A stretch of DNA of 63,968 nt. It comes from Caldimonas tepidiphila (GTDB taxonomy: Bacteria; Pseudomonadota; Gammaproteobacteria; Burkholderiales; Burkholderiaceae_C). The DNA lies in NCBI RefSeq assembly GCF_003569765.1, contig NZ_QXMG01000033.1, positions 1 to 63,968 of the forward strand, written 5' to 3'. The notes under the pieces are model-generated. The model worked only from the letters and a program-made list of their open reading frames with translations. It made no database searches and was not told the DNA's origin. A program made the translations under genes and the position numbers. Below, one piece after another: positions 1 through 63,968 of the stretch; position 1 is the stretch's first letter, and each line of letters opens with the position of its first letter.

Positions 1-55
1 AACTCCGCCCGGGGTCAGGGGAAGCTCCCCCTCAATTCATTTGTGCAACAGAGCC
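1..55 (+). mobile_element. Right terminal end of an insertion sequence (partial, runs off the window)
   Basis: Read inward from position 55 on the minus strand the sequence begins GGCTCTGTTGCACAAATG, which matches 17 of 18 bases of the start of the element at 63914. Ends of this GGCTNTGTTG type are known from the IS5 (IS903-like) and IS6 groups; I cannot place the family without the transposase. Immediately inside is a GC-rich self-complementary stretch (about 8-32) that could be the terminator after the transposase, so this is taken as the 3-prime end. It cuts the gene at 37-534, whose last codons are IS-encoded. Confidence 0.7.
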
Positions 56-534
56 CGGTGGAGGAGCGCAATCGTGGCCTCGTAGCTGCTGGGCGCGAGA
101 GCCCCTGGCACAAGCTCCAGAACCTTCGGGAAGCGCGTCAACGAGGCCGCGCTAATCCCGTTGCGGCTGCACACGGCGATAACCGATTTGGCCTTTGTGA
201 CGTGACTCCGAAGCGTAGTCCCCTTGCCAGCACCCCTGGGGCCCCAGGCGAGCCAGGTCACCACCAGCCTCAGCAGGTCGGCGTTCTCGCGGTCGAGGCC
301 CTCGCCCCGGCCCGCCTTCTCACCGTCGCCGAAGTTCAGTTGGAACGGCCTCCCCTCCCAGGGCGAGAGATCCCAGATGGGATCGCCCCAGCGGGTGACG
401 ATGGCACCTTCTTTGTCGATGACCACGGGCCAGTCGCGGGGAGGCGGCCATGACGGCGGCCGGTAGTTCGGCAATGCTGGCGAAGTGGTGGCACTGCCGA
501 CCTTGAGGGTTAACTCCTGCAGGTTGAGTTTCAT
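37..534 (-). pseudogene. Third gene of an integrase trio, truncated by an IS
   Basis: The ATG at 534 overlaps the stop of the preceding recombinase gene by 4 bases (ATGA), so the two are translationally coupled. About 160 codons are native; the last five or six residues and the stop come from the IS end at 1-55, so the true C-terminus is missing. The N-terminal part carries a WGDPIWDLSPW stretch and a GPRGAGKGTTLRSH stretch. I do not recognise a catalytic domain. By position it could be a fragment of the large third protein of gamma-mobile-trio-like elements (GmtZ/VPA1269 type) or a RitC-like recombinase of recombinase-in-trio elements; this is inference from gene order, not from a confirmed match. 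Confidence 0.6.
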
Positions 535-2252
535 TCGGATTGTCCTTCCATGGCCTCGATCAGGTGGCTCCACTGGTCGGAGTACGCGCTCTCTTCAATG
601 CGGGCCAGCGCTTCATCGACCCAGCCTCGGCGCTGGGCGTTTGAATCCCGGAACCAGGCCAGCTTCTCGCTCAGCCGCTGGATCGCGTGATCGGCAGGGT
701 GGGTGGCCCCGCGTTCCTTCACCGGTGGGCAGTACCTGCTTAGCTCCAGTGTCTTCAGATGGCGGAAGCTGGCCACAGACCACACGTAGTCCTGAGAGTC
801 AATGTCCCGGTGGTGCTCGCACCAGAGGCAGCCAGACGGGGTCCTGCAGTCCGGCTTGGGCGCAGATTCAGGCTTTGCTGACGACGCGACTGGAGTGCCG
901 TTGCACGATCCGGGTGCCACCGCGAGCGACGGCTTCTTGCGGGCAAGCGTGGGGTCGTGGGCGCTCCAGAACCGGATGAGTTCGACCACTGCGACCTGCT
1001 GCGAAGGGCGCTCATAGACGTCCAGCAGGGTCTGCTTGTGATGCTGGGCCATCTCGGCCGTCAGGTCCGGGTCACGGCTGCGCCGCAGCAGCCAGTTCAC
1101 CCGGGTGCCGCGCAGCACGCTGGCGGGCACCCATCGAACACCTGCCTGCTTGCAGGCGTTCTTGACATTGCGGAAATCGAGCTGCTTGCACTCGCGCGCA
1201 CCTCGCCTGAGGAACGGGAAGAGCAGCTCCGACTCCGAGAAGAGTTCCCTGCGCCACGCGAGGTAACGCTCGAAATGGCCCCGGTACTCGCTGTAGATCT
1301 CGAACAGCACTTCGCCGCCGCGCCTGTTCTTGTGGTCACGGACCTTGTACCCGTCGATGTCACTGGAGTAGCTGAAGTGGCACAACTGAAGTTGCTGGGC
1401 ATTCGCTAGGTTCATGCCGGTCTGACCGATGAACATGCACAGCTCCGCCTCGATCCGCAGGTTGACGCGCGCCCGGCGCATCCGATGATTCATCGTGCGG
1501 TCGTTTTCGTACGCAAGCATCTTTTTAGCTGACGCGTGTACCTTGCTGGGAACCCGCTCCGAATTGGGTTTCGATAGGGGTCGTCCGCCTCCCCAAAGGG
1601 AAATCTCGCCGCCGCCCTGCAGGGGGATTCGCGCCACCAAGGGACCCCAGATCACGCCGAGAGGGAGCCCGTCGCAGATGTCCGCGAGCAGGTGGCCAAA
1701 CGCAAAGGTTTCCTGCAGGTTCTGCTTGTCCGCCTTGGCGCCCTGGGGGGTCTTTCGCCCCTTCGGCCTTCTGATCCGCGTCAGTTCGACCATCGGCGTT
1801 GCGCGGCCCAACACCCCATCCAGAACCCCACCGACCGCCATCACCAGGCCGTAGGCAGAGCGCATCTTCAGTTCCTTCGCCTTGACACGACGAAGAAGAT
1901 GCTCGGACCATTCAAGATAGGAGCCCAGCACGGTAGAGGTGCTCAGCGTGGCCCCAGAGGCGTCCGCCCACTTGAAGAAGTCCCTGATGCGTCTAACCTC
2001 GCCGCGAAGCGTCTGAGCGCGGCCTCCGCCAGCGAACTTCCCGGAGAGGTTTTCATGGATCAGGTGAACCAGCTCGATCCGCTCAGGCAGAACCTGTCCT
2101 AGCAACCCCTCGCGAATCGCCTGATCTGCCTGAGCCGGCCGAGCGCCCGCGCCGCCCTTGTAGAGCAGACGCCTGAGGTCGGGCACCGTCTCATTCTTGC
2201 CGAGAGGAAGGCCCGGAAACGTCCGGGGACGATGCAGCAGGTCGTCATGCAC
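531..2252 (-). CDS. Tyrosine recombinase family protein, middle gene of an integrase trio, with partly degenerate active site
   Basis: The 573-residue product has an N-terminal SAM-like DNA-binding half and a C-terminal half resembling a phage-integrase catalytic domain. The segment TGMNLANAQQLQL sits where the first catalytic Arg (TGxR) is expected and has Asn instead. RGTRVNWLL corresponds to the HxxR box with the His replaced by Arg. HHKQTLLDVYER retains the His and the nucleophile Tyr. After it comes a Cys/His cluster (GCLWCEHH, later RYCPP) that may bind zinc. Its start overlaps the preceding recombinase by 8 bases and its stop overlaps the next gene by 4. The loss of two catalytic positions suggests an accessory or architecture role within a three-protein recombination complex. 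Base composition is visibly less GC-rich than the genes beyond 4 kb, as expected for acquired DNA. Confidence 0.75.
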   Translation of the reverse strand: MHDDLLHRPRTFPGLPLGKNETVPDLRRLLYKGGAGARPAQADQAIREGLLGQVLPERIELVHLIHENLSGKFAGGGRAQTLRGEVRRIRDFFKWADASGATLSTSTVLGSYLEWSEHLLRRVKAKELKMRSAYGLVMAVGGVLDGVLGRATPMVELTRIRRPKGRKTPQGAKADKQNLQETFAFGHLLADICDGLPLGVIWGPLVARIPLQGGGEISLWGGGRPLSKPNSERVPSKVHASAKKMLAYENDRTMNHRMRRARVNLRIEAELCMFIGQTGMNLANAQQLQLCHFSYSSDIDGYKVRDHKNRRGGEVLFEIYSEYRGHFERYLAWRRELFSESELLFPFLRRGARECKQLDFRNVKNACKQAGVRWVPASVLRGTRVNWLLRRSRDPDLTAEMAQHHKQTLLDVYERPSQQVAVVELIRFWSAHDPTLARKKPSLAVAPGSCNGTPVASSAKPESAPKPDCRTPSGCLWCEHHRDIDSQDYVWSVASFRHLKTLELSRYCPPVKERGATHPADHAIQRLSEKLAWFRDSNAQRRGWVDEALARIEESAYSDQWSHLIEAMEGQSE

Positions 2253-3516
2253 GATACTGGCTCCAGTCGCGTTTCACCACACCTGAGAAGACAGCGCTGA
2301 ACTCTCTGGCGATCTCCATCTTCACAGGCGCCTCCCGATGGAAGCGAACGTACAGGAAAGTGGTCCTCTCGTCCTTGTGCAGCATCGCGGCCTTCACGAA
2401 GGCCACTGCCGCTTTCACGTCCGCAACCCTCAATGCCACTTCCATCAGCCATGTGCCAAAGGTGGCCCGCGTATGGTGGAACTTGAAACTCTCTATGAAG
2501 CGCAGCCCGGCCTTGACCGTAGACCGCCGAAGGTCGGTCATTAGGCGGTTGAACGATTCGGACTCGTAAGGATTGCCCCTGACGGTGAGGAACAGCAGCC
2601 CTCGGTCCTCCTTGTCCGCCTTGTCCTTTCGCCGCAGCCTTCGCATGTCGTTGGAAGCGGTGTACTCCTTGAGTTCCTCGATGAGGTCCTTCGGCACCAA
2701 CAGCTCGCCATCCACGTCGAACTTGGTCTTCACGCCCACTTCAGGGCCGACGCGCAGCCGGTAGCTGTCAGGCGTCTGCACATCGGGGTACGCGTTCTCA
2801 ATGTCCGTGACACGAAGGCTTGTGATGGTCTCGATGCGCGCTCCGGTTAGTACCCCGAGCGACAGCATCAGGTAAAGCTCCTTCTGGCCCCGATCCTTGA
2901 CGTACGTGAGCAGCCGGACCGCGTCCTCGTTCCTGAGAGGCGTGAGGCCGTCCTCCAGACGCAGCCCCTCCCGACGCCTGTTCGGGATGGAGAGTTCGGA
3001 TTTGATGCGCATGAGAGACCGCTCGAAGCCGACCGTGTCGTAGTAGCGAACGACCACCTGGCGGTCCTTCCACATCGGCGCTTTCGGGCGGACGAACCCG
3101 TAGGTCTGGGCGTGACGGTAGAACTGAATCACAGCGGCCATCCGCTCTTTCGCGGTGGACGACGCAAGGCTCCCCCTGTTCCGCTGCTCAATCAGATGCC
3201 CACGGAACAGCACGATCGCGCGGTGCTTGTTGATCATCGGGAAATGCCGCCAGTCCAGCTCCACGGACTCCAGCCACGACGCGTAGGCGGCGAGATGCTT
3301 CATCAACGCCGTGACGGTCTTGATGTGGCCGCCGAGCGTGCTCGTGGCCTTGGTAAGAGCCCAGTGGTTCGCTTCAACCCAGGGCTCTCCACTGTCCCAG
3401 AAGATCTGTGGCAGATCGTCGAGGCGGCGGCCTAGCTTGTCAGGTTCCCAGCGAACGCTGCCACCCTCAACGACTGCACGCATGGGCGTGTACTTGATGA
3501 GTTCGAGGTTAGCCAT
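2245..3516 (-). CDS. Tyrosine recombinase (site-specific integrase), first gene of an integrase trio
   Basis: The 423-residue protein has an N-terminal core-binding domain and a C-terminal catalytic domain with an apparently complete active site: Arg in LTGARIETI, HxxR in FHHTRATFG, and the His-to-Tyr box MLHKDERTTFLYVRF. I chose the ATG at 3516 because the region upstream to 3681 is GC-rich sequence with repeated motifs and reads like leader DNA. It is followed with overlap by a second, degenerate recombinase and a truncated third protein, the arrangement of recombinase-in-trio (RIT) and gamma-mobile-trio elements. It is probably the enzyme that cut and joined the element into the flavodoxin-like gene at 3875-4105. 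A RIT-type RitA or a GmtY-type protein are both possible; a profile search would decide. Confidence 0.85.
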   Translation of the reverse strand: MANLELIKYTPMRAVVEGGSVRWEPDKLGRRLDDLPQIFWDSGEPWVEANHWALTKATSTLGGHIKTVTALMKHLAAYASWLESVELDWRHFPMINKHRAIVLFRGHLIEQRNRGSLASSTAKERMAAVIQFYRHAQTYGFVRPKAPMWKDRQVVVRYYDTVGFERSLMRIKSELSIPNRRREGLRLEDGLTPLRNEDAVRLLTYVKDRGQKELYLMLSLGVLTGARIETITSLRVTDIENAYPDVQTPDSYRLRVGPEVGVKTKFDVDGELLVPKDLIEELKEYTASNDMRRLRRKDKADKEDRGLLFLTVRGNPYESESFNRLMTDLRRSTVKAGLRFIESFKFHHTRATFGTWLMEVALRVADVKAAVAFVKAAMLHKDERTTFLYVRFHREAPVKMEIAREFSAVFSGVVKRDWSQYRA

Positions 3517-3550
3517 GGAGCACGCTTCCGCAGTGGTGCGCGCGCCCGCC

Positions 3551-3870
3551 GTGGACGGACTCGACTGCCCACCGACTCGTCCCTCGCCCGTGGACAGCCC
3601 GGCTGCGCCGGGTACTCTCGCCGCCCACCGCTCCCCGACACTGGCGCGCCAACGGTGGACAACCGGCCCGCCCACAGGCACTCGTTCCTCGGCCTGTGGA
3701 CGGCCGCCGCAAGCGGCGGTTCCAGCCGGTTGCCCACGCGCCGGCTTGCCCCACCATCAATGTGAAAAATGTTCGGGGTAAACCACCCCCCACTCGGTTC
3801 ATCATCACGCCTCCCGCGACTGTCCATGTTCATGTCCATGGAGTCTGCTCTCGCGGGTGGCCTGTCCACA
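3551..3870. repeat. Five copies of a GTGGAC motif in the leader of the integrase trio
   Basis: GTGGAC occurs at 3551-3556, 3590-3595, 3655-3660 and 3696-3701 in one orientation, and once in reverse as TGTCCACA at 3863-3870. The flanks are similar: the base before is C, G or T and the bases after are A/G then A/G. Spacings are 39, 65, 41 and about 165 bases. The 358-base stretch 3517-3874 holds no convincing gene. Terminal or subterminal short repeats that bind recombinases are common in mobile elements, so these may be recombinase or accessory-protein sites marking the right end of the element. They do not match DnaA boxes. Confidence 0.45.
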
Positions 3871-3874
3871 CCGC

Positions 3875-4105
3875 CTACTCGTGGGTGTCGAAGAAGTCCT
3901 TCATCAGCCCCGCCATCGAGCCCAGGTTCTCCGGCGTCGCGAACAGGTAGCTGTCGGCGTCGAGCAGGTCGGCGGGCTGCGCGTCGGCGGCATGCAGCAG
4001 CCGCGTGCGCACCGCCGCCTCGGTCGCGGCGCCGTCCGCGGCGGCGCGCGCCATCTGCAGGCTGCCGCCGGTCATCGAGTGGTGGACGACGAGTAGCGTT
4101 TTCAC
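3875..4105 (-). pseudogene. Flavodoxin / NAD(P)H-dependent FMN reductase-like gene, 3-prime part lost
   Basis: The GTG at 4105 opens a protein beginning VKTLLVVHHSMTGGSLQMA, the FMN phosphate-binding P-loop of flavodoxin-family proteins (T/SxTGGT-like). It continues through YLFATPENLGSMAGLMKDFFD, the second flavin-contact loop, then stops after three unrelated codons (THE, stop at 3875-3877). Family members are about 150-200 residues, so less than half remains. The break at about 3885-3889 is directly next to the GTGGAC-containing leader of the integrase trio, which indicates that the mobile element inserted here and removed or displaced the C-terminal half. The divergent Nudix-MBL gene starts 21 bases away. 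Confidence 0.75.
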
Positions 4106-4125
4106 GGGCCGAGCACAATCGGGCA

Positions 4126-5808
4126 ATGACATCGAACGAGCATTCTCCCCCGGCCGCCGCGCCCGCGGCCCTGCCACGGCCCGCATCGACCCTGGTGCTG
4201 CTGCGCGACGGCGCGCAGGGCGTCGAGGTCCTGCTGCTGCGCCGCGCCGAGCGCGCGGGCGACCGCAGCAGCGGCGCCTGGGTCTTCCCCGGCGGCACGC
4301 TCGACGCGGCCGACCGCGGCTGGTCCGCCGCCGAGGCCGGGCTCGACGACGCCGCGGCGAGCGCGCGGCTCGGCGTCGAGTCGGGCGGGCTGGCCTACTG
4401 CGTCGCCGCGATCCGCGAGTGCCTCGAGGAGTGCGGTGTGCTGCTCGCCGCCCCCGTCGCGGGCGCCGGTGCGGTGCCGGCCGGCACCGTCGCGGCGCTG
4501 CAGGCGGCGCTGCGCCGCGGCGAGGCCGACCTGCGCACGCTGTGCCGGCAGTCCGGTCTGCGCCTCGATGCGCCGGGGCTCGCCTACCACAGCCACTGGC
4601 TCACGCCGCCGGGGCTGCCGCGGCGCTTCGACACGCGCTTCTTCGTCGCGGCGATGCCGCCGGGGCAGCAGGCGGCGCCGGACGGCGCCGAGATGCTGGA
4701 GCACGTGTGGCTGCGGCCGGCCGACGCGCTCGAGCGCGCCGACGCGATGCGCCTGCCCAACCCGACGCGGCGCACGCTGGAGGCGATCGCCGGCTTCGTC
4801 AGCGTCGAGACGGGCCTCGCCCAGGTGCGCGCGCTGCGCGAGATCCGGCTGACGATGCCGCGCATGGCCGACGGCCCGCGCGGCCCGCGCCCGGTGCATC
4901 CGGACGAGCCGTGCTACGCCGAGATCGCGCGCATCGACCCGCAGGGCCGGGGCCACGCGCGCTACGCGCTCGAGCCGGGGCGCGTGGTGCGGCTGTCGCA
5001 GCGGGTGTGGCGCGTCACCGCGCCGAACGGCAGCGCGATGACCGGGCCCGGCACCAACACCTACCTGCTGGCCGCCGGCCCCGGGCAGGACTGCGCGGTG
5101 ATCGATCCCGGCCCCGCCGACGAGGCGCACGTGGAAGCGATCCTGGCGGCAGCGCCGGGGCCGGTGCGCCGCATCTTCGTCACGCACACGCACCGCGACC
5201 ATTCGCCGGCGGCGCAGTCGCTGAAGGCCCGCACCGGGGCCGAGCTGCTCGGCATGGCGGCGCTGCACGAGGAGTGGCAGGACCTCGGCTTCGTGCCGGA
5301 GCGGCCGTTGCGCCACGGCGACCGGGTGCCGCTCGGGGAGGGCGCGACGCTGCGCGTGCTGCACACGCCGGGCCACGCGGCCAACCACCTGTGCTACCTG
5401 CTGGAGGAGGAGCGCACGCTCTTCACCGGCGACCACGTGATGCAGGGCTCGACGGTGGTCATCAGCCCGCCCGACGGCGACATGGGCGCCTATCTGGCGT
5501 CGCTCGAGGCGCTGCTCGGCGAGGCGCTGGATTGGCTCGCGCCCGGCCACGGCTTCCTGATCGCCGAGCCCGAGCGCGCGCTGCGCCGGCTGATCCGGCA
5601 TCGCCGCACCCGCGAGGCCAAGGTGCTGCGCGTGCTGGAGGAGCTCGGCGGCGGCGCGCTCGACGCGCTGCTGCCGCGCGTCTACGACGACGTGCCGCCG
5701 GCGCTGCACCCGGTGGCGCGGCGCTCGCTCGCGGCGCACCTGCTGTGGCTCGAGGCGCAGGGGCGGGCGCTGCAGCGCGGACCGGACTGGTTCGCGGCAC
5801 GAGGCTGA
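4126..5808 (+). CDS. Nudix-like / metallo-beta-lactamase-fold fusion hydrolase
   Basis: The 560-residue protein joins two domains. Residues about 15-240 resemble a Nudix hydrolase (GAWVFPGGTLDA and AIRECLEECGVLL, a shortened Nudix box). Residues about 300-555 are a metallo-beta-lactamase fold with THTHRDHS near 351-358 (the HxHxDH zinc motif), a GH in HTPGHAANH, GDHVMQG near 434, and a C-terminal winged-helix-like tail as in human LACTB2-type proteins. The substrate is unknown; Nudix domains cleave nucleoside-diphosphate compounds including acyl-CoA and LACTB2 relatives cut RNA or thioesters. The ATG at 4126 is the first one after the divergent flavodoxin start. Long upstream in-frame extension overlaps the flavodoxin gene and is rejected. 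Confidence 0.85.
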   Translation: MTSNEHSPPAAAPAALPRPASTLVLLRDGAQGVEVLLLRRAERAGDRSSGAWVFPGGTLDAADRGWSAAEAGLDDAAASARLGVESGGLAYCVAAIRECLEECGVLLAAPVAGAGAVPAGTVAALQAALRRGEADLRTLCRQSGLRLDAPGLAYHSHWLTPPGLPRRFDTRFFVAAMPPGQQAAPDGAEMLEHVWLRPADALERADAMRLPNPTRRTLEAIAGFVSVETGLAQVRALREIRLTMPRMADGPRGPRPVHPDEPCYAEIARIDPQGRGHARYALEPGRVVRLSQRVWRVTAPNGSAMTGPGTNTYLLAAGPGQDCAVIDPGPADEAHVEAILAAAPGPVRRIFVTHTHRDHSPAAQSLKARTGAELLGMAALHEEWQDLGFVPERPLRHGDRVPLGEGATLRVLHTPGHAANHLCYLLEEERTLFTGDHVMQGSTVVISPPDGDMGAYLASLEALLGEALDWLAPGHGFLIAEPERALRRLIRHRRTREAKVLRVLEELGGGALDALLPRVYDDVPPALHPVARRSLAAHLLWLEAQGRALQRGPDWFAARG

Positions 5809-5851
5809 AGGGGGCGCGCGACCGGTACAGCGCTGCGGCGGCGCCCTTCAG
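5805..5851. terminator. Bidirectional terminator-like inverted repeat
   Basis: CTGAAGGG at 5805-5812 pairs with CCCTTCAG at 5844-5851, with additional GC pairing inward. The arms contain the stop codons of both convergent genes (Nudix-MBL and MarC). No U-run is visible, so the terminator role is inferred. Confidence 0.4.
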
Positions 5852-6546
5852 CGTTGCGACGCGGCCAGCACCTCGCGCAGCAACTGGCTCGCGCCGTCCC
5901 AGACGATCTGCACGCCGATGCACAGCAGGATGAAGGACGACAGCCGCAGGAAGACGATGGCCCCGGCCTCGCCGAGCGGCTTCAGCATCTTCCGGGCATA
6001 GCGGAAGGCGATGTACATCACCACGCCGGTCACCAGCAGGCCGGCGACCGCGCCGGCCATGCGCGCCAGCAGGATGCCGGGGCTGGCGTCGTGGAGCCAG
6101 ACGCCGACCGTGATCGCCGCCGCGATCGAGCCCGGCCCGCAGCTGATCGGGAAGGTCAGCGGGTAGAAGGCCTGGCGTTGCGCCTGCTCGGGGGTGAAGG
6201 CGCCGGCCAGCTCGGTGTGCGTCGCCACCGTCTCGCTCGTTGCCGTCACCATCCTCCAGGCCGTGGCGGCGACGATCAGCCCGCCGCCGACGCGCACGAT
6301 CGGCAGCGAGATGCCGAAGAAGTCCAGCACATAGGAGCCGACCAGCATCGAGCCCAGCATCAGCACGAACATGTTGCGGGCGATGCGCCGCGCCAGCAGC
6401 GCGCGGGTGGCGTCGTCCGCGCCCTCGGTCATCGCCAGGAAGACGGGCGCCGTGGCGGCGGGATTCAGGATCGGCAGGATCGCCGCCAGCACGAACAGGA
6501 AGCTCCTGCCTAAGGCGAACGCCAGCGTCGCTGCGTCGATGCTCAT
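5848..6546 (-). CDS. MarC family inner-membrane protein
   Basis: The 232-residue protein has about six hydrophobic segments and the MarC/UPF0056 features ILPILNPAATAPVFL near the N-terminus and the repeat-like FPISCGPGSIAAAI in the middle. MarC proteins are integral membrane proteins of unresolved function; the early link to multiple antibiotic resistance has not held up. The ATG at 6546 overlaps the stop of a short upstream ORF (ATGA), suggesting coupled translation. It converges with the Nudix-MBL gene. Confidence 0.9.
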   Translation of the reverse strand: MSIDAATLAFALGRSFLFVLAAILPILNPAATAPVFLAMTEGADDATRALLARRIARNMFVLMLGSMLVGSYVLDFFGISLPIVRVGGGLIVAATAWRMVTATSETVATHTELAGAFTPEQAQRQAFYPLTFPISCGPGSIAAAITVGVWLHDASPGILLARMAGAVAGLLVTGVVMYIAFRYARKMLKPLGEAGAIVFLRLSSFILLCIGVQIVWDGASQLLREVLAASQR

Positions 6547-6683
6547 GGCGACTCGCGCGGGCTGCGGCGCTGGTGGCACCCGGCCCGCCCGCGCCGGGGC
6601 GCCGGGCCCGGGACGGGGGCTGCGGCAGCCCGCCCGGTCGAGCCGCCCCCGGCCGGTCCGCCCGGGATCGAGTTGCCGCACAT
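6543..6683 (-). CDS. Possible 46-residue upstream ORF coupled to marC
   Basis: An ATG at 6683 follows a good ribosome-binding sequence (AAAGGA, seven bases upstream). It encodes a Gly/Pro/Arg-rich peptide starting MCGNSIPGGPAGG and ends in TGA exactly overlapping the marC start (ATGA). It has no recognised relatives and composition alone cannot prove it is a gene. It may be a leader peptide or simply the 5-prime part of the message. The rest of the 380-base gap between marC and the helicase (6684-6926) holds GC-rich inverted segments but nothing I can name. Confidence 0.35.
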   Translation of the reverse strand: MCGNSIPGGPAGGGSTGRAAAAPVPGPAPRRGRAGCHQRRSPRESP

Positions 6684-6926
6684 ACTGGGTCCTTTCGCTT
6701 GCTGCAGGGCCTCGCGACCAGCAACCGGTGTTCCCCGGCGCGTGGGGCGGCACCGCTCCCCGCGTTCGTCCCCGGACACCGGGCAGGGGACTCGTCCCGA
6801 AGGGGGCGTGCGCGCAACGCTTTCCTGCGCAGTGCGCCACGGCTCGCGGCGGTGTCCCGGCCGCTGCGCGGTGCGGGCTCCGCGACAATCGGGGCACCCC
6901 ATTTCCGCCGGCCTGCGGTGTCCGCC

Positions 6927-9257
6927 ATGAAGTACCTCGTCGCCGTCCGCGCGCTGTGCGAGTTCACCGCCAGGACGGGCGACCTCGACCTGCGCTTCAC
7001 CCCCTCGCCGACCGCGCAGGAAGGCATCGCCGGCCACGCGGCGGTCGCGGCGCGGCGCGGCGCCGGCTACCAGGCCGAGCTGAGCCTCGCCGGCGAGTAC
7101 AAGGCGCTGACGGTGCGCGGCCGCGCCGACGGCTACGACGCGGCCCGGAACCGGCTCGACGAGGTCAAGACCCATCGGGGCGACCTCGCCACGCTGCCGG
7201 ACAACCATCGTGCGCTGCACTGGGCGCAGGCCCGGGTCTACGGCTGGCTGCTGTGCGAGAAGCTGGGCCTCGCGGAGCTGCAGCTGGCGCTGGTCTACTA
7301 CGACGTCGGCACGCAGAAGGAGACCGTCCTCGAGGAGCGGCACGAGGCGGCCGCGCTGCGTGCCTTCGCCGAGGCGCTGTGCGAGCGATTCCTGGCCTGG
7401 GCCGAACGGGAGCTGGCGCACCGCGAGGCGCGCGACGCGGCGCTCGCGGCGCTGCGCTTCCCGCACGCGGAGTTCCGTCCCGGGCAGCGCCAGCTCGCCG
7501 AGGCCGTCTACAACGCCGCGCGCAGCGGCCGCTGCCTGATGGCGCAGGCGCCCACCGGCATCGGCAAGACCGTCGGCACCGTGTTCCCGCTGCTCAAGGC
7601 CTGCCCCGGGCAGGCGATCGACCGCGTCTTCTTCCTCACCGCGAAGGGCCCGGGGCGGCGGCTCGCGCTCGACGCGCTGGCGCTGCTGCGCGGCGGGGGG
7701 CAGGGGGACGCGCCGGCTGCGATGCCGCTGCGGGTGCTGGAGCTCGTCGCGCGCGAGCAGGCCTGCGAGCACCCGGAGCTGGCCTGCCACGGTGAGTCCT
7801 GCCCGCTCGCGCGCGGCTTCTACGACCGCCTGCCCGGCGCGCGCCTCGCGGCGCTCGACGGCCGGCTGCTCGACCGCGAGTCGCTGCGCGCGGTGGCGCT
7901 CGAGCACGAGGTCTGCCCCTACTACCTCGGGCAGGAGCTGGCGCGCTGGTGCGACGTCGCGGTCGGCGACTACAACCACTACTTCGACCTCAACGCGCTG
8001 CTGCACGGCCTCGCGCAGGCCGACGGGCGGCGCGTCGCGCTGCTGGTGGACGAGGCGCACAACCTGGTCGAGCGCGCCCGGCGCATGTACTCGGCCGAGC
8101 TCGACCAGTCGGTGCTTGCGCGGCTGCGCCGCTCGGCGCCCGCGGCGCTGAAGTCGCCGCTGGAGCGGCTCAACCGCTGCTGGAATGCGCTCAACCGCGA
8201 ACAGGCCGAGGACTACCGGGCGTACGAGGAGCCGCCCGCGAAGCTCGCCGGCGCGCTGCAGCAGGCGAGCGCGGCGATCGCGGAGCACCTTGCCGAGCAT
8301 CCCGCCGGCCTCGACAGCGAGCTGCTCGCCTTCCATTTCGACGCGCTGCACTTCGCGCGCGTGCTCGAGCTCTTCGGCGCGCACTCGCTGTTCGAGCTGG
8401 CGCGCGACGCGGCGCCGGCCGAGGGTGCGCGGGGCCGTCGCGGCTCGCGGCTGGGGCTGCGCAACGTCGTGCCGGCGCCCTTCATCGCGCCGCGCTTCGC
8501 CGCCGCGCACACCGCCACGCTGTTCTCCGCGACGCTCGTGCCGCGGCACTTCCATGCCGACCTGCTCGGCCTGCCCGAGGACACGGCCTGGGTGGACGTC
8601 GATTCGCCCTTCGGGGCGGAGCAGCTGCGCGTGCACGTCGTCGCCGACGTCTCGACGCGCTGGCAGCACCGCGAGGCCTCGCTCGCGCCGATCGTGGCGC
8701 TGATGGCGCGGCAGTACGCGGCGCAGCCCGGCAACTACCTCGCCTTCTTCAGCAGCTTCGACTACCTCGAGCGCGCCGCGGCGCTGTTCGCCGAGCGCCA
8801 TCCGGGGATCCCGATGTGGCAGCAGTCGCGCGGCATGGACCCCGCGCAGCGCGAGGCCTTCCTCGCGCGCTTCGCGGAAGGCGGGCGGGGCATCGGTTTC
8901 GCGGTGCTCGGCGGCGCCTTCGGCGAGGGCATCGACCTGCCCGGCGAGCGGCTGATCGGCGCCTTCGTCGCGACGCTCGGGCTGCCGCCGCTGAACCCCG
9001 TCAACGAGCAGATCAAGGCGCGCATGCAGGCGGCCTTCGGTGCCGGTCACGACTACACCTATCTCTACCCGGGACTGCAGAAGGTGGTGCAGGCCGCCGG
9101 CCGCGTGATCCGCACGCCCGAGGACCGCGGCGTCGTCTACCTGATCGATGACCGCTTCGCGCAGGCGCGCGTGCGGCGCCTGCTGCCCGGCTGGTGGCAC
9201 ATCGGGCCGCTCGTGCGAGTGCGCGCGCTGCTCAGCGGGGACGACGCAGCGGCGTGA
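6927..9257 (+). CDS. DinG/XPD-like iron-sulfur DNA helicase with N-terminal nuclease-like domain
   Basis: The 776-residue protein begins with a PD-(D/E)XK-like module (YDAARNRLDEVKTHRG, residues about 72-88). The superfamily 2 helicase follows: Walker A APTGIGKT near 208-215, DEAH in LLVDEAHNLVER near 374, and C-terminal motif VI in QAAGRVIRTPEDRG. Four cysteines between motifs I and II (three in CEHPELACHGESC near 278-292, one in EVCPYY near 330) fit the 4Fe-4S cluster of XPD/DinG enzymes. It probably unwinds 5-prime to 3-prime at repair or replication intermediates. The gene is alone on its strand and its last 26 bases overlap the convergent yihY gene. Confidence 0.88.
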   Translation: MKYLVAVRALCEFTARTGDLDLRFTPSPTAQEGIAGHAAVAARRGAGYQAELSLAGEYKALTVRGRADGYDAARNRLDEVKTHRGDLATLPDNHRALHWAQARVYGWLLCEKLGLAELQLALVYYDVGTQKETVLEERHEAAALRAFAEALCERFLAWAERELAHREARDAALAALRFPHAEFRPGQRQLAEAVYNAARSGRCLMAQAPTGIGKTVGTVFPLLKACPGQAIDRVFFLTAKGPGRRLALDALALLRGGGQGDAPAAMPLRVLELVAREQACEHPELACHGESCPLARGFYDRLPGARLAALDGRLLDRESLRAVALEHEVCPYYLGQELARWCDVAVGDYNHYFDLNALLHGLAQADGRRVALLVDEAHNLVERARRMYSAELDQSVLARLRRSAPAALKSPLERLNRCWNALNREQAEDYRAYEEPPAKLAGALQQASAAIAEHLAEHPAGLDSELLAFHFDALHFARVLELFGAHSLFELARDAAPAEGARGRRGSRLGLRNVVPAPFIAPRFAAAHTATLFSATLVPRHFHADLLGLPEDTAWVDVDSPFGAEQLRVHVVADVSTRWQHREASLAPIVALMARQYAAQPGNYLAFFSSFDYLERAAALFAERHPGIPMWQQSRGMDPAQREAFLARFAEGGRGIGFAVLGGAFGEGIDLPGERLIGAFVATLGLPPLNPVNEQIKARMQAAFGAGHDYTYLYPGLQKVVQAAGRVIRTPEDRGVVYLIDDRFAQARVRRLLPGWWHIGPLVRVRALLSGDDAAA

Positions 9258-10176
9258 CCGGGGCGCGGGGCGGGGGGCCGTCCGGCCGGCCCGGGACGCC
9301 CTGCCGCTCGCGCTGGCCCTCGACCTTCTCGCCCTTTTCCTTGCCCTGCGGCGCGTGGTGCTCGACGAGCGCGTTGATCTCCGAGCCGAGCAGCAGCACC
9401 AGGCCCGCGATGTAGAGCCACATCATCAGCACCACCACCGCGCCGAGGCTGCCGTAGGTGGCGCTGTAGTCCTCGAAGTTGGCGGTGTAGAACTGGAAGC
9501 CGAGCGAGGCGAGGATGAGCAGCAGCACGCTCAGCAGGCTGCCCGGCGTGATGAAGGCGAAGTCCTGCTTGACGTTGGGGCCCCAGTAGTAGATCAGCGC
9601 GAAGCCCAGCAGCAGCGCGAGCACGATCATCACCCAGCGGAACACCACGAAGAAGGTCAGCAGCGTCTGGCTGAAGCCGAAGCGGTTGCCGATCCAGTCC
9701 TGCATCATGCCGCCCGCCACGATCAGCGAGAAGGCGCCGATCACCAGCACGCCGAACAGGATGCTCAGCCCGAGCGCGGTGAGGCGCGCGCGGATGAAGC
9801 TGCGCGCCTCCTCCACGTCGTAGGTCTTGTTGAGCTGCTGCATGATCGCGTACATGCCCGCCGACGCCGCCCACAGCGTCGCGAGCAATCCGAAGGACAG
9901 CAGCCCGCCGCGCGGCTTGCTCGTGATCTCGGACACCACGCCCGAGAACATTTCCGCGGCGTTCGCGGGCAAGGCCTGTCCCAGCAGGTCCATGATCGCC
10001 CGGTCGACGTTCGGGATCGGCAGGTAGGGCAGCAGCGCCATGACGAAGATCATGGCCGGGAAGATCGCGAGCGTGAGCCAGAAGCCCAGCGTCGCCGCGC
10101 CGTTGAAGACGTCGTCCTCGTTGATCTCGTCGTAGAGCTCGCGCAGGAAGCGGCTCAGCGGGATTCCGTAGACCAT
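9232..10176 (-). CDS. YihY/BrkB family inner-membrane protein
   Basis: The 314-residue protein has six predicted membrane segments and the YihY features GAATLGFWLTLAIFPAMIF near the start, WAASAGMYAIMQQLNKTYDV in the middle, and GSLGAVVVLMMWLYIAGLVLLLGSEINA near the end. Once thought to be RNase BN, the family is now regarded as membrane proteins of unknown role. The C-terminal tail after residue 280 is charged and proline-rich. The gene lies downstream of rluA and trhO on the same strand and overlaps the helicase end by 26 bases. Confidence 0.92.
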   Translation of the reverse strand: MVYGIPLSRFLRELYDEINEDDVFNGAATLGFWLTLAIFPAMIFVMALLPYLPIPNVDRAIMDLLGQALPANAAEMFSGVVSEITSKPRGGLLSFGLLATLWAASAGMYAIMQQLNKTYDVEEARSFIRARLTALGLSILFGVLVIGAFSLIVAGGMMQDWIGNRFGFSQTLLTFFVVFRWVMIVLALLLGFALIYYWGPNVKQDFAFITPGSLLSVLLLILASLGFQFYTANFEDYSATYGSLGAVVVLMMWLYIAGLVLLLGSEINALVEHHAPQGKEKGEKVEGQRERQGVPGRPDGPPPRAPVTPLRRPR

Positions 10177-10261
10177 GTCGGCTCCTCCTCACGCAATTGG
10201 GGGCGGGCGCGGGACTGCGCTTCCACCGCCAAGCAAGCGCCGTTCCCCCGAGGGTACGGCG

Positions 10262-11200
10262 TCAATACGCCGTGCCGCCGAGGCGCAGTCGGCGCCGGCT
10301 CTCGAAGCGGCGGGCCTCGCCGGTCACAGGGTCCGTGAAGGCGATCTCGCGCGCCAGCAGCTGCAGCGGGCGGTCGTAGTCGGGTTCGGCGCCCGGCGCG
10401 ATCGCGGGCTGCAATTCCGGGTAGATCGTGTCGCCGACGATCGGGATGCCGAGCGCCGCCAGGTGCGCACGCAGCTGGTGTTTGCGGCCGGTGTGCGGCC
10501 GCAGCCGGTAGTGCGCCAGCTCGCCGTGGCGCGCGATCAGCTCGATGCCTGTCTCGGCGTTCGGCTCGCCCGGCACCTCGCGCATCTGCATGAAGGACTC
10601 GCCCTCGCACTCCTCGAGCCGGCTGCGGTGCAGTGCCGGCAGCGCGAGGTCATCGCGCCACGGCGCGAGCGCCTCGTAGACCTTGCGCACCTGCCGGTCG
10701 CGGAACAGCGCCTGGTAGCGGTGGCGCGTCTCGGGCCGGATGCTGAACAGCACCACGCCTGCGGTCTCGCGGTCGAGCCGGTGCATCGGCACCAGGGTTT
10801 CGATGCCGAGCTGCCGCTTCAGCCGCACCAGCAGCGTCTCCTGCAGCCAACGGCCCTTGGGCGTCATCGGCAGGAAGTGCGGCTTGTCAGCGGCGACGAG
10901 CCACTCGTCGCGGAACAGCACCTCGGCCTCGAAGGGGATGCGCGGCTGGGGCGGCAGCTGCCGCCAGTACCACAGCCGCGCGTGCGGCGTGCAGGGCGCG
11001 TCGGCCGCGAGCGGCCGGCCCTGCGCGTCGAGCACCTCGCCGCGCGCGAGCCGCTCGCGCCAGTCCGACTCGGGCACCAGCGGCAGCCGCTCCGCAAGGA
11101 AGGCCAGCACGTTCGGCCAGGCGCGCGAGGGCATCACGACGCAGCTCGCGCTGACGCCGTCGCGCATCGGCGGCGCCCAGTCGGGCTTCGGCCGCGTCAT
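10262..11200 (-). CDS. RluA-family RNA pseudouridine synthase
   Basis: The 312-residue protein carries the RluA active-site box MHRLDRETAGVV near residues 138-149 (catalytic Asp in RLDRET), ALAPWRDD and the C-terminal GRKHQLRAHLAALG box. It would isomerise uridines in rRNA or tRNA. No clear S4 domain is visible at the N-terminus, so it is closer to the RluA/TruC/YciL-unlike short group than to RluC/D. The ATG at 11200 overlaps the trhO stop by 4 bases (ATGA), so the two RNA-modification genes are co-translated. Confidence 0.9.
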   Translation of the reverse strand: MTRPKPDWAPPMRDGVSASCVVMPSRAWPNVLAFLAERLPLVPESDWRERLARGEVLDAQGRPLAADAPCTPHARLWYWRQLPPQPRIPFEAEVLFRDEWLVAADKPHFLPMTPKGRWLQETLLVRLKRQLGIETLVPMHRLDRETAGVVLFSIRPETRHRYQALFRDRQVRKVYEALAPWRDDLALPALHRSRLEECEGESFMQMREVPGEPNAETGIELIARHGELAHYRLRPHTGRKHQLRAHLAALGIPIVGDTIYPELQPAIAPGAEPDYDRPLQLLAREIAFTDPVTGEARRFESRRRLRLGGTAY

Positions 11201-12081
11201 CGCGCGCTGCCGTCGCCGCCCGCCGCGCCGGCGTCGAGGCGCAGCGCGCGCTCCAGCCGCCAGGCCTCGTCCGGCCGCGCCGGGTCGTAGACCTCGGCCG
11301 CGGTGGTCGGCGTCTCGCGCAGCCGCGCGTCGAGCGCGATGCGGTTGTCGAACACGAAGCACTCGCCGAGCCAGTCGCGGTCGGCGTCGGGCAGGGTCTG
11401 GCAGTAGTTCAGGATGCCGCCGTCGAGCTGCAGGACCTCGAGGCCGAGTTCCTGCCGCATCCAGCCCGCGGTCTTCTCGCAGCGGATGCCGCCGGTGCAG
11501 TACATCGCAACGCGCTGCCCGGCCGCCTTCCAGGCCGGCGCATGCGCGCGCGCGTAGTCCGCGAACTCCCGAAAGCTCCCCACGCCCGGGTCGATCGCGC
11601 CGCGGAAGCGCCCGAGCCGGTACTCGAAGCTGTTGCGGTTGTCGATCACCACCACGTCGTCCTGCATGAGCAGCTCGCGCCAGGCCTGCGGGCCGAGCCG
11701 GCCGGCGTCCTCGCGCTGCGGCTCGGGGCCGGACGCGCCGTCGACGCCGAAGGCGACGATCTCCGGCTTCAGGCGCAGCGCCATCTGGGCGTAGGGGCGC
11801 GTCGTGCAGGCGCTGCGCTTGAACACGATGCGTGCGAAGGCGCCGCCGAAAGCCGGGTCGCCGATGAGTGCCGCCTCGAAGGTCTCCACCGCCTCCGGGG
11901 CGCCGGCCACCGCGCCGCTGATGCCCTCCGCGGCCACGATGATGCTGCCCTCCAGCTCCCGGGTGAGCACGCGCAGCGCGTCGAGCACCGCGCGCGGCGA
12001 GGCGAGCGGCACGAACTCGTAGAAGGCGCTGTGCAGCAAGCCGGGCGTTCCAGGGGCGGCGGGGGCAGGGCGGGCGGACAT
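11197..12081 (-). CDS. trhO: tRNA uridine(34) hydroxylase, rhodanese family
   Basis: The 294-residue protein matches the TrhO/YceA family: an N-terminal acylphosphatase-like domain (SAFYEFVPL, EGSIIVAAEGISG, DPAFGGAFARIVFKRS) and a rhodanese domain with VVIDNRNSFEYRLGRF and the catalytic loop MYCTGGIRCEK, Cys near residue 189. TrhO makes 5-hydroxyuridine at the wobble position of tRNA using oxygen. The start at 12081 gives the usual short N-terminus. Next downstream by a 4-base overlap is the rluA-type gene. Confidence 0.93.
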   Translation of the reverse strand: MSARPAPAAPGTPGLLHSAFYEFVPLASPRAVLDALRVLTRELEGSIIVAAEGISGAVAGAPEAVETFEAALIGDPAFGGAFARIVFKRSACTTRPYAQMALRLKPEIVAFGVDGASGPEPQREDAGRLGPQAWRELLMQDDVVVIDNRNSFEYRLGRFRGAIDPGVGSFREFADYARAHAPAWKAAGQRVAMYCTGGIRCEKTAGWMRQELGLEVLQLDGGILNYCQTLPDADRDWLGECFVFDNRIALDARLRETPTTAAEVYDPARPDEAWRLERALRLDAGAAGGDGSAR

Positions 12082-12374
12082 GGGGCGCGATTGTCGCGCA
12101 GGGGGGATGACCCGTGCGGCGGGGACGGCAGCCGGCCGGAACCTGCTCGACGACTGGATCGTGGTGGACCGGGTGAGCCACAGGAAGCCCGGCAAGCAGC
12201 GCCCGCGGGTGTTCGGCATCGGGAAGCCGCTCGACACCCGCTACCGCGACATCTTCGCTCAGACCGTGGCGACGGCCGCGCCGCCAGCGCGCGGGCCGCT
12301 CACCGCGAGGAGCGGACCCGGGCTCGCGCTGTCCCCGCGGTGGCCCGGCTGCGGATGCGGCAGCGGCAGCCGCC

Positions 12375-13172
12375 TCAGGGCACGGCTCGGTGCACCGGCA
12401 CCGCGTGCAGCCCCTGCGCGAGGCTCGCGGCGCCGGCGGTGTCGACCAGCACGCAGCGCTTGCCGTGGCGGCGGCAGTGGTCCTCGACGCGCCAGAAGGC
12501 GTCGTGGCTCAGGCAGCCCGTCTGGCAGATGACGAGATCGGCGGCGGCGAGGCTGGTCTCGAGTTGCGTCGCCGGCCCGGCGTCTGCGCCGTCGTGGTGG
12601 AGGAAGCGCCCGCCGGTGCATTCGACGAGGCGCCGGCAGGCCGGCAGCGCCGCGGCCCCGGTGCCGACCCACAGCACCGCCTTGTCGCGCAGCGAGCCGA
12701 GCGCGCCGTGGGGTGGCAGCGGCTCGCCGTTGTGCGGCTGCGCCGGGCCCGGGGTTCCGCCCGCCTCGGGCCGGGACCCGAGCGCCTGGCGGCGCCAGTG
12801 GGCCAGCTCCCGCTCCAGCTCGGCGATCCGCGCGTGCGGGTCGTCCGCGGGACGCGGGGACGCGCAGGACGCGAGAGCGGGGAAGCCGGCCAGTGCGTCG
12901 CGCAGCACCGCGACCAGCGTGTCGCGCACGATCAGCTCGCCGCGCAGCCGCACCAACTGCGCCTCCTGCTCCGCGATGCAGGCCGCGCCCGCGGTGATCG
13001 CGCGCGAGCAGCGCTGCTGCGCGGCCGCGAGCTCGCGCAGCAGCACGCCGTGCTCCCTCACCAGCTCGGCGTGGCGCTGCAGCTCGACGCGCCGCGCCGC
13101 CTCCTGCTCCTGCCAGCGCCGCCGGCGGCGGCCCGCCATCCCGACGCCCAGCGGCCAGTCCTTGTCGCCCAT
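12375..13172 (-). CDS. DUF2325 domain protein with long coiled coil
   Basis: The 265-residue protein has a charged helical N-terminal half (about 10-135, with long Glu/Arg/Leu runs typical of coiled coil) and a C-terminal DUF2325 domain: VLWVGTGAAALPACRRLVECTGG, then HHDGADAG, DLVICQTGCLSHDAFWRVEDHCRRHGK. DUF2325 folds like a small Rossmann-type domain; its function is not established. The ATG at 13172 is preceded by GGAGGAGAGG-like ribosome-binding sequence. A Fur box lies about 75 bases upstream, so iron control is likely. The 293 bases to trhO (12082-12374) contain a short open frame of no recognisable family. Confidence 0.8.
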   Translation of the reverse strand: MGDKDWPLGVGMAGRRRRRWQEQEAARRVELQRHAELVREHGVLLRELAAAQQRCSRAITAGAACIAEQEAQLVRLRGELIVRDTLVAVLRDALAGFPALASCASPRPADDPHARIAELERELAHWRRQALGSRPEAGGTPGPAQPHNGEPLPPHGALGSLRDKAVLWVGTGAAALPACRRLVECTGGRFLHHDGADAGPATQLETSLAAADLVICQTGCLSHDAFWRVEDHCRRHGKRCVLVDTAGAASLAQGLHAVPVHRAVP

Positions 13173-13245
13173 CTCCGCCTCTCCTCCCACCGGGGGACGC
13201 GGGAGCACCGGCCCCCGCGCGATTGTCCTTGGAGCGCCACTGTAT

Positions 13246-13260
13246 TGAGAATAATTCTCG
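13246..13260. promoter_or_regulatory. Fur box
   Basis: TGAGAAT-A-ATTCTCG is a 7-1-7 inverted repeat with a perfect 13-base palindromic core (13247-13259), a close match to the Fur consensus. It sits between divergent genes: 74 bases upstream of the DUF2325 gene and 183 bases upstream of the bacterioferritin gene. Position fits repression of the DUF2325 gene best. Confidence 0.75.
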
Positions 13261-13442
13261 TTTGCAAGCCCGACGCTGCGCGCACGCACCGGCCGGATGG
13301 GCGGGGAGGGCAGGCGATCGCCCATCGGAGGTCGGGCCGGGGTGGCGGCGTCGTCCCGCTGCTGGGTCAGAGCGCGTCAGTACCGGTCCGGCGGGATTGA
13401 GGCAAGATCGGCCGTTTCCACGATCAAGAAATGGTCTTCCGC

Positions 13443-13910
13443 ATGCAAGGAAACCCCGCCGTCCTCGCCGCCCTCGACGCGCTGCTCGCCAACGAGCTGG
13501 CCGCGCGTGACCAGTACTTCATCCATTCGCGCATGCTGTCGGAGTGGGGGCTGCACCGGGTGGCGGCGCGCATCGCCCACGAGATGGAGGACGAGACCGC
13601 CCACGCCGACGCGCTGATCCGGCGCATCCTGATGCTGGGCGGCACGCCGCGGATGAGGCCGGCGGAGCTGAACGTGGGGGCGGACGTGCCCGGGATCTTC
13701 CGCAACGACCTCGCGGTGGAGCTGGCGGTCGTGGATGACCTGCGCGAGGTGATCGCGCTGTGCGAGGGCGAGCGCGACTACGTCACGCGCGGGCTGCTGC
13801 TGCCGATGCTCGAGGACACCGAGCAGGACCATGCGCACTGGCTGGAGCAGCAGCTGCGCCTGATCGACCTCGTGGGGCTGCCCAACTACCTGCAGAGCCA
13901 GATGGGTTGA
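13443..13910 (+). CDS. bfr: Bacterioferritin, subunit without the haem-ligand methionine
   Basis: The 155-residue four-helix protein starts MQGNPAVLAALDALLANEL, the usual Bfr N-terminus, so the ATG at 13443 is chosen over an in-frame one 12 bases earlier. The ferroxidase ligands Glu18, Glu51, His54, Glu93 (E. coli Glu94), Glu127 and His130 are all present. The residue equivalent to haem-binding Met52 is Thr (EDETAHAD). Subunits of this kind occur in two-gene bacterioferritins (alpha type in Pseudomonas putida), where another subunit supplies Met52. No second bfr gene is in the window. It stores iron in a 24-mer in the cytoplasm. A Fur box is 183 bases upstream. Confidence 0.95.
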   Translation: MQGNPAVLAALDALLANELAARDQYFIHSRMLSEWGLHRVAARIAHEMEDETAHADALIRRILMLGGTPRMRPAELNVGADVPGIFRNDLAVELAVVDDLREVIALCEGERDYVTRGLLLPMLEDTEQDHAHWLEQQLRLIDLVGLPNYLQSQMG

Positions 13911-13928
13911 GGGGCGGGGGCGTCCGGG

Positions 13929-13972
13929 GCCCGCCCGGCGCTCTCCCGCCGGAGGCCCGGCGCCGGCCGGGC
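13929..13972. terminator. GC-rich hairpin between convergent genes
   Basis: GCCCGCCCGGCGC at 13929-13941 pairs with GCGCCGGCCGGGC at 13960-13972 at 12 of 13 positions, with an 18-base loop. It lies between the ends of bfr and the fasciclin gene. No U-run follows on either strand. Confidence 0.45.
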
Positions 13973-14006
13973 AGGCGCCGCGGCCGCGCACGTGCCCCGC
14001 CTTGCC

Positions 14007-14459
14007 TCACTTGGGCATCAGCACCCGGTCGATGACGTGGATGACGCCATTGCTGGCGACGATGTCGGTCTTCACCACCTTGGCCTGGTCGACCGAGACG
14101 CCGCCCTGCGTGCTGACCGTCAGCGCCTTGCCCTGAACCGTGGGGACCGAGCCGGCCTTCACGTCCTTGGCCAGCACCTTCGACGGCACGACGTGGTAGG
14201 TGAGCACCTGGGTGAGCTTGGCCTTGTCCTTCAGCAGCGCGTCGAGCTGCTCCTTCGGGACCTTGGCGAAGGCCTCGTCGCTCGGGGCGAAGACCGTGAA
14301 CGGCCCGGGGCCCTTGAGCGTGTTCACGAGGTCCGCCTGCTTGACGGCAGCCACCAGCGTCTGGAACGTGCCCGCCGATACGGCGGTGTCGACGATGTCC
14401 GCAGCCTGCGCGGCGAAGGAGCCGAAGGTCAGGGCGGTAGCGAGCAGGATCTTTCTCAT
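14007..14459 (-). CDS. Secreted fasciclin-domain protein
   Basis: The 150-residue protein has a signal peptide ([19 protein letters not shown], cleavage after AQA) and one fasciclin (FAS1) domain with [15 protein letters not shown] and the H box YHVVPSKVL, ending in [16 protein letters not shown]1 domains mediate adhesion or protein contacts outside the cell. The gene is transcribed away from the CarH-like regulator, and the palindromes at 14543-14566 and 14610-14624 lie upstream of its start, so it is a likely target of that regulator and perhaps light-controlled. Confidence 0.93.
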
Positions 14460-14542
14460 CAGCAACTCCATCAGGTTCCATCGGTTCGGAAGGTGGCGCG
14501 CCCGACCCGCGGAAGGAGGTGCGGTGGAAGCACTGCCACGGC

Positions 14543-14566
14543 CCTGTTTGTCTAGGACAAAACAGG
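14543..14566. promoter_or_regulatory. Operator-like palindrome between fasciclin gene and CarH-like regulator
   Basis: CCTGTTTGTC and GACAAAACAGG flank a TAG centre; the arms match over ten bases with one extra A. The core TTTGTC-N3-GACAAA is the same as in the second palindrome at 14610-14624. The site is 84 bases upstream of the fasciclin start and 50 upstream of the regulator start, where an operator for both divergent genes would sit. Confidence 0.6.
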
Positions 14567-14609
14567 TGCTGATGGGAATGCTAGACGCAAATCGCCTCGT
14601 GATCAACAA

Positions 14610-14624
14610 TTTGTCCATGACAAA
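14610..14624. promoter_or_regulatory. Second operator-like palindrome, overlapping the regulator start codon
   Basis: TTTGTC-CAT-GACAAA is a perfect 6-3-6 palindrome. The proposed ATG of the CarH-like gene (14617) lies inside it, so binding there would block its own expression. It shares its half-site with the palindrome at 14543-14566. Confidence 0.6.
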
Positions 14625-15561
14625 AGAAGTGAACTTGCGCGAGTTGTCCATCGCCGACGTCGAGCGCGACACCGGGCTGGGCAAGGACACGCTGCGCGTG
14701 TGGGAGCGGCGCTACGGCTTCCCGCAGCCCGGGCGCGATGCGCTGGGCGAACGCAGCTACGCCCCGGCGCAGGTGGAGAAGCTGCGCGTGATCAAGCGCC
14801 TGATGGACGCCGGCCACCGGCCCGGGCAGCTGGTGTCGCGCAGCCTGGCGGAGCTGCAGGAGCTCGCCGGCGCGACCCCCGCCCCGGCGCCGTCGCCCGC
14901 CGGGGTCCGGCGCAAGGGCGGGCGCGACGGCGAGGCGGACGAGCTGCTCGCGCTGCTCGGGCGCGCTGACGCGCCGGCGCTGCGCCACACGCTGCTGGGC
15001 GCGCGCAACCGCCTCGGGCTGCGCGACTTCGTCATCGAGTTCGTCGCGCCGCTCGCCACCCGGGTCGGCGAGGCCTGGATGAGGGGGGAGCTGCGCATCT
15101 ACGAGGAGCACCTGTTCACCGAGTGCGTGCAGGCCGTGCTGCACGAGGCCCTCCTCGGCCTGCCCCCGGGCCGGGGAAGTCCGCGGGTGCTGCTCGCCAC
15201 GATGCCGGGCGAGCCCCACGGTCTGGGCCTGCTGATGGCGCAGGCCCTGCTCGCGCTGGAGGGCGCCGAGTGCCTGTCGCTGGGCGTGCAGGTGCCGCTG
15301 GACGACATCGCCGCTGCGGCGGCGGCCTGGCGGGCCGACATCGTCGCGCTGAGCGTCACGGGCTGCATGAAGCGCAACCTGGTGCTGGCGAGCCTCGCGC
15401 AGCTGCGGGAGCAGTTGCCCGGCGGGGTTGCGCTGTGGGTGGGCGGCGGCGCACCGGCGCTGGGCCGGCGTGCGCCCGAGGGGCTGGTGCGGGTGGCCGC
15501 GCTTGCGGCGATCGGCGAGGCGCTGTCGCGCTGGCGCGAGCGACCCGACTTCCCGGCATGA
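14617..15561 (+). CDS. MerR-type regulator with B12-binding domain, CarH/LitR-like photoreceptor candidate
   Basis: The 314-residue protein has a MerR helix-turn-helix ([28 protein letters not shown], residues about 10-37), a Pro-rich linker (about 85-105), a helical cap and a cobalamin-binding Rossmann domain. The cap carries W-x9-EH (W near 154, EH near 164), the signature of light-sensing CarH/LitR proteins that use adenosylcobalamin. The B12 ligand appears as ExHxxG (GEPHGLG, His near 201), where DxHxxG is more usual. In the dark such proteins bind as tetramers and repress; light splits the Co-C bond and releases DNA. The start at 14617 gives the usual short N-terminus; an ATG at 14578 is possible. 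The divergent fasciclin gene is the likely partner. Confidence 0.85.
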
Positions 15562-15726
15562 CGCGGCGGCCGGCTCGCGCCCGCGCCGCGAGGTCCCGGG
15601 GCGCGGGATCCGCCGGCGCCGTCGCAAGGCATGCCGTTTGCAGGAGTCCTTGCATCACCTGATGCCCGCAGCGCCTGCGCTCCGTCCGGGACGCGCCCTC
15701 CGGGTCTCGCCGAGGAAGGTGCATCG

Positions 15727-17811
15727 ATGGTCGCGAAATTCTCCGAGGCGCCGCGCTGGCTGCGCTGGACGCTGGGCGCGCTGGGGGCGCTGCTGCTCGT
15801 GCTCCTGCTGTGCGAGGCCCTGGGCTGGCGTTTCGCGGGCGGTCCGATCGAGCGCATGCTGCAGCGGCAACTGCAGCGCGAGGTCAGCCTGAAGGAGGGC
15901 TTCCGGATGCACCTGCTCGGGCCGATCCGGCTGAAGACCGATCTGCTGCGCATCGGGCCCCCCGCCTGGGCGGAGGGCGAGCAGGCGCGCCCGCTGGTGG
16001 AGGCCCGCTCGCTGAATGCGCGGCTGCCCTGGTCCACGCTGTTCGCGGCCCGGCGCGGGGGCGAGCCGCTGCACGTCTCCGCCTTCGAGGTCGACACCCT
16101 CGAGGCGCTGCTGCACCGCACCGCCGACGGCCGCGCGAACTGGCAGTTCGGCCCCTCCGATCCTGCCGACAAGAAGGCTTCCGAGCTCGAGCTGCCCGTG
16201 TTCGACCGCCTGACGGTGCGCGACGGGCGCGTCACCGTGCTGGACCAGCCGCTGAAGCTCGCGGCGGACGCCCGCATCCGCACCCACGAGGGGCGGGACG
16301 TGCAGGCCGGCAGCGAGGGCGCCGGCCTGCGCATCGACGCCGAGGGCCGCTACCGGGGCGAACCGCTCTTCCTGCGCCTGGCCAGCAGCGGCGCGCTGGC
16401 GCTGATGGCGAAGGGCGAGGGCGTGGAGCCGGTGCCGGTGCGCATCGAGGCCGGGGTGGGCGAGACGCGCTTCGACTTCGATGGCCGCGTGCGCGAGGCG
16501 CTGCGCCTGACCGGCTTCGACGGCCGCGTGAGCTTCTCGGGGCCGACGCTGGGCGACGCCGGCAGCCTGTTCGGCGTGACGCTGCCGAGCACCGCGAAGT
16601 TCGACGGCGCGGGCCGCCTGCAGCACGAGGGCCAGGTCTGGCGGCTCGCTGTGGAGCGGCTCACGGTGGGCGGCAGCCGCCTCGCGGGCGACTTCGCCTT
16701 CGATGTCGGGCCCGAGACGCCCCTGCTCCAGGGCGAGCTGCGCGGCGAGCGGCTGGTGCTCGCGGATCTCGCCCCCGCGTTCGGTGCCGGGACCGGCGGC
16801 AAGTCCGAGCCCCGCCGCGGCGGGCGCGTGCTGCCGGACCGCGAGTTCGACCTGCCCGCGCTCAAGGCGATGAACGCCGAGGTGAAGGTGGACCTGAAGG
16901 AGGTCCGCCTCGGCGACGTGTTCGCGCAGCAGATCCGGCCGCTGCAAGGGGTGATCGGGCTGCGCGGCGCCGTGCTGAGCGTGGACCGGCTGGTGGCGCG
17001 CACCGCCGACGGCGAGCTCGGCGGCCGCCTCGTGCTGGACGCGAGCGAGCGGACGGCGCAATGGCGGGCCCAGCTGCGCTGGGCCGGCATCCGGCTCGAA
17101 CGCTGGCTCAGCCCCCGCAACCCGACCGACGAGCGCGCCCGCACCGGCCAGCCGCCGCCCTCCTACGTCAGCGGCGTGCTCAGCGGCCGCGCCGACCTCA
17201 GGGGCCGGGGCCGCTCCGCCGCGGAGCTGCTCGGCTCGCTCGACGGGGAGGCGACGACCTGGGTGCAGAACGGCCGCATCTCGCACCTGGTGATGGAAGG
17301 CGCGGGACTGGACCTGGCCCAGGCGCTCGGCGTGGTGATCAAGGGCGACCAGCCGCTGGCGATGAACTGCGCCGTCACCCGCATCGAGGCGAAGGACGGC
17401 CGGCTGCGTCCCGACGTGGCGGTGATCGACACCGCCGACACGACCGTGCTGGTCGACGGCGCCGTGTCGCTGCGCGAGGAACGGCTGAACCTGACGCTTC
17501 GCGCACGCCCCAAGGACTTCAGCCCGCTGACGCTGCGTGCGCCGGTGCACGTGCAGGGCAGCTTCAGCGAGCCGCAGGTGCGCCTCGACACGGCGGCGAT
17601 CGGCGGCAAGGCCGCGGCCGCCGCCGCGCTGGCCGCCCTCGTGTCGCCGCTGGCGGCGGTCCTCCCCTTCATCGACCCGGGCACCGGCGACGAGCCGGGT
17701 TGCAGGCAGGCGGTGGCCAAGCTCGGCGGCGCCGGACAGGTCGAGGCGGCGCGCGAGGTCAAGCAGGAGGCCGAGCGCGACGCCTCCGGTACGCCGGCCA
17801 AGGGCCGTTGA
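15727..17811 (+). CDS. AsmA family protein
   Basis: The 694-residue protein has one N-terminal membrane anchor (WTLGALGALLLVLLLCEALGW, residues about 14-34) and a long periplasmic beta-rich part typical of AsmA-like proteins, with the C-terminal AsmA box (GRISHLVMEGAGLDLAQALG, then GAVSLREERLNLTLRARPKDFSPLTLRAPVHVQGSF). Relatives are thought to move or organise phospholipids between the two membranes. The ATG at 15727 follows AGGAAGG. It stands alone, with a hairpin after it. Confidence 0.9.
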   Translation: MVAKFSEAPRWLRWTLGALGALLLVLLLCEALGWRFAGGPIERMLQRQLQREVSLKEGFRMHLLGPIRLKTDLLRIGPPAWAEGEQARPLVEARSLNARLPWSTLFAARRGGEPLHVSAFEVDTLEALLHRTADGRANWQFGPSDPADKKASELELPVFDRLTVRDGRVTVLDQPLKLAADARIRTHEGRDVQAGSEGAGLRIDAEGRYRGEPLFLRLASSGALALMAKGEGVEPVPVRIEAGVGETRFDFDGRVREALRLTGFDGRVSFSGPTLGDAGSLFGVTLPSTAKFDGAGRLQHEGQVWRLAVERLTVGGSRLAGDFAFDVGPETPLLQGELRGERLVLADLAPAFGAGTGGKSEPRRGGRVLPDREFDLPALKAMNAEVKVDLKEVRLGDVFAQQIRPLQGVIGLRGAVLSVDRLVARTADGELGGRLVLDASERTAQWRAQLRWAGIRLERWLSPRNPTDERARTGQPPPSYVSGVLSGRADLRGRGRSAAELLGSLDGEATTWVQNGRISHLVMEGAGLDLAQALGVVIKGDQPLAMNCAVTRIEAKDGRLRPDVAVIDTADTTVLVDGAVSLREERLNLTLRARPKDFSPLTLRAPVHVQGSFSEPQVRLDTAAIGGKAAAAAALAALVSPLAAVLPFIDPGTGDEPGCRQAVAKLGGAGQVEAAREVKQEAERDASGTPAKGR

Positions 17812-17892
17812 CGAGGCGTCGCAGGCTCGGACCAGGCGGCCCCCGTCCGGCCAGCCCTCGCAGCGCTGAAGGCACGCACGCGCCGCTCCCGC

Positions 17893-17927
17893 CGCGAGGC
17901 TTCCTGCCTCCGGCGGAAAGCCTCGCG
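17893..17927. terminator. Hairpin between convergent genes
   Basis: CGCGAGGCTT at 17893-17902 and AAGCCTCGCG at 17918-17927 form a perfect 10-base stem. It separates the ends of asmA and the convergent hydrolase gene. No long U-run follows. Confidence 0.55.
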
Positions 17928-17934
17928 CCACGCG

Positions 17935-19281
17935 TCAGAGCGACACGCGCTGCTCGCCCCGCGGCCGCTGCGCGGATGCCTCCTGGGGCGCCAGCGCCGC
18001 AATGGGCTCGGCCGGCAGGCGGGGACGGGCCAGATCGATGCGGCGCGCGGGTCCGGTCGGCACCCGGGTGGCGAATGCCTCCAGCAACTTGGAGGCGGCG
18101 AGCGCGACGACGGCCCAGCGTCCGGCGGCCGGCTCGCCGCGCAGCCCCCGGCCCGCGGCCGCGAGCATCCGCATGCCGGTGAAGGCATCGATGTTGTGCC
18201 GCGCCGGCAAGGGGATCTTGCGCACCTTCCCGTGCTCGTGGTCCGTGAAGAGGCTGCATGCCAGGGCGAACAGGCCGGCCACGGTCAGCAGCCGGCGCGT
18301 GCGCGGACCGCTGGCCACCAGGTGCGGCGCGGCGAGCGCCACGGCCACGCCCAGGTAGCCGAGCGTGCCGTGGCTGCGGGTCGAGAGCGGCCGCCACGGG
18401 GCGAGGGGGTCGAACTGCGGATCGGGAACCGCGCCGGGGAGCAGCCCGGCGCCTGCCTCGGTGGCCGACGCCCGCGGGGACAGAAGGAAGTCGTGCATCA
18501 GCCGGGCGACGAGTTGCGGCGCGCCGTAGTGGGCGTTGTGCGCTACGCGGTCGATCACGACCAGTCCGGCGCGCGGCAGCAGCCGCGTGAACTCCTCGGC
18601 CCACTCCTGAGACAGCGTCTTGTCGTGCTGGCCGCGGATGACGAGCGCGGGTGCCTCGACCTGTGGCAGCCGCTGCTCGATCGGGTCGCCGACCGTGCGG
18701 CGCAGCTGCTGCACCATGCGCGGGATGCCGGCCGATGCGTAGTCGAGATGCATGATCGGGGTGAGCGAGGGCGGCTCGAAGGGCATGTTCGCCAGCACGC
18801 CCGAATACTGGCGCAGCGGCGTGCGGTAGCGCGGATCGGGAGCGGGGCCGATCAGCACCAGACGGTCCACCCGCTGCGGAAAGCGCACCGCCAGGTCGGT
18901 CACGACCTGGACGCCGACCGAGTTGCCGAGCAGCACGACCCGTCCCAGCCTGCAGGCGTCCATCCAGGCGAGCAGCTGGTCGGCCTGCTCGCGCACGTCG
19001 GGTCCGGCAGGCTGGGACGGGTCCGGCAGCGGCGGGGTGCGGCCGAAGCCGGGCAGGTCGGGCGCGAACACGATGTGACCGAGCGCGGCGAGGCGCCGCC
19101 CCAGCGGCACCATGTAGCGGCTCGACAGCGACAGGCCGTGCACCAGCACGACCGGGATGGTGGCCGCAGCGGCATGGCCTTCCTGCCAGCCGCGGGCATG
19201 CATGCGGATGCCGAGCGCGGGCACCTCGGTCCAGAGGCTGCGGGGCGCGTAGGCCGCGCCGAACTTTTCGAGGATTCCCAT
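17935..19281 (-). CDS. Alpha/beta hydrolase fused to a C-terminal domain with hydrophobic segments
   Basis: Residues about 30-300 of this 448-residue protein form an alpha/beta hydrolase: VVLVHGLSLSSRYM (oxyanion region), the nucleophile elbow LLGNSVGVQ with Ser near 119, and a late His in VIDRVAHNAHYG. Residues about 320-430 hold two or three hydrophobic stretches (LGYLGVAVALAAPHL, LLTVAGLFALACSLF, WAVVALAASKLLEAF), so the protein may be membrane-attached. I do not know a named family for the C-terminal part. The start at 19281 (MGILEKFG) is chosen for plausible length; upstream in-frame ATGs exist. It is divergent from an SDR gene. Confidence 0.8.
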   Translation of the reverse strand: MGILEKFGAAYAPRSLWTEVPALGIRMHARGWQEGHAAAATIPVVLVHGLSLSSRYMVPLGRRLAALGHIVFAPDLPGFGRTPPLPDPSQPAGPDVREQADQLLAWMDACRLGRVVLLGNSVGVQVVTDLAVRFPQRVDRLVLIGPAPDPRYRTPLRQYSGVLANMPFEPPSLTPIMHLDYASAGIPRMVQQLRRTVGDPIEQRLPQVEAPALVIRGQHDKTLSQEWAEEFTRLLPRAGLVVIDRVAHNAHYGAPQLVARLMHDFLLSPRASATEAGAGLLPGAVPDPQFDPLAPWRPLSTRSHGTLGYLGVAVALAAPHLVASGPRTRRLLTVAGLFALACSLFTDHEHGKVRKIPLPARHNIDAFTGMRMLAAAGRGLRGEPAAGRWAVVALAASKLLEAFATRVPTGPARRIDLARPRLPAEPIAALAPQEASAQRPRGEQRVSL

Positions 19282-19615
19282 GTGGATCGGTCCCATGCCA
19301 CGAGCCGCGGCAGGGGCCGCCGCGACGTCGCGGGTGACGAAGTTGAGGAGGGGTGAGGAAAGAGGAGATGAAGGCCGCAACCGGCAAGCGGGGTGCCCGG
19401 CGCGCGGCCTGCATGGCAAGGCCATCGGTCGGCGCCGCCCGTTGCGGGAGTGAGCCTTGCTGATCGCCGGACACACCTCGCGCACTGCTGCCGGCTTGCC
19501 CGCCGCTGCGCCGGGTTCCATCCGGTGGCGGGCAGGCCGCGCTCCGTTTCCGACGCGCGCTCAGCCCCCGCCGGCCTTGCAGATGCTGCACTGCAGCGGA
19601 CAAAGGGAGTCATCG
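19282..19615. other. Intergenic region between divergent hydrolase and SDR genes
   Basis: These 334 bases contain no convincing gene. The only structure seen is a short palindrome CTGCA-C-TGCAG near 19587-19597, about 20 bases before the SDR start, and an AAGGGAG ribosome-binding sequence at about 19603. Confidence 0.4.
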
Positions 19616-20614
19616 ATGCAGGAGGGTTCTTTCAAAGGTCGGGTGGTCGTCGTCACCGGTGCGTCCAGCGGCATCGGCCGCGCGACCGCCCATGCCTTCG
19701 CGCGGCGCGGCGCGACGGTGGTGCTCGCTGCCCGGCGCGAGGAGATGCTGCGCGACGCGCAGCGGGAGTGCGCCGAGCTTGGCGGCACGGCGCTCGCTGT
19801 CCCGACGGACGTGACGCGCGAGCAGGAGGTGGAGCGGCTGGCCCGCGAGGCGATCGGCCGCTTCGGCCATATCGACATCTGGTTCAACAACGCCGGCGTC
19901 GGTGTGTTCGGGCGCTTCAAGGACATCCCGACCGAGGTCTGGGAGCAGGTCATGCGCACCAACGTCTTCGGCACGATGTACGGCGCCAAGGCCGCGATGC
20001 GCCATTTCCGCGAACGCGGGCGCGGCGTGCTGATCAACCATGCCTCGATCGTCGGCCGGCTGGCCAAGCCGGACTCCTCGGCCTATGCGACGAGCAAGTT
20101 CGCGATCCGCGGCCTGTCCGAGGCGCTGCGGCAGGAGGTGCTGGACCAGCCGGAGATCCACGTCTGCACCATCCTGCCGTCCGTCATCGACACGCCGTTC
20201 TACGAGCACGCGGCGAACTACAGCCACCACCGCGTGCGGGCCGCGCCGCCGGTCTACCCGCCGGAGAAGGTGGCCGAGACGGTCGTCGCGCTGGCGCGCC
20301 GGCCGCGGGCCGAGGTCGTCATCGGCGGCTTCGGCAAGGCGGCCGTCACGCTCAAGCGCCTGATGCCCTCGGCGATGACGCGGCTCAACGGCCGCCTGCT
20401 CAACTACGGCTTTCTGGCGCAGGAGCCGAGCCCCGAGACGAGCGGCGCGGTGTTCGAGCCGATGCGCGACGGCCGCACGGTGCACGGCGGCTGGCGCAAG
20501 GGGGGCAACAACGGCGGCGTGCCTTCCTTGCTGGCGCTGGCCCTGATCGGACTCCCGCTCGGCTGGATGGCGCTGCGCCGTGGCCGTGCTGCCGCCGGCC
20601 GCGGCAGCGCGTGA
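19616..20614 (+). CDS. Short-chain dehydrogenase/reductase with C-terminal membrane anchor
   Basis: The 332-residue protein has the classical SDR motifs: VVVTGASSGIGRA (residues about 11-23), NNAG near 91, and YATSK near 158 with Ser upstream. After residue 260 it has an extension with a hydrophobic helix (SLLALALIGLPLGWMALRRGR) that would tether it to the membrane. It is a paralogue of the SDR at 36367-37335, with the same ending plan. The substrate is unknown. AAGGGAG lies before the ATG. A hairpin follows and overlaps the end of the convergent lipase-like gene. Confidence 0.9.
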   Translation: MQEGSFKGRVVVVTGASSGIGRATAHAFARRGATVVLAARREEMLRDAQRECAELGGTALAVPTDVTREQEVERLAREAIGRFGHIDIWFNNAGVGVFGRFKDIPTEVWEQVMRTNVFGTMYGAKAAMRHFRERGRGVLINHASIVGRLAKPDSSAYATSKFAIRGLSEALRQEVLDQPEIHVCTILPSVIDTPFYEHAANYSHHRVRAAPPVYPPEKVAETVVALARRPRAEVVIGGFGKAAVTLKRLMPSAMTRLNGRLLNYGFLAQEPSPETSGAVFEPMRDGRTVHGGWRKGGNNGGVPSLLALALIGLPLGWMALRRGRAAAGRGSA

Positions 20615-20626
20615 GAGGCCGCCGGG

Positions 20627-20676
20627 CCTGTTCCCCGAGGGACGCGGACTACGGGCGCCCCGGAGCCGGGAACAGG
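20627..20676. terminator. Inverted repeat between convergent genes
   Basis: CCTGTTCCC at 20627-20635 and GGGAACAGG at 20668-20676 pair perfectly, with GC-rich extension outside. It spans the gap between the SDR stop and the end of the convergent hydrolase gene. Confidence 0.5.
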
Positions 20677-21551
20677 GGCCGGGCCCACGGGGGGCAGACG
20701 AAGCGCCGCCAGGCGCCCTCCGGCTGTGCGAGGCGGTCGGCGATCGCGAGGAGCGCGGCGGGGTGATGCCCCAGGCCGTGGTGGCTGGAGACGACCTCGA
20801 TGTTCTCCGAGTGCGGCGTGTCCTCCTGCACACAGCAGCGCCAGTCGTTGATGCCGTCGACGCGGCTGAACACCGAGGTCGAGGGCACGGGCGGCGGCTC
20901 GCGCAACAGTCCGTGCCGCTGCAGGCTGCTCGCCTGGTGGCCGCTGAGCTGCTCGTAGAGGGGCCAGACGTTGCTCGCCTTCGGATCGCCCGTGAACGCG
21001 CTGCCGAGCGTGATCACGAAGCGCACCTCGTCCGGGCAGCGCTTGGCGAGCTCGCGCGCGAACATGCCGCCCATGCTCCAGCCGACCAGGCTCGGGCGGC
21101 GTCCGTGGCGCCGGCGCAGCTGCCACAGGTAGGGCAGCAGGTGCGCGTCGATCACTTCCCAGTTCCCGCGGTTGATGCCCGCCTCCCAGCCGTGCACCGC
21201 GTAGCCCCGGTCCTGCAGGAAGGCGCGCAGCGGCAGCAGGTGCCAGTCGGCCATCAGGAAGCCCGGCAGCAGCAGCACCGGGTGGCCGTCGCCGCGGGGC
21301 GCGAGGCGCAGGCCGGGCCAGCAGGCGAGGAAGACGCCCAGCTCCCACAGCGCCCGGCCCTCGCCTAGGAGCAATGGCCAGGGCGGCGGGCCGAAGGGGC
21401 GGTGACCGGGGCCCGGGTTCACTTCCCGGCCCGTGACGGGGGCAGCAGCTGGTGGGGCCGCGGCAGGTTCGTGCCGAACGGCATCTTCGTCCTCACGCTT
21501 CGCCGCCGCGTGCTCCGGACGCGGGGAGGACGCTTCGGGACGAGGGTGCAT
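20649..21551 (-). CDS. Alpha/beta hydrolase, lipase-like
   Basis: The 300-residue protein has a Pro/Ala-rich N-terminal 50 residues, then VLLLPGFLMADWHLLPLRAFL (oxyanion region) and SLVGWSMGGMFAREL, the nucleophile elbow with Ser in GWSMGG. SSHHGLGHHPAAL near the C-terminus supplies the His. It resembles bacterial lipases and PHB-depolymerase-like esterases acting on small esters. The nearest upstream ATG with sensible length is 21551. No signal peptide is evident, so a cytoplasmic role is likely. Confidence 0.8.
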   Translation of the reverse strand: MHPRPEASSPRPEHAAAKREDEDAVRHEPAAAPPAAAPVTGREVNPGPGHRPFGPPPWPLLLGEGRALWELGVFLACWPGLRLAPRGDGHPVLLLPGFLMADWHLLPLRAFLQDRGYAVHGWEAGINRGNWEVIDAHLLPYLWQLRRRHGRRPSLVGWSMGGMFARELAKRCPDEVRFVITLGSAFTGDPKASNVWPLYEQLSGHQASSLQRHGLLREPPPVPSTSVFSRVDGINDWRCCVQEDTPHSENIEVVSSHHGLGHHPAALLAIADRLAQPEGAWRRFVCPPWARPLFPAPGRP

Positions 21552-21767
21552 CGGAAGGTTCCTTCTCGTTTCGGCTTTCCCGGGGGCAGGCAAGCCGCAC
21601 GACACGAGCGGGAGAAGGGCGCGCCCTGCCTGCAGCGATGATCGCCGTGCCGGGACAGCTTCGGATCAGCAGTCGCATCCGGTGGGCAAACGCGATGCCG
21701 CCGTGAAGGACTCCTGTCGAGCATCGCAGGACGGCAGCGCCCGCACGGGACGTCCCTTCCCGCGGCT

Positions 21768-24029
21768 TCAGTGCCTCGAGCCGCCTGCTGCCGAGGCTTC
21801 GAGCAGGGAGAGGAGCCTGCCGGTGTCCGCAGGCTTCAACAGGTGATGGTCGAAGCCGGCAGCCTTCGACTTTTCCAGATCCTCGGCTTGCCCGTAGCCG
21901 GTCAGGGCGATCAGCAGCGAATCCGCCAGCCCGGGAACCGAGCGCATGCACCGGGCCAGCTCGTAGCCGTCCATGTCCGGCAGGCCGATGTCGAGCAGGA
22001 GCACTTTCGGCCTCGACACCCTCGCGCGCTCCAGGGCATCGCGGGCGTCGTGCACGACCGTGACCTCGTGCCCCTGCGACTCGATCAGCACCGCCAGGGT
22101 CTGCGCCGCGTCCACGTTGTCGTCGACGACCATCACGCTCAGCTTCCGTCCGCCTTCCCGCTCGGCCGGCCGTTCCTTCGCCGCGCCTGCAATCGCCGGG
22201 ATGTCGTGCAGGCGGGGGAGCCGGACGGAGAACTCGCTGCCCTTGCCCGGGCCGTCGCTCCTCGCGGTCACCGTGCCGCCGTGCAGTTCCACCAGGCTCT
22301 TCACCAGGGCGAGGCCGAGGCCCAGACCGCCCTGGGAGCGGTCCGGAGACCTCTTGGCCTGGGTGAAAAGATCGAAGACATGCGGCAGCACGTCGGGCGG
22401 GATGCCGATGCCGTTGTCCTGAACGCTGATGGTGGCGTGGTCGGCGTCGGCCGTGATCCCCAGCACGATCTCTCCGCCCTTGCGGGTGTACTTGGCGGCG
22501 TTGTTCAGGAGGTTGGCGAGCATCTGCACCAGCCGGGTCTTGTCGCCCCGGACTGCAAGCGGCTCTGCAGCGGGGTGAACCACAAGATGGTGTTGCTGCC
22601 CCTCGATCAGGGGACGCGACTGTTCAATCGCGTCCGCAAGGACACTGCCGAGGTCCACCGGCTCCGACTCGATCTCGATCAATCCCCGCGTGACCCGGGA
22701 AACATCCAGCAGGTCGTTGATCAGCTCGGTCATGTGTTCGACCTGACGGGCGATCACCTCGCTCGCCTTGCCGACCCGGGCCTCGTCGAGGCCCTTGAGT
22801 TTCAGGATCTGGGCCGCCGTGCCGATCGGCGCGAGGGGATTGCGCAGTTCGTGCGCCAGCATGGCGAGAAACTCGTCCTTGCGGCGATCCATCTCCCGCA
22901 AGGCCTGCTCCGTGCGGTATCGCTCCGCGATGTCCCGGATGATGGTGGAAATGTAGTTGGGCCGGCCGTCCCGGTCCTTGTGCGCGATGATGACCTGCGA
23001 TGTCGGGATTTCCTTCCCGCTGGCCGAAATCAGCGCCGACTCTCCTTTCCAGGAGCCTTCCTTCAGGGCGTGCTCTATCCCCTTGCGCACGATCTCGTAG
23101 GCCCAGGGCGGGTACTTTTCCTTGATCGAAACCCCCGCCAGGCTCTTGTCCAGTGGCAGGCCGACCATCTCCCGGCCGGCCCGATTGATGTACAAGGCCT
23201 GTCCCGTCACGTTGGCAAAGCCGACGAAATCGGGGGTGGCTTCGAGCACCGCAGCCAGTTGCTCGGCCCGCTCGTGCGCGAGTTTGGCTTCGGTGATGTC
23301 GTCGAAGACCGCCATGATGGTGCCCTGGCTGGGCCCCGACTCGCGCAGCATCGACAATGAGATCTTCAGCCAGACGATTCTTCCGCTCTTGTGGAAGAAT
23401 CTCTTTTCGTAGGCGACGGATTCCTCGGCTCCGGACTGCAGGGCTCTCAGGGGGGCGAGGGCGATTTCCCTGTCGTCGGGGTGGGAGAGGGTATCCGTTT
23501 GGACATCGGCCAACTCCGCCATGGAATAACCGAGGATGTCACCCGCCTTGGGGTTGGCTCGCAGTATTTTCCCGTCGGGCGTGAGGTGCGCGATACCGAT
23601 CGGTGCCTTTTCGAATGTGAAGCGGTATTGCTCCTCGAGGGCTCTTCGCTCCGTGATATCCCGCAAGGCTGCGCTGAATATCCTGCGCCCGTCGATGTCG
23701 GCGACGTTTATCGCGAGTTCGACCGGGAAGATGCGCCCGTCCTTGTGCTGGGCATTGATCTCGATGCGCCGGCCTATCACGGCATGCTGGCCCGTTTCCA
23801 GATAGCGCCTCATGCCGGCATGGTGGGCCTGCCGGAGTCCGGGGGGAATGATCAATTCAGAAATCGATTGCCCGACCGCCTCTTCGCTCGACCAGCCGAA
23901 CATCACCGTGGCCTGCCTCGTCCATGCAATGACGATGCTGTCCGAATCGATGAGCACGAATGCGTCGAGTGCGCTGTCGATTACTTTCTCGAGAATATCT
24001 CTGGATTGGCCGACCAAAGACTGCGACAT
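21768..24029 (-). CDS. PAS-domain hybrid sensor histidine kinase
   Basis: The 753-residue protein has three PAS domains (about 10-130, 135-255, 265-385), a HisKA box EFLAMLAHELRNPLAPI with the phospho-His near 398, an HATPase domain (NLLNNAAKYTRKGGEI, DNGIGIP, GGLGLGLALVKSLVELHGG) and a C-terminal receiver (VMVVDDNVDAAQTL, LLLDIGLPDMDGYELA with Asp near 680, KPAD). No transmembrane segment is seen, so it senses in the cytoplasm. Its DNA is noticeably less GC-rich than the neighbours. No adjacent response regulator is present. Confidence 0.93.
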   Translation of the reverse strand: MSQSLVGQSRDILEKVIDSALDAFVLIDSDSIVIAWTRQATVMFGWSSEEAVGQSISELIIPPGLRQAHHAGMRRYLETGQHAVIGRRIEINAQHKDGRIFPVELAINVADIDGRRIFSAALRDITERRALEEQYRFTFEKAPIGIAHLTPDGKILRANPKAGDILGYSMAELADVQTDTLSHPDDREIALAPLRALQSGAEESVAYEKRFFHKSGRIVWLKISLSMLRESGPSQGTIMAVFDDITEAKLAHERAEQLAAVLEATPDFVGFANVTGQALYINRAGREMVGLPLDKSLAGVSIKEKYPPWAYEIVRKGIEHALKEGSWKGESALISASGKEIPTSQVIIAHKDRDGRPNYISTIIRDIAERYRTEQALREMDRRKDEFLAMLAHELRNPLAPIGTAAQILKLKGLDEARVGKASEVIARQVEHMTELINDLLDVSRVTRGLIEIESEPVDLGSVLADAIEQSRPLIEGQQHHLVVHPAAEPLAVRGDKTRLVQMLANLLNNAAKYTRKGGEIVLGITADADHATISVQDNGIGIPPDVLPHVFDLFTQAKRSPDRSQGGLGLGLALVKSLVELHGGTVTARSDGPGKGSEFSVRLPRLHDIPAIAGAAKERPAEREGGRKLSVMVVDDNVDAAQTLAVLIESQGHEVTVVHDARDALERARVSRPKVLLLDIGLPDMDGYELARCMRSVPGLADSLLIALTGYGQAEDLEKSKAAGFDHHLLKPADTGRLLSLLEASAAGGSRH

Positions 24030-24412
24030 TGTGGCCCAAATCGTTCAATTTTAGCATCCTAATGTAATCTGAAATTAAATTCCCTACCTGCAGCAAGGCA
24101 CGGTCACGCAGCGGATTTGTTCGGAGGCGGCGGATATGTTCCGGCACCGAATTCCGGCTTCCGGGCAGATAAGGAGCGGCAACGTTTTCCAGCGAAGGAA
24201 AGGCGCCTGGGTGCCGATGGCATCCGCTGCAGGCCTGCTCGCTCGAGAAACCGGCGTCAGCCGAAAGAGGTGGGCGGGACGACGCCGGAATGAAATGCGA
24301 CCGAAGGCGCACGAGCGACCGGGGCGAACCGGACTTCGTGCCTGCACGGACGGCCCTTGCCCTGGGGCAAGCGATGGACGTGCAGGCGAGGGGCAGTACC
24401 GGGCAAGGAGGT
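24030..24412. other. Intergenic region between the histidine kinase and hutI
   Basis: These 383 bases contain no gene I can support. The part next to the kinase start (about 24030-24085) is AT-rich, in contrast to the surroundings, and probably holds the kinase promoter on the minus strand. I cannot assign -35 and -10 boxes with confidence. Confidence 0.4.
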
Positions 24413-25660
24413 TCAGTCCGCGAGCCTCGGGGAGCGCGCCCGTCCGCCCACCACCACCTCGCTGCAGGGATTGAAGCCGAGCGTCGCGCACAGCTCCGCC
24501 GGCCGCTCGATGTCCCACAGCGCGAAGTCGGCCGCCTTGCCGACTTCCAGCGTGCCGATCTCGTGCGCGAGGCCGAGCGCCGCCGCGGCGTGGCGCGTCG
24601 CGCCGGCGAGCGCCTCGCGCGGCCTGAGCCGGAACAGCGTGCAGGCCAGGCTCAGCGCCGCGAGCAGCGAGGGCATCGGCGAGGTGCCGGGATTGCAGTC
24701 GCTCGCCACCGCCAGCGGCACGCCGGCGTCGCGCAGCGCCTCGATCGGCGGCAGGCGCGTTTCGCGCAGGAAGTGGAAGGCGCCGGGCAGCAGCACCGCG
24801 ACGGTGCCCGCCTCGACCATCGCGGCGATGCCGGCCGGCGACAGCCACTCCAGATGGTCCGCCGACAGCCCGCGGTGCCGCGCGACGAGCGCCGCGCCGC
24901 CCTGGTCGGAGAGCTGCTCGGCATGCAGCTTGACCGGCAGGCCGAGGCGCGCGGCGGCATCGAACAGCCGTGCGGTCTGCGCCGGCGTGAAGCCGATGCG
25001 CTCGCAGAAGGCGTCCACCGCGTCCACCAGACCCTCCTGGGCCAGCGCCGGCAGCATGTGGTCGCACAGCAGCGCCACGTAGTCGTCGGCGCGGCCGGCG
25101 TACTCCGGCGGCAGCGCGTGCGCGCCGAGGAAGGTGGTGCGCACGCGCAGCGGCAGGCGTCGACCGAAGCCGCGCGCGACGCGCAGCATGCGCGCCTCGG
25201 TGTCCGGCTCCAGCCCGTAGCCCGACTTGATCTCGAGCGTCGTGACACCCTCGGCGAGCAGGTTCAGCACGCGCGGCAGGCTCGCGGCGTGGAGCGCCTC
25301 CTTGCCGGCGGCGCGCGTCGCGCGCACCGTGGACAGGATGCCGCCGCCGCGGCGGGCGATCTCCTCGTAGCTCGCGCCCTCCAGCCGCGCCTCGAACTCG
25401 TCGCTGCGGTTGCCGGCGTAAACGACATGCGTGTGGCAGTCGATCAGCCCCGGCGTCAGCCAGCGGCCGCGGCCCTCGTGCACCTCGGCGGCCTCGGCGC
25501 CAGCCGGCAGCGCCGTGCGCGGGCCGAGCCAGGCGATGCGCCCGTCGCGCACCGCAATTGCGCCGTCGCGGATCGTGCCGTAGCCGTCGGGCGCGTCGCC
25601 CGCCATCGTCGCGAGTTGCACGTCGAGCCACAGCGCATCCCAGCGCGGCGCATCGCTCAT
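24413..25660 (-). CDS. hutI: Imidazolonepropionase
   Basis: The 415-residue protein is HutI, the third enzyme of histidine breakdown, hydrolysing 4-imidazolone-5-propanoate to N-formimidoyl-glutamate. The amidohydrolase metal site is visible in [18 protein letters not shown] (HxH), [13 protein letters not shown], and the Asp in [10 protein letters not shown]. Length is normal (about 405-420). It is the last gene of hutU-hutH-hutG-hutI; its start overlaps the hutG stop by 4 bases. Confidence 0.97.
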
Positions 25661-26667
25661 CGCCGTTCTCCGGAAAGGTCCTGCCAGTGCACGCTCGCGC
25701 CCTCGGCGACGCGGCCGAGCAGCCTTGCCGCGACGCGCGCGGTGCGGCCGTCGAGGTCGAGGTGCGGGTTCAGCTCGGCGATGTCGGCGAGCCGCAGCCT
25801 GCCCGACGCGGCGACACGGTCCAGCAGCGGCTCGATCACGTCGAGGCCGACGCCGCGGGCGGCCGGGGCGCTGACACCGGGCGCGAGTGCCGCGGGCAGC
25901 ACGTCGAGGCAGATCGTCAGGTAGACATGCTCGACGCCGGCGACGAAGGCGTCGAGCACCGAGAGCGTCGCGTCGAGCGCGAGCGGCCCCATGTCCTCGT
26001 CGCGCCGCCAGGTGACGCCGAGGCGGCGCGCGCGCTCGAACAGCGCCTCGGTGTTGGCGAAGTCGCTCACGCCGAGGCAGCAGTAGCGGAAGGGCCAGCC
26101 GCGCGCCGCACAGTCCTCGGCGATCTGGCGGAAGGGCGTGCCGGAGCTCGGGCGCTCGCCGGCGCGCAGGTCGAAGTGCGCGTCGAGGTTGACGATGCCG
26201 ATGTGCGGCGGCCTGTCGTGCCCCAGTGCGGCGGCAAGGTGCCGCGCGAGGCCCTGGAAGCTGCCGAAGGCGATCTCGTGGCCGCCGCCGAGCCCGAGCG
26301 GCAGCAGTCCGTGCGCGAGCAGGTCTTCCACGGCCTGCGCGTACTCCTGCTGCGCGTCCTCGAGGCCCGCGGTGCCGTCGGGGCCGGCCTCGCAGACCAC
26401 GTCGCCGGCGTCGAAGATCGAGCGGCAGCGGCGCAGCGGCAGGTTCGCCAGCATCGCGCGCAGCGCCGCCGGGCCGTCGCGCGCGCCGGGCCGGCCCTGG
26501 TTGCGCGCGACGCCCGCGTCGCAGGCGAAGCCGAGCAGCGCGACGCCAGGGGAGGGCGGCTGCGTGGTATCGAGCGCCCGCACCTGCTGGTGCCAGCGCC
26601 GCCCGGCCTCTCCCTCGTCGGCGTCGACGCGGCCGCTCCAGCGGCTCAGCTCGGCGGCGCGTCGCAC
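25657..26667 (-). CDS. hutG: Formimidoylglutamase
   Basis: The 336-residue arginase-family protein cleaves N-formimidoyl-glutamate to glutamate and formamide. Metal ligands are seen in GGGHEIAFG (His), NLDAHFDLR (Asp, His, Asp), and [23 protein letters not shown]. In the last motif many arginase relatives have Asp-x-Asp; here the first position is Cys. This could be a subfamily trait. The GTG at 26667 overlaps the hutH end by 22 bases and gives a normal start; the stop overlaps hutI by 4. It is the arginase-type enzyme, not the deformylase. Confidence 0.93.
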
Positions 26668-28238
26668 GGGTAGGGCTCCTCGCCCGAGGGGCCGCGCACG
26701 CGCCACATCGGGCCGAACAGCTCGCCGTAGAGCGCGCCCGCCGCGCCCTGGCGCACGAGCTGCGCGGCGATCTCGATGTCGGGCGCGAGCAGGCGGTCGC
26801 GGTCGTAGAAGGGCACCTGCGCGCGCAGCGCCGCGTGCAGGCGCTGCAGCCGCGGCGAGGTCGCGAGCGGCCGGTGGAAGTCCACGCCCTGCACAGCGGC
26901 GAGCCACTCGATGCCGACGATGGTCGCGGTGTTGACCGCCATCTCGTGCAGCCGGCGCGCGGCGAACGTCGCCATGCTGACGTGGTCCTCCTGGTTCGCG
27001 GAGGTCGGCAGGCTGTCCACGCTCGCCGGGTGAGCGAGCGACTTGTTCTCGGACGCGAGCGCCGCGGCGGTGACGTGCGCGATCATGAAGCCGGAGTTGA
27101 GCCCCGGCTCCTGCACCAGGAAGGGCGGCAGCCCGGAGAGCGTCGCGTCGATCAGCAGCGCGATGCGGCGCTCGGACAGCGCGCCGATCTCGGCGATCGC
27201 GAGCGCCAGCATGTCGGCGGCGAAGGCCACCGGCTCGGCGTGGAAGTTGCCGCCCGAGATCACCTCGTCGTGCGCCGGGAAGACCAGCGGGTTGTCGGTG
27301 ACCGCGTTGGCCTCGATGCGCAGCGTGCCCGCGGCCTGCCGGATCAGGTCGCGGCAGGCGCCCATCACCTGCGGCTGGCAGCGCAGGCTGTAGGGGTCCT
27401 GCACGCGCTCGTCGGCGAGCAGGTGCGAGCGGCGGATCGGGCTGCCGGCGAGCAGCTCGCGGTAGACCGCGGCGAGCGCGATCTGCCCGGGCTGGCCGCG
27501 CACCGCGTGCACGCGCGCGTCGAACGGTGCGTCGCTGCCGCGCGCCGCGTCCACCGCGAGCGCGCCGACCGCGGCGGCGGCTTCCAGCAGCCGCTCGGCC
27601 ATGAAGAGGCCGTGCAGCGCGAGCGCGGTCGAGACCTGCGTGCCGTTGATCAGCGCCAGGCCCTCCTTGGGCGCGAGCGCGAGCGGCGCGATGCCGGCCC
27701 GCGCCAGCGCCTCGGCGGCCGGCACGGTGCGGCCCTGCACGCGCACGCTGCCCTCGCCGAGCATCGCGAGCGTCATGTGCGCCAGCGGCGCGAGGTCGCC
27801 CGAGGCGCCCACCGAGCCCTTGGACGGGATCAGCGGCATCACGCCGGCGTCGAGCAGCGCGAGCAGCGTCTCGATCACCACCGGCCGCACGCCGGAGCAG
27901 CCGCGCGCGAGGCTCGCGACCTTCAGCGCGAGCACGAGCCGCACCACCGCGTCGTCGAGCGGCGCGCCGGTGCCGACCGCGTGCGAGCGGATCAGGTTGT
28001 ACTGCAGCTGCTCGAGCTGCCCGTCGGCGATGTGGGTGCGCGCGAGCTTGCCGAAGCCGGTGTTGATGCCGTAGGCCGGCTCGCCGCGCGCGACGATGCG
28101 GCCGATCGTGCCGGCCGCCTCGGCGACCGGCCCCCAGGCCTCGTCGGCGAGCACGACGCGCCGCGGCGCGCTCCAGAGGCGGCGCAGCTCGGCGAGCGCG
28201 AGGCGCCCGGGCCGCAGCGTCAGCGTCTCGCCCGTCAT
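26646..28238 (-). CDS. hutH: Histidine ammonia-lyase
   Basis: The 530-residue protein is HutH, which removes ammonia from histidine to make urocanate. The Ala-Ser-Gly triad that forms the MIO electrophile lies in [12 protein letters not shown] near residue 141, and YGINTGFG and the [11 protein letters not shown] segment supply catalytic residues. The C-terminus is about 15-20 residues longer than the usual 510. It overlaps hutU by 4 bases at its start and hutG by 22 at its end. Confidence 0.98.
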
Positions 28239-29947
28239 GGCCGCACCATCGGCAGCTTCAGGCCGTGGCGCCGCGCCGCCTCGACCGCGGCCTCGTAGCC
28301 GGCGTCGGCATGCCGCATCACGCCCGAGCCGCAGTCGTTGACGAGCACGCGCGCCAGGCGCCGCGCCGCGTCCTCGCTGCCGTCGGCGACGATCACCATG
28401 CCGGCGTGCTGCGAGTAGCCCATGCCGACGCCGCCGCCGTGGTGCAGCGAGACCCAGGTCGCGCCGCCCGCGGTGTTCAGCAGCGCGTTGAGCATCGGCC
28501 AGTCGGAGACCGCGTCGCTGCCGTCGCGCATCGCCTCGGTCTCGCGGTTGGGGCTCGCCACCGAGCCGGTGTCGAGGTGGTCGCGGCCGATCACGATCGG
28601 CGCGCGCAGCTCTCCGGTGCGCACCATCTCGTTGAAGGCGAGGCCCGCCTTGTCGCGCTCGCCGAGCCCGAGCCAGCAGATGCGCGCGGGCAGCCCCTGG
28701 AAGGCGATGCGCTCGCCGGCCATGTCGAGCCAGCGGTGCACGTGCGCGTTGTCCGGGAAGAGCTCCTTGATGCGCGCGTCGGTGCGGCGGATGTCCTCGG
28801 GGTCGCCCGACAGCGCGACCCAGCGGAAAGGACCCTTGCCCTCGCAGAACAGCGGCCGAATGTAGGCCGGCACGAAGCCGGGGAAGTCGAAGGCGTTGCG
28901 CACGCCCGCGTCGAAGGCCACCTGCCGGAGGTTGTTGCCGTAGTCGAAGGTAGGCACGCCCATCGCCTGGAAGTCCAGCATCGCCTGCACGTGCCGCGCG
29001 CAGGAGCGCGCCGCCTCGGCGCGCAGGCGCTCGTGCTGCGCCGGGTCGGCCTGCGCCGCGAGCCACTCCCCGACGCTCCAGCCGGCCGGCAGGTAGCCGC
29101 GCAGCAGGTCGTGCGCCGAGGTCTGGTCGGTCAGCAGGTCGGGCTTCATCCCGCCGGCGCGCGCGCGCTCCACCAGCGCCGGCAGCACCTCGGCGGCGTT
29201 GCCGAGCAGGCCGATCGACACCGCCTCGCCGCGCTCGCAGTGCTGGCGCACCAGCGCGAGCGCCTCGTCCAGGTCGCGCGCCTGCCGGTCCAGGTAGCGG
29301 GTGCGCAGCCGGGCGTCGATGCTCGACTGGCGGCACTCGACGATCAGCGAGCTGGCGCCGGCGAAGCTCGCCGCCAGCGGCTGCGCGCCGCCCATGCCGC
29401 CGAGGCCGGCGCTGAGGATCCAGCGCCCGGCGAGGCTGCCGCCGCAGTGCTGCCGAGCCGCCTCGGCGAAGGTCTCGTAGGTGCCCTGCACGATGCCCTG
29501 GCTGCCGATGTAGATCCAGCTGCCCGCAGTCATCTGGCCGTACATCATCAGGCCCCGGCGGTCGAGCTCGTCGAAGTGCGCCCAGTCGGCCCACTTCGGC
29601 ACGAGGTTGGAGTTCGCGAGCAGCACCCGCGGCGCGTCCGGGTGGGTGCGGAACACGCCGACCGGCTTGCCGGACTGGATCAGTAGCGACTCGTCGTCCT
29701 CCAGCTCGCACAGCGCGTCGAGGATCGCGTCGAAGCTGGCCCAGTCGCGCGCGGCGCGGCCGATGCCGCCGTAGACCACCAGCTGCGCCGGGTTCTCGGC
29801 CACCTCGGGGTCGAGGTTGTTCTGCAGCATGCGGAAGGCGGCCTCGGTGAGCCAGTTCCTGCAGTGCAGCTCGACGCCGCGCGGCGCGCGCACCACGCGG
29901 CCGCGGCCGTCGCGCGGGTCGGGGAGGGGAAGGCTGGCGTCGCTCAT
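28235..29947 (-). CDS. hutU: Urocanate hydratase
   Basis: The 570-residue protein is HutU, which adds water to urocanate using tightly bound NAD. Seen are [45 protein letters not shown] (NAD loop), FDYGNNLR and [22 protein letters not shown] with the conserved Cys. It is the first gene of the operon. Two HutC-like sites lie 80-125 bases upstream, next to the divergent hutC. Confidence 0.98.
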
Positions 29948-30026
29948 GACGTTCTCCCGGAGGCATGCGGCACCGGCCGGCGGCCCGTCCCGGCGCATGG
30001 ACAGGGCCCGGCCCGCGACCGGATAA

Positions 30027-30038
30027 TGCATATACAAG
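30027..30038. promoter_or_regulatory. HutC operator-like site 1
   Basis: TGCATATACAAG (its complement reads CTTGTATATGCA) resembles the CTTGTATNTACAAG-type sequence bound by HutC. It lies between divergent hutU and hutC in an AT-rich island that should contain both promoters. Confidence 0.55.
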
Positions 30039-30058
30039 TGCAGTGGTTTTTCTGCGGA

Positions 30059-30072
30059 TTTGTATAGACAAG
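30059..30072. promoter_or_regulatory. HutC operator-like site 2
   Basis: TTTGTATAGACAAG is a near-palindrome (TTGTATAGACAA) and matches the HutC type better than site 1. The two sites are centred about 33 bases (three helical turns) apart, which would allow cooperative binding of two dimers. Confidence 0.6.
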
Positions 30073-30182
30073 TCCGGGCCACTATAGACCCCGGGCCCGT
30101 GCCTGCCAATCCGGCGGGCGTGCGGCAGGGCTCGGGACAAACCCGCGGCGCGGCGCCGCGGCCACGGGAGCAGGGACGGGCG

Positions 30183-30896
30183 ATGGACCAGGCGCGTGAG
30201 GCGAGGCCGGCGGCCTACCGGCGCATCAAGGAGCACATCCTCGCGCGCATCCGCGCCGGCAACTGGAAGGAGGGCGACGCGATCCCCTCCGAGCAGGCGC
30301 TGGCGGCGGAGTTCGGCGTGTCGCGCATGACCGCGAACCGCGCGTTGCGCGAGCTGAGCGACGAGCAGGTGCTGGTGCGGGTGCAGGGCTCGGGCACCTT
30401 CGTCGCGCCGCCGAAGTCCGCCTCGACGCTGCTCGAGATCCGCAGCATCGCCGAGGAGATCGCCGCGCGCGGGCACCGGCACCGCGCCGAGCTGCAGCGG
30501 CTGGAGCGGGTCAGGGCCGGCGGCGCGCTGGCGGCGCAGTTCGGGCTTGCGGCGGGCGCGCCGCTGTTCCATTCGGTGGTCGTGCACTACGAGAACGAGC
30601 TGCCGATCCAGGTGGAGGACCGCCACGTCAACCCGGCGCTCGCGCCCGACTATCTAGGCCTCGACTTCGGCCGCACCACCGCGAACGAGCACCTGATGCG
30701 CGTCGCGCCGCTCGAGGGGGTGCACTTCCGCATCGAGGCGCGGCTGCCGCCGCCCGAGGTCGCCGCGATGCTGCACATCGACGCGCGCCAGCCCTGCCTC
30801 GTGCTGAGCCGCCGCACGCGCTCGCGCGGGCAGGTCGCGTCGGTGGCGACGCTGTGGCACCCGGCCGACCGCTACCAGTTCACCGGCGGGTTCTGA
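30183..30896 (+). CDS. hutC: Histidine utilisation repressor, GntR family
   Basis: The 237-residue protein has a GntR winged helix ([26 protein letters not shown], then [32 protein letters not shown]) and a UTRA ligand domain from about residue 90. HutC represses hut genes and is released by urocanate. It is divergent from hutU with operator-like sites in between. Confidence 0.95.
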
Positions 30897-30981
30897 GCGA
30901 GGACACGCAGGCGTGCCGCCGACAGCCCGGCCCGTCCCGCATCTCACGACGGCTGCGAAGAAGAAGGAACGGAAAAGAGGA

Positions 30982-31224
30982 ATGGGAAAGAAAGTCGTCA
31001 AGCCTTCGGGCACCGCCCGCGGCGGCCGGCAGCGGGGCGTCCTGATCGCCATCGTGCTGCTCGCGGCGTCCAACCTCGCGCTCGGCGCCTGGCTCTACCT
31101 GACGCAAGGCGAGCGACTGCCCCTCGGCGAGCAGCTCGCCGGCCTGTGGCGGGGAGTGGCGCCCCTGTTCGGCGGGGTGCGCGGATTCGCCGGCACGGCG
31201 ATGGGCTGGGCGACCGGGAACTGA
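30982..31224 (+). CDS. Small single-pass membrane protein of unknown function
   Basis: The 80-residue product starts MGKKVVKPSGTARGGRQRG, basic, followed by one hydrophobic helix (VLIAIVLLAASNLALGAWLYL, residues about 20-40) and a Gly-rich tail. The ATG at 30982 follows GGAAAAGAGGA. I do not recognise the family. It lies between hutC and an extracellular nuclease gene on the same strand. Confidence 0.55.
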   Translation: MGKKVVKPSGTARGGRQRGVLIAIVLLAASNLALGAWLYLTQGERLPLGEQLAGLWRGVAPLFGGVRGFAGTAMGWATGN

Positions 31225-31265
31225 GGGAACGCGGGCGCGGAGCACTGCCTGTAAAGTCCGCGCCG

Positions 31266-32039
31266 ATGAGATTCGTCCCGACCCTCCTGGCCGCCGCCTG
31301 CGGCCTGGCGCTGAGCGCCTGCGGCGGCAGCAGCAGTTCCTCCACCCCCGCGGCGACCGAGCAGCTCACCGGCTTCTCCGAGTGCCGCCAGTTCTTCCCC
31401 GGCGAGCTGCCGCGCCTGACCGCGCTGCGCGAGCGGATGCCGCGCGACCTCTGCTACGACGCGTTCGCGATCCTGCATTCGGGCCGCAGCAAGACGCCGG
31501 TGTTCGTGGTCGAGCGCCTGTCGCGCGAGCAGTTGCTCGACGCCGACGACGAGGTGCGCACCAACCGCTTCTTCGCCGACGCGCGGCTTCCGTCGGCCGA
31601 GCGCGCGCTGCTCGAGGACTACGCCGGCTCGGGCTACGACCGGGGCCACATGGCGCCGGCCGGCGACATGCCGACCGCGCAGGCGATGGCGCAGAGCTTC
31701 AGCCTGGCCAACATGGTGCCGCAGGCCCCGGCCAACAACCGCGGTTCCTGGGCGGGGATCGAGCGCGCGACGCGCGACTACGCGATGCGCGCAAGCGGTC
31801 CGGTCTACGTCTTCACCGGGCCGTTCCACGACACCCGCACGCCGAAGACGATCGGGCCGGGGCGGGTCTGGGTGCCGACGCACCTCTTCAAGCTTGTCTA
31901 CGACCCGCAGAGCAACCGCGCCTGGGCGCACTGGATCGAGAACACGGACGAGGCGCGCGCCGGCACCCCGATCGGCTACGGCGAACTGGTGCAGCGCACC
32001 GGCATCGAGTTCCTGCCGGGGCTGCGTCCGCGCGACTGA
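31266..32039 (+). CDS. DNA/RNA non-specific endonuclease, predicted lipoprotein
   Basis: The 257-residue protein has a lipoprotein signal (LALSACGG, lipid Cys near residue 19) and a Ser-rich linker. The beta-beta-alpha-metal nuclease core carries YDRGHMAPAGDM, the DRGH motif of the NUC1/Serratia nuclease family with catalytic His, followed by the Asn/metal region SLANMVPQAPANNRGSW. It would act in the periplasm or on the outer membrane, for nucleic-acid scavenging or defence. Start at 31266 follows a weak ribosome site. Confidence 0.9.
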   Translation: MRFVPTLLAAACGLALSACGGSSSSSTPAATEQLTGFSECRQFFPGELPRLTALRERMPRDLCYDAFAILHSGRSKTPVFVVERLSREQLLDADDEVRTNRFFADARLPSAERALLEDYAGSGYDRGHMAPAGDMPTAQAMAQSFSLANMVPQAPANNRGSWAGIERATRDYAMRASGPVYVFTGPFHDTRTPKTIGPGRVWVPTHLFKLVYDPQSNRAWAHWIENTDEARAGTPIGYGELVQRTGIEFLPGLRPRD

Positions 32040-32120
32040 GCCGGTGCCTGGAAAGTCCCGGAAATCCGGATCGGGACTTGCATGAGGACGGTCACCGAGG
32101 GAATTGCTGATTTTTTAGTG

Positions 32121-32834
32121 ATGAACAAGCGGACGAACGAGTATGGCCAGCCGATTGGCGGCGCGATTCCTGACTGGCAGCCGAGGGCGCTGCCGCAGCG
32201 CATGCCGCTGAAAGGCGATTACTGCGTGCTGGAGCCGCTTGATCCCGCGCGCCACGGGGGGGACCTTTGGCGGGCCTATCAGGCCGCCACCGACGGGCGT
32301 CAGTGGACCTACATGCCGGTCGGCCCGTTCGCAGACGACACCCGGTTTCGAGCCCATCTGGAGCTTGCGGCCGGGAGTCCCGATCCCCTGCACTTCGCGG
32401 TGGTGGACAGGGCGACGCAGCGGGCGGTGGGCACCCTGGCACTGATGCGCATGGATCCGGCAAACGGCGTGATCGAGGTCGGGCACGTTGCGTTCTCGCC
32501 GGCGCTGCAACGCACCCGGGCAGCCACGGAAGCGCAGTACCTGCTCATGCGGCTCGTGTTCGACGAGCTGCACTACCGTCGTTATGAATGGAAATGCGAC
32601 AGCCTGAACGCGCCTTCGCGTCAGGCGGCGCAGCGGCTCGGTTTCCAGTTCGAGGGCGTATTCCGGCAGGCCGTCGTGTACAAGCAGCGCTCGCGCGACA
32701 CCGCGTGGTTTTCGGTGATCGACAGCGAGTGGTCCGTGCTGCGTGACGCCTTCGTGCGCTGGTTGGCGCCGGGCAACTTCGACGGCGAGCGTCAGAAGGC
32801 GTCGCTCGCGAGCTTGCGCAGCAGCGCCGGATGA
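32121..32834 (+). CDS. GNAT-family N-acetyltransferase (RimJ/RimL-like)
   Basis: The 237-residue protein begins MNKRTNEYGQPIGGAIPDW and has the GNAT acetyl-CoA fold: AVGTLALMRMDPANGVIEVGHVAFSPALQRTRAATEA as motif A and YRRYEWKCDSLNAPSRQAAQRLGFQFEGVFRQA as motif B. RimJ/RimL relatives acetylate protein N-termini or small substrates; this one's substrate is unknown. The ATG at 32121 is chosen because the family starts MNxYGQPxG. Upstream AT-rich T-run may hold the promoter. Confidence 0.88.
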   Translation: MNKRTNEYGQPIGGAIPDWQPRALPQRMPLKGDYCVLEPLDPARHGGDLWRAYQAATDGRQWTYMPVGPFADDTRFRAHLELAAGSPDPLHFAVVDRATQRAVGTLALMRMDPANGVIEVGHVAFSPALQRTRAATEAQYLLMRLVFDELHYRRYEWKCDSLNAPSRQAAQRLGFQFEGVFRQAVVYKQRSRDTAWFSVIDSEWSVLRDAFVRWLAPGNFDGERQKASLASLRSSAG

Positions 32835-32912
32835 CTGGGCTGCTGCTGTGCGCGAGTACCGGGGTGGACGTCACGCTGATCTCGGCGCCGATGAAGCGCG
32901 CCTCTCCGCGAT

Positions 32913-33653
32913 TCAGGGCGCGGTGAGCGTCATCAGCATGTCGGCGTACCAGGCGCAGTTCAGGCCCAGCGATTCGTCCTGCGCGAGGTCCCGGTTGGCC
33001 ATGTCCAGCCGGGCGGAATGCACGCCGAGGAGCTTCCAGGGCAGGGGCTCGCCGCCGGCGGTCGCCGCCGCGTCGCGCATGACCACCGGCGCGCCGCTGG
33101 TGCCGCGGTGGGTGCGGCCGTCGGTGAGGAAGTAGCCCAGGCCCTGGAAGCGCATGCCGAAGGCGGATGCGATCACCGCTTGGCGCACCACCGGCAGATG
33201 GTGCAGCGTGTCGTGGAAGCCGAGCGGAAAGCCGACGATCAGCACCGAGCTGCCGACCTCGACCTCGTCCAGCGAGCGCTGCAGGTGCGAGGGAGTGAAG
33301 GCCTGCAGGACGCTGCTGTCGGGCAGGGCGGCGCGATCGAGCTCGAGCACCGCCACGTCGATGTCCCCGCCCGTGTCGCTGCCCTGCCGCCAGGTGCTCT
33401 TGCCGTCGCGATAGAGCAGCATTGAGAACCGGACCGACTGGCCGAGATCGCTTTCGCTGGTGTGGATCTCGATCTCGATGCGGTCCGGGAAATGCCCGTT
33501 CGGCTCGTCGACGAGGACATGGCGGCTGGTGACGAGAAAGAGCCGCCCGTCGCGCTCGAAGAAGAAGCCGCTCGCATTGGTCAGCGACCGCTGCTGCTCG
33601 AAGGTGGCGATGCGTGCCGCGGTCAGCAGCAGAGAGACACGAGGGGCGCTCAT
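32913..33653 (-). CDS. Trypsin-like serine protease domain protein
   Basis: The 246-residue protein has a chymotrypsin-like fold with a full triad: His in FLVTSRHVLVDE (near residue 43), Asp in GDIDVAVLELD (near 98) and Ser in HRGTSGAPVVMRD (near 190). No signal peptide is visible at MSAPRVSLLLTAA, so it is probably cytoplasmic; such proteins in bacteria are often part of sensing or defence modules. The ATG at 33653 is the one nearest to the domain. It converges with the GNAT gene. Confidence 0.8.
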   Translation of the reverse strand: MSAPRVSLLLTAARIATFEQQRSLTNASGFFFERDGRLFLVTSRHVLVDEPNGHFPDRIEIEIHTSESDLGQSVRFSMLLYRDGKSTWRQGSDTGGDIDVAVLELDRAALPDSSVLQAFTPSHLQRSLDEVEVGSSVLIVGFPLGFHDTLHHLPVVRQAVIASAFGMRFQGLGYFLTDGRTHRGTSGAPVVMRDAAATAGGEPLPWKLLGVHSARLDMANRDLAQDESLGLNCAWYADMLMTLTAP

Positions 33654-33830
33654 GAGTGATCCTTCAGATAGGGGGGGCGACGCCGCCCGTCGGCGGTGAC
33701 GAGGCCGAGCCTGCGGCATTTCAGGGGCGGGGACAAGGCCCGCTCGCACTCGCTTGCCATTGCCTCGTACACATGAACACATGCGCGGCGAGGGCGGCTG
33801 GTATGGTGGGTCTTCAACAAGGAGCACTTC

Positions 33831-34070
33831 ATGACATACCCGGCTCACGCGTCCCCCGCCCTCAGGCGCGAAGTCCTGCACGACGCGCTGCTGACTACGG
33901 TGGACCAGCTTAGGCGCCGTCGCGCCGCCGACATACCGGAAGGCTACATCGACGACTACGTGGCGCTGGACTGGCTCAAGTGGGACGGCGGCGCGCTGCG
34001 GCTGACGGCCACCGGCGAGAACGTCTGCGCGCAGGTCACGAAGAATCTGTGCCCCCAACTGCAGGGCTGA
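33831..34070 (+). CDS. Small conserved-looking protein of unknown function
   Basis: The 79-residue product starts MTYPAHASPALRREVLHDAL and ends TATGENVCAQVTKNLCPQLQG. It has a good AAGGAG before the ATG. No signal peptide or membrane segment is seen, and I do not recognise the family. It sits alone between divergent trypsin-like and convergent small genes. Confidence 0.6.
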   Translation: MTYPAHASPALRREVLHDALLTTVDQLRRRRAADIPEGYIDDYVALDWLKWDGGALRLTATGENVCAQVTKNLCPQLQG

Positions 34071-34175
34071 GCGTCCGCGGACTCGCGGGCCGCACCGCCG
34101 CCTGACCGCTTCCGCATCGCCGCAGGAGCGCGATCTCGCCGCAACCGGCGAGCGGCCGGGAGGCCGACGTGTGGC

Positions 34176-34418
34176 TCAGCTCCGTCCGGAACGCCGGCTG
34201 CGCGGCTGCAGCTTGTCCAGCTCGGCGAGTTGCTGCTTCAGCAGCATCATCAGCGAGCGTGCGTGCTCCACGGGCAGGCGCAGGCAGCTGGCGGGAAGCT
34301 GGTCGTCCCGCGCCGAGCGAGGCAGCACCAGCGCGTCGATGCCGATCTCGATCAGGCCCTTGTCGTGGTTCAGCGACTTCAGGCGTTGCACTTCGATGTC
34401 GTAGGTCTTCACAGGCAT
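34176..34418 (-). CDS. Small protein of unknown function, DUF3467-like
   Basis: The 80-residue protein starts MPVKTYDIEVQRLKSLN and ends in a helical LMMLLKQQLAELDKLQ plus basic tail. The central pattern of LPVEHARSLMMLL is reminiscent of DUF3467-type proteins; I am not sure. It converges with the 79-residue gene at 33831. Confidence 0.5.
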   Translation of the reverse strand: MPVKTYDIEVQRLKSLNHDKGLIEIGIDALVLPRSARDDQLPASCLRLPVEHARSLMMLLKQQLAELDKLQPRSRRSGRS

Positions 34419-34669
34419 TCTCTTGCGTTGAGGTGAGGCCGTATTGTCCGGCGCCCGCACCGGCACGGGGCTCGCGCTCGACCACTGTCCTCGTTCCCGG
34501 ACGGGTGCCCGGGGATCCACCCGCAAGCCCGGCGGCCTCGCCGCAGCGCGGCGCCGGTCGCCCGGGCCGTGGGCGAGTTGCCGGGGGGAGGGCAGCGCGC
34601 CTACCATTTCCGCGGGGCCGGCAGCGGGATGGCCGGCGCGGGCATCGATCGGCAACGGAGAAACGACGC

Positions 34670-35413
34670 ATGTTCAGGAAGCTTCTGAGTTCGATGGGGA
34701 TCGGCGCGGCGACCGTCGACCTGCAGTTGGAAAACGCCCTGGTTTCGCCCGGCGGGAGTTTCCGCGGGCAGGTGGTCGCGAGGGGCGGGAGCACGCCGCA
34801 GGCCGTCTCGGGCCTGACCATCGCGCTGCTGACCCGCGTCGAGGTGGAGACCGGCAACGGCGAGGTGGTCGGCAAGCAGGTGCTCGACAGCTGGAAGCTC
34901 CCGGCATCGTTCACGCTCCAGCCGCAGGAAACGAAGGTCGTCCCGGTGCATTGCGCGATCGGTGCCGAGACCCCGTTGACGGAGCTGTCCTGCCGCGACA
35001 ACCGCACCCGCGTGTGGCTGCAGACCGGGCTCGAGATCGATCTTGGGCTCGACCCCGGCGACGAGGACTTCCTGCGCATCGTGCCGACCTCGGCGCAGGC
35101 GGCGTTCCTGTCGGCCATGGAGCTGGCGGGCTTCCAGATGATGCGGGCCGACGTGGAGAAGGGCTATCTCCAGGGCCGAGGTTTCCGCTCGCGCAGCGGC
35201 TGCTACCAGGAGCTCGAGTACCGGCCGGTCGGGGCGGGGCGCTGGAGCATCAACGAGGTCGAGGTCTCCTTCGTGCCGGAGACCGAGCGCACCCATGTGC
35301 TGCTGGAGATCGACCGCGCCTTCCGGCGCGACGGCTACCTGTCGCTGACGCTGGACCACCGGGCGCTCGACGCCCGAGCCATCGCTCGCGAGCTCGAACG
35401 GCTGATCCGCTGA
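34670..35413 (+). CDS. Spo0M-like sporulation-control family protein
   Basis: The 247-residue protein starts MFRKLLSSMGIGAATVDLQLEN and has the arrestin-like beta-sandwich of the Spo0M family, with SPGGSFRGQVVARGGSTPQAV and a C-terminal WSINEVEVSFVPETERTHVLLEIDRAFRRDGYLSL. In Bacillus the family controls sporulation; in non-sporing proteobacteria its role is unknown. Start at 34670 after CAACGGAG. Confidence 0.88.
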   Translation: MFRKLLSSMGIGAATVDLQLENALVSPGGSFRGQVVARGGSTPQAVSGLTIALLTRVEVETGNGEVVGKQVLDSWKLPASFTLQPQETKVVPVHCAIGAETPLTELSCRDNRTRVWLQTGLEIDLGLDPGDEDFLRIVPTSAQAAFLSAMELAGFQMMRADVEKGYLQGRGFRSRSGCYQELEYRPVGAGRWSINEVEVSFVPETERTHVLLEIDRAFRRDGYLSLTLDHRALDARAIARELERLIR

Positions 35414-35728
35414 GGAGCGCCGGCCGGGCAGGTGGCGCGCACGCACCGCCGCGCAATCGTCCGCAGCAGGTGCCGAATTTGCTCCCTGCCTCGCAGGCGC
35501 GGGCGCCGGCTGCATCGCGAAAGCGGCTGCACTCCGCAGGGGAGGGGTGATCTCACCGTCACGCGCCACTCGTCGAACAAGCCGCCGGCAGCCGGTCGGC
35601 CCAGGCAGGAGGAGGAGCCGTGCGCGAGCGGCGGCAGGCAGCGGCTGCGGGGAAGGACAGCCCCCGGCAGCCGCAGGTCCCCGCTCGCGCTCTGAGCCAT
35701 GTGTTCCTGCGCTTCAGGGAGATCGACG
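35414..35728. other. Intergenic region before the His-rich membrane protein
   Basis: These 315 bases hold no gene I can support. A hairpin pairs GCGGCTGC at 35641-35648 with GCAGCCGC at 35667-35674, extended by G and C runs between. It could be a terminator-like or leader structure for the next gene. Confidence 0.4.
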
Positions 35729-36298
35729 ATGCATCACCACCACCACAGGCACCTTCCGGACACGGGGGGCGGCAGCCTCATGGGTGACCTGGTCAAGGGC
35801 GCCCTCGCCGGCGCGGCCGCCGTCTGGGTCATGGACCGGGCCGACTGGTTCGCCTTCACGTACGAGGACCCCGAGGCGCGGCGCCGCACGGAGCAGGTGC
35901 GCCCGGGGGGGCTGGACCCCTCGCATGTCGCGGTGAACCGGGTCGCGGAGATGGCCGGCGTGCAGCTCTCGCCGCGCCAGCCCCATCCGGCCGGCATCGC
36001 GCTGCATTACGGGCTCGGCATCGGGCCGTCCGCCCTCTATGCCGCCGGGCTGCGCGACCGCATGGCGGGGCTCGGCATGGCCCGGGGGCCGCTGTTCGGG
36101 CTCGGGCTCTTCCTCGTGCAGGACGAGGGCCTCAATGCGCTCAGCGGCCTCTCGGCCCCGCCGGGCGAGTACCCGTGGCAGGCGCATGCCCGCGGGCTGC
36201 TCGCCCACCTCGTCCTGGGCACGGTCGTCGATCTCGCGCTGGGCGTGATGGGTGCCGGCCGCTCCTCCCGCCGTTCGCGACACGCGCGCGGCCACTGA
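35729..36298 (+). CDS. Membrane protein with natural N-terminal His run (DUF1440-like)
   Basis: The 189-residue protein begins MHHHHHRHLP, six His among the first seven residues after Met. It then has hydrophobic segments (DLVKGALAGAAAVWVMDRADW, IALHYGLGIGPSALYAAGL, GPLFGLGLFLVQDEGL, LLAHLVLGTVVDLALGVMG), a layout like DUF1440/YagU inner-membrane proteins. The His run would bind metal if exposed. AGGGAG lies before the ATG. The SDR gene at 36367 follows 68 bases later. Confidence 0.7.
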   Translation: MHHHHHRHLPDTGGGSLMGDLVKGALAGAAAVWVMDRADWFAFTYEDPEARRRTEQVRPGGLDPSHVAVNRVAEMAGVQLSPRQPHPAGIALHYGLGIGPSALYAAGLRDRMAGLGMARGPLFGLGLFLVQDEGLNALSGLSAPPGEYPWQAHARGLLAHLVLGTVVDLALGVMGAGRSSRRSRHARGH

Positions 36299-36366
36299 AC
36301 CCCCTGTTGCGGTCTGCGGCCGCGCCACGCATGGCCCCCGCAGGCCGACCCCGAGAAAGGGTCGAC

Positions 36367-37335
36367 ATGAAGGACCTCAACAACGCGGTGGTGGTCGTCA
36401 CCGGGGCCTCGAGCGGCATCGGCCGCGCGACCGCGCATCTCTTCGCACGCCAGGGCGCGACCGTCGTGCTCGCGGCGCGGCGTGCCGGGCTGCTGCGGCA
36501 GGTCGAGCAGGAATGTGCCGCGCTCGGCGGCCGGGCACTGTGCGTGCCGACCGACACGAGCCAGGACGAGCAGGTCGAGGCCCTCGCGGCACGTGCCGTG
36601 GAGGCCTGCGGCCGCATCGACGTGTGGGTGAACAGCGCGGCGGTCCTGGCGCTGGGCCGCATCGAGGAGATTCCCGCGGCCGACCACGAGCGGCTCATCC
36701 GCATCAACCTCTTCGGCTACCTCTGCGGGACGCGGACTGCGGTGCGGCAGTTCCGCAGGCAGGGGCGTGGGATCCTCGTCAACAACGCCTCGGTGCTCGG
36801 CGCGATCGGCGCGCCCTACGCGAGCGTCTACTCCGCCACCAAGTGGGCGATCCGGGGGCTCACCGAGAGCGTGCGCGGCGAACTGCTCGACGAGCCCGGC
36901 ATCCATGCCTGCACCGTGCTGCCCTCGACGACCGACACGCCGATCTTCCGGCACGCGGCGAACTACACCGGGCGAGAGGCCCGGGCGCCGGAGCCGGTCT
37001 ATTCGGCCGAGCGGGTGGCGGAGGCGATCGTCGGCCTGGCGCGGCGCCCGCGCCGGGAAGTCGTCGTCGGCGGCTTCGGCAGGCTCGGCATGCTCGGGCA
37101 CGCGGTGTTCCCCGCCCTCGCCGAGCGCGTGGCGGCGGCCTACCTCGAGAGCCGGCAGTTCGAGGACCGGCGTGCGGCGCCCGGCCACGGCAACCTCTTC
37201 GAGCCGGCACGGGAGGACGAGGGCGTCAGCGGCGGCTACCGGCCGCTGGTGTGGGACCGGGTGGAGCGTCCCGTCGCGGTCGCCGCGCTGCTGGCGCTGT
37301 CCCTGGCGCTGTACCGCCTGAGGCGGCGGAGATAG
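36367..37335 (+). CDS. Short-chain dehydrogenase/reductase with C-terminal hydrophobic end
   Basis: The 322-residue protein has VVVTGASSGIGRA (about 9-21), a conserved Asn-Ser-Ala (NSAAV) where NNAG is usual, and YSATKWAIRG with the catalytic Tyr-Lys. It is a paralogue of the gene at 19616, with similar length, with an N-terminal half nearly the same and the same C-terminal anchor-like plan (VAALLALSLALYRLRRRR). The substrate is unknown. It follows the His-rich membrane protein gene on the same strand. Confidence 0.9.
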   Translation: MKDLNNAVVVVTGASSGIGRATAHLFARQGATVVLAARRAGLLRQVEQECAALGGRALCVPTDTSQDEQVEALAARAVEACGRIDVWVNSAAVLALGRIEEIPAADHERLIRINLFGYLCGTRTAVRQFRRQGRGILVNNASVLGAIGAPYASVYSATKWAIRGLTESVRGELLDEPGIHACTVLPSTTDTPIFRHAANYTGREARAPEPVYSAERVAEAIVGLARRPRREVVVGGFGRLGMLGHAVFPALAERVAAAYLESRQFEDRRAAPGHGNLFEPAREDEGVSGGYRPLVWDRVERPVAVAALLALSLALYRLRRRR

Positions 37336-37616
37336 GGCGACACCGCGCCGCAGCGCTTGCTCGGGCGGGGAGGAGGTGCACGTCGAAGGCGGTCCTCGCG
37401 GGGCGGGCCCGGCGCGGATGCCGGGCCGCATGGCCGGTTCTGCGAGGGTTCCTGCACTGCCACGCCCCTGGCACGAGGTGCCTCTCGCTGGGCGGAGGGC
37501 CGTGTTCGGACTCGCTGCAGGCAGACGTCGTCGTCTCGTTCGCCCCGGCCCCCGGCACCGGCCGCCCGTCCCGCAAGGCGGGAAGGTGGCGCGGGCTTCG
37601 CGCCCTCGGGCTGTCC

Positions 37617-37994
37617 TTACTTCACGGTGAAGCGCACGGTGATGGTCTTCTGCTGCGGGGTGCTCAGGGCGACCACCGCCTTGGATCCCTTGGCGAGCTT
37701 GACGCCCCTGGCCTCAAGCCGGTTGTCGCCCGCCGGCTTCAACTCGGCCTCGGACTTCTCGGCGCCGTTGAGCACCGTCAGCCGGCCCTTCATGCCGGCG
37801 CTGTCCAGCGGCTTGCCGTGATCCTCGACGTAGATCGTCGCGCCGTCGGCCCCGCCGACCAGCTCGAACGACAGGTCGGCGGCGGTCTGGACCACGCCGC
37901 CGTGCCGCGGCTTGGCGTCGCCGTGGGCGTGCGCGGCGTTGAAGGACAGCGCGGCGGCACCGAGCAGGGCGATCGTGAACAGCTTCTTCATCAT
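37617..37994 (-). CDS. Periplasmic protein of an RND metal-efflux operon
   Basis: The 125-residue protein has a signal peptide (MMKKLFTIALLGAAALSFNAAHA) and a mature part that starts HGDAKPRHGGVVQ. The remainder is beta-rich with DLSFELVGG, IYVEDHGKPLDSAGMKG and TVRFTVK. Similar small proteins occur beside CzcA-type pumps. The His-rich N-terminus suggests metal binding. It follows the RND pump gene by 100 bases on the same strand. Confidence 0.75.
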   Translation of the reverse strand: MMKKLFTIALLGAAALSFNAAHAHGDAKPRHGGVVQTAADLSFELVGGADGATIYVEDHGKPLDSAGMKGRLTVLNGAEKSEAELKPAGDNRLEARGVKLAKGSKAVVALSTPQQKTITVRFTVK

Positions 37995-38094
37995 GGGGAG
38001 GTCTCCGCAAGGGAATGGAACGAGGCGCACTTTGCAGGCAAAGACGGGCGGCGCCGCAGCAGCCCGCGGGTCAGGGATAGAGCGGTCGTGGGAA

Positions 38095-41000
38095 TCAATA
38101 GGCCTCCCGGGCAGCCGATGGCATCGCGCCCTCGGCGTCCGCTGCCTCGATCAGGCGCCGGGTCGGCCGCTCGCCCACGAGCCAGTACGCCACCGGCGTC
38201 AGCAGCGTGTCAAGCAGCGTGGAGCTGACCAATCCACCGAAGATCACCACCGCCACCGGGTGCAGGATCTCCTTGCCCGGCGCGTCGGCGGCGAGCAGCA
38301 GCGGCACCAGCGCGAAGGCCGCGACCAGCGCCGTCATCAGCACCGGCGTGAGCCGCTCCAGCGACCCCCGCACGATCATCGGCTGGCCGAAGCTCTCGCC
38401 CTCCAGCCGGCACAGGTTGATGTAGTGGCTGACTTTCAGGATGCCGTTGCGCGTGGCGATGCCGGCCAGCGTGATGAAGCCGACCATCGACGCGACCGAC
38501 AGCGTCACGCCCGCGATCCACATCGCGACCACGCTGCCGATGAGCGCGAGCGGGATGTTGGCCATGATGAGGCCGGCGAGCACGGCCGACCTGTAGCGCG
38601 AGTACAGCACCAGGAAGATCATCGCGAGCGACACGAGCGACAGGCCGACGATCAGCCTGGTGGCCTGCTCCTGCGCCTGGAACTGGCCCTCCAGGCTCAC
38701 GAAGGTGCCCACGGGCAGCGCCGTCGCCGCAATCGCCGCGCGGATGTCGCCGATCACCCGGCCCATGTCGGAGCCGTCGGTGTTGGCATAGACGACGATG
38801 CGCCGCCGCCCGTTCTCGCGCCCGATCTGGTTCGGTCCGTCGCTCTCCTCCACCGTGGCGATCGCCGAGACCGGGATGCGGCCCGCGGGCGTGTCGATCA
38901 GCACGTTGGCCAGGTCCTGCGGGCTGCGGCGCTCGTCGGGCAGGCGCAGCACCAGGTCGTAGCGGCGCGCGCCGTCCACGATCTGCGCGCCGTGGGCGCC
39001 GTCGGTCAATGCCTGCAGCGTGCGCACGGCCTGCGCCGGCGTGATGCCGTACTGCGCGGCGCGCCGGTAGTCCAGCCGCACGCTGATCTGCGGGATCAGC
39101 ACCTGCTTCTCCACCGTCAGGTCCACGAGGCCGGGCACGCCCGCGAGGCGCTGGCGCAGCTGTTCGGCCGTGCCGCGCAGGCCGTCGAGATCGTCGCCGT
39201 AGACCTTCAGCGCGATCTGCGCGCGCACGCCCGACAGCAGGTGGTCGAGCCGGTGCGAGATCGGCTGGCCGATCGCCACCGCCGCCGGCAGCGTCGAGAG
39301 CTGCGTGCGGATCGCCGCCATCACCTCCTCGCGGTCGCGTTCGGAGCGCCTGAGGTCCACGTCGATCTCGGCCGAGTGCACGCCCTCGGCATGCTCGTCG
39401 AGCTCGGCGCGGCCGGTGCGCCGGCCCACCTGCGTCACCTCCGGGACCTGCGCGATCAGCGTCTCGGCGACCGCGCCCATGCGGTTGGCCTCGGCCAGCG
39501 AGGTGCCGGGGTTGAACATCAGCGACAGCACGAGCGAGCCCTCGTTGAAGGCCGGCAGGAAGGCGCGCGGGAAGAAGGGCACCGTGGCCGCGGCGGCCGC
39601 CACCGCGAGCGTCGCCACCGCGATCAGCGCCTTGGCGCGCGGGAAGGACCAGGCCAGCAGCCTCGCGTCCTGGCGCTTGAGCCAGGCCACCAGCGGGCTG
39701 TCGCCGTGGTCGAGCCGCTTCATGCGCGGCAGCAGGTAGCTGCACAGCACCGGCGTGACCGTCATCGACACGAGCATCGACGCGAGGATCGAGACGATGT
39801 AGGCGATGCCGAGCGGCGTGAACAGCCGCCCCTCGATGCCCGGCAGCGCGAACAGCGGCACGAACACCAGCACGACGATCACGGTCGCGTAGACGATCCC
39901 CGAGCGCACCTCGACGCTCGCCTGCCGCACCACCTCCAGCACCGGCAAGGGATTCGCGAGCGCGTAGTTCTGCTTCAGGCGCCGCAGGATGTTCTCCACG
40001 TCCACCACCGCGTCGTCCACCAGCTCGCCGATCGCGATCGCGAGGCCGCCGAGCGTCATCACGTTGATCGACAGGCCGAACCCGCGGAAAACGAGCGCCG
40101 TGACCGCGAGCGACAGCGGGATCGCGACGAGCGAGATCAGCGTCGTGCGCGCCGACAGCAGGAAGGCGAACAGCACGATCGCCACCATGATCGCGCCGTC
40201 GCGCAGCGCCTCGGTGACGTTGCCGACCGAGGCCTGGATGAAGTCGGCCTGGCGGAACAGCACGCGCGGCGCGCTCAGGCCCGGCGGCAGGCCCTGCTTG
40301 AGCTCGCCGAGCGCGGCCTCGATCTCGCGCGTGAGCTGCACGGTGTCGGCCGCCGGCTGCTTCTGCACGCTGAGGATGACGGCCGGCGCGCCGTTGTAGC
40401 CCGCGTCGCCGCGCTTGAGGCCCGCGGCGAAGCCGACCTTCGCGACCTGCTCCAGCAGCACCGGCCGGCCGTCGCGCCACGCGACGGGCAGGCCGGCCAG
40501 GTCCTCGACCCGGTGGGTGCGCGCGAGGTGGCGGATCAGGTACTCGCGGCTGTTGAGGTCGATGAAGCCGCCGCCGGCGTTGCCGGAGAAGCCGCGCAGC
40601 GTCTGCTCGAGCTGGTCGAGCGTGACGCCGAACTGGGCCATGCGCGCCGGGTCGGGTTCCACCCGCAGCTGCCGTACCTCGCCGCCGATCGGGATCACCT
40701 GCGAGACGCCGGGGATGGACAGCAGGCGCGGGCGCAGCACGAAGTCGGCGTACTCGCGTGCCTGCATCGGCGTGGCGGCGCGGACACCTCCGGGCGAGTC
40801 GCCGTCCGGTGCGCTGCCGGGCTCGCCCAGCGGCAGCGCGATCAGCATGATCTCGCCCATGATCGAGGACACCGGGCCCATGATCGGAACGATCCCCTCG
40901 GGCAGCTGCTCGCGCGTGAGCGCGAGGCGCTCCGAGACGAGCTGCCGGTTGCGGTAGACATCGGTGCCCCAGTCGAACTCGGCATAGACGATCGACAGGC

Positions 41001-41265
41001 CCACGCCCGAGGTCGAGCGCACGCGCGTCACCCCCGGCATGCCGTTGAGGGCGGTCTCGACGGGGAAGGTGACGAGCTGCTCGACCTCCTCGGGCGCCAT
41101 GCCGCCGGCCTCGGTGAGCACGGTGACCAGCGGCTTGTTGAGATCGGGGAACACGTCGACCGGCGTGCGCCAGGCCGAGAAGGCCCCCCAGGCCATCAGC
41201 AGCGCGGCGACGGCCAGCACGAACAGCCGGTTGGCCAGGCTGTAGCGGACGATCCAGTTGAACAT
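38095..41265 (-). CDS. Heavy-metal efflux RND transporter, CusA/CzcA family
   Basis: The 1056-residue protein is the inner-membrane proton-driven pump of a tripartite efflux system, with twelve membrane segments and two large periplasmic loops (typical length 1020-1070). The fourth-helix motif is [21 protein letters not shown]. In Nies' scheme the Zn/Co/Cd pumps carry DFGxxVDGAVV; the sequence here is closer to the HME3-type pattern whose substrates are not settled. Periplasmic sequences contain few Met. It is the last pump gene in an operon with adaptor (41276), outer-membrane factor (43047), two accessory proteins and the small protein after it. Confidence 0.92.
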
Positions 41266-41275
41266 CAGGCGGGCC

Positions 41276-42433
41276 TCACCGGATCTGGTTGACGAGCGGC
41301 GCGCCCTGCACGACGACGCGGTTGTCGGCGGAGAGGCCCCGGGTGACGATCACCGTGCGGGCGTCCAGCGGCTGGAAGACCACCGGCTGCGGCACGAAGC
41401 GCTCTGCACCCGCCTTGATCCAGACCACCGGCTCGTTGGCCGCGTTGCGCACGACGGCCTGCGCCGGCAGCACGATGCCCTCGACGCGGTCCTTCAGCCG
41501 CGCGAGCACCGTGACCGGCTGGCCCACGGCGAGCGCAGGAGGCGTCGCGCCAGCCTTCGCTTGCAGGCGGAAGGTCAGCGGCAGCAGCCCGTCGCGCAGG
41601 CTGCGGGAGGCGCCCACCAGGCGCAGCTCCGAGCCCTCGATGCCGGCGAGCGTGCCGCCCTCGATGCGCGCCGGCAGCGCCGGGTCGGCGGTGCCGGCCT
41701 CGACCAGCAGCCGGGCCGGATCGACGATCTCGAACAGCACCTCGCGGGCCTCGACCACCTGCCCGTTGAGCACCTCCGCCTTCGCGATCACGCCCGAGAC
41801 GGGCGCCACGAGCGCTTCGCGGGCCTTGAGGCTGCCGCCGATGCCGCGCTCGCGCTCGCGCAGGCTCGCGAGCTCGGCCCTCGCCGCCTCGATCTCCTTG
41901 CGCGGCACCGTGCCCTCCAGCGCCTCGAGCCGCTGCACGCGCTGCTCGGCCACGGTTCGACTGGCCCGCAGCTCGGAGAGCTGCGCCTGCTGTCCCGCCT
42001 GCTCGTAGGGCTCGGCATGGTGGCGCACCCAGGCGAGCACCTGCCCCTTGCGCACCGTCTGGCCGGCCACCGGCAGGCCATTGGGCCCAGGCTCGATGCG
42101 CCCGCCGTGCATGGCCTGCACTCGGCCGCCGGCGTTCGGGTCGATCAGCACCCGGCCGTTGAGCGGGACGCTGGGGCCGGCCTCGGCAAGCGGCGCCAGC
42201 ACGGTGCGGATCTCCATGCGCCGCTGCGCGAGCTTCGGGATGTTGACGCTGCCGTCCGGCAGGCGTGCGAGGCCCGAGGCGTTGGCGCTGGCGGCAGGAG
42301 CGTCGAGATGCTCGCCGTTGGGGCCGTGGGCCCCGGGGCCGGCGTGCGCCGCCGCGGCCATGAACAAGGCCATCCCTCCTGCCAGCGCACGCAGCGAGGC
42401 CGGGACGGCCTTCCATGAATCCTTGCGCTTCAT
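41276..42433 (-). CDS. RND efflux periplasmic adaptor subunit
   Basis: The 385-residue protein has a signal peptide ending in AHA, then [18 protein letters not shown]. It has the membrane-fusion lipoyl/barrel halves ([33 protein letters not shown]) around a coiled-coil hairpin (about 165-225) and a C-terminal barrel with [13 protein letters not shown]. It links the pump at 38095 to the TolC-like gene at 43047. Its start overlaps the previous stop by one base (TGATG). Confidence 0.92.
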
Positions 42434-43050
42434 CACGTCACCTCCCCGCCGTGGCGGCGGTCGGTCCGGCGGCGACGCCACCACAGCGCCCCGGCCAGCA
42501 CGCCCAGGCCGGCGAGCGCTGTGGCGATCAGGGGAAGCGGAGAGACGTCGGCATGGACGTGGCCCTCCGTGGCTTCGCGAACGCTCAGGGTGCCGTCCAG
42601 CAGGTCGGCGTCGTCCCCCGCGATCACCGTGAAGACGAGCGCGTGCTCGCCGGGCTGCGACAGCGCCTGCACGAAAGCCTTGTCGTCGATGGCGTAGTCG
42701 CCGTGGTCGGCGTGGAAGCTTGCCGTGGCCTTGCGGTCGCCGGCCTCGACCTCGACCCGGGCGCCCAGCACCGGCTCGTTGGTCTCGTAGCGGTCGATCA
42801 GCAGCGACAGCTCGCTGCCGGAGAGCGTCGCGACCAGCTCGAACAGCTCGGAATGCGCTTCCAGCCGGGGGTGCGCCGCCGCCGGGGCCTGAGCCGCGGC
42901 CGGGGCATCCAGGTGCTCGCCGTTCGGGCCGTGGGCACCGGGGCCCGCGAGCGCAGGAAGGGTGGAAAACGAGAGGGCCGCGCCCAGCAGCAGGGCCGCG
43001 CAGGCGGGCCCGCCCCGGCGGCGCGGATCGGCAGGATGAAGGTGGGTCAT
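42433..43050 (-). CDS. Periplasmic/membrane accessory protein of the efflux operon
   Basis: The 205-residue protein has a signal peptide (ALLLGAALSFSTLPALA) and the same mature start as the adaptor ([17 protein letters not shown]). A beta-rich middle follows, with a C-terminal membrane helix (LPLIATALAGLGVLAGALWW) and a basic tail with RRRTDRRHGG. The shared mature sequence suggests a common origin or a common partner. Its stop and the adaptor start share one base. Function unknown, likely metal handling with the pump. Confidence 0.75.
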   Translation of the reverse strand: MTHLHPADPRRRGGPACAALLLGAALSFSTLPALAGPGAHGPNGEHLDAPAAAQAPAAAHPRLEAHSELFELVATLSGSELSLLIDRYETNEPVLGARVEVEAGDRKATASFHADHGDYAIDDKAFVQALSQPGEHALVFTVIAGDDADLLDGTLSVREATEGHVHADVSPLPLIATALAGLGVLAGALWWRRRRTDRRHGGEVT

Positions 43051-44297
43051 GGCATCCGTCCCAGGGATTGATGGAGGCGGGCGCGGGCGAGGCCGAGCGC
43101 CGCGGACTGGCGGGAGACGTCGGCATCGGCTTCGGCAGCGGCCGCCAGCGCGCGCAACAGCTCGGGCAAGGCCGTCTCGCCGGCGCGGAAGGATTTGTCG
43201 ATGAGCCGGGCCCGCTCCCGCAGCAGCTCGGCACGGGCCTGCGCCGCGGCGAGCTGCTGCTCGGCCGACTGCACTCCGGCGCGAGCCGTCTGCGTGTCGA
43301 TCTCCAGGCGCTGGCGCAGCTGGTGCAGCTCGGCCTCCGCCACCTCGTGCTCGCTCAGCGCGGCCGCCTCCTCCACGCGGGTGCCGGCATCGATTCCCAG
43401 GGGAAGGCGCAGCGCGACCGCCAGGCTGCTCTCCCGGGCCTGGCCGCTGCCGGGCGTCTCCTGGCGTGCGCTGAACATGAGCTCGGGCGCCTCCCGCCGG
43501 CTTCGGCGCAGCGCCTCGAGCTGCCGGCGGGCGGCTTCGACACGCAGGGACGCGCGCAGCAGTTCCGGATGCGCGCTCACCTCCTCGGTGACCGAGGGGG
43601 GCTCGCCGGGGGCTTCCAGCGGCGGCAGCCCGGTCAGCTGCGTCCATTGCGCCTGCGCAGCAGTCAGTTCCTGGCCGGCCTGTGCGAGGGCGCCTTCCGC
43701 GCTCAGCTGTTCGCTGCGCGCGGCCAGGGCATCGCTGCGCGCCAGATCCCCGGCGGCAACGCGCCGGTCCACGTCATCCGCCAGTTGCCGCAGACTGCGC
43801 AGCTGCTCCTGGGCCAGCCGCAGGCCGGCCTGCCGGGCGACCAGGGCCCAGGCCGCCTCGCGGACTTCTCCGGCCAGCTGCAGCCGGGCGGAGCGCGTGG
43901 CGGCCTCGGCGGTAGAGGCTTGCGCATCGGCGGCGGCCAACCGGGCACCGCGCTGGCCGGGCCGCCACAGCGGCACGGCAAGACCCAGCTCGGTCTCCTT
44001 GTTGCCGGTGGCGCGGTGAAAACGGTCGTCGCGGTGCGAGAGCTCCACGGCCGGCGCCGCCGGCATCCAGCTCGATGCCGCCGCATGCGCGGCCCGGGCC
44101 AGCCGTTCGCGGCCCCGGGCGTCGCGCGCCGTCACGGCACGTTGCCAGGCCGCCTCGACGGCCTGCGCCAGTGTCGGGACAGGGGCCGGCGCCGGCTGCG
44201 CCGACACGGGCGCAGCCCAGATCGCGCCGGCCACGAGGCAGGGCGCGAGCCATCGTTCGATGTTCACGTTGTCTGGAAGGGGATGAAGCGTGGCCAC
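43047..44297 (-). CDS. Outer-membrane efflux protein, TolC/CzcC family
   Basis: The 416-residue protein has a signal peptide ending in APVSAQ and two repeated OEP helical domains with long coiled-coil runs (about 60-220 and 240-410), the trimeric outer-membrane exit duct of RND pumps. The starts at 44297 and 44267 are both GTG; 44297 follows the long frame but the MNIERW-like start at 44267 is also plausible. It precedes the accessory protein with a 4-base overlap. Confidence 0.88.
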   Translation of the reverse strand: MATLHPLPDNVNIERWLAPCLVAGAIWAAPVSAQPAPAPVPTLAQAVEAAWQRAVTARDARGRERLARAAHAAASSWMPAAPAVELSHRDDRFHRATGNKETELGLAVPLWRPGQRGARLAAADAQASTAEAATRSARLQLAGEVREAAWALVARQAGLRLAQEQLRSLRQLADDVDRRVAAGDLARSDALAARSEQLSAEGALAQAGQELTAAQAQWTQLTGLPPLEAPGEPPSVTEEVSAHPELLRASLRVEAARRQLEALRRSRREAPELMFSARQETPGSGQARESSLAVALRLPLGIDAGTRVEEAAALSEHEVAEAELHQLRQRLEIDTQTARAGVQSAEQQLAAAQARAELLRERARLIDKSFRAGETALPELLRALAAAAEADADVSRQSAALGLARARLHQSLGRMP

Positions 44298-44378
44298 CCG
44301 CGGGCGCGCTGCCGCCCGGCGGGCCGTTCGGCCACGGGAGATCCGGCACGCACGAGGCGAGCCGGGGCCGAGGCGAGG

Positions 44379-44735
44379 TCAGCCGCGAATGCGGGGAGGA
44401 CGGCGCAGGCCTTCCAGGAAGGGCGCCGGGTGCAAGGAGGAATGCAGCGAGGGCGGCCCCTTGGAGGGCGGGAGGCTCGGCAGCCAGGTCAGCTCGGCGG
44501 GAAGCACACTGACCGAGTTCAGGTGGCTGTCGGCGTGCAGGTGCAGCAGGGATTCGACCGAGTCGTCCTCGTGGACGCTGCCGTCGTCGTGGTGGTGATG
44601 GGCCTCGCCCAGCCAGTGCGCCACGGCATGCGAGGCCTCGTGGACGCCGTGCTCGCACGCCGTGTCCGCAGCCCAGGCGAGGGACTGCCAGGGCAGCAGG
44701 GCGACGAGGAGCAGGGCGGCGAGCCAGCGGGGCAT
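44379..44735 (-). CDS. CzcI-like small periplasmic metal-responsive protein
   Basis: The 118-residue protein has a signal peptide (LAALLLVALLPWQSLAWA), then a His-rich part with HHHHDDGSVHEDD and HLHADSH, and a short Pro-rich C-terminus. CzcI-type proteins sit at the front of czc operons and are thought to sense or bind zinc. It is the first gene of this operon. Confidence 0.75.
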   Translation of the reverse strand: MPRWLAALLLVALLPWQSLAWAADTACEHGVHEASHAVAHWLGEAHHHHDDGSVHEDDSVESLLHLHADSHLNSVSVLPAELTWLPSLPPSKGPPSLHSSLHPAPFLEGLRRPPRIRG

Positions 44736-44907
44736 CGGCGGATTCTAGGAGATCGCGGATCCCCGCCTGCCCGGCGGCCTCGTGTCCGCGCGCCGCCGCG
44801 GGGCAAGGGCCTTCGTGCCGAGGCCGGCTGCGGCCGGACGCAGGTCACCGCAGCAGCCGGGCCTGTGCGTCCTGACGCGCCGCTGCGCATGCAGCCCCGC
44901 CAGGGCC

Positions 44908-45750
44908 TCAGCCGGCGCCGAGGAAGCGCTCGATCAGCTCCAGCTGCGACGGCACGTTGAGCGCCGGCGCGTGGCCGCAGCCGGGAATCGTGACCACCAC
45001 CGCGCGCGGGCCGCGCGTGCGCATCTCCTCCACCGTCTCCGGCAGCAGCAGGTCGGAATGCTCGCCGCGCAGGCACAGCACCGGGATGTCCAGGCTGTCG
45101 TAGGCCTCCCACAGCTCGTAGTCGCGCGGATGGTGCACGAACTGCGAGACCATCGCCGGGTCGTAGTGCGGCGTGACGCGGCCATCGGGCAGGCGCCGCA
45201 CCGAGGTCTCGGCCATGCGGCGCCACTGGGCGTCGGACAGCCAGCCGTAGGGCTTGTAGACGGTGCGCAGGAACTGCTCCAGCTCGCTGACGCGCTCGAA
45301 GGCGGGCGGGTTGCCGGCGTAGCTGCGGATGCGCTCGATCGCCGCGTCGGCGAGCTTCGGGCCGTTGTCGTTGAGCACGAGGCGGCGGATGCGCCCGCGC
45401 AGGCTCGTCGCCGCGGCGAGCGTGCCGATCGCGCCGCCCATCGAGGTGCCGACCCAGTGGAAGCGGTCGAGGTCGAGCTGGTCGGCGAGCGCGGTGGCGA
45501 GCTGCACGTAGAACGCCATCCGGTACTCGTTGACCGGGTCCGGGCTCCATTGCGACAGGCCGCGGCCGATCGTGTCCGGGCAGATCACGCGGTAGCGCGC
45601 GGACAGGTGCTGCGCCAGCTCGTCCATGTCGCGCCCGGTGCGCGCGAGGCCGTGCCAGGCGACGACGGTCTCGGCGTGCTGGGCGCCCCATTCGGTGTAA
45701 TGGATCTCGCGGCCGGCACAGGCCACGTAGTGCGAGGCGGGATGCATCAT
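44908..45750 (-). CDS. Alpha/beta hydrolase at the end of an ABC uptake operon
   Basis: The 280-residue protein has VVAWHGLARTGRDMDELA, the nucleophile elbow HWVGTSMGGAIG (Ser near residue 104), an Asp in GEHSDLLLPE and a His in PGCGHAPAL. It is the last gene of an operon with a branched-chain-amino-acid-type ABC transporter; the start overlaps the livM-type stop by 4 bases. It likely acts on an ester, amide or C-C bond in the imported compound; homologues in this position are often carboxylic-ester or ring-opening enzymes. Confidence 0.85.
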   Translation of the reverse strand: MMHPASHYVACAGREIHYTEWGAQHAETVVAWHGLARTGRDMDELAQHLSARYRVICPDTIGRGLSQWSPDPVNEYRMAFYVQLATALADQLDLDRFHWVGTSMGGAIGTLAAATSLRGRIRRLVLNDNGPKLADAAIERIRSYAGNPPAFERVSELEQFLRTVYKPYGWLSDAQWRRMAETSVRRLPDGRVTPHYDPAMVSQFVHHPRDYELWEAYDSLDIPVLCLRGEHSDLLLPETVEEMRTRGPRAVVVTIPGCGHAPALNVPSQLELIERFLGAG

Positions 45751-46835
45751 GCGGCGTCTCCCCGGGGAGCGGTTGGAAGGATGCGCTGGCGGAGCCGCCC
45801 GACGATGCCGCTCGGGAAGTGGTAGACGCACAGCACGAACAGCACGCCGAGCCACAGCAGCCAGCGGTCCGGCGAGATCAGCTCCGAGGCGAGCGGCACG
45901 CCCTCGACCGCGCCCGAGGCCAGGCGCATCAGGTCCTGCAGGTAGTTCTGCGCCAGCACGAACAGCACGCTGCCGATCACCGCGCCGTAGATCGTGCCCA
46001 TGCCGCCGATCACGACGATCAGCAGGATGTCGAGCATGATCTCGAAGGACAGCGAGGTGTCCGGCCCGTTGTAGCGCAGCCAGAGCGCCAGCAGGCAGCC
46101 CGCGAGCGTCGCGAACAGCGCCGACAGCACGTTCGACATCGTGCGGTAGACCACGGTGCGGTAGCCGATCGCCTCGGCGCGGAAGTCGTTCTCGCGGATC
46201 GCCTGCAGCACGCGGCCGAAGGGCGAGTTCACGATGCGCAGCATCAGCAGCACCAGCGCGAAGGCGCAGGCGAACAGCAGGTAGTAGCTGATCAGCCGGC
46301 CGTCGATCAGCACGCCGAACACCTCGTTCTCGAAGGGCTCGAAGCTCGGGCTCAGCCACTCGGGCACGCGAAAAGTGAGCCCGTCCTCGCCGCCGGTGAA
46401 CTCCGACAGCTGCGACGCGAGCGTCTGGAAGGCGGAGGCCACCGCGAGCGTGATCATCGCGTAGAAGATCGCCTTCACGCGCAGGCTGAACAGGCCGATC
46501 ACGAGCGACAGCGCGAGCGACAGCAGCAGCGCGAGCACCGTGCCGACGCCGAGCGCCGCCCAGCCCTCGCCCATGCGGGTCGACGCGATCGCGACGCCGT
46601 AGGCGCCGATGCCGAAGAACATCGTGTGCGCGAAGCTGACGATGCCGGTGTAGCCGAGCAGCAGGTCGTAGCTCGCCACCAGCACGATGAAGATCAGGAT
46701 CTTCGCCGCGACGTTGAGCGTCTTGCTGCCCGGCATCGCGAAGGGCACCAGCAGCAGCGCCAGCACGATCAGCACCAGCGCCGCCGCGAGCCACGGGCTG
46801 CGCGGCAGGTCGTGCGAGAGGAGTCGTCGAAGCAT
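45747..46835 (-). CDS. Branched-chain-type ABC transporter permease LivM-like
   Basis: The 362-residue protein has about nine membrane segments and the LivM family features SYDLLLGYTGIVSFAHTMFFGIGAYG, FALRVLQAIRENDFRAEAIGY and VVIGGMGTIYGAVIGS (the EAA-like contact loop). It is the second membrane subunit of the transporter. Start at 46835. Confidence 0.9.
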   Translation of the reverse strand: MLRRLLSHDLPRSPWLAAALVLIVLALLLVPFAMPGSKTLNVAAKILIFIVLVASYDLLLGYTGIVSFAHTMFFGIGAYGVAIASTRMGEGWAALGVGTVLALLLSLALSLVIGLFSLRVKAIFYAMITLAVASAFQTLASQLSEFTGGEDGLTFRVPEWLSPSFEPFENEVFGVLIDGRLISYYLLFACAFALVLLMLRIVNSPFGRVLQAIRENDFRAEAIGYRTVVYRTMSNVLSALFATLAGCLLALWLRYNGPDTSLSFEIMLDILLIVVIGGMGTIYGAVIGSVLFVLAQNYLQDLMRLASGAVEGVPLASELISPDRWLLWLGVLFVLCVYHFPSGIVGRLRQRILPTAPRGDAA

Positions 46836-46847
46836 CGTCGGCCCCCT

Positions 46848-47903
46848 TCAGCGGTTGGTCACCGGGTAGAGGCCTTGAGGCCGCCACAGCAGCACCGCGA
46901 CCATCAGCCCGATGTTGGAGAAGAGCGCGACCTTCGGCGCGAGGAAGCCCGTGTAGTTGGCCATCAGGCCGACGAGCAGCGCGCCGACGAAGCAGCCGAG
47001 CGTCGAGCCCAGGCCGCCGATGATGATGACGATGAAGAGCAGCACGTTGATCTGTGCGCCCATCTGCGGCACCACCATCTGCTGGTACAGGCCCCACAGC
47101 ACGCCGCCGAGGCCCGCGAGTGCGGAGCCGACGACGAACACGCCGATGAAGAGGCGGCGGATGCGGTAGCCGAGGCTCTCGACCATCTCGCGGTCCTGCA
47201 CGCCCGCGCGGATCAGCAGGCCGATCTTGGTGCGGTTGAGCAGGTAGAGCATCGCCGCGAGCACCACCGCGCCGATCACGACGGCGAGCAGGCGGTACTT
47301 CTCGATCGCCGCGTCGCCGAGCAGCAGCGAGCCGCGCAGCGCGTCGGGCAGCGGCAGCGGGATCTGCTGCGGGCCCCAGATCACCTTGATGATCTCCTCG
47401 CCGATGATCATGCCGCCCATCGTGATGAGGATCTGCTTGAGGTGCTGGCCGTAGACCGGGCGCACCACGACGCGCTCGAAGGCGTAGCCGATCGCACCGG
47501 CCACCGCCATCGCCACCGCCATCGCGGCGAACACCGCGACGAGGTTGCGCGCGAGCGAGGCCGAGGCGGTCCAGTCGGCCATGCCGCCGAGCACGCTGGT
47601 CGCGACGAAGGCGCCGAGCGCTATGAACACGCCGTGGCCGAAGTTCAGCACGTCCATCAGCCCGAACACGAGCGTCAGGCCCGAGGCGATGATGAAGACG
47701 ATCATGCCCATCGCGAGACCGGCGACGGTCAGTGTCAGCCAGGTCGGCACCGAGCCGACCAGCGGCAGCGCGCCGAGCGCGAGCGCGGCCACGAGCAGCA
47801 GCGGGACGAAGTCGAAACGGGTGCGCGGCACCGGCGCGGCAGCCGGCGACGCACTGGGGGGCGAGGTGGCCGGGGCCGGGCTCGCCACGGTGGCGGTGTC
47901 CAT
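46848..47903 (-). CDS. Branched-chain-type ABC transporter permease LivH-like
   Basis: The 351-residue protein has a Pro/Ala-rich N-terminal extension of about 30 residues and eight to nine membrane segments, with IASGLTLVFGLMDVLNFGHGVFIALGAFV and IIGGLGSTLGCFVGALLVG. It pairs with the LivM-like protein. The start at 47903 gives the normal family length plus the extension. Confidence 0.9.
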   Translation of the reverse strand: MDTATVASPAPATSPPSASPAAAPVPRTRFDFVPLLLVAALALGALPLVGSVPTWLTLTVAGLAMGMIVFIIASGLTLVFGLMDVLNFGHGVFIALGAFVATSVLGGMADWTASASLARNLVAVFAAMAVAMAVAGAIGYAFERVVVRPVYGQHLKQILITMGGMIIGEEIIKVIWGPQQIPLPLPDALRGSLLLGDAAIEKYRLLAVVIGAVVLAAMLYLLNRTKIGLLIRAGVQDREMVESLGYRIRRLFIGVFVVGSALAGLGGVLWGLYQQMVVPQMGAQINVLLFIVIIIGGLGSTLGCFVGALLVGLMANYTGFLAPKVALFSNIGLMVAVLLWRPQGLYPVTNR

Positions 47904-47920
47904 GGGCTGTCTCCTGGGGA

Positions 47921-48691
47921 TCACTGATGGGCGTCGAGCGACAGCCCGAGCAGGCGCTGCTGCAGGGCCTCGTCCTCGACGAGCTCGGCCATCGCGCCGC
48001 GGTGCACCACCGCGCCGTCGTCCATCACGGCGACCGTGTCGCCGAGCGCGCGCGCCATGCCGAAGTTCTGCTCGACGAGCAGGACGGTGGTCTGCGTGCT
48101 TTTCAGCTCGCGCAGCGCGCCGATCAGGTTCTGGATGATCGCGGGCGCGAGGCCCTTGCTCGGCTCGTCGATCAGCAGCAGCTTGCGCGGCTCGACGATC
48201 GCGCGCGCGACCGACAGCATCTGCTTCTGCCCGCCCGAGAGCTTGCCGGCCGGATACAGCCAGAACTTCTTCAGCGCCGGGAACAGGCCGAAGATCCAGT
48301 CGAGGCGCTGCGCGTCGAGATCGTCCGCGGTGCGGGCCGAGCGCGCGGCGAGCAGCAGGTTCTCCTTGACCGTCAGGTCGCCGAAGATGCCCATGCTCTC
48401 GGGCACGTAGGCGATGCCGCGCTGCGCGATGTCGGGCGTCGCGAGGCGCCGCTCGGGCCCGCCGATCGTCTCGCCATCGAAGGTGACGCGGCCGCGGCTC
48501 GCCGGCCACAGGCCCATGATCGTGCGCAGCGTCGTGGTCTTGCCGGCGCCGTTGCGGCCCAGCAGCATCGTCACCTGCCCGCGCGGCACCTCGAAGTCGA
48601 CGCCGTGCAGGATGTGGTAGGCGCCGATGTGGGTGTGCACGCCCTCGAGGCGCAGCAGCGGCGCGGCGCGGCTCGCGTTCTGCGCGCTCAT
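47921..48691 (-). CDS. ABC transporter ATP-binding protein LivF-like
   Basis: The 256-residue protein has Walker A LLGRNGAGKTTTLRT, signature LSGGQKQMLSVARA, Walker B LLLIDEPSKGL and switch His in LVEQN. LivF-type ATPases use the LSGGQQ signature as here. The start overlaps the LivG-like stop by 4 bases. Confidence 0.92.
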   Translation of the reverse strand: MSAQNASRAAPLLRLEGVHTHIGAYHILHGVDFEVPRGQVTMLLGRNGAGKTTTLRTIMGLWPASRGRVTFDGETIGGPERRLATPDIAQRGIAYVPESMGIFGDLTVKENLLLAARSARTADDLDAQRLDWIFGLFPALKKFWLYPAGKLSGGQKQMLSVARAIVEPRKLLLIDEPSKGLAPAIIQNLIGALRELKSTQTTVLLVEQNFGMARALGDTVAVMDDGAVVHRGAMAELVEDEALQQRLLGLSLDAHQ

Positions 48692-49446
48692 GCCGCGGCC
48701 TCCACCGGGACGGTGCCCATGTAGGCGCTCTGCACGACCGGCAGCGCCATCACGCGCGCGGGGTCGCCGTCGGCGAGCAGCTCGCCGTTGTGCAGCACGA
48801 TGATGCGGTCGGCGAGCTCGCGCACCACGTCCATCTTGTGCTCCACGAGCAGGATGGTCTTGTCGCGCCGCTTCTTCAGCGCGCGGATCAGGTCGAGGAT
48901 CACCGGCACCTCGTCGACGCTCATGCCGGCGGTCGGCTCGTCGAACATGTAGACCTTCGGGTCCAGCGCCATCATCAGCGCCACCTCCAGCTTGCGCTGG
49001 TCGCCGTGCGGCAGGCTCGACGCGTGGGCCTGCGCCTTGTCGGCGAGGCGCACGGCCTCGAGCACCGCATGCGCCTCGTCGATCAGCTGCCGGTGGTCGA
49101 GCCACACGCTCAGCAGCTTCAGGCCGCCGCCGTGGCGCGACTGCACCGCCAGGCGCACGTTCTCGAGCACGGTCAGGTTCGGGAACAGCTGCGTGAGCTG
49201 GAAGGCGCGGCTGAGCCCGCGGCGCGTGCGCAGCGGCGCGGGCAGCCGCGTGATGTCCTCGCCGTCGAGGTGCACCGAGCCGCTGCTCGCCCTGAGCTGG
49301 CCGGAGATCAGGTTGAAGTAGGTGGTCTTGCCGGCGCCGTTCGGGCCGACGATGGCGGTCAGCTGCCCGGGCCTGAAGGCGCAGCTGACGCGGTCCACCG
49401 CGACATGGCCGCCGAAGCGGATCGTGAGGTCTCGGGTCTCGAGCAC
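48688..49446 (-). CDS. ABC transporter ATP-binding protein LivG-like
   Basis: The 252-residue protein has Walker A AIVGPNGAGKTTYFNL, signature LPHGDQRKLEVA, and Walker B VYMFDEPTAGM, with switch VEHKMD. The signature LPHGDQR is the degenerate form usual in LivG. The GTG at 49446 follows GGGGGA and is preferred to an earlier GTG at 49497. Confidence 0.9.
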   Translation of the reverse strand: MLETRDLTIRFGGHVAVDRVSCAFRPGQLTAIVGPNGAGKTTYFNLISGQLRASSGSVHLDGEDITRLPAPLRTRRGLSRAFQLTQLFPNLTVLENVRLAVQSRHGGGLKLLSVWLDHRQLIDEAHAVLEAVRLADKAQAHASSLPHGDQRKLEVALMMALDPKVYMFDEPTAGMSVDEVPVILDLIRALKKRRDKTILLVEHKMDVVRELADRIIVLHNGELLADGDPARVMALPVVQSAYMGTVPVEAAA

Positions 49447-49528
49447 GGAAGGGTCCCCCAGGGGCGCCGCGGCGCGGCCGACAGACGCCCGCGGCACGCG
49501 CCGCGGGCTCGCAAGGCGAGGCGCTCGC

Positions 49529-50725
49529 TCAGCGCTTGTTGCGCACCGGCACCACCATCTCCTCCGGCTTGATCTCGCGCACCAGCTCCGGCACGCCCCA
49601 GGGGAAGGCGGGGTCGACCTTGACCTTGAAGTGGTACATCGACTGCATCGCCTGGTGGTCCTCCGGCCGGAAGGTCATGCGGCCCTTCGGCGTCTCGAAG
49701 CTCATGCCCTCCATCGTCTTGATGAGCTTGTTGGTGCTGGTGTCGCCGCCGGTCTTCTTCAGCGCCTCGACCACCGCGATCGCCGCGGACATGCCGCCCG
49801 CGGTGAAGAAGTCGGGCGGGGTCTTGTACTTGCTGTAGTGGTTGGACACCAGCCACTCGTTGACCGGGTTCTTCGGGATGCCGAAGTAGTAGTAGGTCGC
49901 GCCCTCCATGCCGGGGAACTGCTTGTAGGAGGTCATCGCCGGCAGGATGTTGCCGCCGGTGGCGATCTCGATGCCGTGGCGCTTCGGGTCGAGGTCGGCG
50001 ATCTTGAACGGGTTGCCCGCGCCGGCCCAGATGATGAAGATCACCTTGCGGCCGGGCTGGTCCTTGAGCTTGTCGAAGAGGCGCTGCGCGCCGGCGGTGA
50101 AGTCGGTGGTGCTGGTCGGCAGGTACTCCTCGTGGACGATCTTCGCCTTCTTGAGCGCACCCTTGAAGGCGGCCACGCCGTCGCGGCCGAAGGCGTAGTC
50201 CTGCGCCAGCGTCGCGATCGTCACGCCCTCCTTGTCCAGCGCCACCGCGTTCGAGATCGCGTCCTGCGAGCTGTTGCGGCCGGTGCGGAAGATGTACCTG
50301 TTCCACTTGTCGCCGGTGATCGAGTCCGCCACCGCGGGCTCGACCAGCAGGATCTTCTTGTACTCCTCGGCCACCGGCAGCATCGCCAGCGCCACGCCCG
50401 AGGAGGTGGGGCCGACCGCGATGTCGGCCTTGTCGTCGCCGTAGGCGGCGGCGAGCAGCGACTTGCCGACGTCGGGCTTGCCCTGGTCGTCCTTCTCGAT
50501 CACGACGAGCTTCCTGCCCGCCACCGTCATCGTGCCCTGCGTGGCGTAGTCCAGGCCCATCATGAAGCCGGTGGCGGTCTGCTTGCCGTAGGCCTCGAGC
50601 GGACCGGTCTTGCTGTAGATGTGCGCGATGCGGATTTCCTTGGCCTGCTGGGCCTGCGCGATACCGCTGGCGGCGAGCGCTACGGCCAGGCCGAGGAAGG
50701 TGCGGCGAACGAATGGGACGTGCAT
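49529..50725 (-). CDS. Periplasmic substrate-binding protein of the branched-chain type ABC transporter
   Basis: The 398-residue protein has a signal peptide (VALAASGIAQA) and the LivK/type-I fold: KEIRIAHIYSKTGPLEAYGKQTATGF, GPTSSGVALAMLP and YKKILLVEPAVADSITG. It is the first gene of the operon. A sigma-54 promoter and a palindrome lie upstream (50804-50818, 50949-50968), so the operon is controlled by an activator protein. The substrate is unknown; the hydrolase at the end suggests an organic acid, amide or urea-like compound. Confidence 0.93.
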   Translation of the reverse strand: MHVPFVRRTFLGLAVALAASGIAQAQQAKEIRIAHIYSKTGPLEAYGKQTATGFMMGLDYATQGTMTVAGRKLVVIEKDDQGKPDVGKSLLAAAYGDDKADIAVGPTSSGVALAMLPVAEEYKKILLVEPAVADSITGDKWNRYIFRTGRNSSQDAISNAVALDKEGVTIATLAQDYAFGRDGVAAFKGALKKAKIVHEEYLPTSTTDFTAGAQRLFDKLKDQPGRKVIFIIWAGAGNPFKIADLDPKRHGIEIATGGNILPAMTSYKQFPGMEGATYYYFGIPKNPVNEWLVSNHYSKYKTPPDFFTAGGMSAAIAVVEALKKTGGDTSTNKLIKTMEGMSFETPKGRMTFRPEDHQAMQSMYHFKVKVDPAFPWGVPELVREIKPEEMVVPVRNKR

Positions 50726-50803
50726 GGTGTCTCCTGGTCGATGTTGCGGGCGCTCGGTGGGCGCCGACCGTCGCTGCAATGGGAACGGTCCGCCAGCGCT
50801 TTC

Positions 50804-50818
50804 GCAAGAGCGGTGCCA
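50804..50818 (-). promoter_or_regulatory. Sigma-54 promoter
   Basis: The minus strand reads TGGCAC-CGCTC-TTGC, an exact -24/-12 sigma-54 pattern (TGGCAC-N5-TTGC). It ends 79 bases before the ATG of the substrate-binding protein, a normal leader length. The surrounding 409-base gap (50726-51134) has no gene. Confidence 0.75.
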
Positions 50819-50948
50819 GTCCCGGCTCTCGATTGCAAGTGGTTGACCCGAAAGGACTTTCCTGTCCGGCGTGCGGGTTGACCCGCGGCTTGCGGCGAGG
50901 GGGACTGTCTGCCCGCCGAGCAGGGTTTCCCCCGGGGGTGTGTCCGAT

Positions 50949-50968
50949 TTCCGGACGAGTGTCCGGAA
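50949..50968. promoter_or_regulatory. Perfect 8-4-8 palindrome upstream of the sigma-54 promoter
   Basis: TTCCGGAC-GAGT-GTCCGGAA is a perfect inverted repeat. It lies about 145 bases upstream of the sigma-54 promoter, the usual distance for an enhancer-binding protein. Another half GTCCG starts at 50942. It could equally serve ilvD, which starts 166 bases away on the other strand. Confidence 0.6.
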
Positions 50969-51134
50969 GTCGTGCAGCGGCGCGGCATCCCGATTGCTGC
51001 GAGCGGCATTCATCGCCGCCCCAAGGGAGGCTGCCGGCAGGGTCAATCACGCCTGGCGCGCACGGGCGGGCCTATCGTGAGGTCCGGCCGGCAGGCGCTT
51101 GCCTGCGGCGATCCCCCGCACAGGAGACAGACCG

Positions 51135-52838
51135 ATGGCCGAGACCCCGAAGATCAACCGCCGCTCCGCGAACATCACCGAGGGCGTGGCGCGCGCACCG
51201 AACCGCTCGATGTACTACGGCATGGGCTACCAGCCGACCGACTTCGGCAAGCCGATGATCGGCGTCGCCAACGCCCACTCCACCATCACGCCCTGCAACT
51301 CCGGCCTGCAGCGCCTCGCCGACGCGGCGGTCGAGGGGCTGCGCGCCGCCGGCGCGAACCCGCAGGTCTTCGGCACGCCGACGATCAGCGACGGCATGGC
51401 GATGGGCACCGAGGGGATGAAATATTCGCTCGTGTCGCGCGAGGTGATCGCCGACTGCGTCGAGACCTGCGTCGGCGGGCAGTGGATGGACGGCGTGCTC
51501 GTGATCGGCGGCTGCGACAAGAACATGCCGGGCGGCATGATGGGCATGCTGCGCGCCAACGTGCCGGCAATCTACGTCTACGGCGGCACGATCCTGCCCG
51601 GGCGCTACAAGGGCGAGGACCTCAACATCGTCAGCGTCTTCGAGGCGGTGGGCCAGTACAGCGCCGGTCGCATGAGCGACGAGGACTTCCGCGAGATCGA
51701 GCGCCGCGCCATTCCCGGCAGCGGCTCCTGCGGCGGCATGTACACCGCCAACACGATGAGCTCGGCCTTCGAGGCGCTCGGCATGAGCCTGCCGTACTCG
51801 AGCACGATGGCCAACGTCGAGGACGAGAAGCTCGAGAGCACGCGCGAGAGCGCGCGCGTGCTGGTCGAGGCGATCCGCCGCGACCTGAAGCCGCGCGACA
51901 TCGTCACGCGCGAGTCGATCGAGAACGCCGTCTCCGTCATCATGGCTACCGGCGGCTCGACCAACGCGGTGCTGCACTTCCTCGCCATCGCGCATGCGGC
52001 CGGGGTGGACTGGTCGATCGACGACTTCGAGCGCGTGCGCCGCCGGGTGCCGGTGATCTGCGACCTCAAGCCGAGCGGGAAGTACCTCGCGATCGACCTG
52101 CACCGCGCCGGCGGCATCCCGCAGGTGATGAAGCTGCTGCTGAACGCCGGACTGCTGCACGGCGACTGCATGACGATCACCGGCCGCACGCTCGCCGAGA
52201 CCCTCGCCGACGTGCCCGACGCGCCGCGCGCCGACCAGGACGTGATCCGGCCGGTCGACGCGCCGATCTACGCCGAGGGCCACCTCGCGATCCTGCGCGG
52301 CAACCTCGCCACCGAGGGCGCGGTGGCGAAGATCACCGGGCTGAAGAACCCGGCGATCACCGGGCCGGCGCGCGTCTTCGACGACGAGCAGTCGGCGCTG
52401 GAGGCGATCATGGCCGGGCGCATCCGGGCCGGTGACGTGATGGTGCTGCGCTACCTGGGCCCGAGGGGCGGCCCCGGCATGCCGGAGATGCTCGCGCCCA
52501 CCGGCGCGCTGATCGGCCAGGGCCTGGGCGAGAGCGTCGGGCTGATCACCGACGGGCGCTTCTCCGGGGGCACCTGGGGCATGGTGGTGGGCCACGTCGC
52601 GCCCGAGGCGGCGGCCGGCGGCACGATCGCGCTGGTGCAGGAGGGCGACCGCATCACGATCGACGCGCGCCGGCTGCTGCTGGAGCTGCACGTGAGCGAC
52701 GAGGAGCTGGTGCGCCGCCGCGCTGCGTGGACGGCGCCGCCGCCGCGCTACACGCGCGGCGTGCTGGCGAAGTTCGCGTTCAACGCGTCGAGCGCGAGCT
52801 CGGGCGCGGTGCTGGACCGCTTCGAGCGCGGCGGCTGA
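51135..52838 (+). CDS. ilvD: Dihydroxy-acid dehydratase
   Basis: The 567-residue protein is IlvD, which makes the 2-keto acids of valine and isoleucine in amino-acid synthesis with an iron-sulfur cluster. The cluster cysteines lie in [16 protein letters not shown] and [14 protein letters not shown], and the [28 protein letters not shown] segment is typical. Length is the shorter form (about 560). ATG at 51135 follows CAGGAGACAG. It converges on the LysR gene. Confidence 0.97.
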
Positions 52839-52851
52839 GGCGCCGCCTTGC

Positions 52852-53766
52852 TCACAGGCTGCGGCAGGCGGCCAGTTCGGCGCCGCGCTCGACGACGAAC
52901 TGGCGGAAGCGCGCGTTCAGGCCGCCCAGCGCCTGGTTGCGCCGCTGCAGGAAGCACCAGTCCAGCCATTTCGGCATGCCGACGACGTCGAGGACCACGA
53001 GCCGGCCGGCGTCGAGCTCGACCTGGATCGCGTGCGCCGACATGAAGCTGATGCCCATGCCCGCCATCACGGCCTGCTTGACCGTCTCGTTGCCCGCGAG
53101 CTCCAGCGTGACGTTGACCTGCAGCGACTGCGCCTGCAGCAGGTGCTCCAGGAAGAGCCGCGTCGCGGAGCCGGCCTCGCGGAAGATGAAGGGCTCGTCG
53201 CGCAGCGTCGTCCAGGCGATGCGCCGCGCCTGCGCGAGCGGGTGCGCAGGCGACGCGACGATGCAGTGCGGGTGGCGCGCGAAGCTCTCGGCCTCGACCT
53301 CGGCCTCGCCGGGCGGGTAGCCCGCGATCGCGATGTCGAGCCGGTGCTCCTTGAGCATCGCGAGGATCTCGTCGCGCCGGCCCACCGACAGCTTGAACCC
53401 CACCCCCGGCTCGCGTCGCGCGAACTCCGTCAGCATCCGTGGCGCGAAGTAGTTCGCCGTCGGCACCACGCCGAGGTGCAGCTGCCCGGCCGCACCGCCC
53501 GCCCGCCGTGACAGCGTTTCCTCGGCACGGCGCAGCTCGTCCAGCACGGCGCGCGCGTGGGGCAGCAGCGCGCGGCCCGCGTCGCTGAGCCCCGCGCCGC
53601 GCCCGCGCCGCTCGACCAGCGGCACGCCGAGCTCCTGCTCGAGCTGGCGCAGCAGCATCGATGCGGCCGGCTGGCTGATGCCGAGCGCGTCGGCCGCGGC
53701 GGTGACGCTGCCGCTGTCGGCGAAGGCGACGAGGCCGCGCAGCTGGCGCAGTGACAGGTCCTTCAT
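52852..53766 (-). CDS. LysR-family transcriptional regulator
   Basis: The 304-residue protein has the LysR winged helix (RQLRGLVAFADSGSVTAAADALGISQPAASMLLRQLEQELG) and a two-lobed effector domain (GQLHLGVVPTANYFAPRML, GMGISFMSAHAIQVEL). It resembles the CbbR/CysB-like group. It is divergent from the rhamnose operon with palindromic sites between, which fits control of that operon, although rhamnose operons are more often controlled by AraC or DeoR types. Confidence 0.9.
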   Translation of the reverse strand: MKDLSLRQLRGLVAFADSGSVTAAADALGISQPAASMLLRQLEQELGVPLVERRGRGAGLSDAGRALLPHARAVLDELRRAEETLSRRAGGAAGQLHLGVVPTANYFAPRMLTEFARREPGVGFKLSVGRRDEILAMLKEHRLDIAIAGYPPGEAEVEAESFARHPHCIVASPAHPLAQARRIAWTTLRDEPFIFREAGSATRLFLEHLLQAQSLQVNVTLELAGNETVKQAVMAGMGISFMSAHAIQVELDAGRLVVLDVVGMPKWLDWCFLQRRNQALGGLNARFRQFVVERGAELAACRSL

Positions 53767-53948
53767 CGGGACGCCCCCGTTGCCGGGCGCCCCTGGCCTC
53801 CGGAGCAACCCCGTGGGAGGGCGCGCTTGCCGGCCGCGCCCGCTGGCGGCTGCGCTCGGTGTTTTCCCGGGCTGACGCCCCCTTGTCCGGCCCCGTCGGC
53901 GGTCTCGGGGCGGCAGGATCGCGATGCCGTGGGAGCTGGGAGAAGATT

Positions 53949-53998
53949 CATAAGCCCGAATTATGTTTTGAATAAGAATCTCGCGATGGATCTTATGT
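53949..53998. promoter_or_regulatory. Palindromic sites between the LysR gene and the rhamnose operon
   Basis: CATAA-N7-TTATG at 53949-53965 is a perfect inverted repeat and contains the T-N11-A core of LysR-type sites. A second imperfect pair (ATAAGA at 53972, TCTTAT at 53991) follows. The whole gap (53767-54057, 291 bases) is AT-rich near the operon and probably holds both promoters. Confidence 0.5.
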
Positions 53999-54057
53999 GT
54001 CGGCTTGCCTAAATTTCGCTCCACGCCAACGCCAACCGAGACACAGGAAACGACTCC

Positions 54058-56157
<2,100 letters not shown>

Positions 56158-56186
56158 ACGACAACACGAACGAACAGGAGACGTCC

Positions 56187-57479
56187 ATGAGCAGGACCGT
56201 GCTCGACCCGCACCAGGTCGAGGCCCACAACGCGACCCGCGCGGCCGATGTCCGCGCCGACTACGACGCGCTCGGCGAGCAGCTCGCGCGCCGCGGCATC
56301 GAGCTGGATGCGATCAAGGCCCGGCTCGCGGGCTTCGCCGTCGCTGTGCCGAGCTGGGGCGTCGGCACCGGCGGCACCCGCTTCGCGCGCTTCCCCGGCC
56401 CGGGCGAGCCGCGCGACGTGTTCGACAAGGTCGAGGACTGCGCGGTGATCCAGCAGCTGGTGCGCTGCACGCCCACCGTCTCGCCGCACTTCCCCTGGGA
56501 CCGCTGCGGCGACTACCGCGAGCTGCGCGAGCACGCGGCGGCCCTCGGCCTGGGCTTCGACGCGGTGAACTCCAACACCTTCTCCGACCAGCGCGGCCAG
56601 CGCCTGTCCTACAAGTTCGGCAGCCTCACGCACACCGACGCCGCGGTGCGCCAGCAGGCGGTCGAGCACAACCTGGAGGTGATCGAGATCGGCCGCCAGC
56701 TCGGCAGCCGCGCGCTCACGGTGTGGGTCGGCGACGGCGCCAACTTCCCCGGCCAGCAGCACTTCGGCCGCGCCTTCGAGCGCTACCTGGAGAGCGCGCG
56801 CCGCATCTGCGCGGCGCTGCCGGCCGACTGGCAGATGTTCCTCGAGCACAAGCTCTACGAGCCCGCCTTCTACGCCACCGTGATCCAGGACTGGGGCTCG
56901 AGCCTGCTTGCGGCGCAGGCGCTGGGCGAGAAGGCGCGCTGCCTGGTCGACCTCGGCCACCACGCGCCCAACACCAACATCGAGATGATCGTCGCGCGGC
57001 TGGTGCACGCCGGCAAGCTCGGCGGCTTCCACTTCAACGACAGCAAGTACGGCGACGACGACCTCGACAGCGGCAGCGTCGACCCCTACCGGCTGTTCCT
57101 GGTCTTCAACGAGCTGGTCGAGGCGGCGCGCTCGCAAGGGCCCGACTTCCGCCCCGCCTACATGCTCGACCAGTCGCACAACGTGACCGACCCGATCGAG
57201 AGCCTGATGACGAGCGCGATCGCGGTGCAGCGCAGCCACGCGCAGGCGCTGCTGGTGGACCGCGAGGCGCTCGCCGGCTGGCAGGACGCCAACGACGCGC
57301 TGATGGCCACGCAGACGCTGCAGCGTGCCTTCCACACCGACGTCACGCCGCTGCTGCAGATGCTGCGCCTGGAGCGGGGAGGCGCGGCCGACCCGGTGGG
57401 CGCCTACCGCGCCAGCGGCTACCGCGCGCGCGTCGCGCAGGTGCGGCCCGCGGCGGGACCGAGCAGCGGCATCGTCTGA
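56187..57479 (+). CDS. rhaI: L-rhamnose isomerase, TIM-barrel type (RhaI)
   Basis: The 430-residue protein is the RhaI-type isomerase (xylose-isomerase-like TIM barrel) that turns L-rhamnose into L-rhamnulose. Typical segments: VPSWGVGTGGTRFARF, FEHKLYEP, LVDLGHHAPNTNIEMIVARL and GGFHFNDSKYGDDDLDSGS, with metal-binding His and Asp. It differs from E. coli RhaA. The gene is 29 bases after rhaD. Confidence 0.93.
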   Translation: MSRTVLDPHQVEAHNATRAADVRADYDALGEQLARRGIELDAIKARLAGFAVAVPSWGVGTGGTRFARFPGPGEPRDVFDKVEDCAVIQQLVRCTPTVSPHFPWDRCGDYRELREHAAALGLGFDAVNSNTFSDQRGQRLSYKFGSLTHTDAAVRQQAVEHNLEVIEIGRQLGSRALTVWVGDGANFPGQQHFGRAFERYLESARRICAALPADWQMFLEHKLYEPAFYATVIQDWGSSLLAAQALGEKARCLVDLGHHAPNTNIEMIVARLVHAGKLGGFHFNDSKYGDDDLDSGSVDPYRLFLVFNELVEAARSQGPDFRPAYMLDQSHNVTDPIESLMTSAIAVQRSHAQALLVDREALAGWQDANDALMATQTLQRAFHTDVTPLLQMLRLERGGAADPVGAYRASGYRARVAQVRPAAGPSSGIV

Positions 57480-57494
57480 GCCGAGGGCGCGCCG

Positions 57495-57809
57495 ATGGAG
57501 AAGATCGCCTTCCGCATGTTCCTGCACCCGGGCCGCGCGGCGGAGTACCGGCGGCGCCACGACGCGCTGTGGCCCGAGCTCGCCGCGCTGCTGCGCGAAT
57601 CCGGCATCAGCGACTACAGCATCTACCTCGACGAGCAGCACCACGTGCTGTTCGCGGTGCTGCGCCGCCGCGCCGGCCATGCGATGGACGCGCTGCCGCA
57701 GCACCCGGTGATGCGCCGCTGGTGGGCGCACATGTCCGACCTGATGCGCACCCACCCCGACGGCTCGCCGGTGGTCGAGCCGCTGCCGCAGATGTTCCAC
57801 CTGGACTGA
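57495..57809 (+). CDS. rhaM: L-rhamnose mutarotase
   Basis: The 104-residue protein has the RhaM ferredoxin-like fold with [29 protein letters not shown], the [16 protein letters not shown] core and [11 protein letters not shown]. It equilibrates alpha- and beta-rhamnose anomers. The stop is 4 bases before the kinase start. Confidence 0.94.
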
Positions 57810-57813
57810 GACG

Positions 57814-59223
57814 ATGGCCGCCCCCGACGACCTGACGCTGGTGCTCGACATCGGCAAGACCCGCGCGAAGCTGCTGATGGTGGCCGAGGACGGCGGGCTG
57901 CGCGCGCGCCACGAGCGCGCCAACCGCAGCGTCGCGTCCGCGCTCGGCTACCCGGCGCTCGACGTGCACGGGATCGCCGCCTGGATCCGTGAAACGCTGG
58001 CCGCCTCGCCGCTGGCGGCGCGCTGCCGGCGCGCGATCGCGACGACGCACGGCGCGGCCCTGGTCGCGCTCGGCGACGAGGGCTTGGCCTGGGAGCCGCT
58101 CGACTACGAGTTCGACGGCCCGGACGAGCTGGCCGCCGAGTACGACGTGCGTCGCGACGCCTTCGAGCTCACCCTCGCGCCCGACCTGCCCGCCGGGCTC
58201 AACGCCGCGCGGCAGCTGCACTGGCTGCAGCGCCGCCACCCCGGCGCCTGGGCCCGCACCCGCGTGCTGCTGCCCTACGCGCAGTACTGGGCCTGGTGGC
58301 TGTGCGGGGTGGCGGCGAGCGAGCCCTCGTCGCTCGGCTGCCACACCCAGCTGTGGCAGCCGGCGCGCGAGCGTTTCTCGGACTTCGCGCAGGCCGAGGG
58401 CTGGGCCGCGCGCTTCGCGCCGGTGGTGCCGGCCTGGCAGGTGCTCGGCCGCGTCACGCCGGCGCGCGCCGCGCAGCTGGGCCTGCCGGCGGACTGCGAG
58501 GTCCACGCCGGCGTGCACGACAGCAACGCCTGCCTCGCCCGCCACCTGCGCAATCGCGCCGCGATGACGCTGCTGTCCTCCGGCACCTGGACCGTGGTGA
58601 TGGCGCCCGGTGCGCCGCTCGACGGCCTGCGCGCCGCGGACGACATGCTCGGCAACGTCAGCGTGCTCGGCACGCCCACGCCCACCGCGCGCTTCATGGG
58701 CGGGCGCGAGTTCGAGCGGCTGCTCGACGGCGCACGGCCCGAGGCCGCGAGCCTGCAGGCGCTCGTGCGGCTCGTCGAGAGCGACACCGTGGCGCTGCCG
58801 GCCTTCTCCGAGCAGGGCGGGCCCTTCCGCGCGCGCCACGGCGAGGTCCGCCGCGGCGGGCAGGCGCTCGCCGGGCCGCTCTCGGCGCAGCTCGGCGAGG
58901 CCGCTCGCGCGACCCTCGCGGCGCTGTACTGCGCGCAGCTGAGCGCCACGCTCGTGACGCGGCTGCGCGGCGCCTCGCCGCTGGTGGTCGAGGGGCCGCT
59001 TGCGCACAACCCGGTCTTCCTCGGCGCGCTCGCCGCGCTGCTGCCCGGCCACGAGTGCTTCGCCAGCGAGGACGCCCTCGAGGGCACCGCGCGCGGCGCC
59101 TGGCTGCTGTCGCGCTGGAGCCGGCGCAAGACCTCGCCCGACGCGCTGTGCCGCGTCACCCCCTGTCCGGTGCCCGGCCTTATCCCCTACCACGCGCGCT
59201 GGCTGCAGGCGCTCGATTCCTGA
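57814..59223 (+). CDS. FGGY-family carbohydrate kinase, rhamnulokinase-like
   Basis: The 469-residue protein has the FGGY sugar-kinase features: LVLDIGKTRAKLLMV near the start, HDSNACLARHL (the catalytic Asp in HDSN), SSGTWTVVM, and MGGREFERLL. By context it phosphorylates L-rhamnulose, preparing it for the aldolase. The start is 4 bases after rhaM. Confidence 0.9.
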   Translation: MAAPDDLTLVLDIGKTRAKLLMVAEDGGLRARHERANRSVASALGYPALDVHGIAAWIRETLAASPLAARCRRAIATTHGAALVALGDEGLAWEPLDYEFDGPDELAAEYDVRRDAFELTLAPDLPAGLNAARQLHWLQRRHPGAWARTRVLLPYAQYWAWWLCGVAASEPSSLGCHTQLWQPARERFSDFAQAEGWAARFAPVVPAWQVLGRVTPARAAQLGLPADCEVHAGVHDSNACLARHLRNRAAMTLLSSGTWTVVMAPGAPLDGLRAADDMLGNVSVLGTPTPTARFMGGREFERLLDGARPEAASLQALVRLVESDTVALPAFSEQGGPFRARHGEVRRGGQALAGPLSAQLGEAARATLAALYCAQLSATLVTRLRGASPLVVEGPLAHNPVFLGALAALLPGHECFASEDALEGTARGAWLLSRWSRRKTSPDALCRVTPCPVPGLIPYHARWLQALDS

Positions 59224-59269
59224 TCCTGCCTCCCGATTCCCCACCCCCACCGACACCGCTGCGAACGAC

Positions 59270-60382
59270 ATGGCCGCCAACTTCCCGACCTCCCACACCC
59301 CCGCCCAGCTGCACGGACTGATCCATCGCCTGGTGCACCGCCTCGTGCACATCGAGGACAGCGGCGGCGACTTCCTGCTGCGGCTCGACGACGGCCGCGT
59401 GATCGACACCAAGGGCTGGAACGACTGGGAGTGGACCCACGGCGTCGGCCTCTACGGCCTGCTGCGCTACCACCAGATCTCGCACGACGCGCAGGCGCTC
59501 GAGACGATGAAGTCCTGGTTCGCCGAGCGCTTCCGCGCCGGCACGCCGACCAAGAACGTCAACACGATGGCGGCGATGCTCACGCTCGCCCACCTCTACG
59601 AGCAGACCGGCAACAGCACCTACCGCCCCTACCTGGAGGTCTGGGCCGAGTGGGTGATGCACGAGATGCCGCGCACCGAGGAGGGCGGGCTGCAGCACAT
59701 CGTCTTCAACAGCGAGAACCCGCAGCAGCTCTGGGACGACACGCTGATGATGTGCGTGCTGCCGCTGGCCAAGATCGGCCTGGTGCTGAACCGCCCGGCC
59801 TACGTCGAGGAGGCCAAGCGCCAGTTCCTGCTGCACGTGAAGTACCTCGCCGACACCCGCACCGGCCTGTGGTTCCACGGCTGGACCTTCGACGGGCGCC
59901 ACAACTTCGCGCGCGCGCTGTGGGCGCGCGGCAACAGCTGGGTCACGATCGCGATCCCCGAGTTCATCGAGCTGCTGGAGCTGCCGCCCGGGGACCACCT
60001 GCGCGAGTTCCTCGTCGGCACGCTGCGCGCGCAGGCCGAGGCGCTGTGCCGGCTGCAGGACCGCGAGACCGGGCTGTGGCACACGCTGCTCGACGATCCC
60101 GCGTCCTACGTCGAGGCCTCGGCCACCGCGGGCTTCGCCTACGGCCTGCTCAAGGGCGTGCGCAAGCGCTACCTCGACGCGTCCTGCCTGCCCACCGCGC
60201 TGAACGCGGTGCGGGGCGTGATCGAGCACATCGACGAGCGCGGCGAGCTGCGCCAAGTGTCCTTCGGCACCGCGATGGGCTCCGACCTCGACTTCTACCG
60301 CCGCATCCCGCTGACCGCGATGCCCTACGGGCAGGCGATGGCGATGCTCTGCCTGACCGAGTACCTGCACCACTTCATCTGA
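59270..60382 (+). CDS. Unsaturated rhamnogalacturonyl hydrolase, GH105 family
   Basis: The 370-residue (alpha/alpha)6 barrel enzyme has GWNDWEWTHGVGLYGLL, the catalytic-region WDDTLMMCVLPLAKIG near residue 155 (Asp acid), and RGNSWVTIAIPEFIELL. GH105 enzymes remove the unsaturated sugar from oligosaccharides cut by rhamnogalacturonan lyase. There is no signal peptide, so it acts in the cytoplasm after import. It is in the rhamnose operon, which links the operon to pectin side chains. Confidence 0.9.
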   Translation: MAANFPTSHTPAQLHGLIHRLVHRLVHIEDSGGDFLLRLDDGRVIDTKGWNDWEWTHGVGLYGLLRYHQISHDAQALETMKSWFAERFRAGTPTKNVNTMAAMLTLAHLYEQTGNSTYRPYLEVWAEWVMHEMPRTEEGGLQHIVFNSENPQQLWDDTLMMCVLPLAKIGLVLNRPAYVEEAKRQFLLHVKYLADTRTGLWFHGWTFDGRHNFARALWARGNSWVTIAIPEFIELLELPPGDHLREFLVGTLRAQAEALCRLQDRETGLWHTLLDDPASYVEASATAGFAYGLLKGVRKRYLDASCLPTALNAVRGVIEHIDERGELRQVSFGTAMGSDLDFYRRIPLTAMPYGQAMAMLCLTEYLHHFI

Positions 60383-60462
60383 TCTTCCGAGCCCCCGGCG
60401 AGGGGCGGCCGACGACGACGAGAGACGACACCCCGACTGAGGGAACGAGAGGAGACCGAGAC

Positions 60463-61770
60463 ATGATCCGACGCAGAACCTTCCTGGCCGCAGGCGCCGC
60501 GGGCGCGCTGGCCGCAGGCGGCATCCCGGCGGCGCTGGCGCAGGGCGCGCCCGCCACGCTGCGCTTTTCCTGGTGGGGCGGCAACGAGCGCCACCAGCTC
60601 ACGCTCAAGGCGATCGAGGCCTTCGAGGCCCGCCATCCCGGCGTGAAGATCAAGGCCGAGTACGGCGGCTGGCAGGGCTACCTGGAGCGGCTGACGACGC
60701 AGATCGCCGGCGGCACCGAGCCCGACGTGATGCAGCTCGACTGGGCCTGGCTGTCCATGTTCTCGAAGAACGGCGACGGCTTCCTCGACCTCGCGAAGCA
60801 TCCGGCGCAGCTCGGGCTCGACCAGTTCGGCGAGGACGCGCTGCGCGTCGGCAGCGTCAAGGGCAAGCTCAACGCGCTGCCCGCGTCCTTCACCGCGCGC
60901 GTCTTCGTCTGGAACCGCAGCGCCTTCGACAAGGCCGGCCTGCAGATCCCGCGCACCTGGGACGAGCTGTTCGCGCTCGGGCCGCAGGTGCGCGCGAAGC
61001 TCGGCGACAAGGCCTACGTGCTCGACGGCGACGGCCTCGACATGCTGCTGCTCGCGCACACCTACGCGCAGCAGAAGCACGGCCAGCCCTACGTGCACCC
61101 GACCGAGCCGAAGGTGGCGATGTCGCCCGAGGCGGTGCGCGACTGGGTCGCGGCCTACAAGCGCATCACCAGCGACAACGTCGGCGTGCCGCAGCCCTAC
61201 CGCGCCTCGCTCGGCGGCGCCGACAAGCCCACCGAGCAGCAGCCCGACTGGGTCAACGGCAACTGGCTCGGCTACTGCGCCTGGGACTCGGCGACGCGGC
61301 TGCGCACCGGTGCGCTCGCCGCCGGGCAGCAGGCCGAGATCGGCCCCTTCCTGACGCTGCCCGACGCGAAGTCCACCGGCATGCTCGGCCGCGCCGCGAT
61401 GGTGCTGGCCGCGAGCCGCAACACGAAGCATCCGCAGCTCGCGGCGCAGTTCATCGGCTTCCTGCTCACCGACGCGGAGGCCTCGCGCATCCTCGTCAAC
61501 AGCCGCGGCATCCCGCTGGCGCGCAGCCAGTTCCGCCAGCTCGTCGCCGAGAACCGCATCGGCGCCGTGGAGATGCAGGCCTACGAGCAGATCCGCCAGC
61601 TGCGCGAGGCGGGCAAGGTCACGCAGCCCTCGCCGCTGTTCGAGCACGCGCGGGTCAACAAGTTCGTGCGCGACGTCTTCGAGCAGGTCGCCTACGGCAA
61701 GGCGAACGAGGAGCAGGCCGCCGCCCGGCTGCTGGGCGAGGGCAACCTGCTGCTGGCGCGGGTGAAGTGA
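60463..61770 (+). CDS. Extracellular sugar-binding protein of an ABC transporter
   Basis: The 435-residue protein has a twin-arginine-like signal (RRRTFLAAGAAGALAAGG) and the family-1 solute-binding fold: LRFSWWGGNERHQLTLKAIEAFEARHPGVKIKAEYGGWQGYLERL, PDVMQLDWAWL, then NGNWLGYCAWDSATR. It likely binds rhamnogalacturonan oligosaccharides. No permease or ATPase gene is in the window, so they must lie beyond the IS or elsewhere. Confidence 0.92.
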   Translation: MIRRRTFLAAGAAGALAAGGIPAALAQGAPATLRFSWWGGNERHQLTLKAIEAFEARHPGVKIKAEYGGWQGYLERLTTQIAGGTEPDVMQLDWAWLSMFSKNGDGFLDLAKHPAQLGLDQFGEDALRVGSVKGKLNALPASFTARVFVWNRSAFDKAGLQIPRTWDELFALGPQVRAKLGDKAYVLDGDGLDMLLLAHTYAQQKHGQPYVHPTEPKVAMSPEAVRDWVAAYKRITSDNVGVPQPYRASLGGADKPTEQQPDWVNGNWLGYCAWDSATRLRTGALAAGQQAEIGPFLTLPDAKSTGMLGRAAMVLAASRNTKHPQLAAQFIGFLLTDAEASRILVNSRGIPLARSQFRQLVAENRIGAVEMQAYEQIRQLREAGKVTQPSPLFEHARVNKFVRDVFEQVAYGKANEEQAAARLLGEGNLLLARVK

Positions 61771-63011
61771 TGGCGGCCGCACAGCCCGGAAAGCGGCGGC
61801 TGGCGCTGGTGGGCCTCGGCCACCGCGGCGTCGGCATGTGGGGGCGGGAGCTCGTCGCCGACTACCACCCCTGGATCGAGCTGGTGGGCCTGTGCGACAG
61901 CAACCCGCTGCGGCGCGAGCGCGCGCCGGCGACGATCGGCATCGAGGTGCCGGTCTACGCCGGGCTGGGCGAGATGCTGCGCGACACCCGGCCCGACACG
62001 GTGATCGTCTGCGTGCCCGACGACCTGCACGACGAGGCGATCGTGCAGGCGCTGGAGGCGGGCGCCGACGTCATCACCGAGAAGCCGATGGCGGTCACGG
62101 CCGCGCAGTGCCGCCGCATCCTCGACGCCGAGCGGCGCACCGGGCGACGCGTGGACGTGGCCTTCAACTACCGCTACACGCCGACCTTCGCGAAGGTGAA
62201 GGAGCTGCTGCTGTCGGGGGCGATCGGCGAGCTGCAGTCGGTGGACTTCCACTGGTACCTCGACGTGCAGCACGGCGCGGACTACTTCCGCCGCTGGCAC
62301 GCGCGGCGCGACCGCTCCGGCAGCCTCTTCGTGCACAAGGCCTCGCACCACTTCGACCTGCTCAACTGGTTCGTGCAGGCGCGCCCGGCCGAGGTGTTCG
62401 CGCGCGGCGAGCTGCGCCGCTACGGCCGCCGCGGCCCCTTCCGCGGGCAGCGCTGCCGGGGCTGCGAGCACGCGGCGCGCTGCGAGTTCCACCTCGACAT
62501 CGGGCAGGACCCCTGGCTGCACGGCCTGTACGAGGAGGCCTCGCGCCACGACGGCTACCTGCGCGACGCCTGCGTGTTCCGCGAGGAGATCGACATCCCC
62601 GACACGATGAGCGCCTGCCTGCGCTACGAGAGCGGCGTGCAGGTGAGCTACTCGCTCAACACCTACATGCCGATCGAGGGCTACCAGCTCGCGCTCAACG
62701 GCCTGCACGGCCGCATCGAGGTGCGCCAGCACGAGCGCCACCCGTGGCCGCAGCCGCCGGCCGACGAGATCCACGTGCTGCCCAACCGGGGCACTGCGAC
62801 GCGGATCTGGGTGCCGCACGGGCCGCGCGGCCACTTCGGCGGCGACGCCGGCCTGCAGGACCGGCTGTTCAAGCCCGCGACGCCCGATTCCCTCGGCCAG
62901 CGCGCCGGTGCCGAGGCCGGGGCCTGGGCGGCGCTGTGCGGCGTCGCGGCGATGAGGAGCGTGGAGTCGGGCCGTTCCGAACCGGTGGCCCTGGGGACGG
63001 AAACGGACTGA
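61770..63011 (+). CDS. Gfo/Idh/MocA family oxidoreductase
   Basis: The 413-residue protein has an N-terminal NAD(P)-binding domain (LALVGLGHRGVGMW, then VITEKPMAV) and a C-terminal sheet with SGSLFVHKASHHFDLLNWF. A short Cys cluster (CRGCEHAARC near 228-238) is conserved in some relatives. It probably oxidises or epimerises a released sugar. It shares one base with the binding-protein gene (TGATG) and is the last complete operon gene. Confidence 0.92.
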   Translation: MAAAQPGKRRLALVGLGHRGVGMWGRELVADYHPWIELVGLCDSNPLRRERAPATIGIEVPVYAGLGEMLRDTRPDTVIVCVPDDLHDEAIVQALEAGADVITEKPMAVTAAQCRRILDAERRTGRRVDVAFNYRYTPTFAKVKELLLSGAIGELQSVDFHWYLDVQHGADYFRRWHARRDRSGSLFVHKASHHFDLLNWFVQARPAEVFARGELRRYGRRGPFRGQRCRGCEHAARCEFHLDIGQDPWLHGLYEEASRHDGYLRDACVFREEIDIPDTMSACLRYESGVQVSYSLNTYMPIEGYQLALNGLHGRIEVRQHERHPWPQPPADEIHVLPNRGTATRIWVPHGPRGHFGGDAGLQDRLFKPATPDSLGQRAGAEAGAWAALCGVAAMRSVESGRSEPVALGTETD

Positions 63012-63014
63012 GCG

Positions 63015-63485
63015 TCACGGCGTGCCGGCGGCGAGCCGCAGTTCCATCGGCACGAAGGCGAGGCCGCGCGTCTCGACGAGGGGTCCGGTCACGCGAAAGC
63101 CCAGGCGCTCGTAGAAGGGGAGCGCGGACCGGGTCGAATCGACCGTGAAGCGATCGCGATTGCCGGCCGCGAGCGCCGCCGCCTGCGCCTGCCGCCACAG
63201 CGCGCGGCCCGTGCCCCGACCCTGGAAGGCGGGGTCGACCGCGAGGCGGAAGAGGTGGCGGTGCTCCCTGATCGCGAGCATCCCGGCGAGGCGCGCTCCG
63301 GCGACCGCGACGTGGCAGACGACGTTCTCTGCCGTCAGGAAGCCCCGCACCGCCTCCGGCTCGAGCCCCTGCAGGAAGGCCTCGGCGCCGAGTCCTTGCG
63401 GATGCAGCGTGAAGGCAGGGGCGACGCGTTTGAGCAGCGCACTGATGTTCGCGGCATCGTCGGCCCGGGCAATGCGGATTTCCAT
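63015..63485 (-). CDS. GNAT-family N-acetyltransferase
   Basis: The 156-residue protein has the GNAT signature FRLAVDPAFQGRGTGRALWRQAQAAA (motif A Q/RxxGxG/A) and FYERLGFRVTG near the end. It begins MEIRIARADDAANI. The substrate is unknown. It converges with the oxidoreductase gene, only 3 bases apart. Confidence 0.9.
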   Translation of the reverse strand: MEIRIARADDAANISALLKRVAPAFTLHPQGLGAEAFLQGLEPEAVRGFLTAENVVCHVAVAGARLAGMLAIREHRHLFRLAVDPAFQGRGTGRALWRQAQAAALAAGNRDRFTVDSTRSALPFYERLGFRVTGPLVETRGLAFVPMELRLAAGTP

Positions 63486-63689
63486 CTTTTCCGATTCCTT
63501 GTCGTTGAATGGTCCCAATATGTGGGATGTCGAGTTGGATATTGTCCCGCAGACATTTCATTTCCTGCAGGTATTCAGTGTTCCAGTTTTTATGAAAATA
63601 CGGGTAATCAGGGCTCCCGGAATCGGTTTCCGTTTGGGGAGAATCCGTGGCGGCCCCGGGCCGGAAAAAACCAGGAGTGGAGAAAACAA

Positions 63690-63968
63690 ATGAAGTCGAT
63701 TCATCGTTCCCTGACGCGATTCGTCCTGACGCTCGGCATCGTGGGCATGGGCAGCGCCGGCGTGCAGGCCGCGCCGCTGGTGGAAGGGCAGGAGATCCCG
63801 CTGTGGCCGGGTGCCGCGCCCGGCTCGGAGAAGCTCACCACCTCCGCCTACGTCACCGAGCGCAGCCGCAATCCCTACAGCCCCGACCGCATCATCCAAG
63901 GGGTGGTCAAGCCGGCTTTGTTGCACAAATGGCAGCGAGGGCGCCGGGCGGGGCGTGGCTTGACAGCG
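63690..63968 (+). pseudogene. Secreted alpha/beta-hydrolase (xylan/pectin acetylesterase-like), truncated by IS
   Basis: The ATG at 63690 follows AGGAGTGGAG. It encodes a signal peptide (RFVLTLGIVGMGSAGVQA) and the start of a secreted esterase, with EIPLWPGAAPGSEK typical of the family before the first strand. Only about 75 native codons precede the IS at 63914. It is the likely acetyl-removal enzyme for rhamnogalacturonan and would belong to the same pathway as the operon upstream. The reading frame runs on into IS sequence to the window end. Confidence 0.75.
63914..63968 (+). mobile_element. Left terminal end of an insertion sequence (partial, runs off the window)
   Basis: The sequence begins GGCTTTGTTGCACAAATG, matching the opposite end of the element seen at 1-55 in 17 of 18 bases. 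A TTGACA box at 63960-63965 could be the -35 of the transposase promoter reading into the element, so this is probably its 5-prime end. It interrupts the esterase gene. Confidence 0.7.

Follow-up and report, generated by a model that had tools for sequence, protein, structure and literature searches.

The closest described counterpart of the locus analysed here is CarH of Thermus thermophilus, a class I CarH/LitR protein (class name from PMC9758184) that combines a MerR domain, a four-helix bundle and a Rossmann B12 domain. After photolysis, His132 of this protein moves onto the cobalt (PMC10442372). Four light-response motifs have been published, namely GxxW, EH, GxxH and GxxxP (PMC11796333). 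Class II LitR proteins, such as PplR1 of Pseudomonas putida and PmlR2 of P. mendocina, act at an operator pair around the promoter, an arrangement shared by the present locus; in a P. mendocina promoter of this class, one site lies over the -35 element and one after the transcription start (PMC9758184). Light-induced genes of this class include photolyase, furan fatty acid synthase and folE. However, class II proteins are described as unlikely to bind B12, PmlR2 works with a LOV protein, the site is TGTACA-N12-TGTACA, and fasciclin is not named among the targets in the available part of the source (PMC9758184).

Fasciclin proteins resembling the one encoded beside the present regulator have also been described. 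Fdp of Rhodobacter sphaeroides (RSP1409, also written RSP_1409) is a FAS1 protein with a signal peptide (PMC7561615). It is upregulated in photo-oxidative stress (log2 values of 2.8 and 4.5 in two data columns) in a table that also holds photolyase, CFA-type genes and folE2 (PMC7074977). Knockouts had 100-fold fewer adherent cells, and Fdp is described as an adherence factor (PMC7561615). Its control differs from that proposed below: Fdp is repressed by the Prr pathway, no CarH is named in the available part of the source, and light had no significant effect on an Fdp reporter in the wild type and raised it 3-fold in a prrA mutant (PMC7561615). The fasciclin of Azospirillum brasilense Sp7 is likewise associated with photo-oxidative stress, and with flocculation, but is under RpoE-ChrR control (cited in PMC10949492); the strain studied in PMC10949492 did not express its fasciclin gene.

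The stretch of DNA examined here (the window; 63,968 nucleotides) comes from Caldimonas tepidiphila and carries a CarH/LitR-type regulator gene and a fasciclin gene back to back, with two palindromes bracketing their common promoter region (Table 1). The best explanation, judged probable from sequence comparison, is that the regulator would repress both the fasciclin gene and its own in a B12-dependent manner, with release probably by light. A bacterioferritin gene (window 13431-13910) lies tail-to-tail with the fasciclin gene.

Table 1. Features of the regulator-fasciclin locus, with positions in the window.
Feature	Position	Strand	Basis
CarH/LitR-type regulator (MerR HTH, four-helix B12-binding_2, Rossmann B12-binding), 314 aa	14617..15561	+	Pfam; solved relatives 3whp, 5c8d; start by comparison with relatives
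Single-domain fasciclin (FAS1) protein, 150 aa, signal-peptide-like N-terminus (by eye)	14007..14459	-	PF02469, E 1e-41; PDB matches
Operator site 1, TTTGTCTAGGACAAA	14547..14561	no strand	Exact; position conserved in orthologs
Operator site 2, TTTGTCCATGACAAA	14610..14624	no strand	Exact; 63 bp from site 1, the commonest ortholog spacing
Inferred fasciclin promoter, TTGATC-N17-TAGCAT (14606-14601 and 14583-14578)	14578..14606	-	8/12 consensus; offset common to six fasciclin-linked loci

For the regulator, ATG 14617 is preferred as the start, and ATG 14572 appears less likely, because the longer reading (329 aa) overruns the inferred fasciclin promoter and crosses DNA whose conservation is poor at the five other fasciclin-linked loci. 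One of these, in genome G007, departs from the pattern: an ATG lies in frame at a comparable point upstream, and the stretch from the second site to the MerR domain holds neither ATG nor GTG. By eye, no clear ribosome-binding site was seen upstream of ATG 14617. The initial annotation had one palindrome over the regulator's own start codon, which holds if ATG 14617 is the start, as relatives favour, but not if translation begins at ATG 14572.

Domain searches of the regulator returned a MerR domain (PF13411; 45 bits, cut-off 21.6), the B12-binding_2 four-helix bundle (PF02607; 31.5 bits, cut-off 23) and a Rossmann B12-binding domain (PF02310; 43.3 bits, cut-off 32.1). Its best solved relatives are 3whp and 5c8d (5c8d is named CarH), at E values of about 1e-27. 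With 132.5 bits, it falls far below the 400-bit cut-off of the CarH equivalog NCBIfam NF052513. Residues were compared by aligning 89 regulators with the CarH stretch (L121 and L135 left out). Equivalents of W131, E141, H142 and H177 are present in the window protein and each is found in 88 of the 89, while the Glu of ExHxxG occurs in all of them; ExHxxG, with the lower-ligand His177, and GxxxP are both present in the window protein. The W-x9-EH signature noted in the initial annotation is there, as is ExHxxG, which had been taken to replace DxHxxG; no such replacement exists, given that the solved CarH has ExHxxG too. The domains, the solved CarH relatives and the kept AdoCbl-contact residues support the assignment to CarH/LitR-type B12 regulators, and B12 dependence is likely. 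A BtuR/CobO-type adenosyltransferase is encoded in the same genome. The genome's second MerR protein (L056:6277-7287; G000 contig C68) is similar in the DNA-binding domain only, and no B12 domain was found in it.

Light control of the regulator is plausible. The position of His132 is occupied by Met in the window protein and in 71 of the 89 regulators in all, and by His in none, so light sensing cannot be assumed. The window protein has all four published light-response motifs, a combination present in only 30/89 relatives; the Gly of GxxH is kept in 31/89 and is missing in two fasciclin-linked regulators (G004 and G007). The Met in place of His132, with no His among the 89 relatives, would suit a sensor of B12 in place of light, whereby the AdoCbl-bound regulator would repress fasciclin and itself according to cobalamin supply, with a small light effect owing to the missing His132 switch. 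The H132A variant of Thermus CarH, which was mostly tetrameric in light in one study, points the same way, with disassembly described in an earlier report (PMC10442372). However, Arg, Gln or Tyr stands at this position within a putative light-responsive set that includes a light-exposed structure of the Arg protein (PMC11796333), and the usual neighbours of the regulator are photoprotection-type genes and not genes of B12 metabolism. A purely cobalamin-sensing role is considered unlikely, and a B12-dependent, probably light-released repressor is preferred.

Both copies of TTTGTC-N3-GACAAA placed in the divergent promoter region by the initial annotation proved exact. With up to two mismatches, the window contains three matches against 0.19 expected, and three was also the largest number in 100 shuffles. 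Further copies did not materialise, as the 5,470,035-base genome has no third exact copy; a reversed control pattern gave zero exact copies in the same 5.47 Mb. At up to two mismatches, the genome holds 34 operator sites vs 21 control sites, so its weak sites are mostly background. There are two one-mismatch sites, one within an open reading frame of a crude caller and the other about 460 bases from the nearest called frame. Around the genome's one photolyase-domain match (3,498 bases), no site was found at up to two mismatches and two were found with three. The class II LitR site TGTACA-N12-TGTACA is represented at the locus only by a three-mismatch match overlapping site 2, and no cobalamin riboswitch was detected in the window (no Rfam match), a result that weighs neither for nor against a B12 sensor.

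Conservation was assessed in 91 loci, comprising the window, 21 stretches from relatives and 69 contigs; 87 entered the operator count, as L055, L086, L121 and L135 have less than 320 bp upstream. Within 300 bp upstream of the regulator, sites were exact in 37 of the 87 loci, had at most one mismatch in 63 and at most two in 71, the corresponding counts for 3383 control windows drawn from these loci being 7, 9 and 25. At the loosest setting, 16/87 loci had no site. The 87 loci are related and so are not independent tests, nor are all distinct, because L045 and L136 share one identical regulator sequence. Among 28 further family loci, a site near the regulator start was present in 19 at up to two mismatches (exact in 6) and absent in 9. 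Across 60 genomes including the window's own, an exact site anywhere was found in 16 of 20 with an ortholog vs 8 of 40 without, and an exact site with a Y-W-R centre in 11/20 vs 0/40. Of the 16 genomes, 10 carry the exact site ahead of the ortholog and 6 carry it elsewhere; in G018 it lies inside the regulator gene.

The three central bases, previously treated as a free N3 spacer, are not free: among 134 sites they are Y in 120, W in 133 and R in 126. The consensus of these sites including the biased centre, which played no part in picking them, is TTTGTCCWRGACAAA. Among the 47 loci with at least two sites, the pair nearest the regulator is spaced by 62-64 bp at 34 loci and by 73-75 bp at 7. 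These distances are about six and seven helical turns, which suits two dimers on one DNA face and suggests that a tetramer could bridge two sites. Comparison therefore supports the operator role first suggested by the two shared palindromes, and the TTTGTCCWRGACAAA dyad, often in two copies, sets the system apart from Thermus CarH, as do the fasciclin neighbour, the Met for His132 and the score below the CarH equivalog cut-off. No description of a TTTGTC-type operator was found in the parts of the open-licence literature that were available. In some relatives (L087, L093, L095, L115, L119, L123 and L130), a third operator-like site lies about 106-175 bp farther upstream and may belong to the promoter of the divergent operon itself. 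In G038, an exact copy away from the regulator (L178:1099-1113; contig C30) lies close to the beginning of a reading frame that directly precedes a photolyase-domain gene, and marks a possible second target.

The regulator is usually accompanied by other genes. An amine oxidase gene lies beside it in 67 of the 91 loci (upstream and divergent in 59), and these 67 loci include DUF1365 in all 67 and a cyclopropane-synthase-type gene in 66. Totals over the 91 loci are DUF1365 68, CFA 67, MFS 52, GPx 33 and folE2 28; none of the neighbour genes sought was present in 12, some of which are on short contigs. Amine oxidase, DUF1365, CFA synthase, folE2 and GPx are interpreted as photoprotection-type or light-defence-type genes. 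A fasciclin gene takes the place of the amine oxidase operon in three of the 91 loci, all from one genus, that of the window: the window itself, G004 and G007. In G005, of the same genus, the amine oxidase operon adjoins the regulator, and in five other genomes of the genus the regulator was not found (E 1e-20). DUF1365 was not found in the window's genome, and the usual target operon is therefore incomplete there. Another swapped neighbour was observed in G051, where an exported-looking peptidoglycan-binding-domain protein (L052:8277-9278) is encoded divergently to the regulator and a one-mismatch site.

A survey of 399 genomes of the family identified the regulator at E 1e-60 or better in 162, and the 28 further loci examined came from this survey. 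Amine oxidase was present in 21 of them, and fasciclin with the operator in three (G199, G343 and G276, of one other genus), whose regulators are 60-70% identical to the window's. The loci examined thus include six genomes, from two genera, with a fasciclin-linked regulator. Both sites are kept in all six, the second site of G199 being degenerate (three mismatches to the 15-mer). The Pfam-nameable genes on the outer flanks differ (bacterioferritin and AsmA; LspA and ADH; DnaE type; BLUF and amidohydrolase; response regulator; PntB and G6PD), which indicates that the pair was kept together while its surroundings changed. In G004, a DNA polymerase III alpha-type gene (L051:8383-11484) follows the pair. 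In G199, the CarH-linked fasciclin gene adjoins a gene for a BLUF blue-light sensor, a second photoreceptor type (L188:887-1411; also L245:6041-6568).

Two independent origins of the pair were considered, and two trees differ on this point. A first, quick tree (81 rows, three fasciclin-linked regulators) rejected a single fasciclin-linked clade (AU p 0.0087), whereas a second (91 rows), to which two of the three later-found fasciclin-linked and 24 other regulators were added before thinning, did not (p 0.449). Both trees leave out L121, L131 and L135, and the first also long-branch, near-duplicate and outgroup rows (including L052); for the second, 16 more rows were thinned, and L218 and L232 were left out as hits with an internal stop, L218 being kept in the DNA comparisons.

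The putative fasciclin promoter was placed by its repeated position. At the six fasciclin loci, which are related, the best-matching sigma70-like element on the fasciclin strand of the inter-site DNA starts at a nearly constant distance past site 2 and stops 16-17 bases short of the TTGTC in site 1. Each match is weak (8 or 9 of 12 consensus positions, reached by 10 to 95 of 500 shuffles; 83/500 for the window's 8/12), and a stricter promoter-tool scan of the window stretch found none above its threshold. Spacers are 17-18 bp in a search range limited to 16-18 bp. Site 2 covers the likely start codon of the regulator and stands 3 bases upstream of the predicted fasciclin -35 element. If this promoter is right, site 1 would lie just inside the fasciclin transcript, at about +10 to +25. 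Together, the six loci, the promoter offset and the two sites support by comparison the earlier proposal that fasciclin is a shared target of the regulator.

The operator could serve the regulator gene alone, with fasciclin a chance neighbour. The second site does cover the likely regulator start, a site stands just before the regulator gene in many relatives whatever the neighbour, and most of the fasciclin homologs examined lie away from the regulator (in the genus, 14 of 17 stand apart from it and 3 adjoin it; for 30 family loci, the figures are 28 and 2). Against this stand the divergent fasciclin genes in six genomes of two genera with differing outer flanks and the inferred promoter between the sites at constant offset in 6/6, which render autoregulation alone improbable. 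Fasciclin homologs 72-79% identical to the window's also have a divergent TetR-type gene close by (in L190, L193 and, beyond a second fasciclin gene, L189); no TTTGTC operator was found there at up to two mismatches. Activation of fasciclin in light by MerR-style remodelling of a suboptimal promoter would fit the MerR DNA-binding domain and the weak hexamers, but is most improbable given that the 17-18 bp spacers (16-18 bp searched) are unlike the 19-20 bp of MerR-activated promoters and that the sites flank the promoter and do not lie in its spacer.

The preferred reading therefore remains a B12-dependent, probably light-released repressor. In the dark, the regulator with adenosylcobalamin would assemble and occupy both dyads, which lie six helical turns apart around overlapping divergent promoters and would perhaps be bridged as a dimer of dimers. 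So bound, it would shut off its own gene and also fasciclin, the latter from a position just past the transcription start. Light would then cleave the Co-C bond, the assembly would fall apart and both genes would be transcribed. The exported FAS1 protein would contribute to defence against light or photo-oxidative stress, probably through adhesion or aggregation. The regulator-operator-target unit is well supported by comparison, and repression of fasciclin by the regulator is likely.

The fasciclin identity of the neighbouring protein was borne out by PF02469 (142.5 bits, cut-off 22), and its PDB matches include 1w7d and TGFBIp/periostin chains. A carotenoid-binding, AstaP-like fasciclin was set aside, as AstaP chains match more weakly than 1w7d or TGFBIp chains; a cyanobacterial homolog also failed to bind carotenoids (PMC10147662). 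An adhesion or aggregation role is suggested by analogy with Fdp of R. sphaeroides. The initial annotation regarded a secreted protein of this kind as a new light-controlled output. That claim loses force, as fasciclin already counts among the photo-oxidative stress genes of Rhodobacter (PMC7074977) and of Azospirillum (via PMC10949492); what would be new is its direct wiring to a CarH/LitR protein. No report of such control was found in the available parts of the open-licence literature, so its absence is weakly supported. The same literature yielded no relevant paper tying DUF1365, photolyase, MerR and light.

The analysis provides a testable candidate operator for a large set of betaproteobacterial B12-type regulators, many of them beside photoprotection-type genes. 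These regulators also form a natural set without His132 in which to ask if B12 light sensing requires bis-His ligation. Tentatively, and as a joint proposal, a betaproteobacterial CarH subfamily without the His132 switch may sense light through B12 by other chemistry and clamp a two-dyad, six-turn operator; in one genome group, the whole module may have exchanged a lipid photoprotection operon for a single secreted FAS1 adhesin as its target, and light would then directly switch on the adhesion or aggregation of cells. In the available sources, the ties between fasciclin and light are photo-oxidative stress and, in the prrA mutant, an unnamed route. Fasciclin as a light-stress output is thus not new, whereas direct control by a CarH/LitR-type protein would be. 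In this organism, light may switch the fasciclin protein on, and if light control is true, the locus would tie a secreted adhesin-type protein directly to a regulator of the CarH type.
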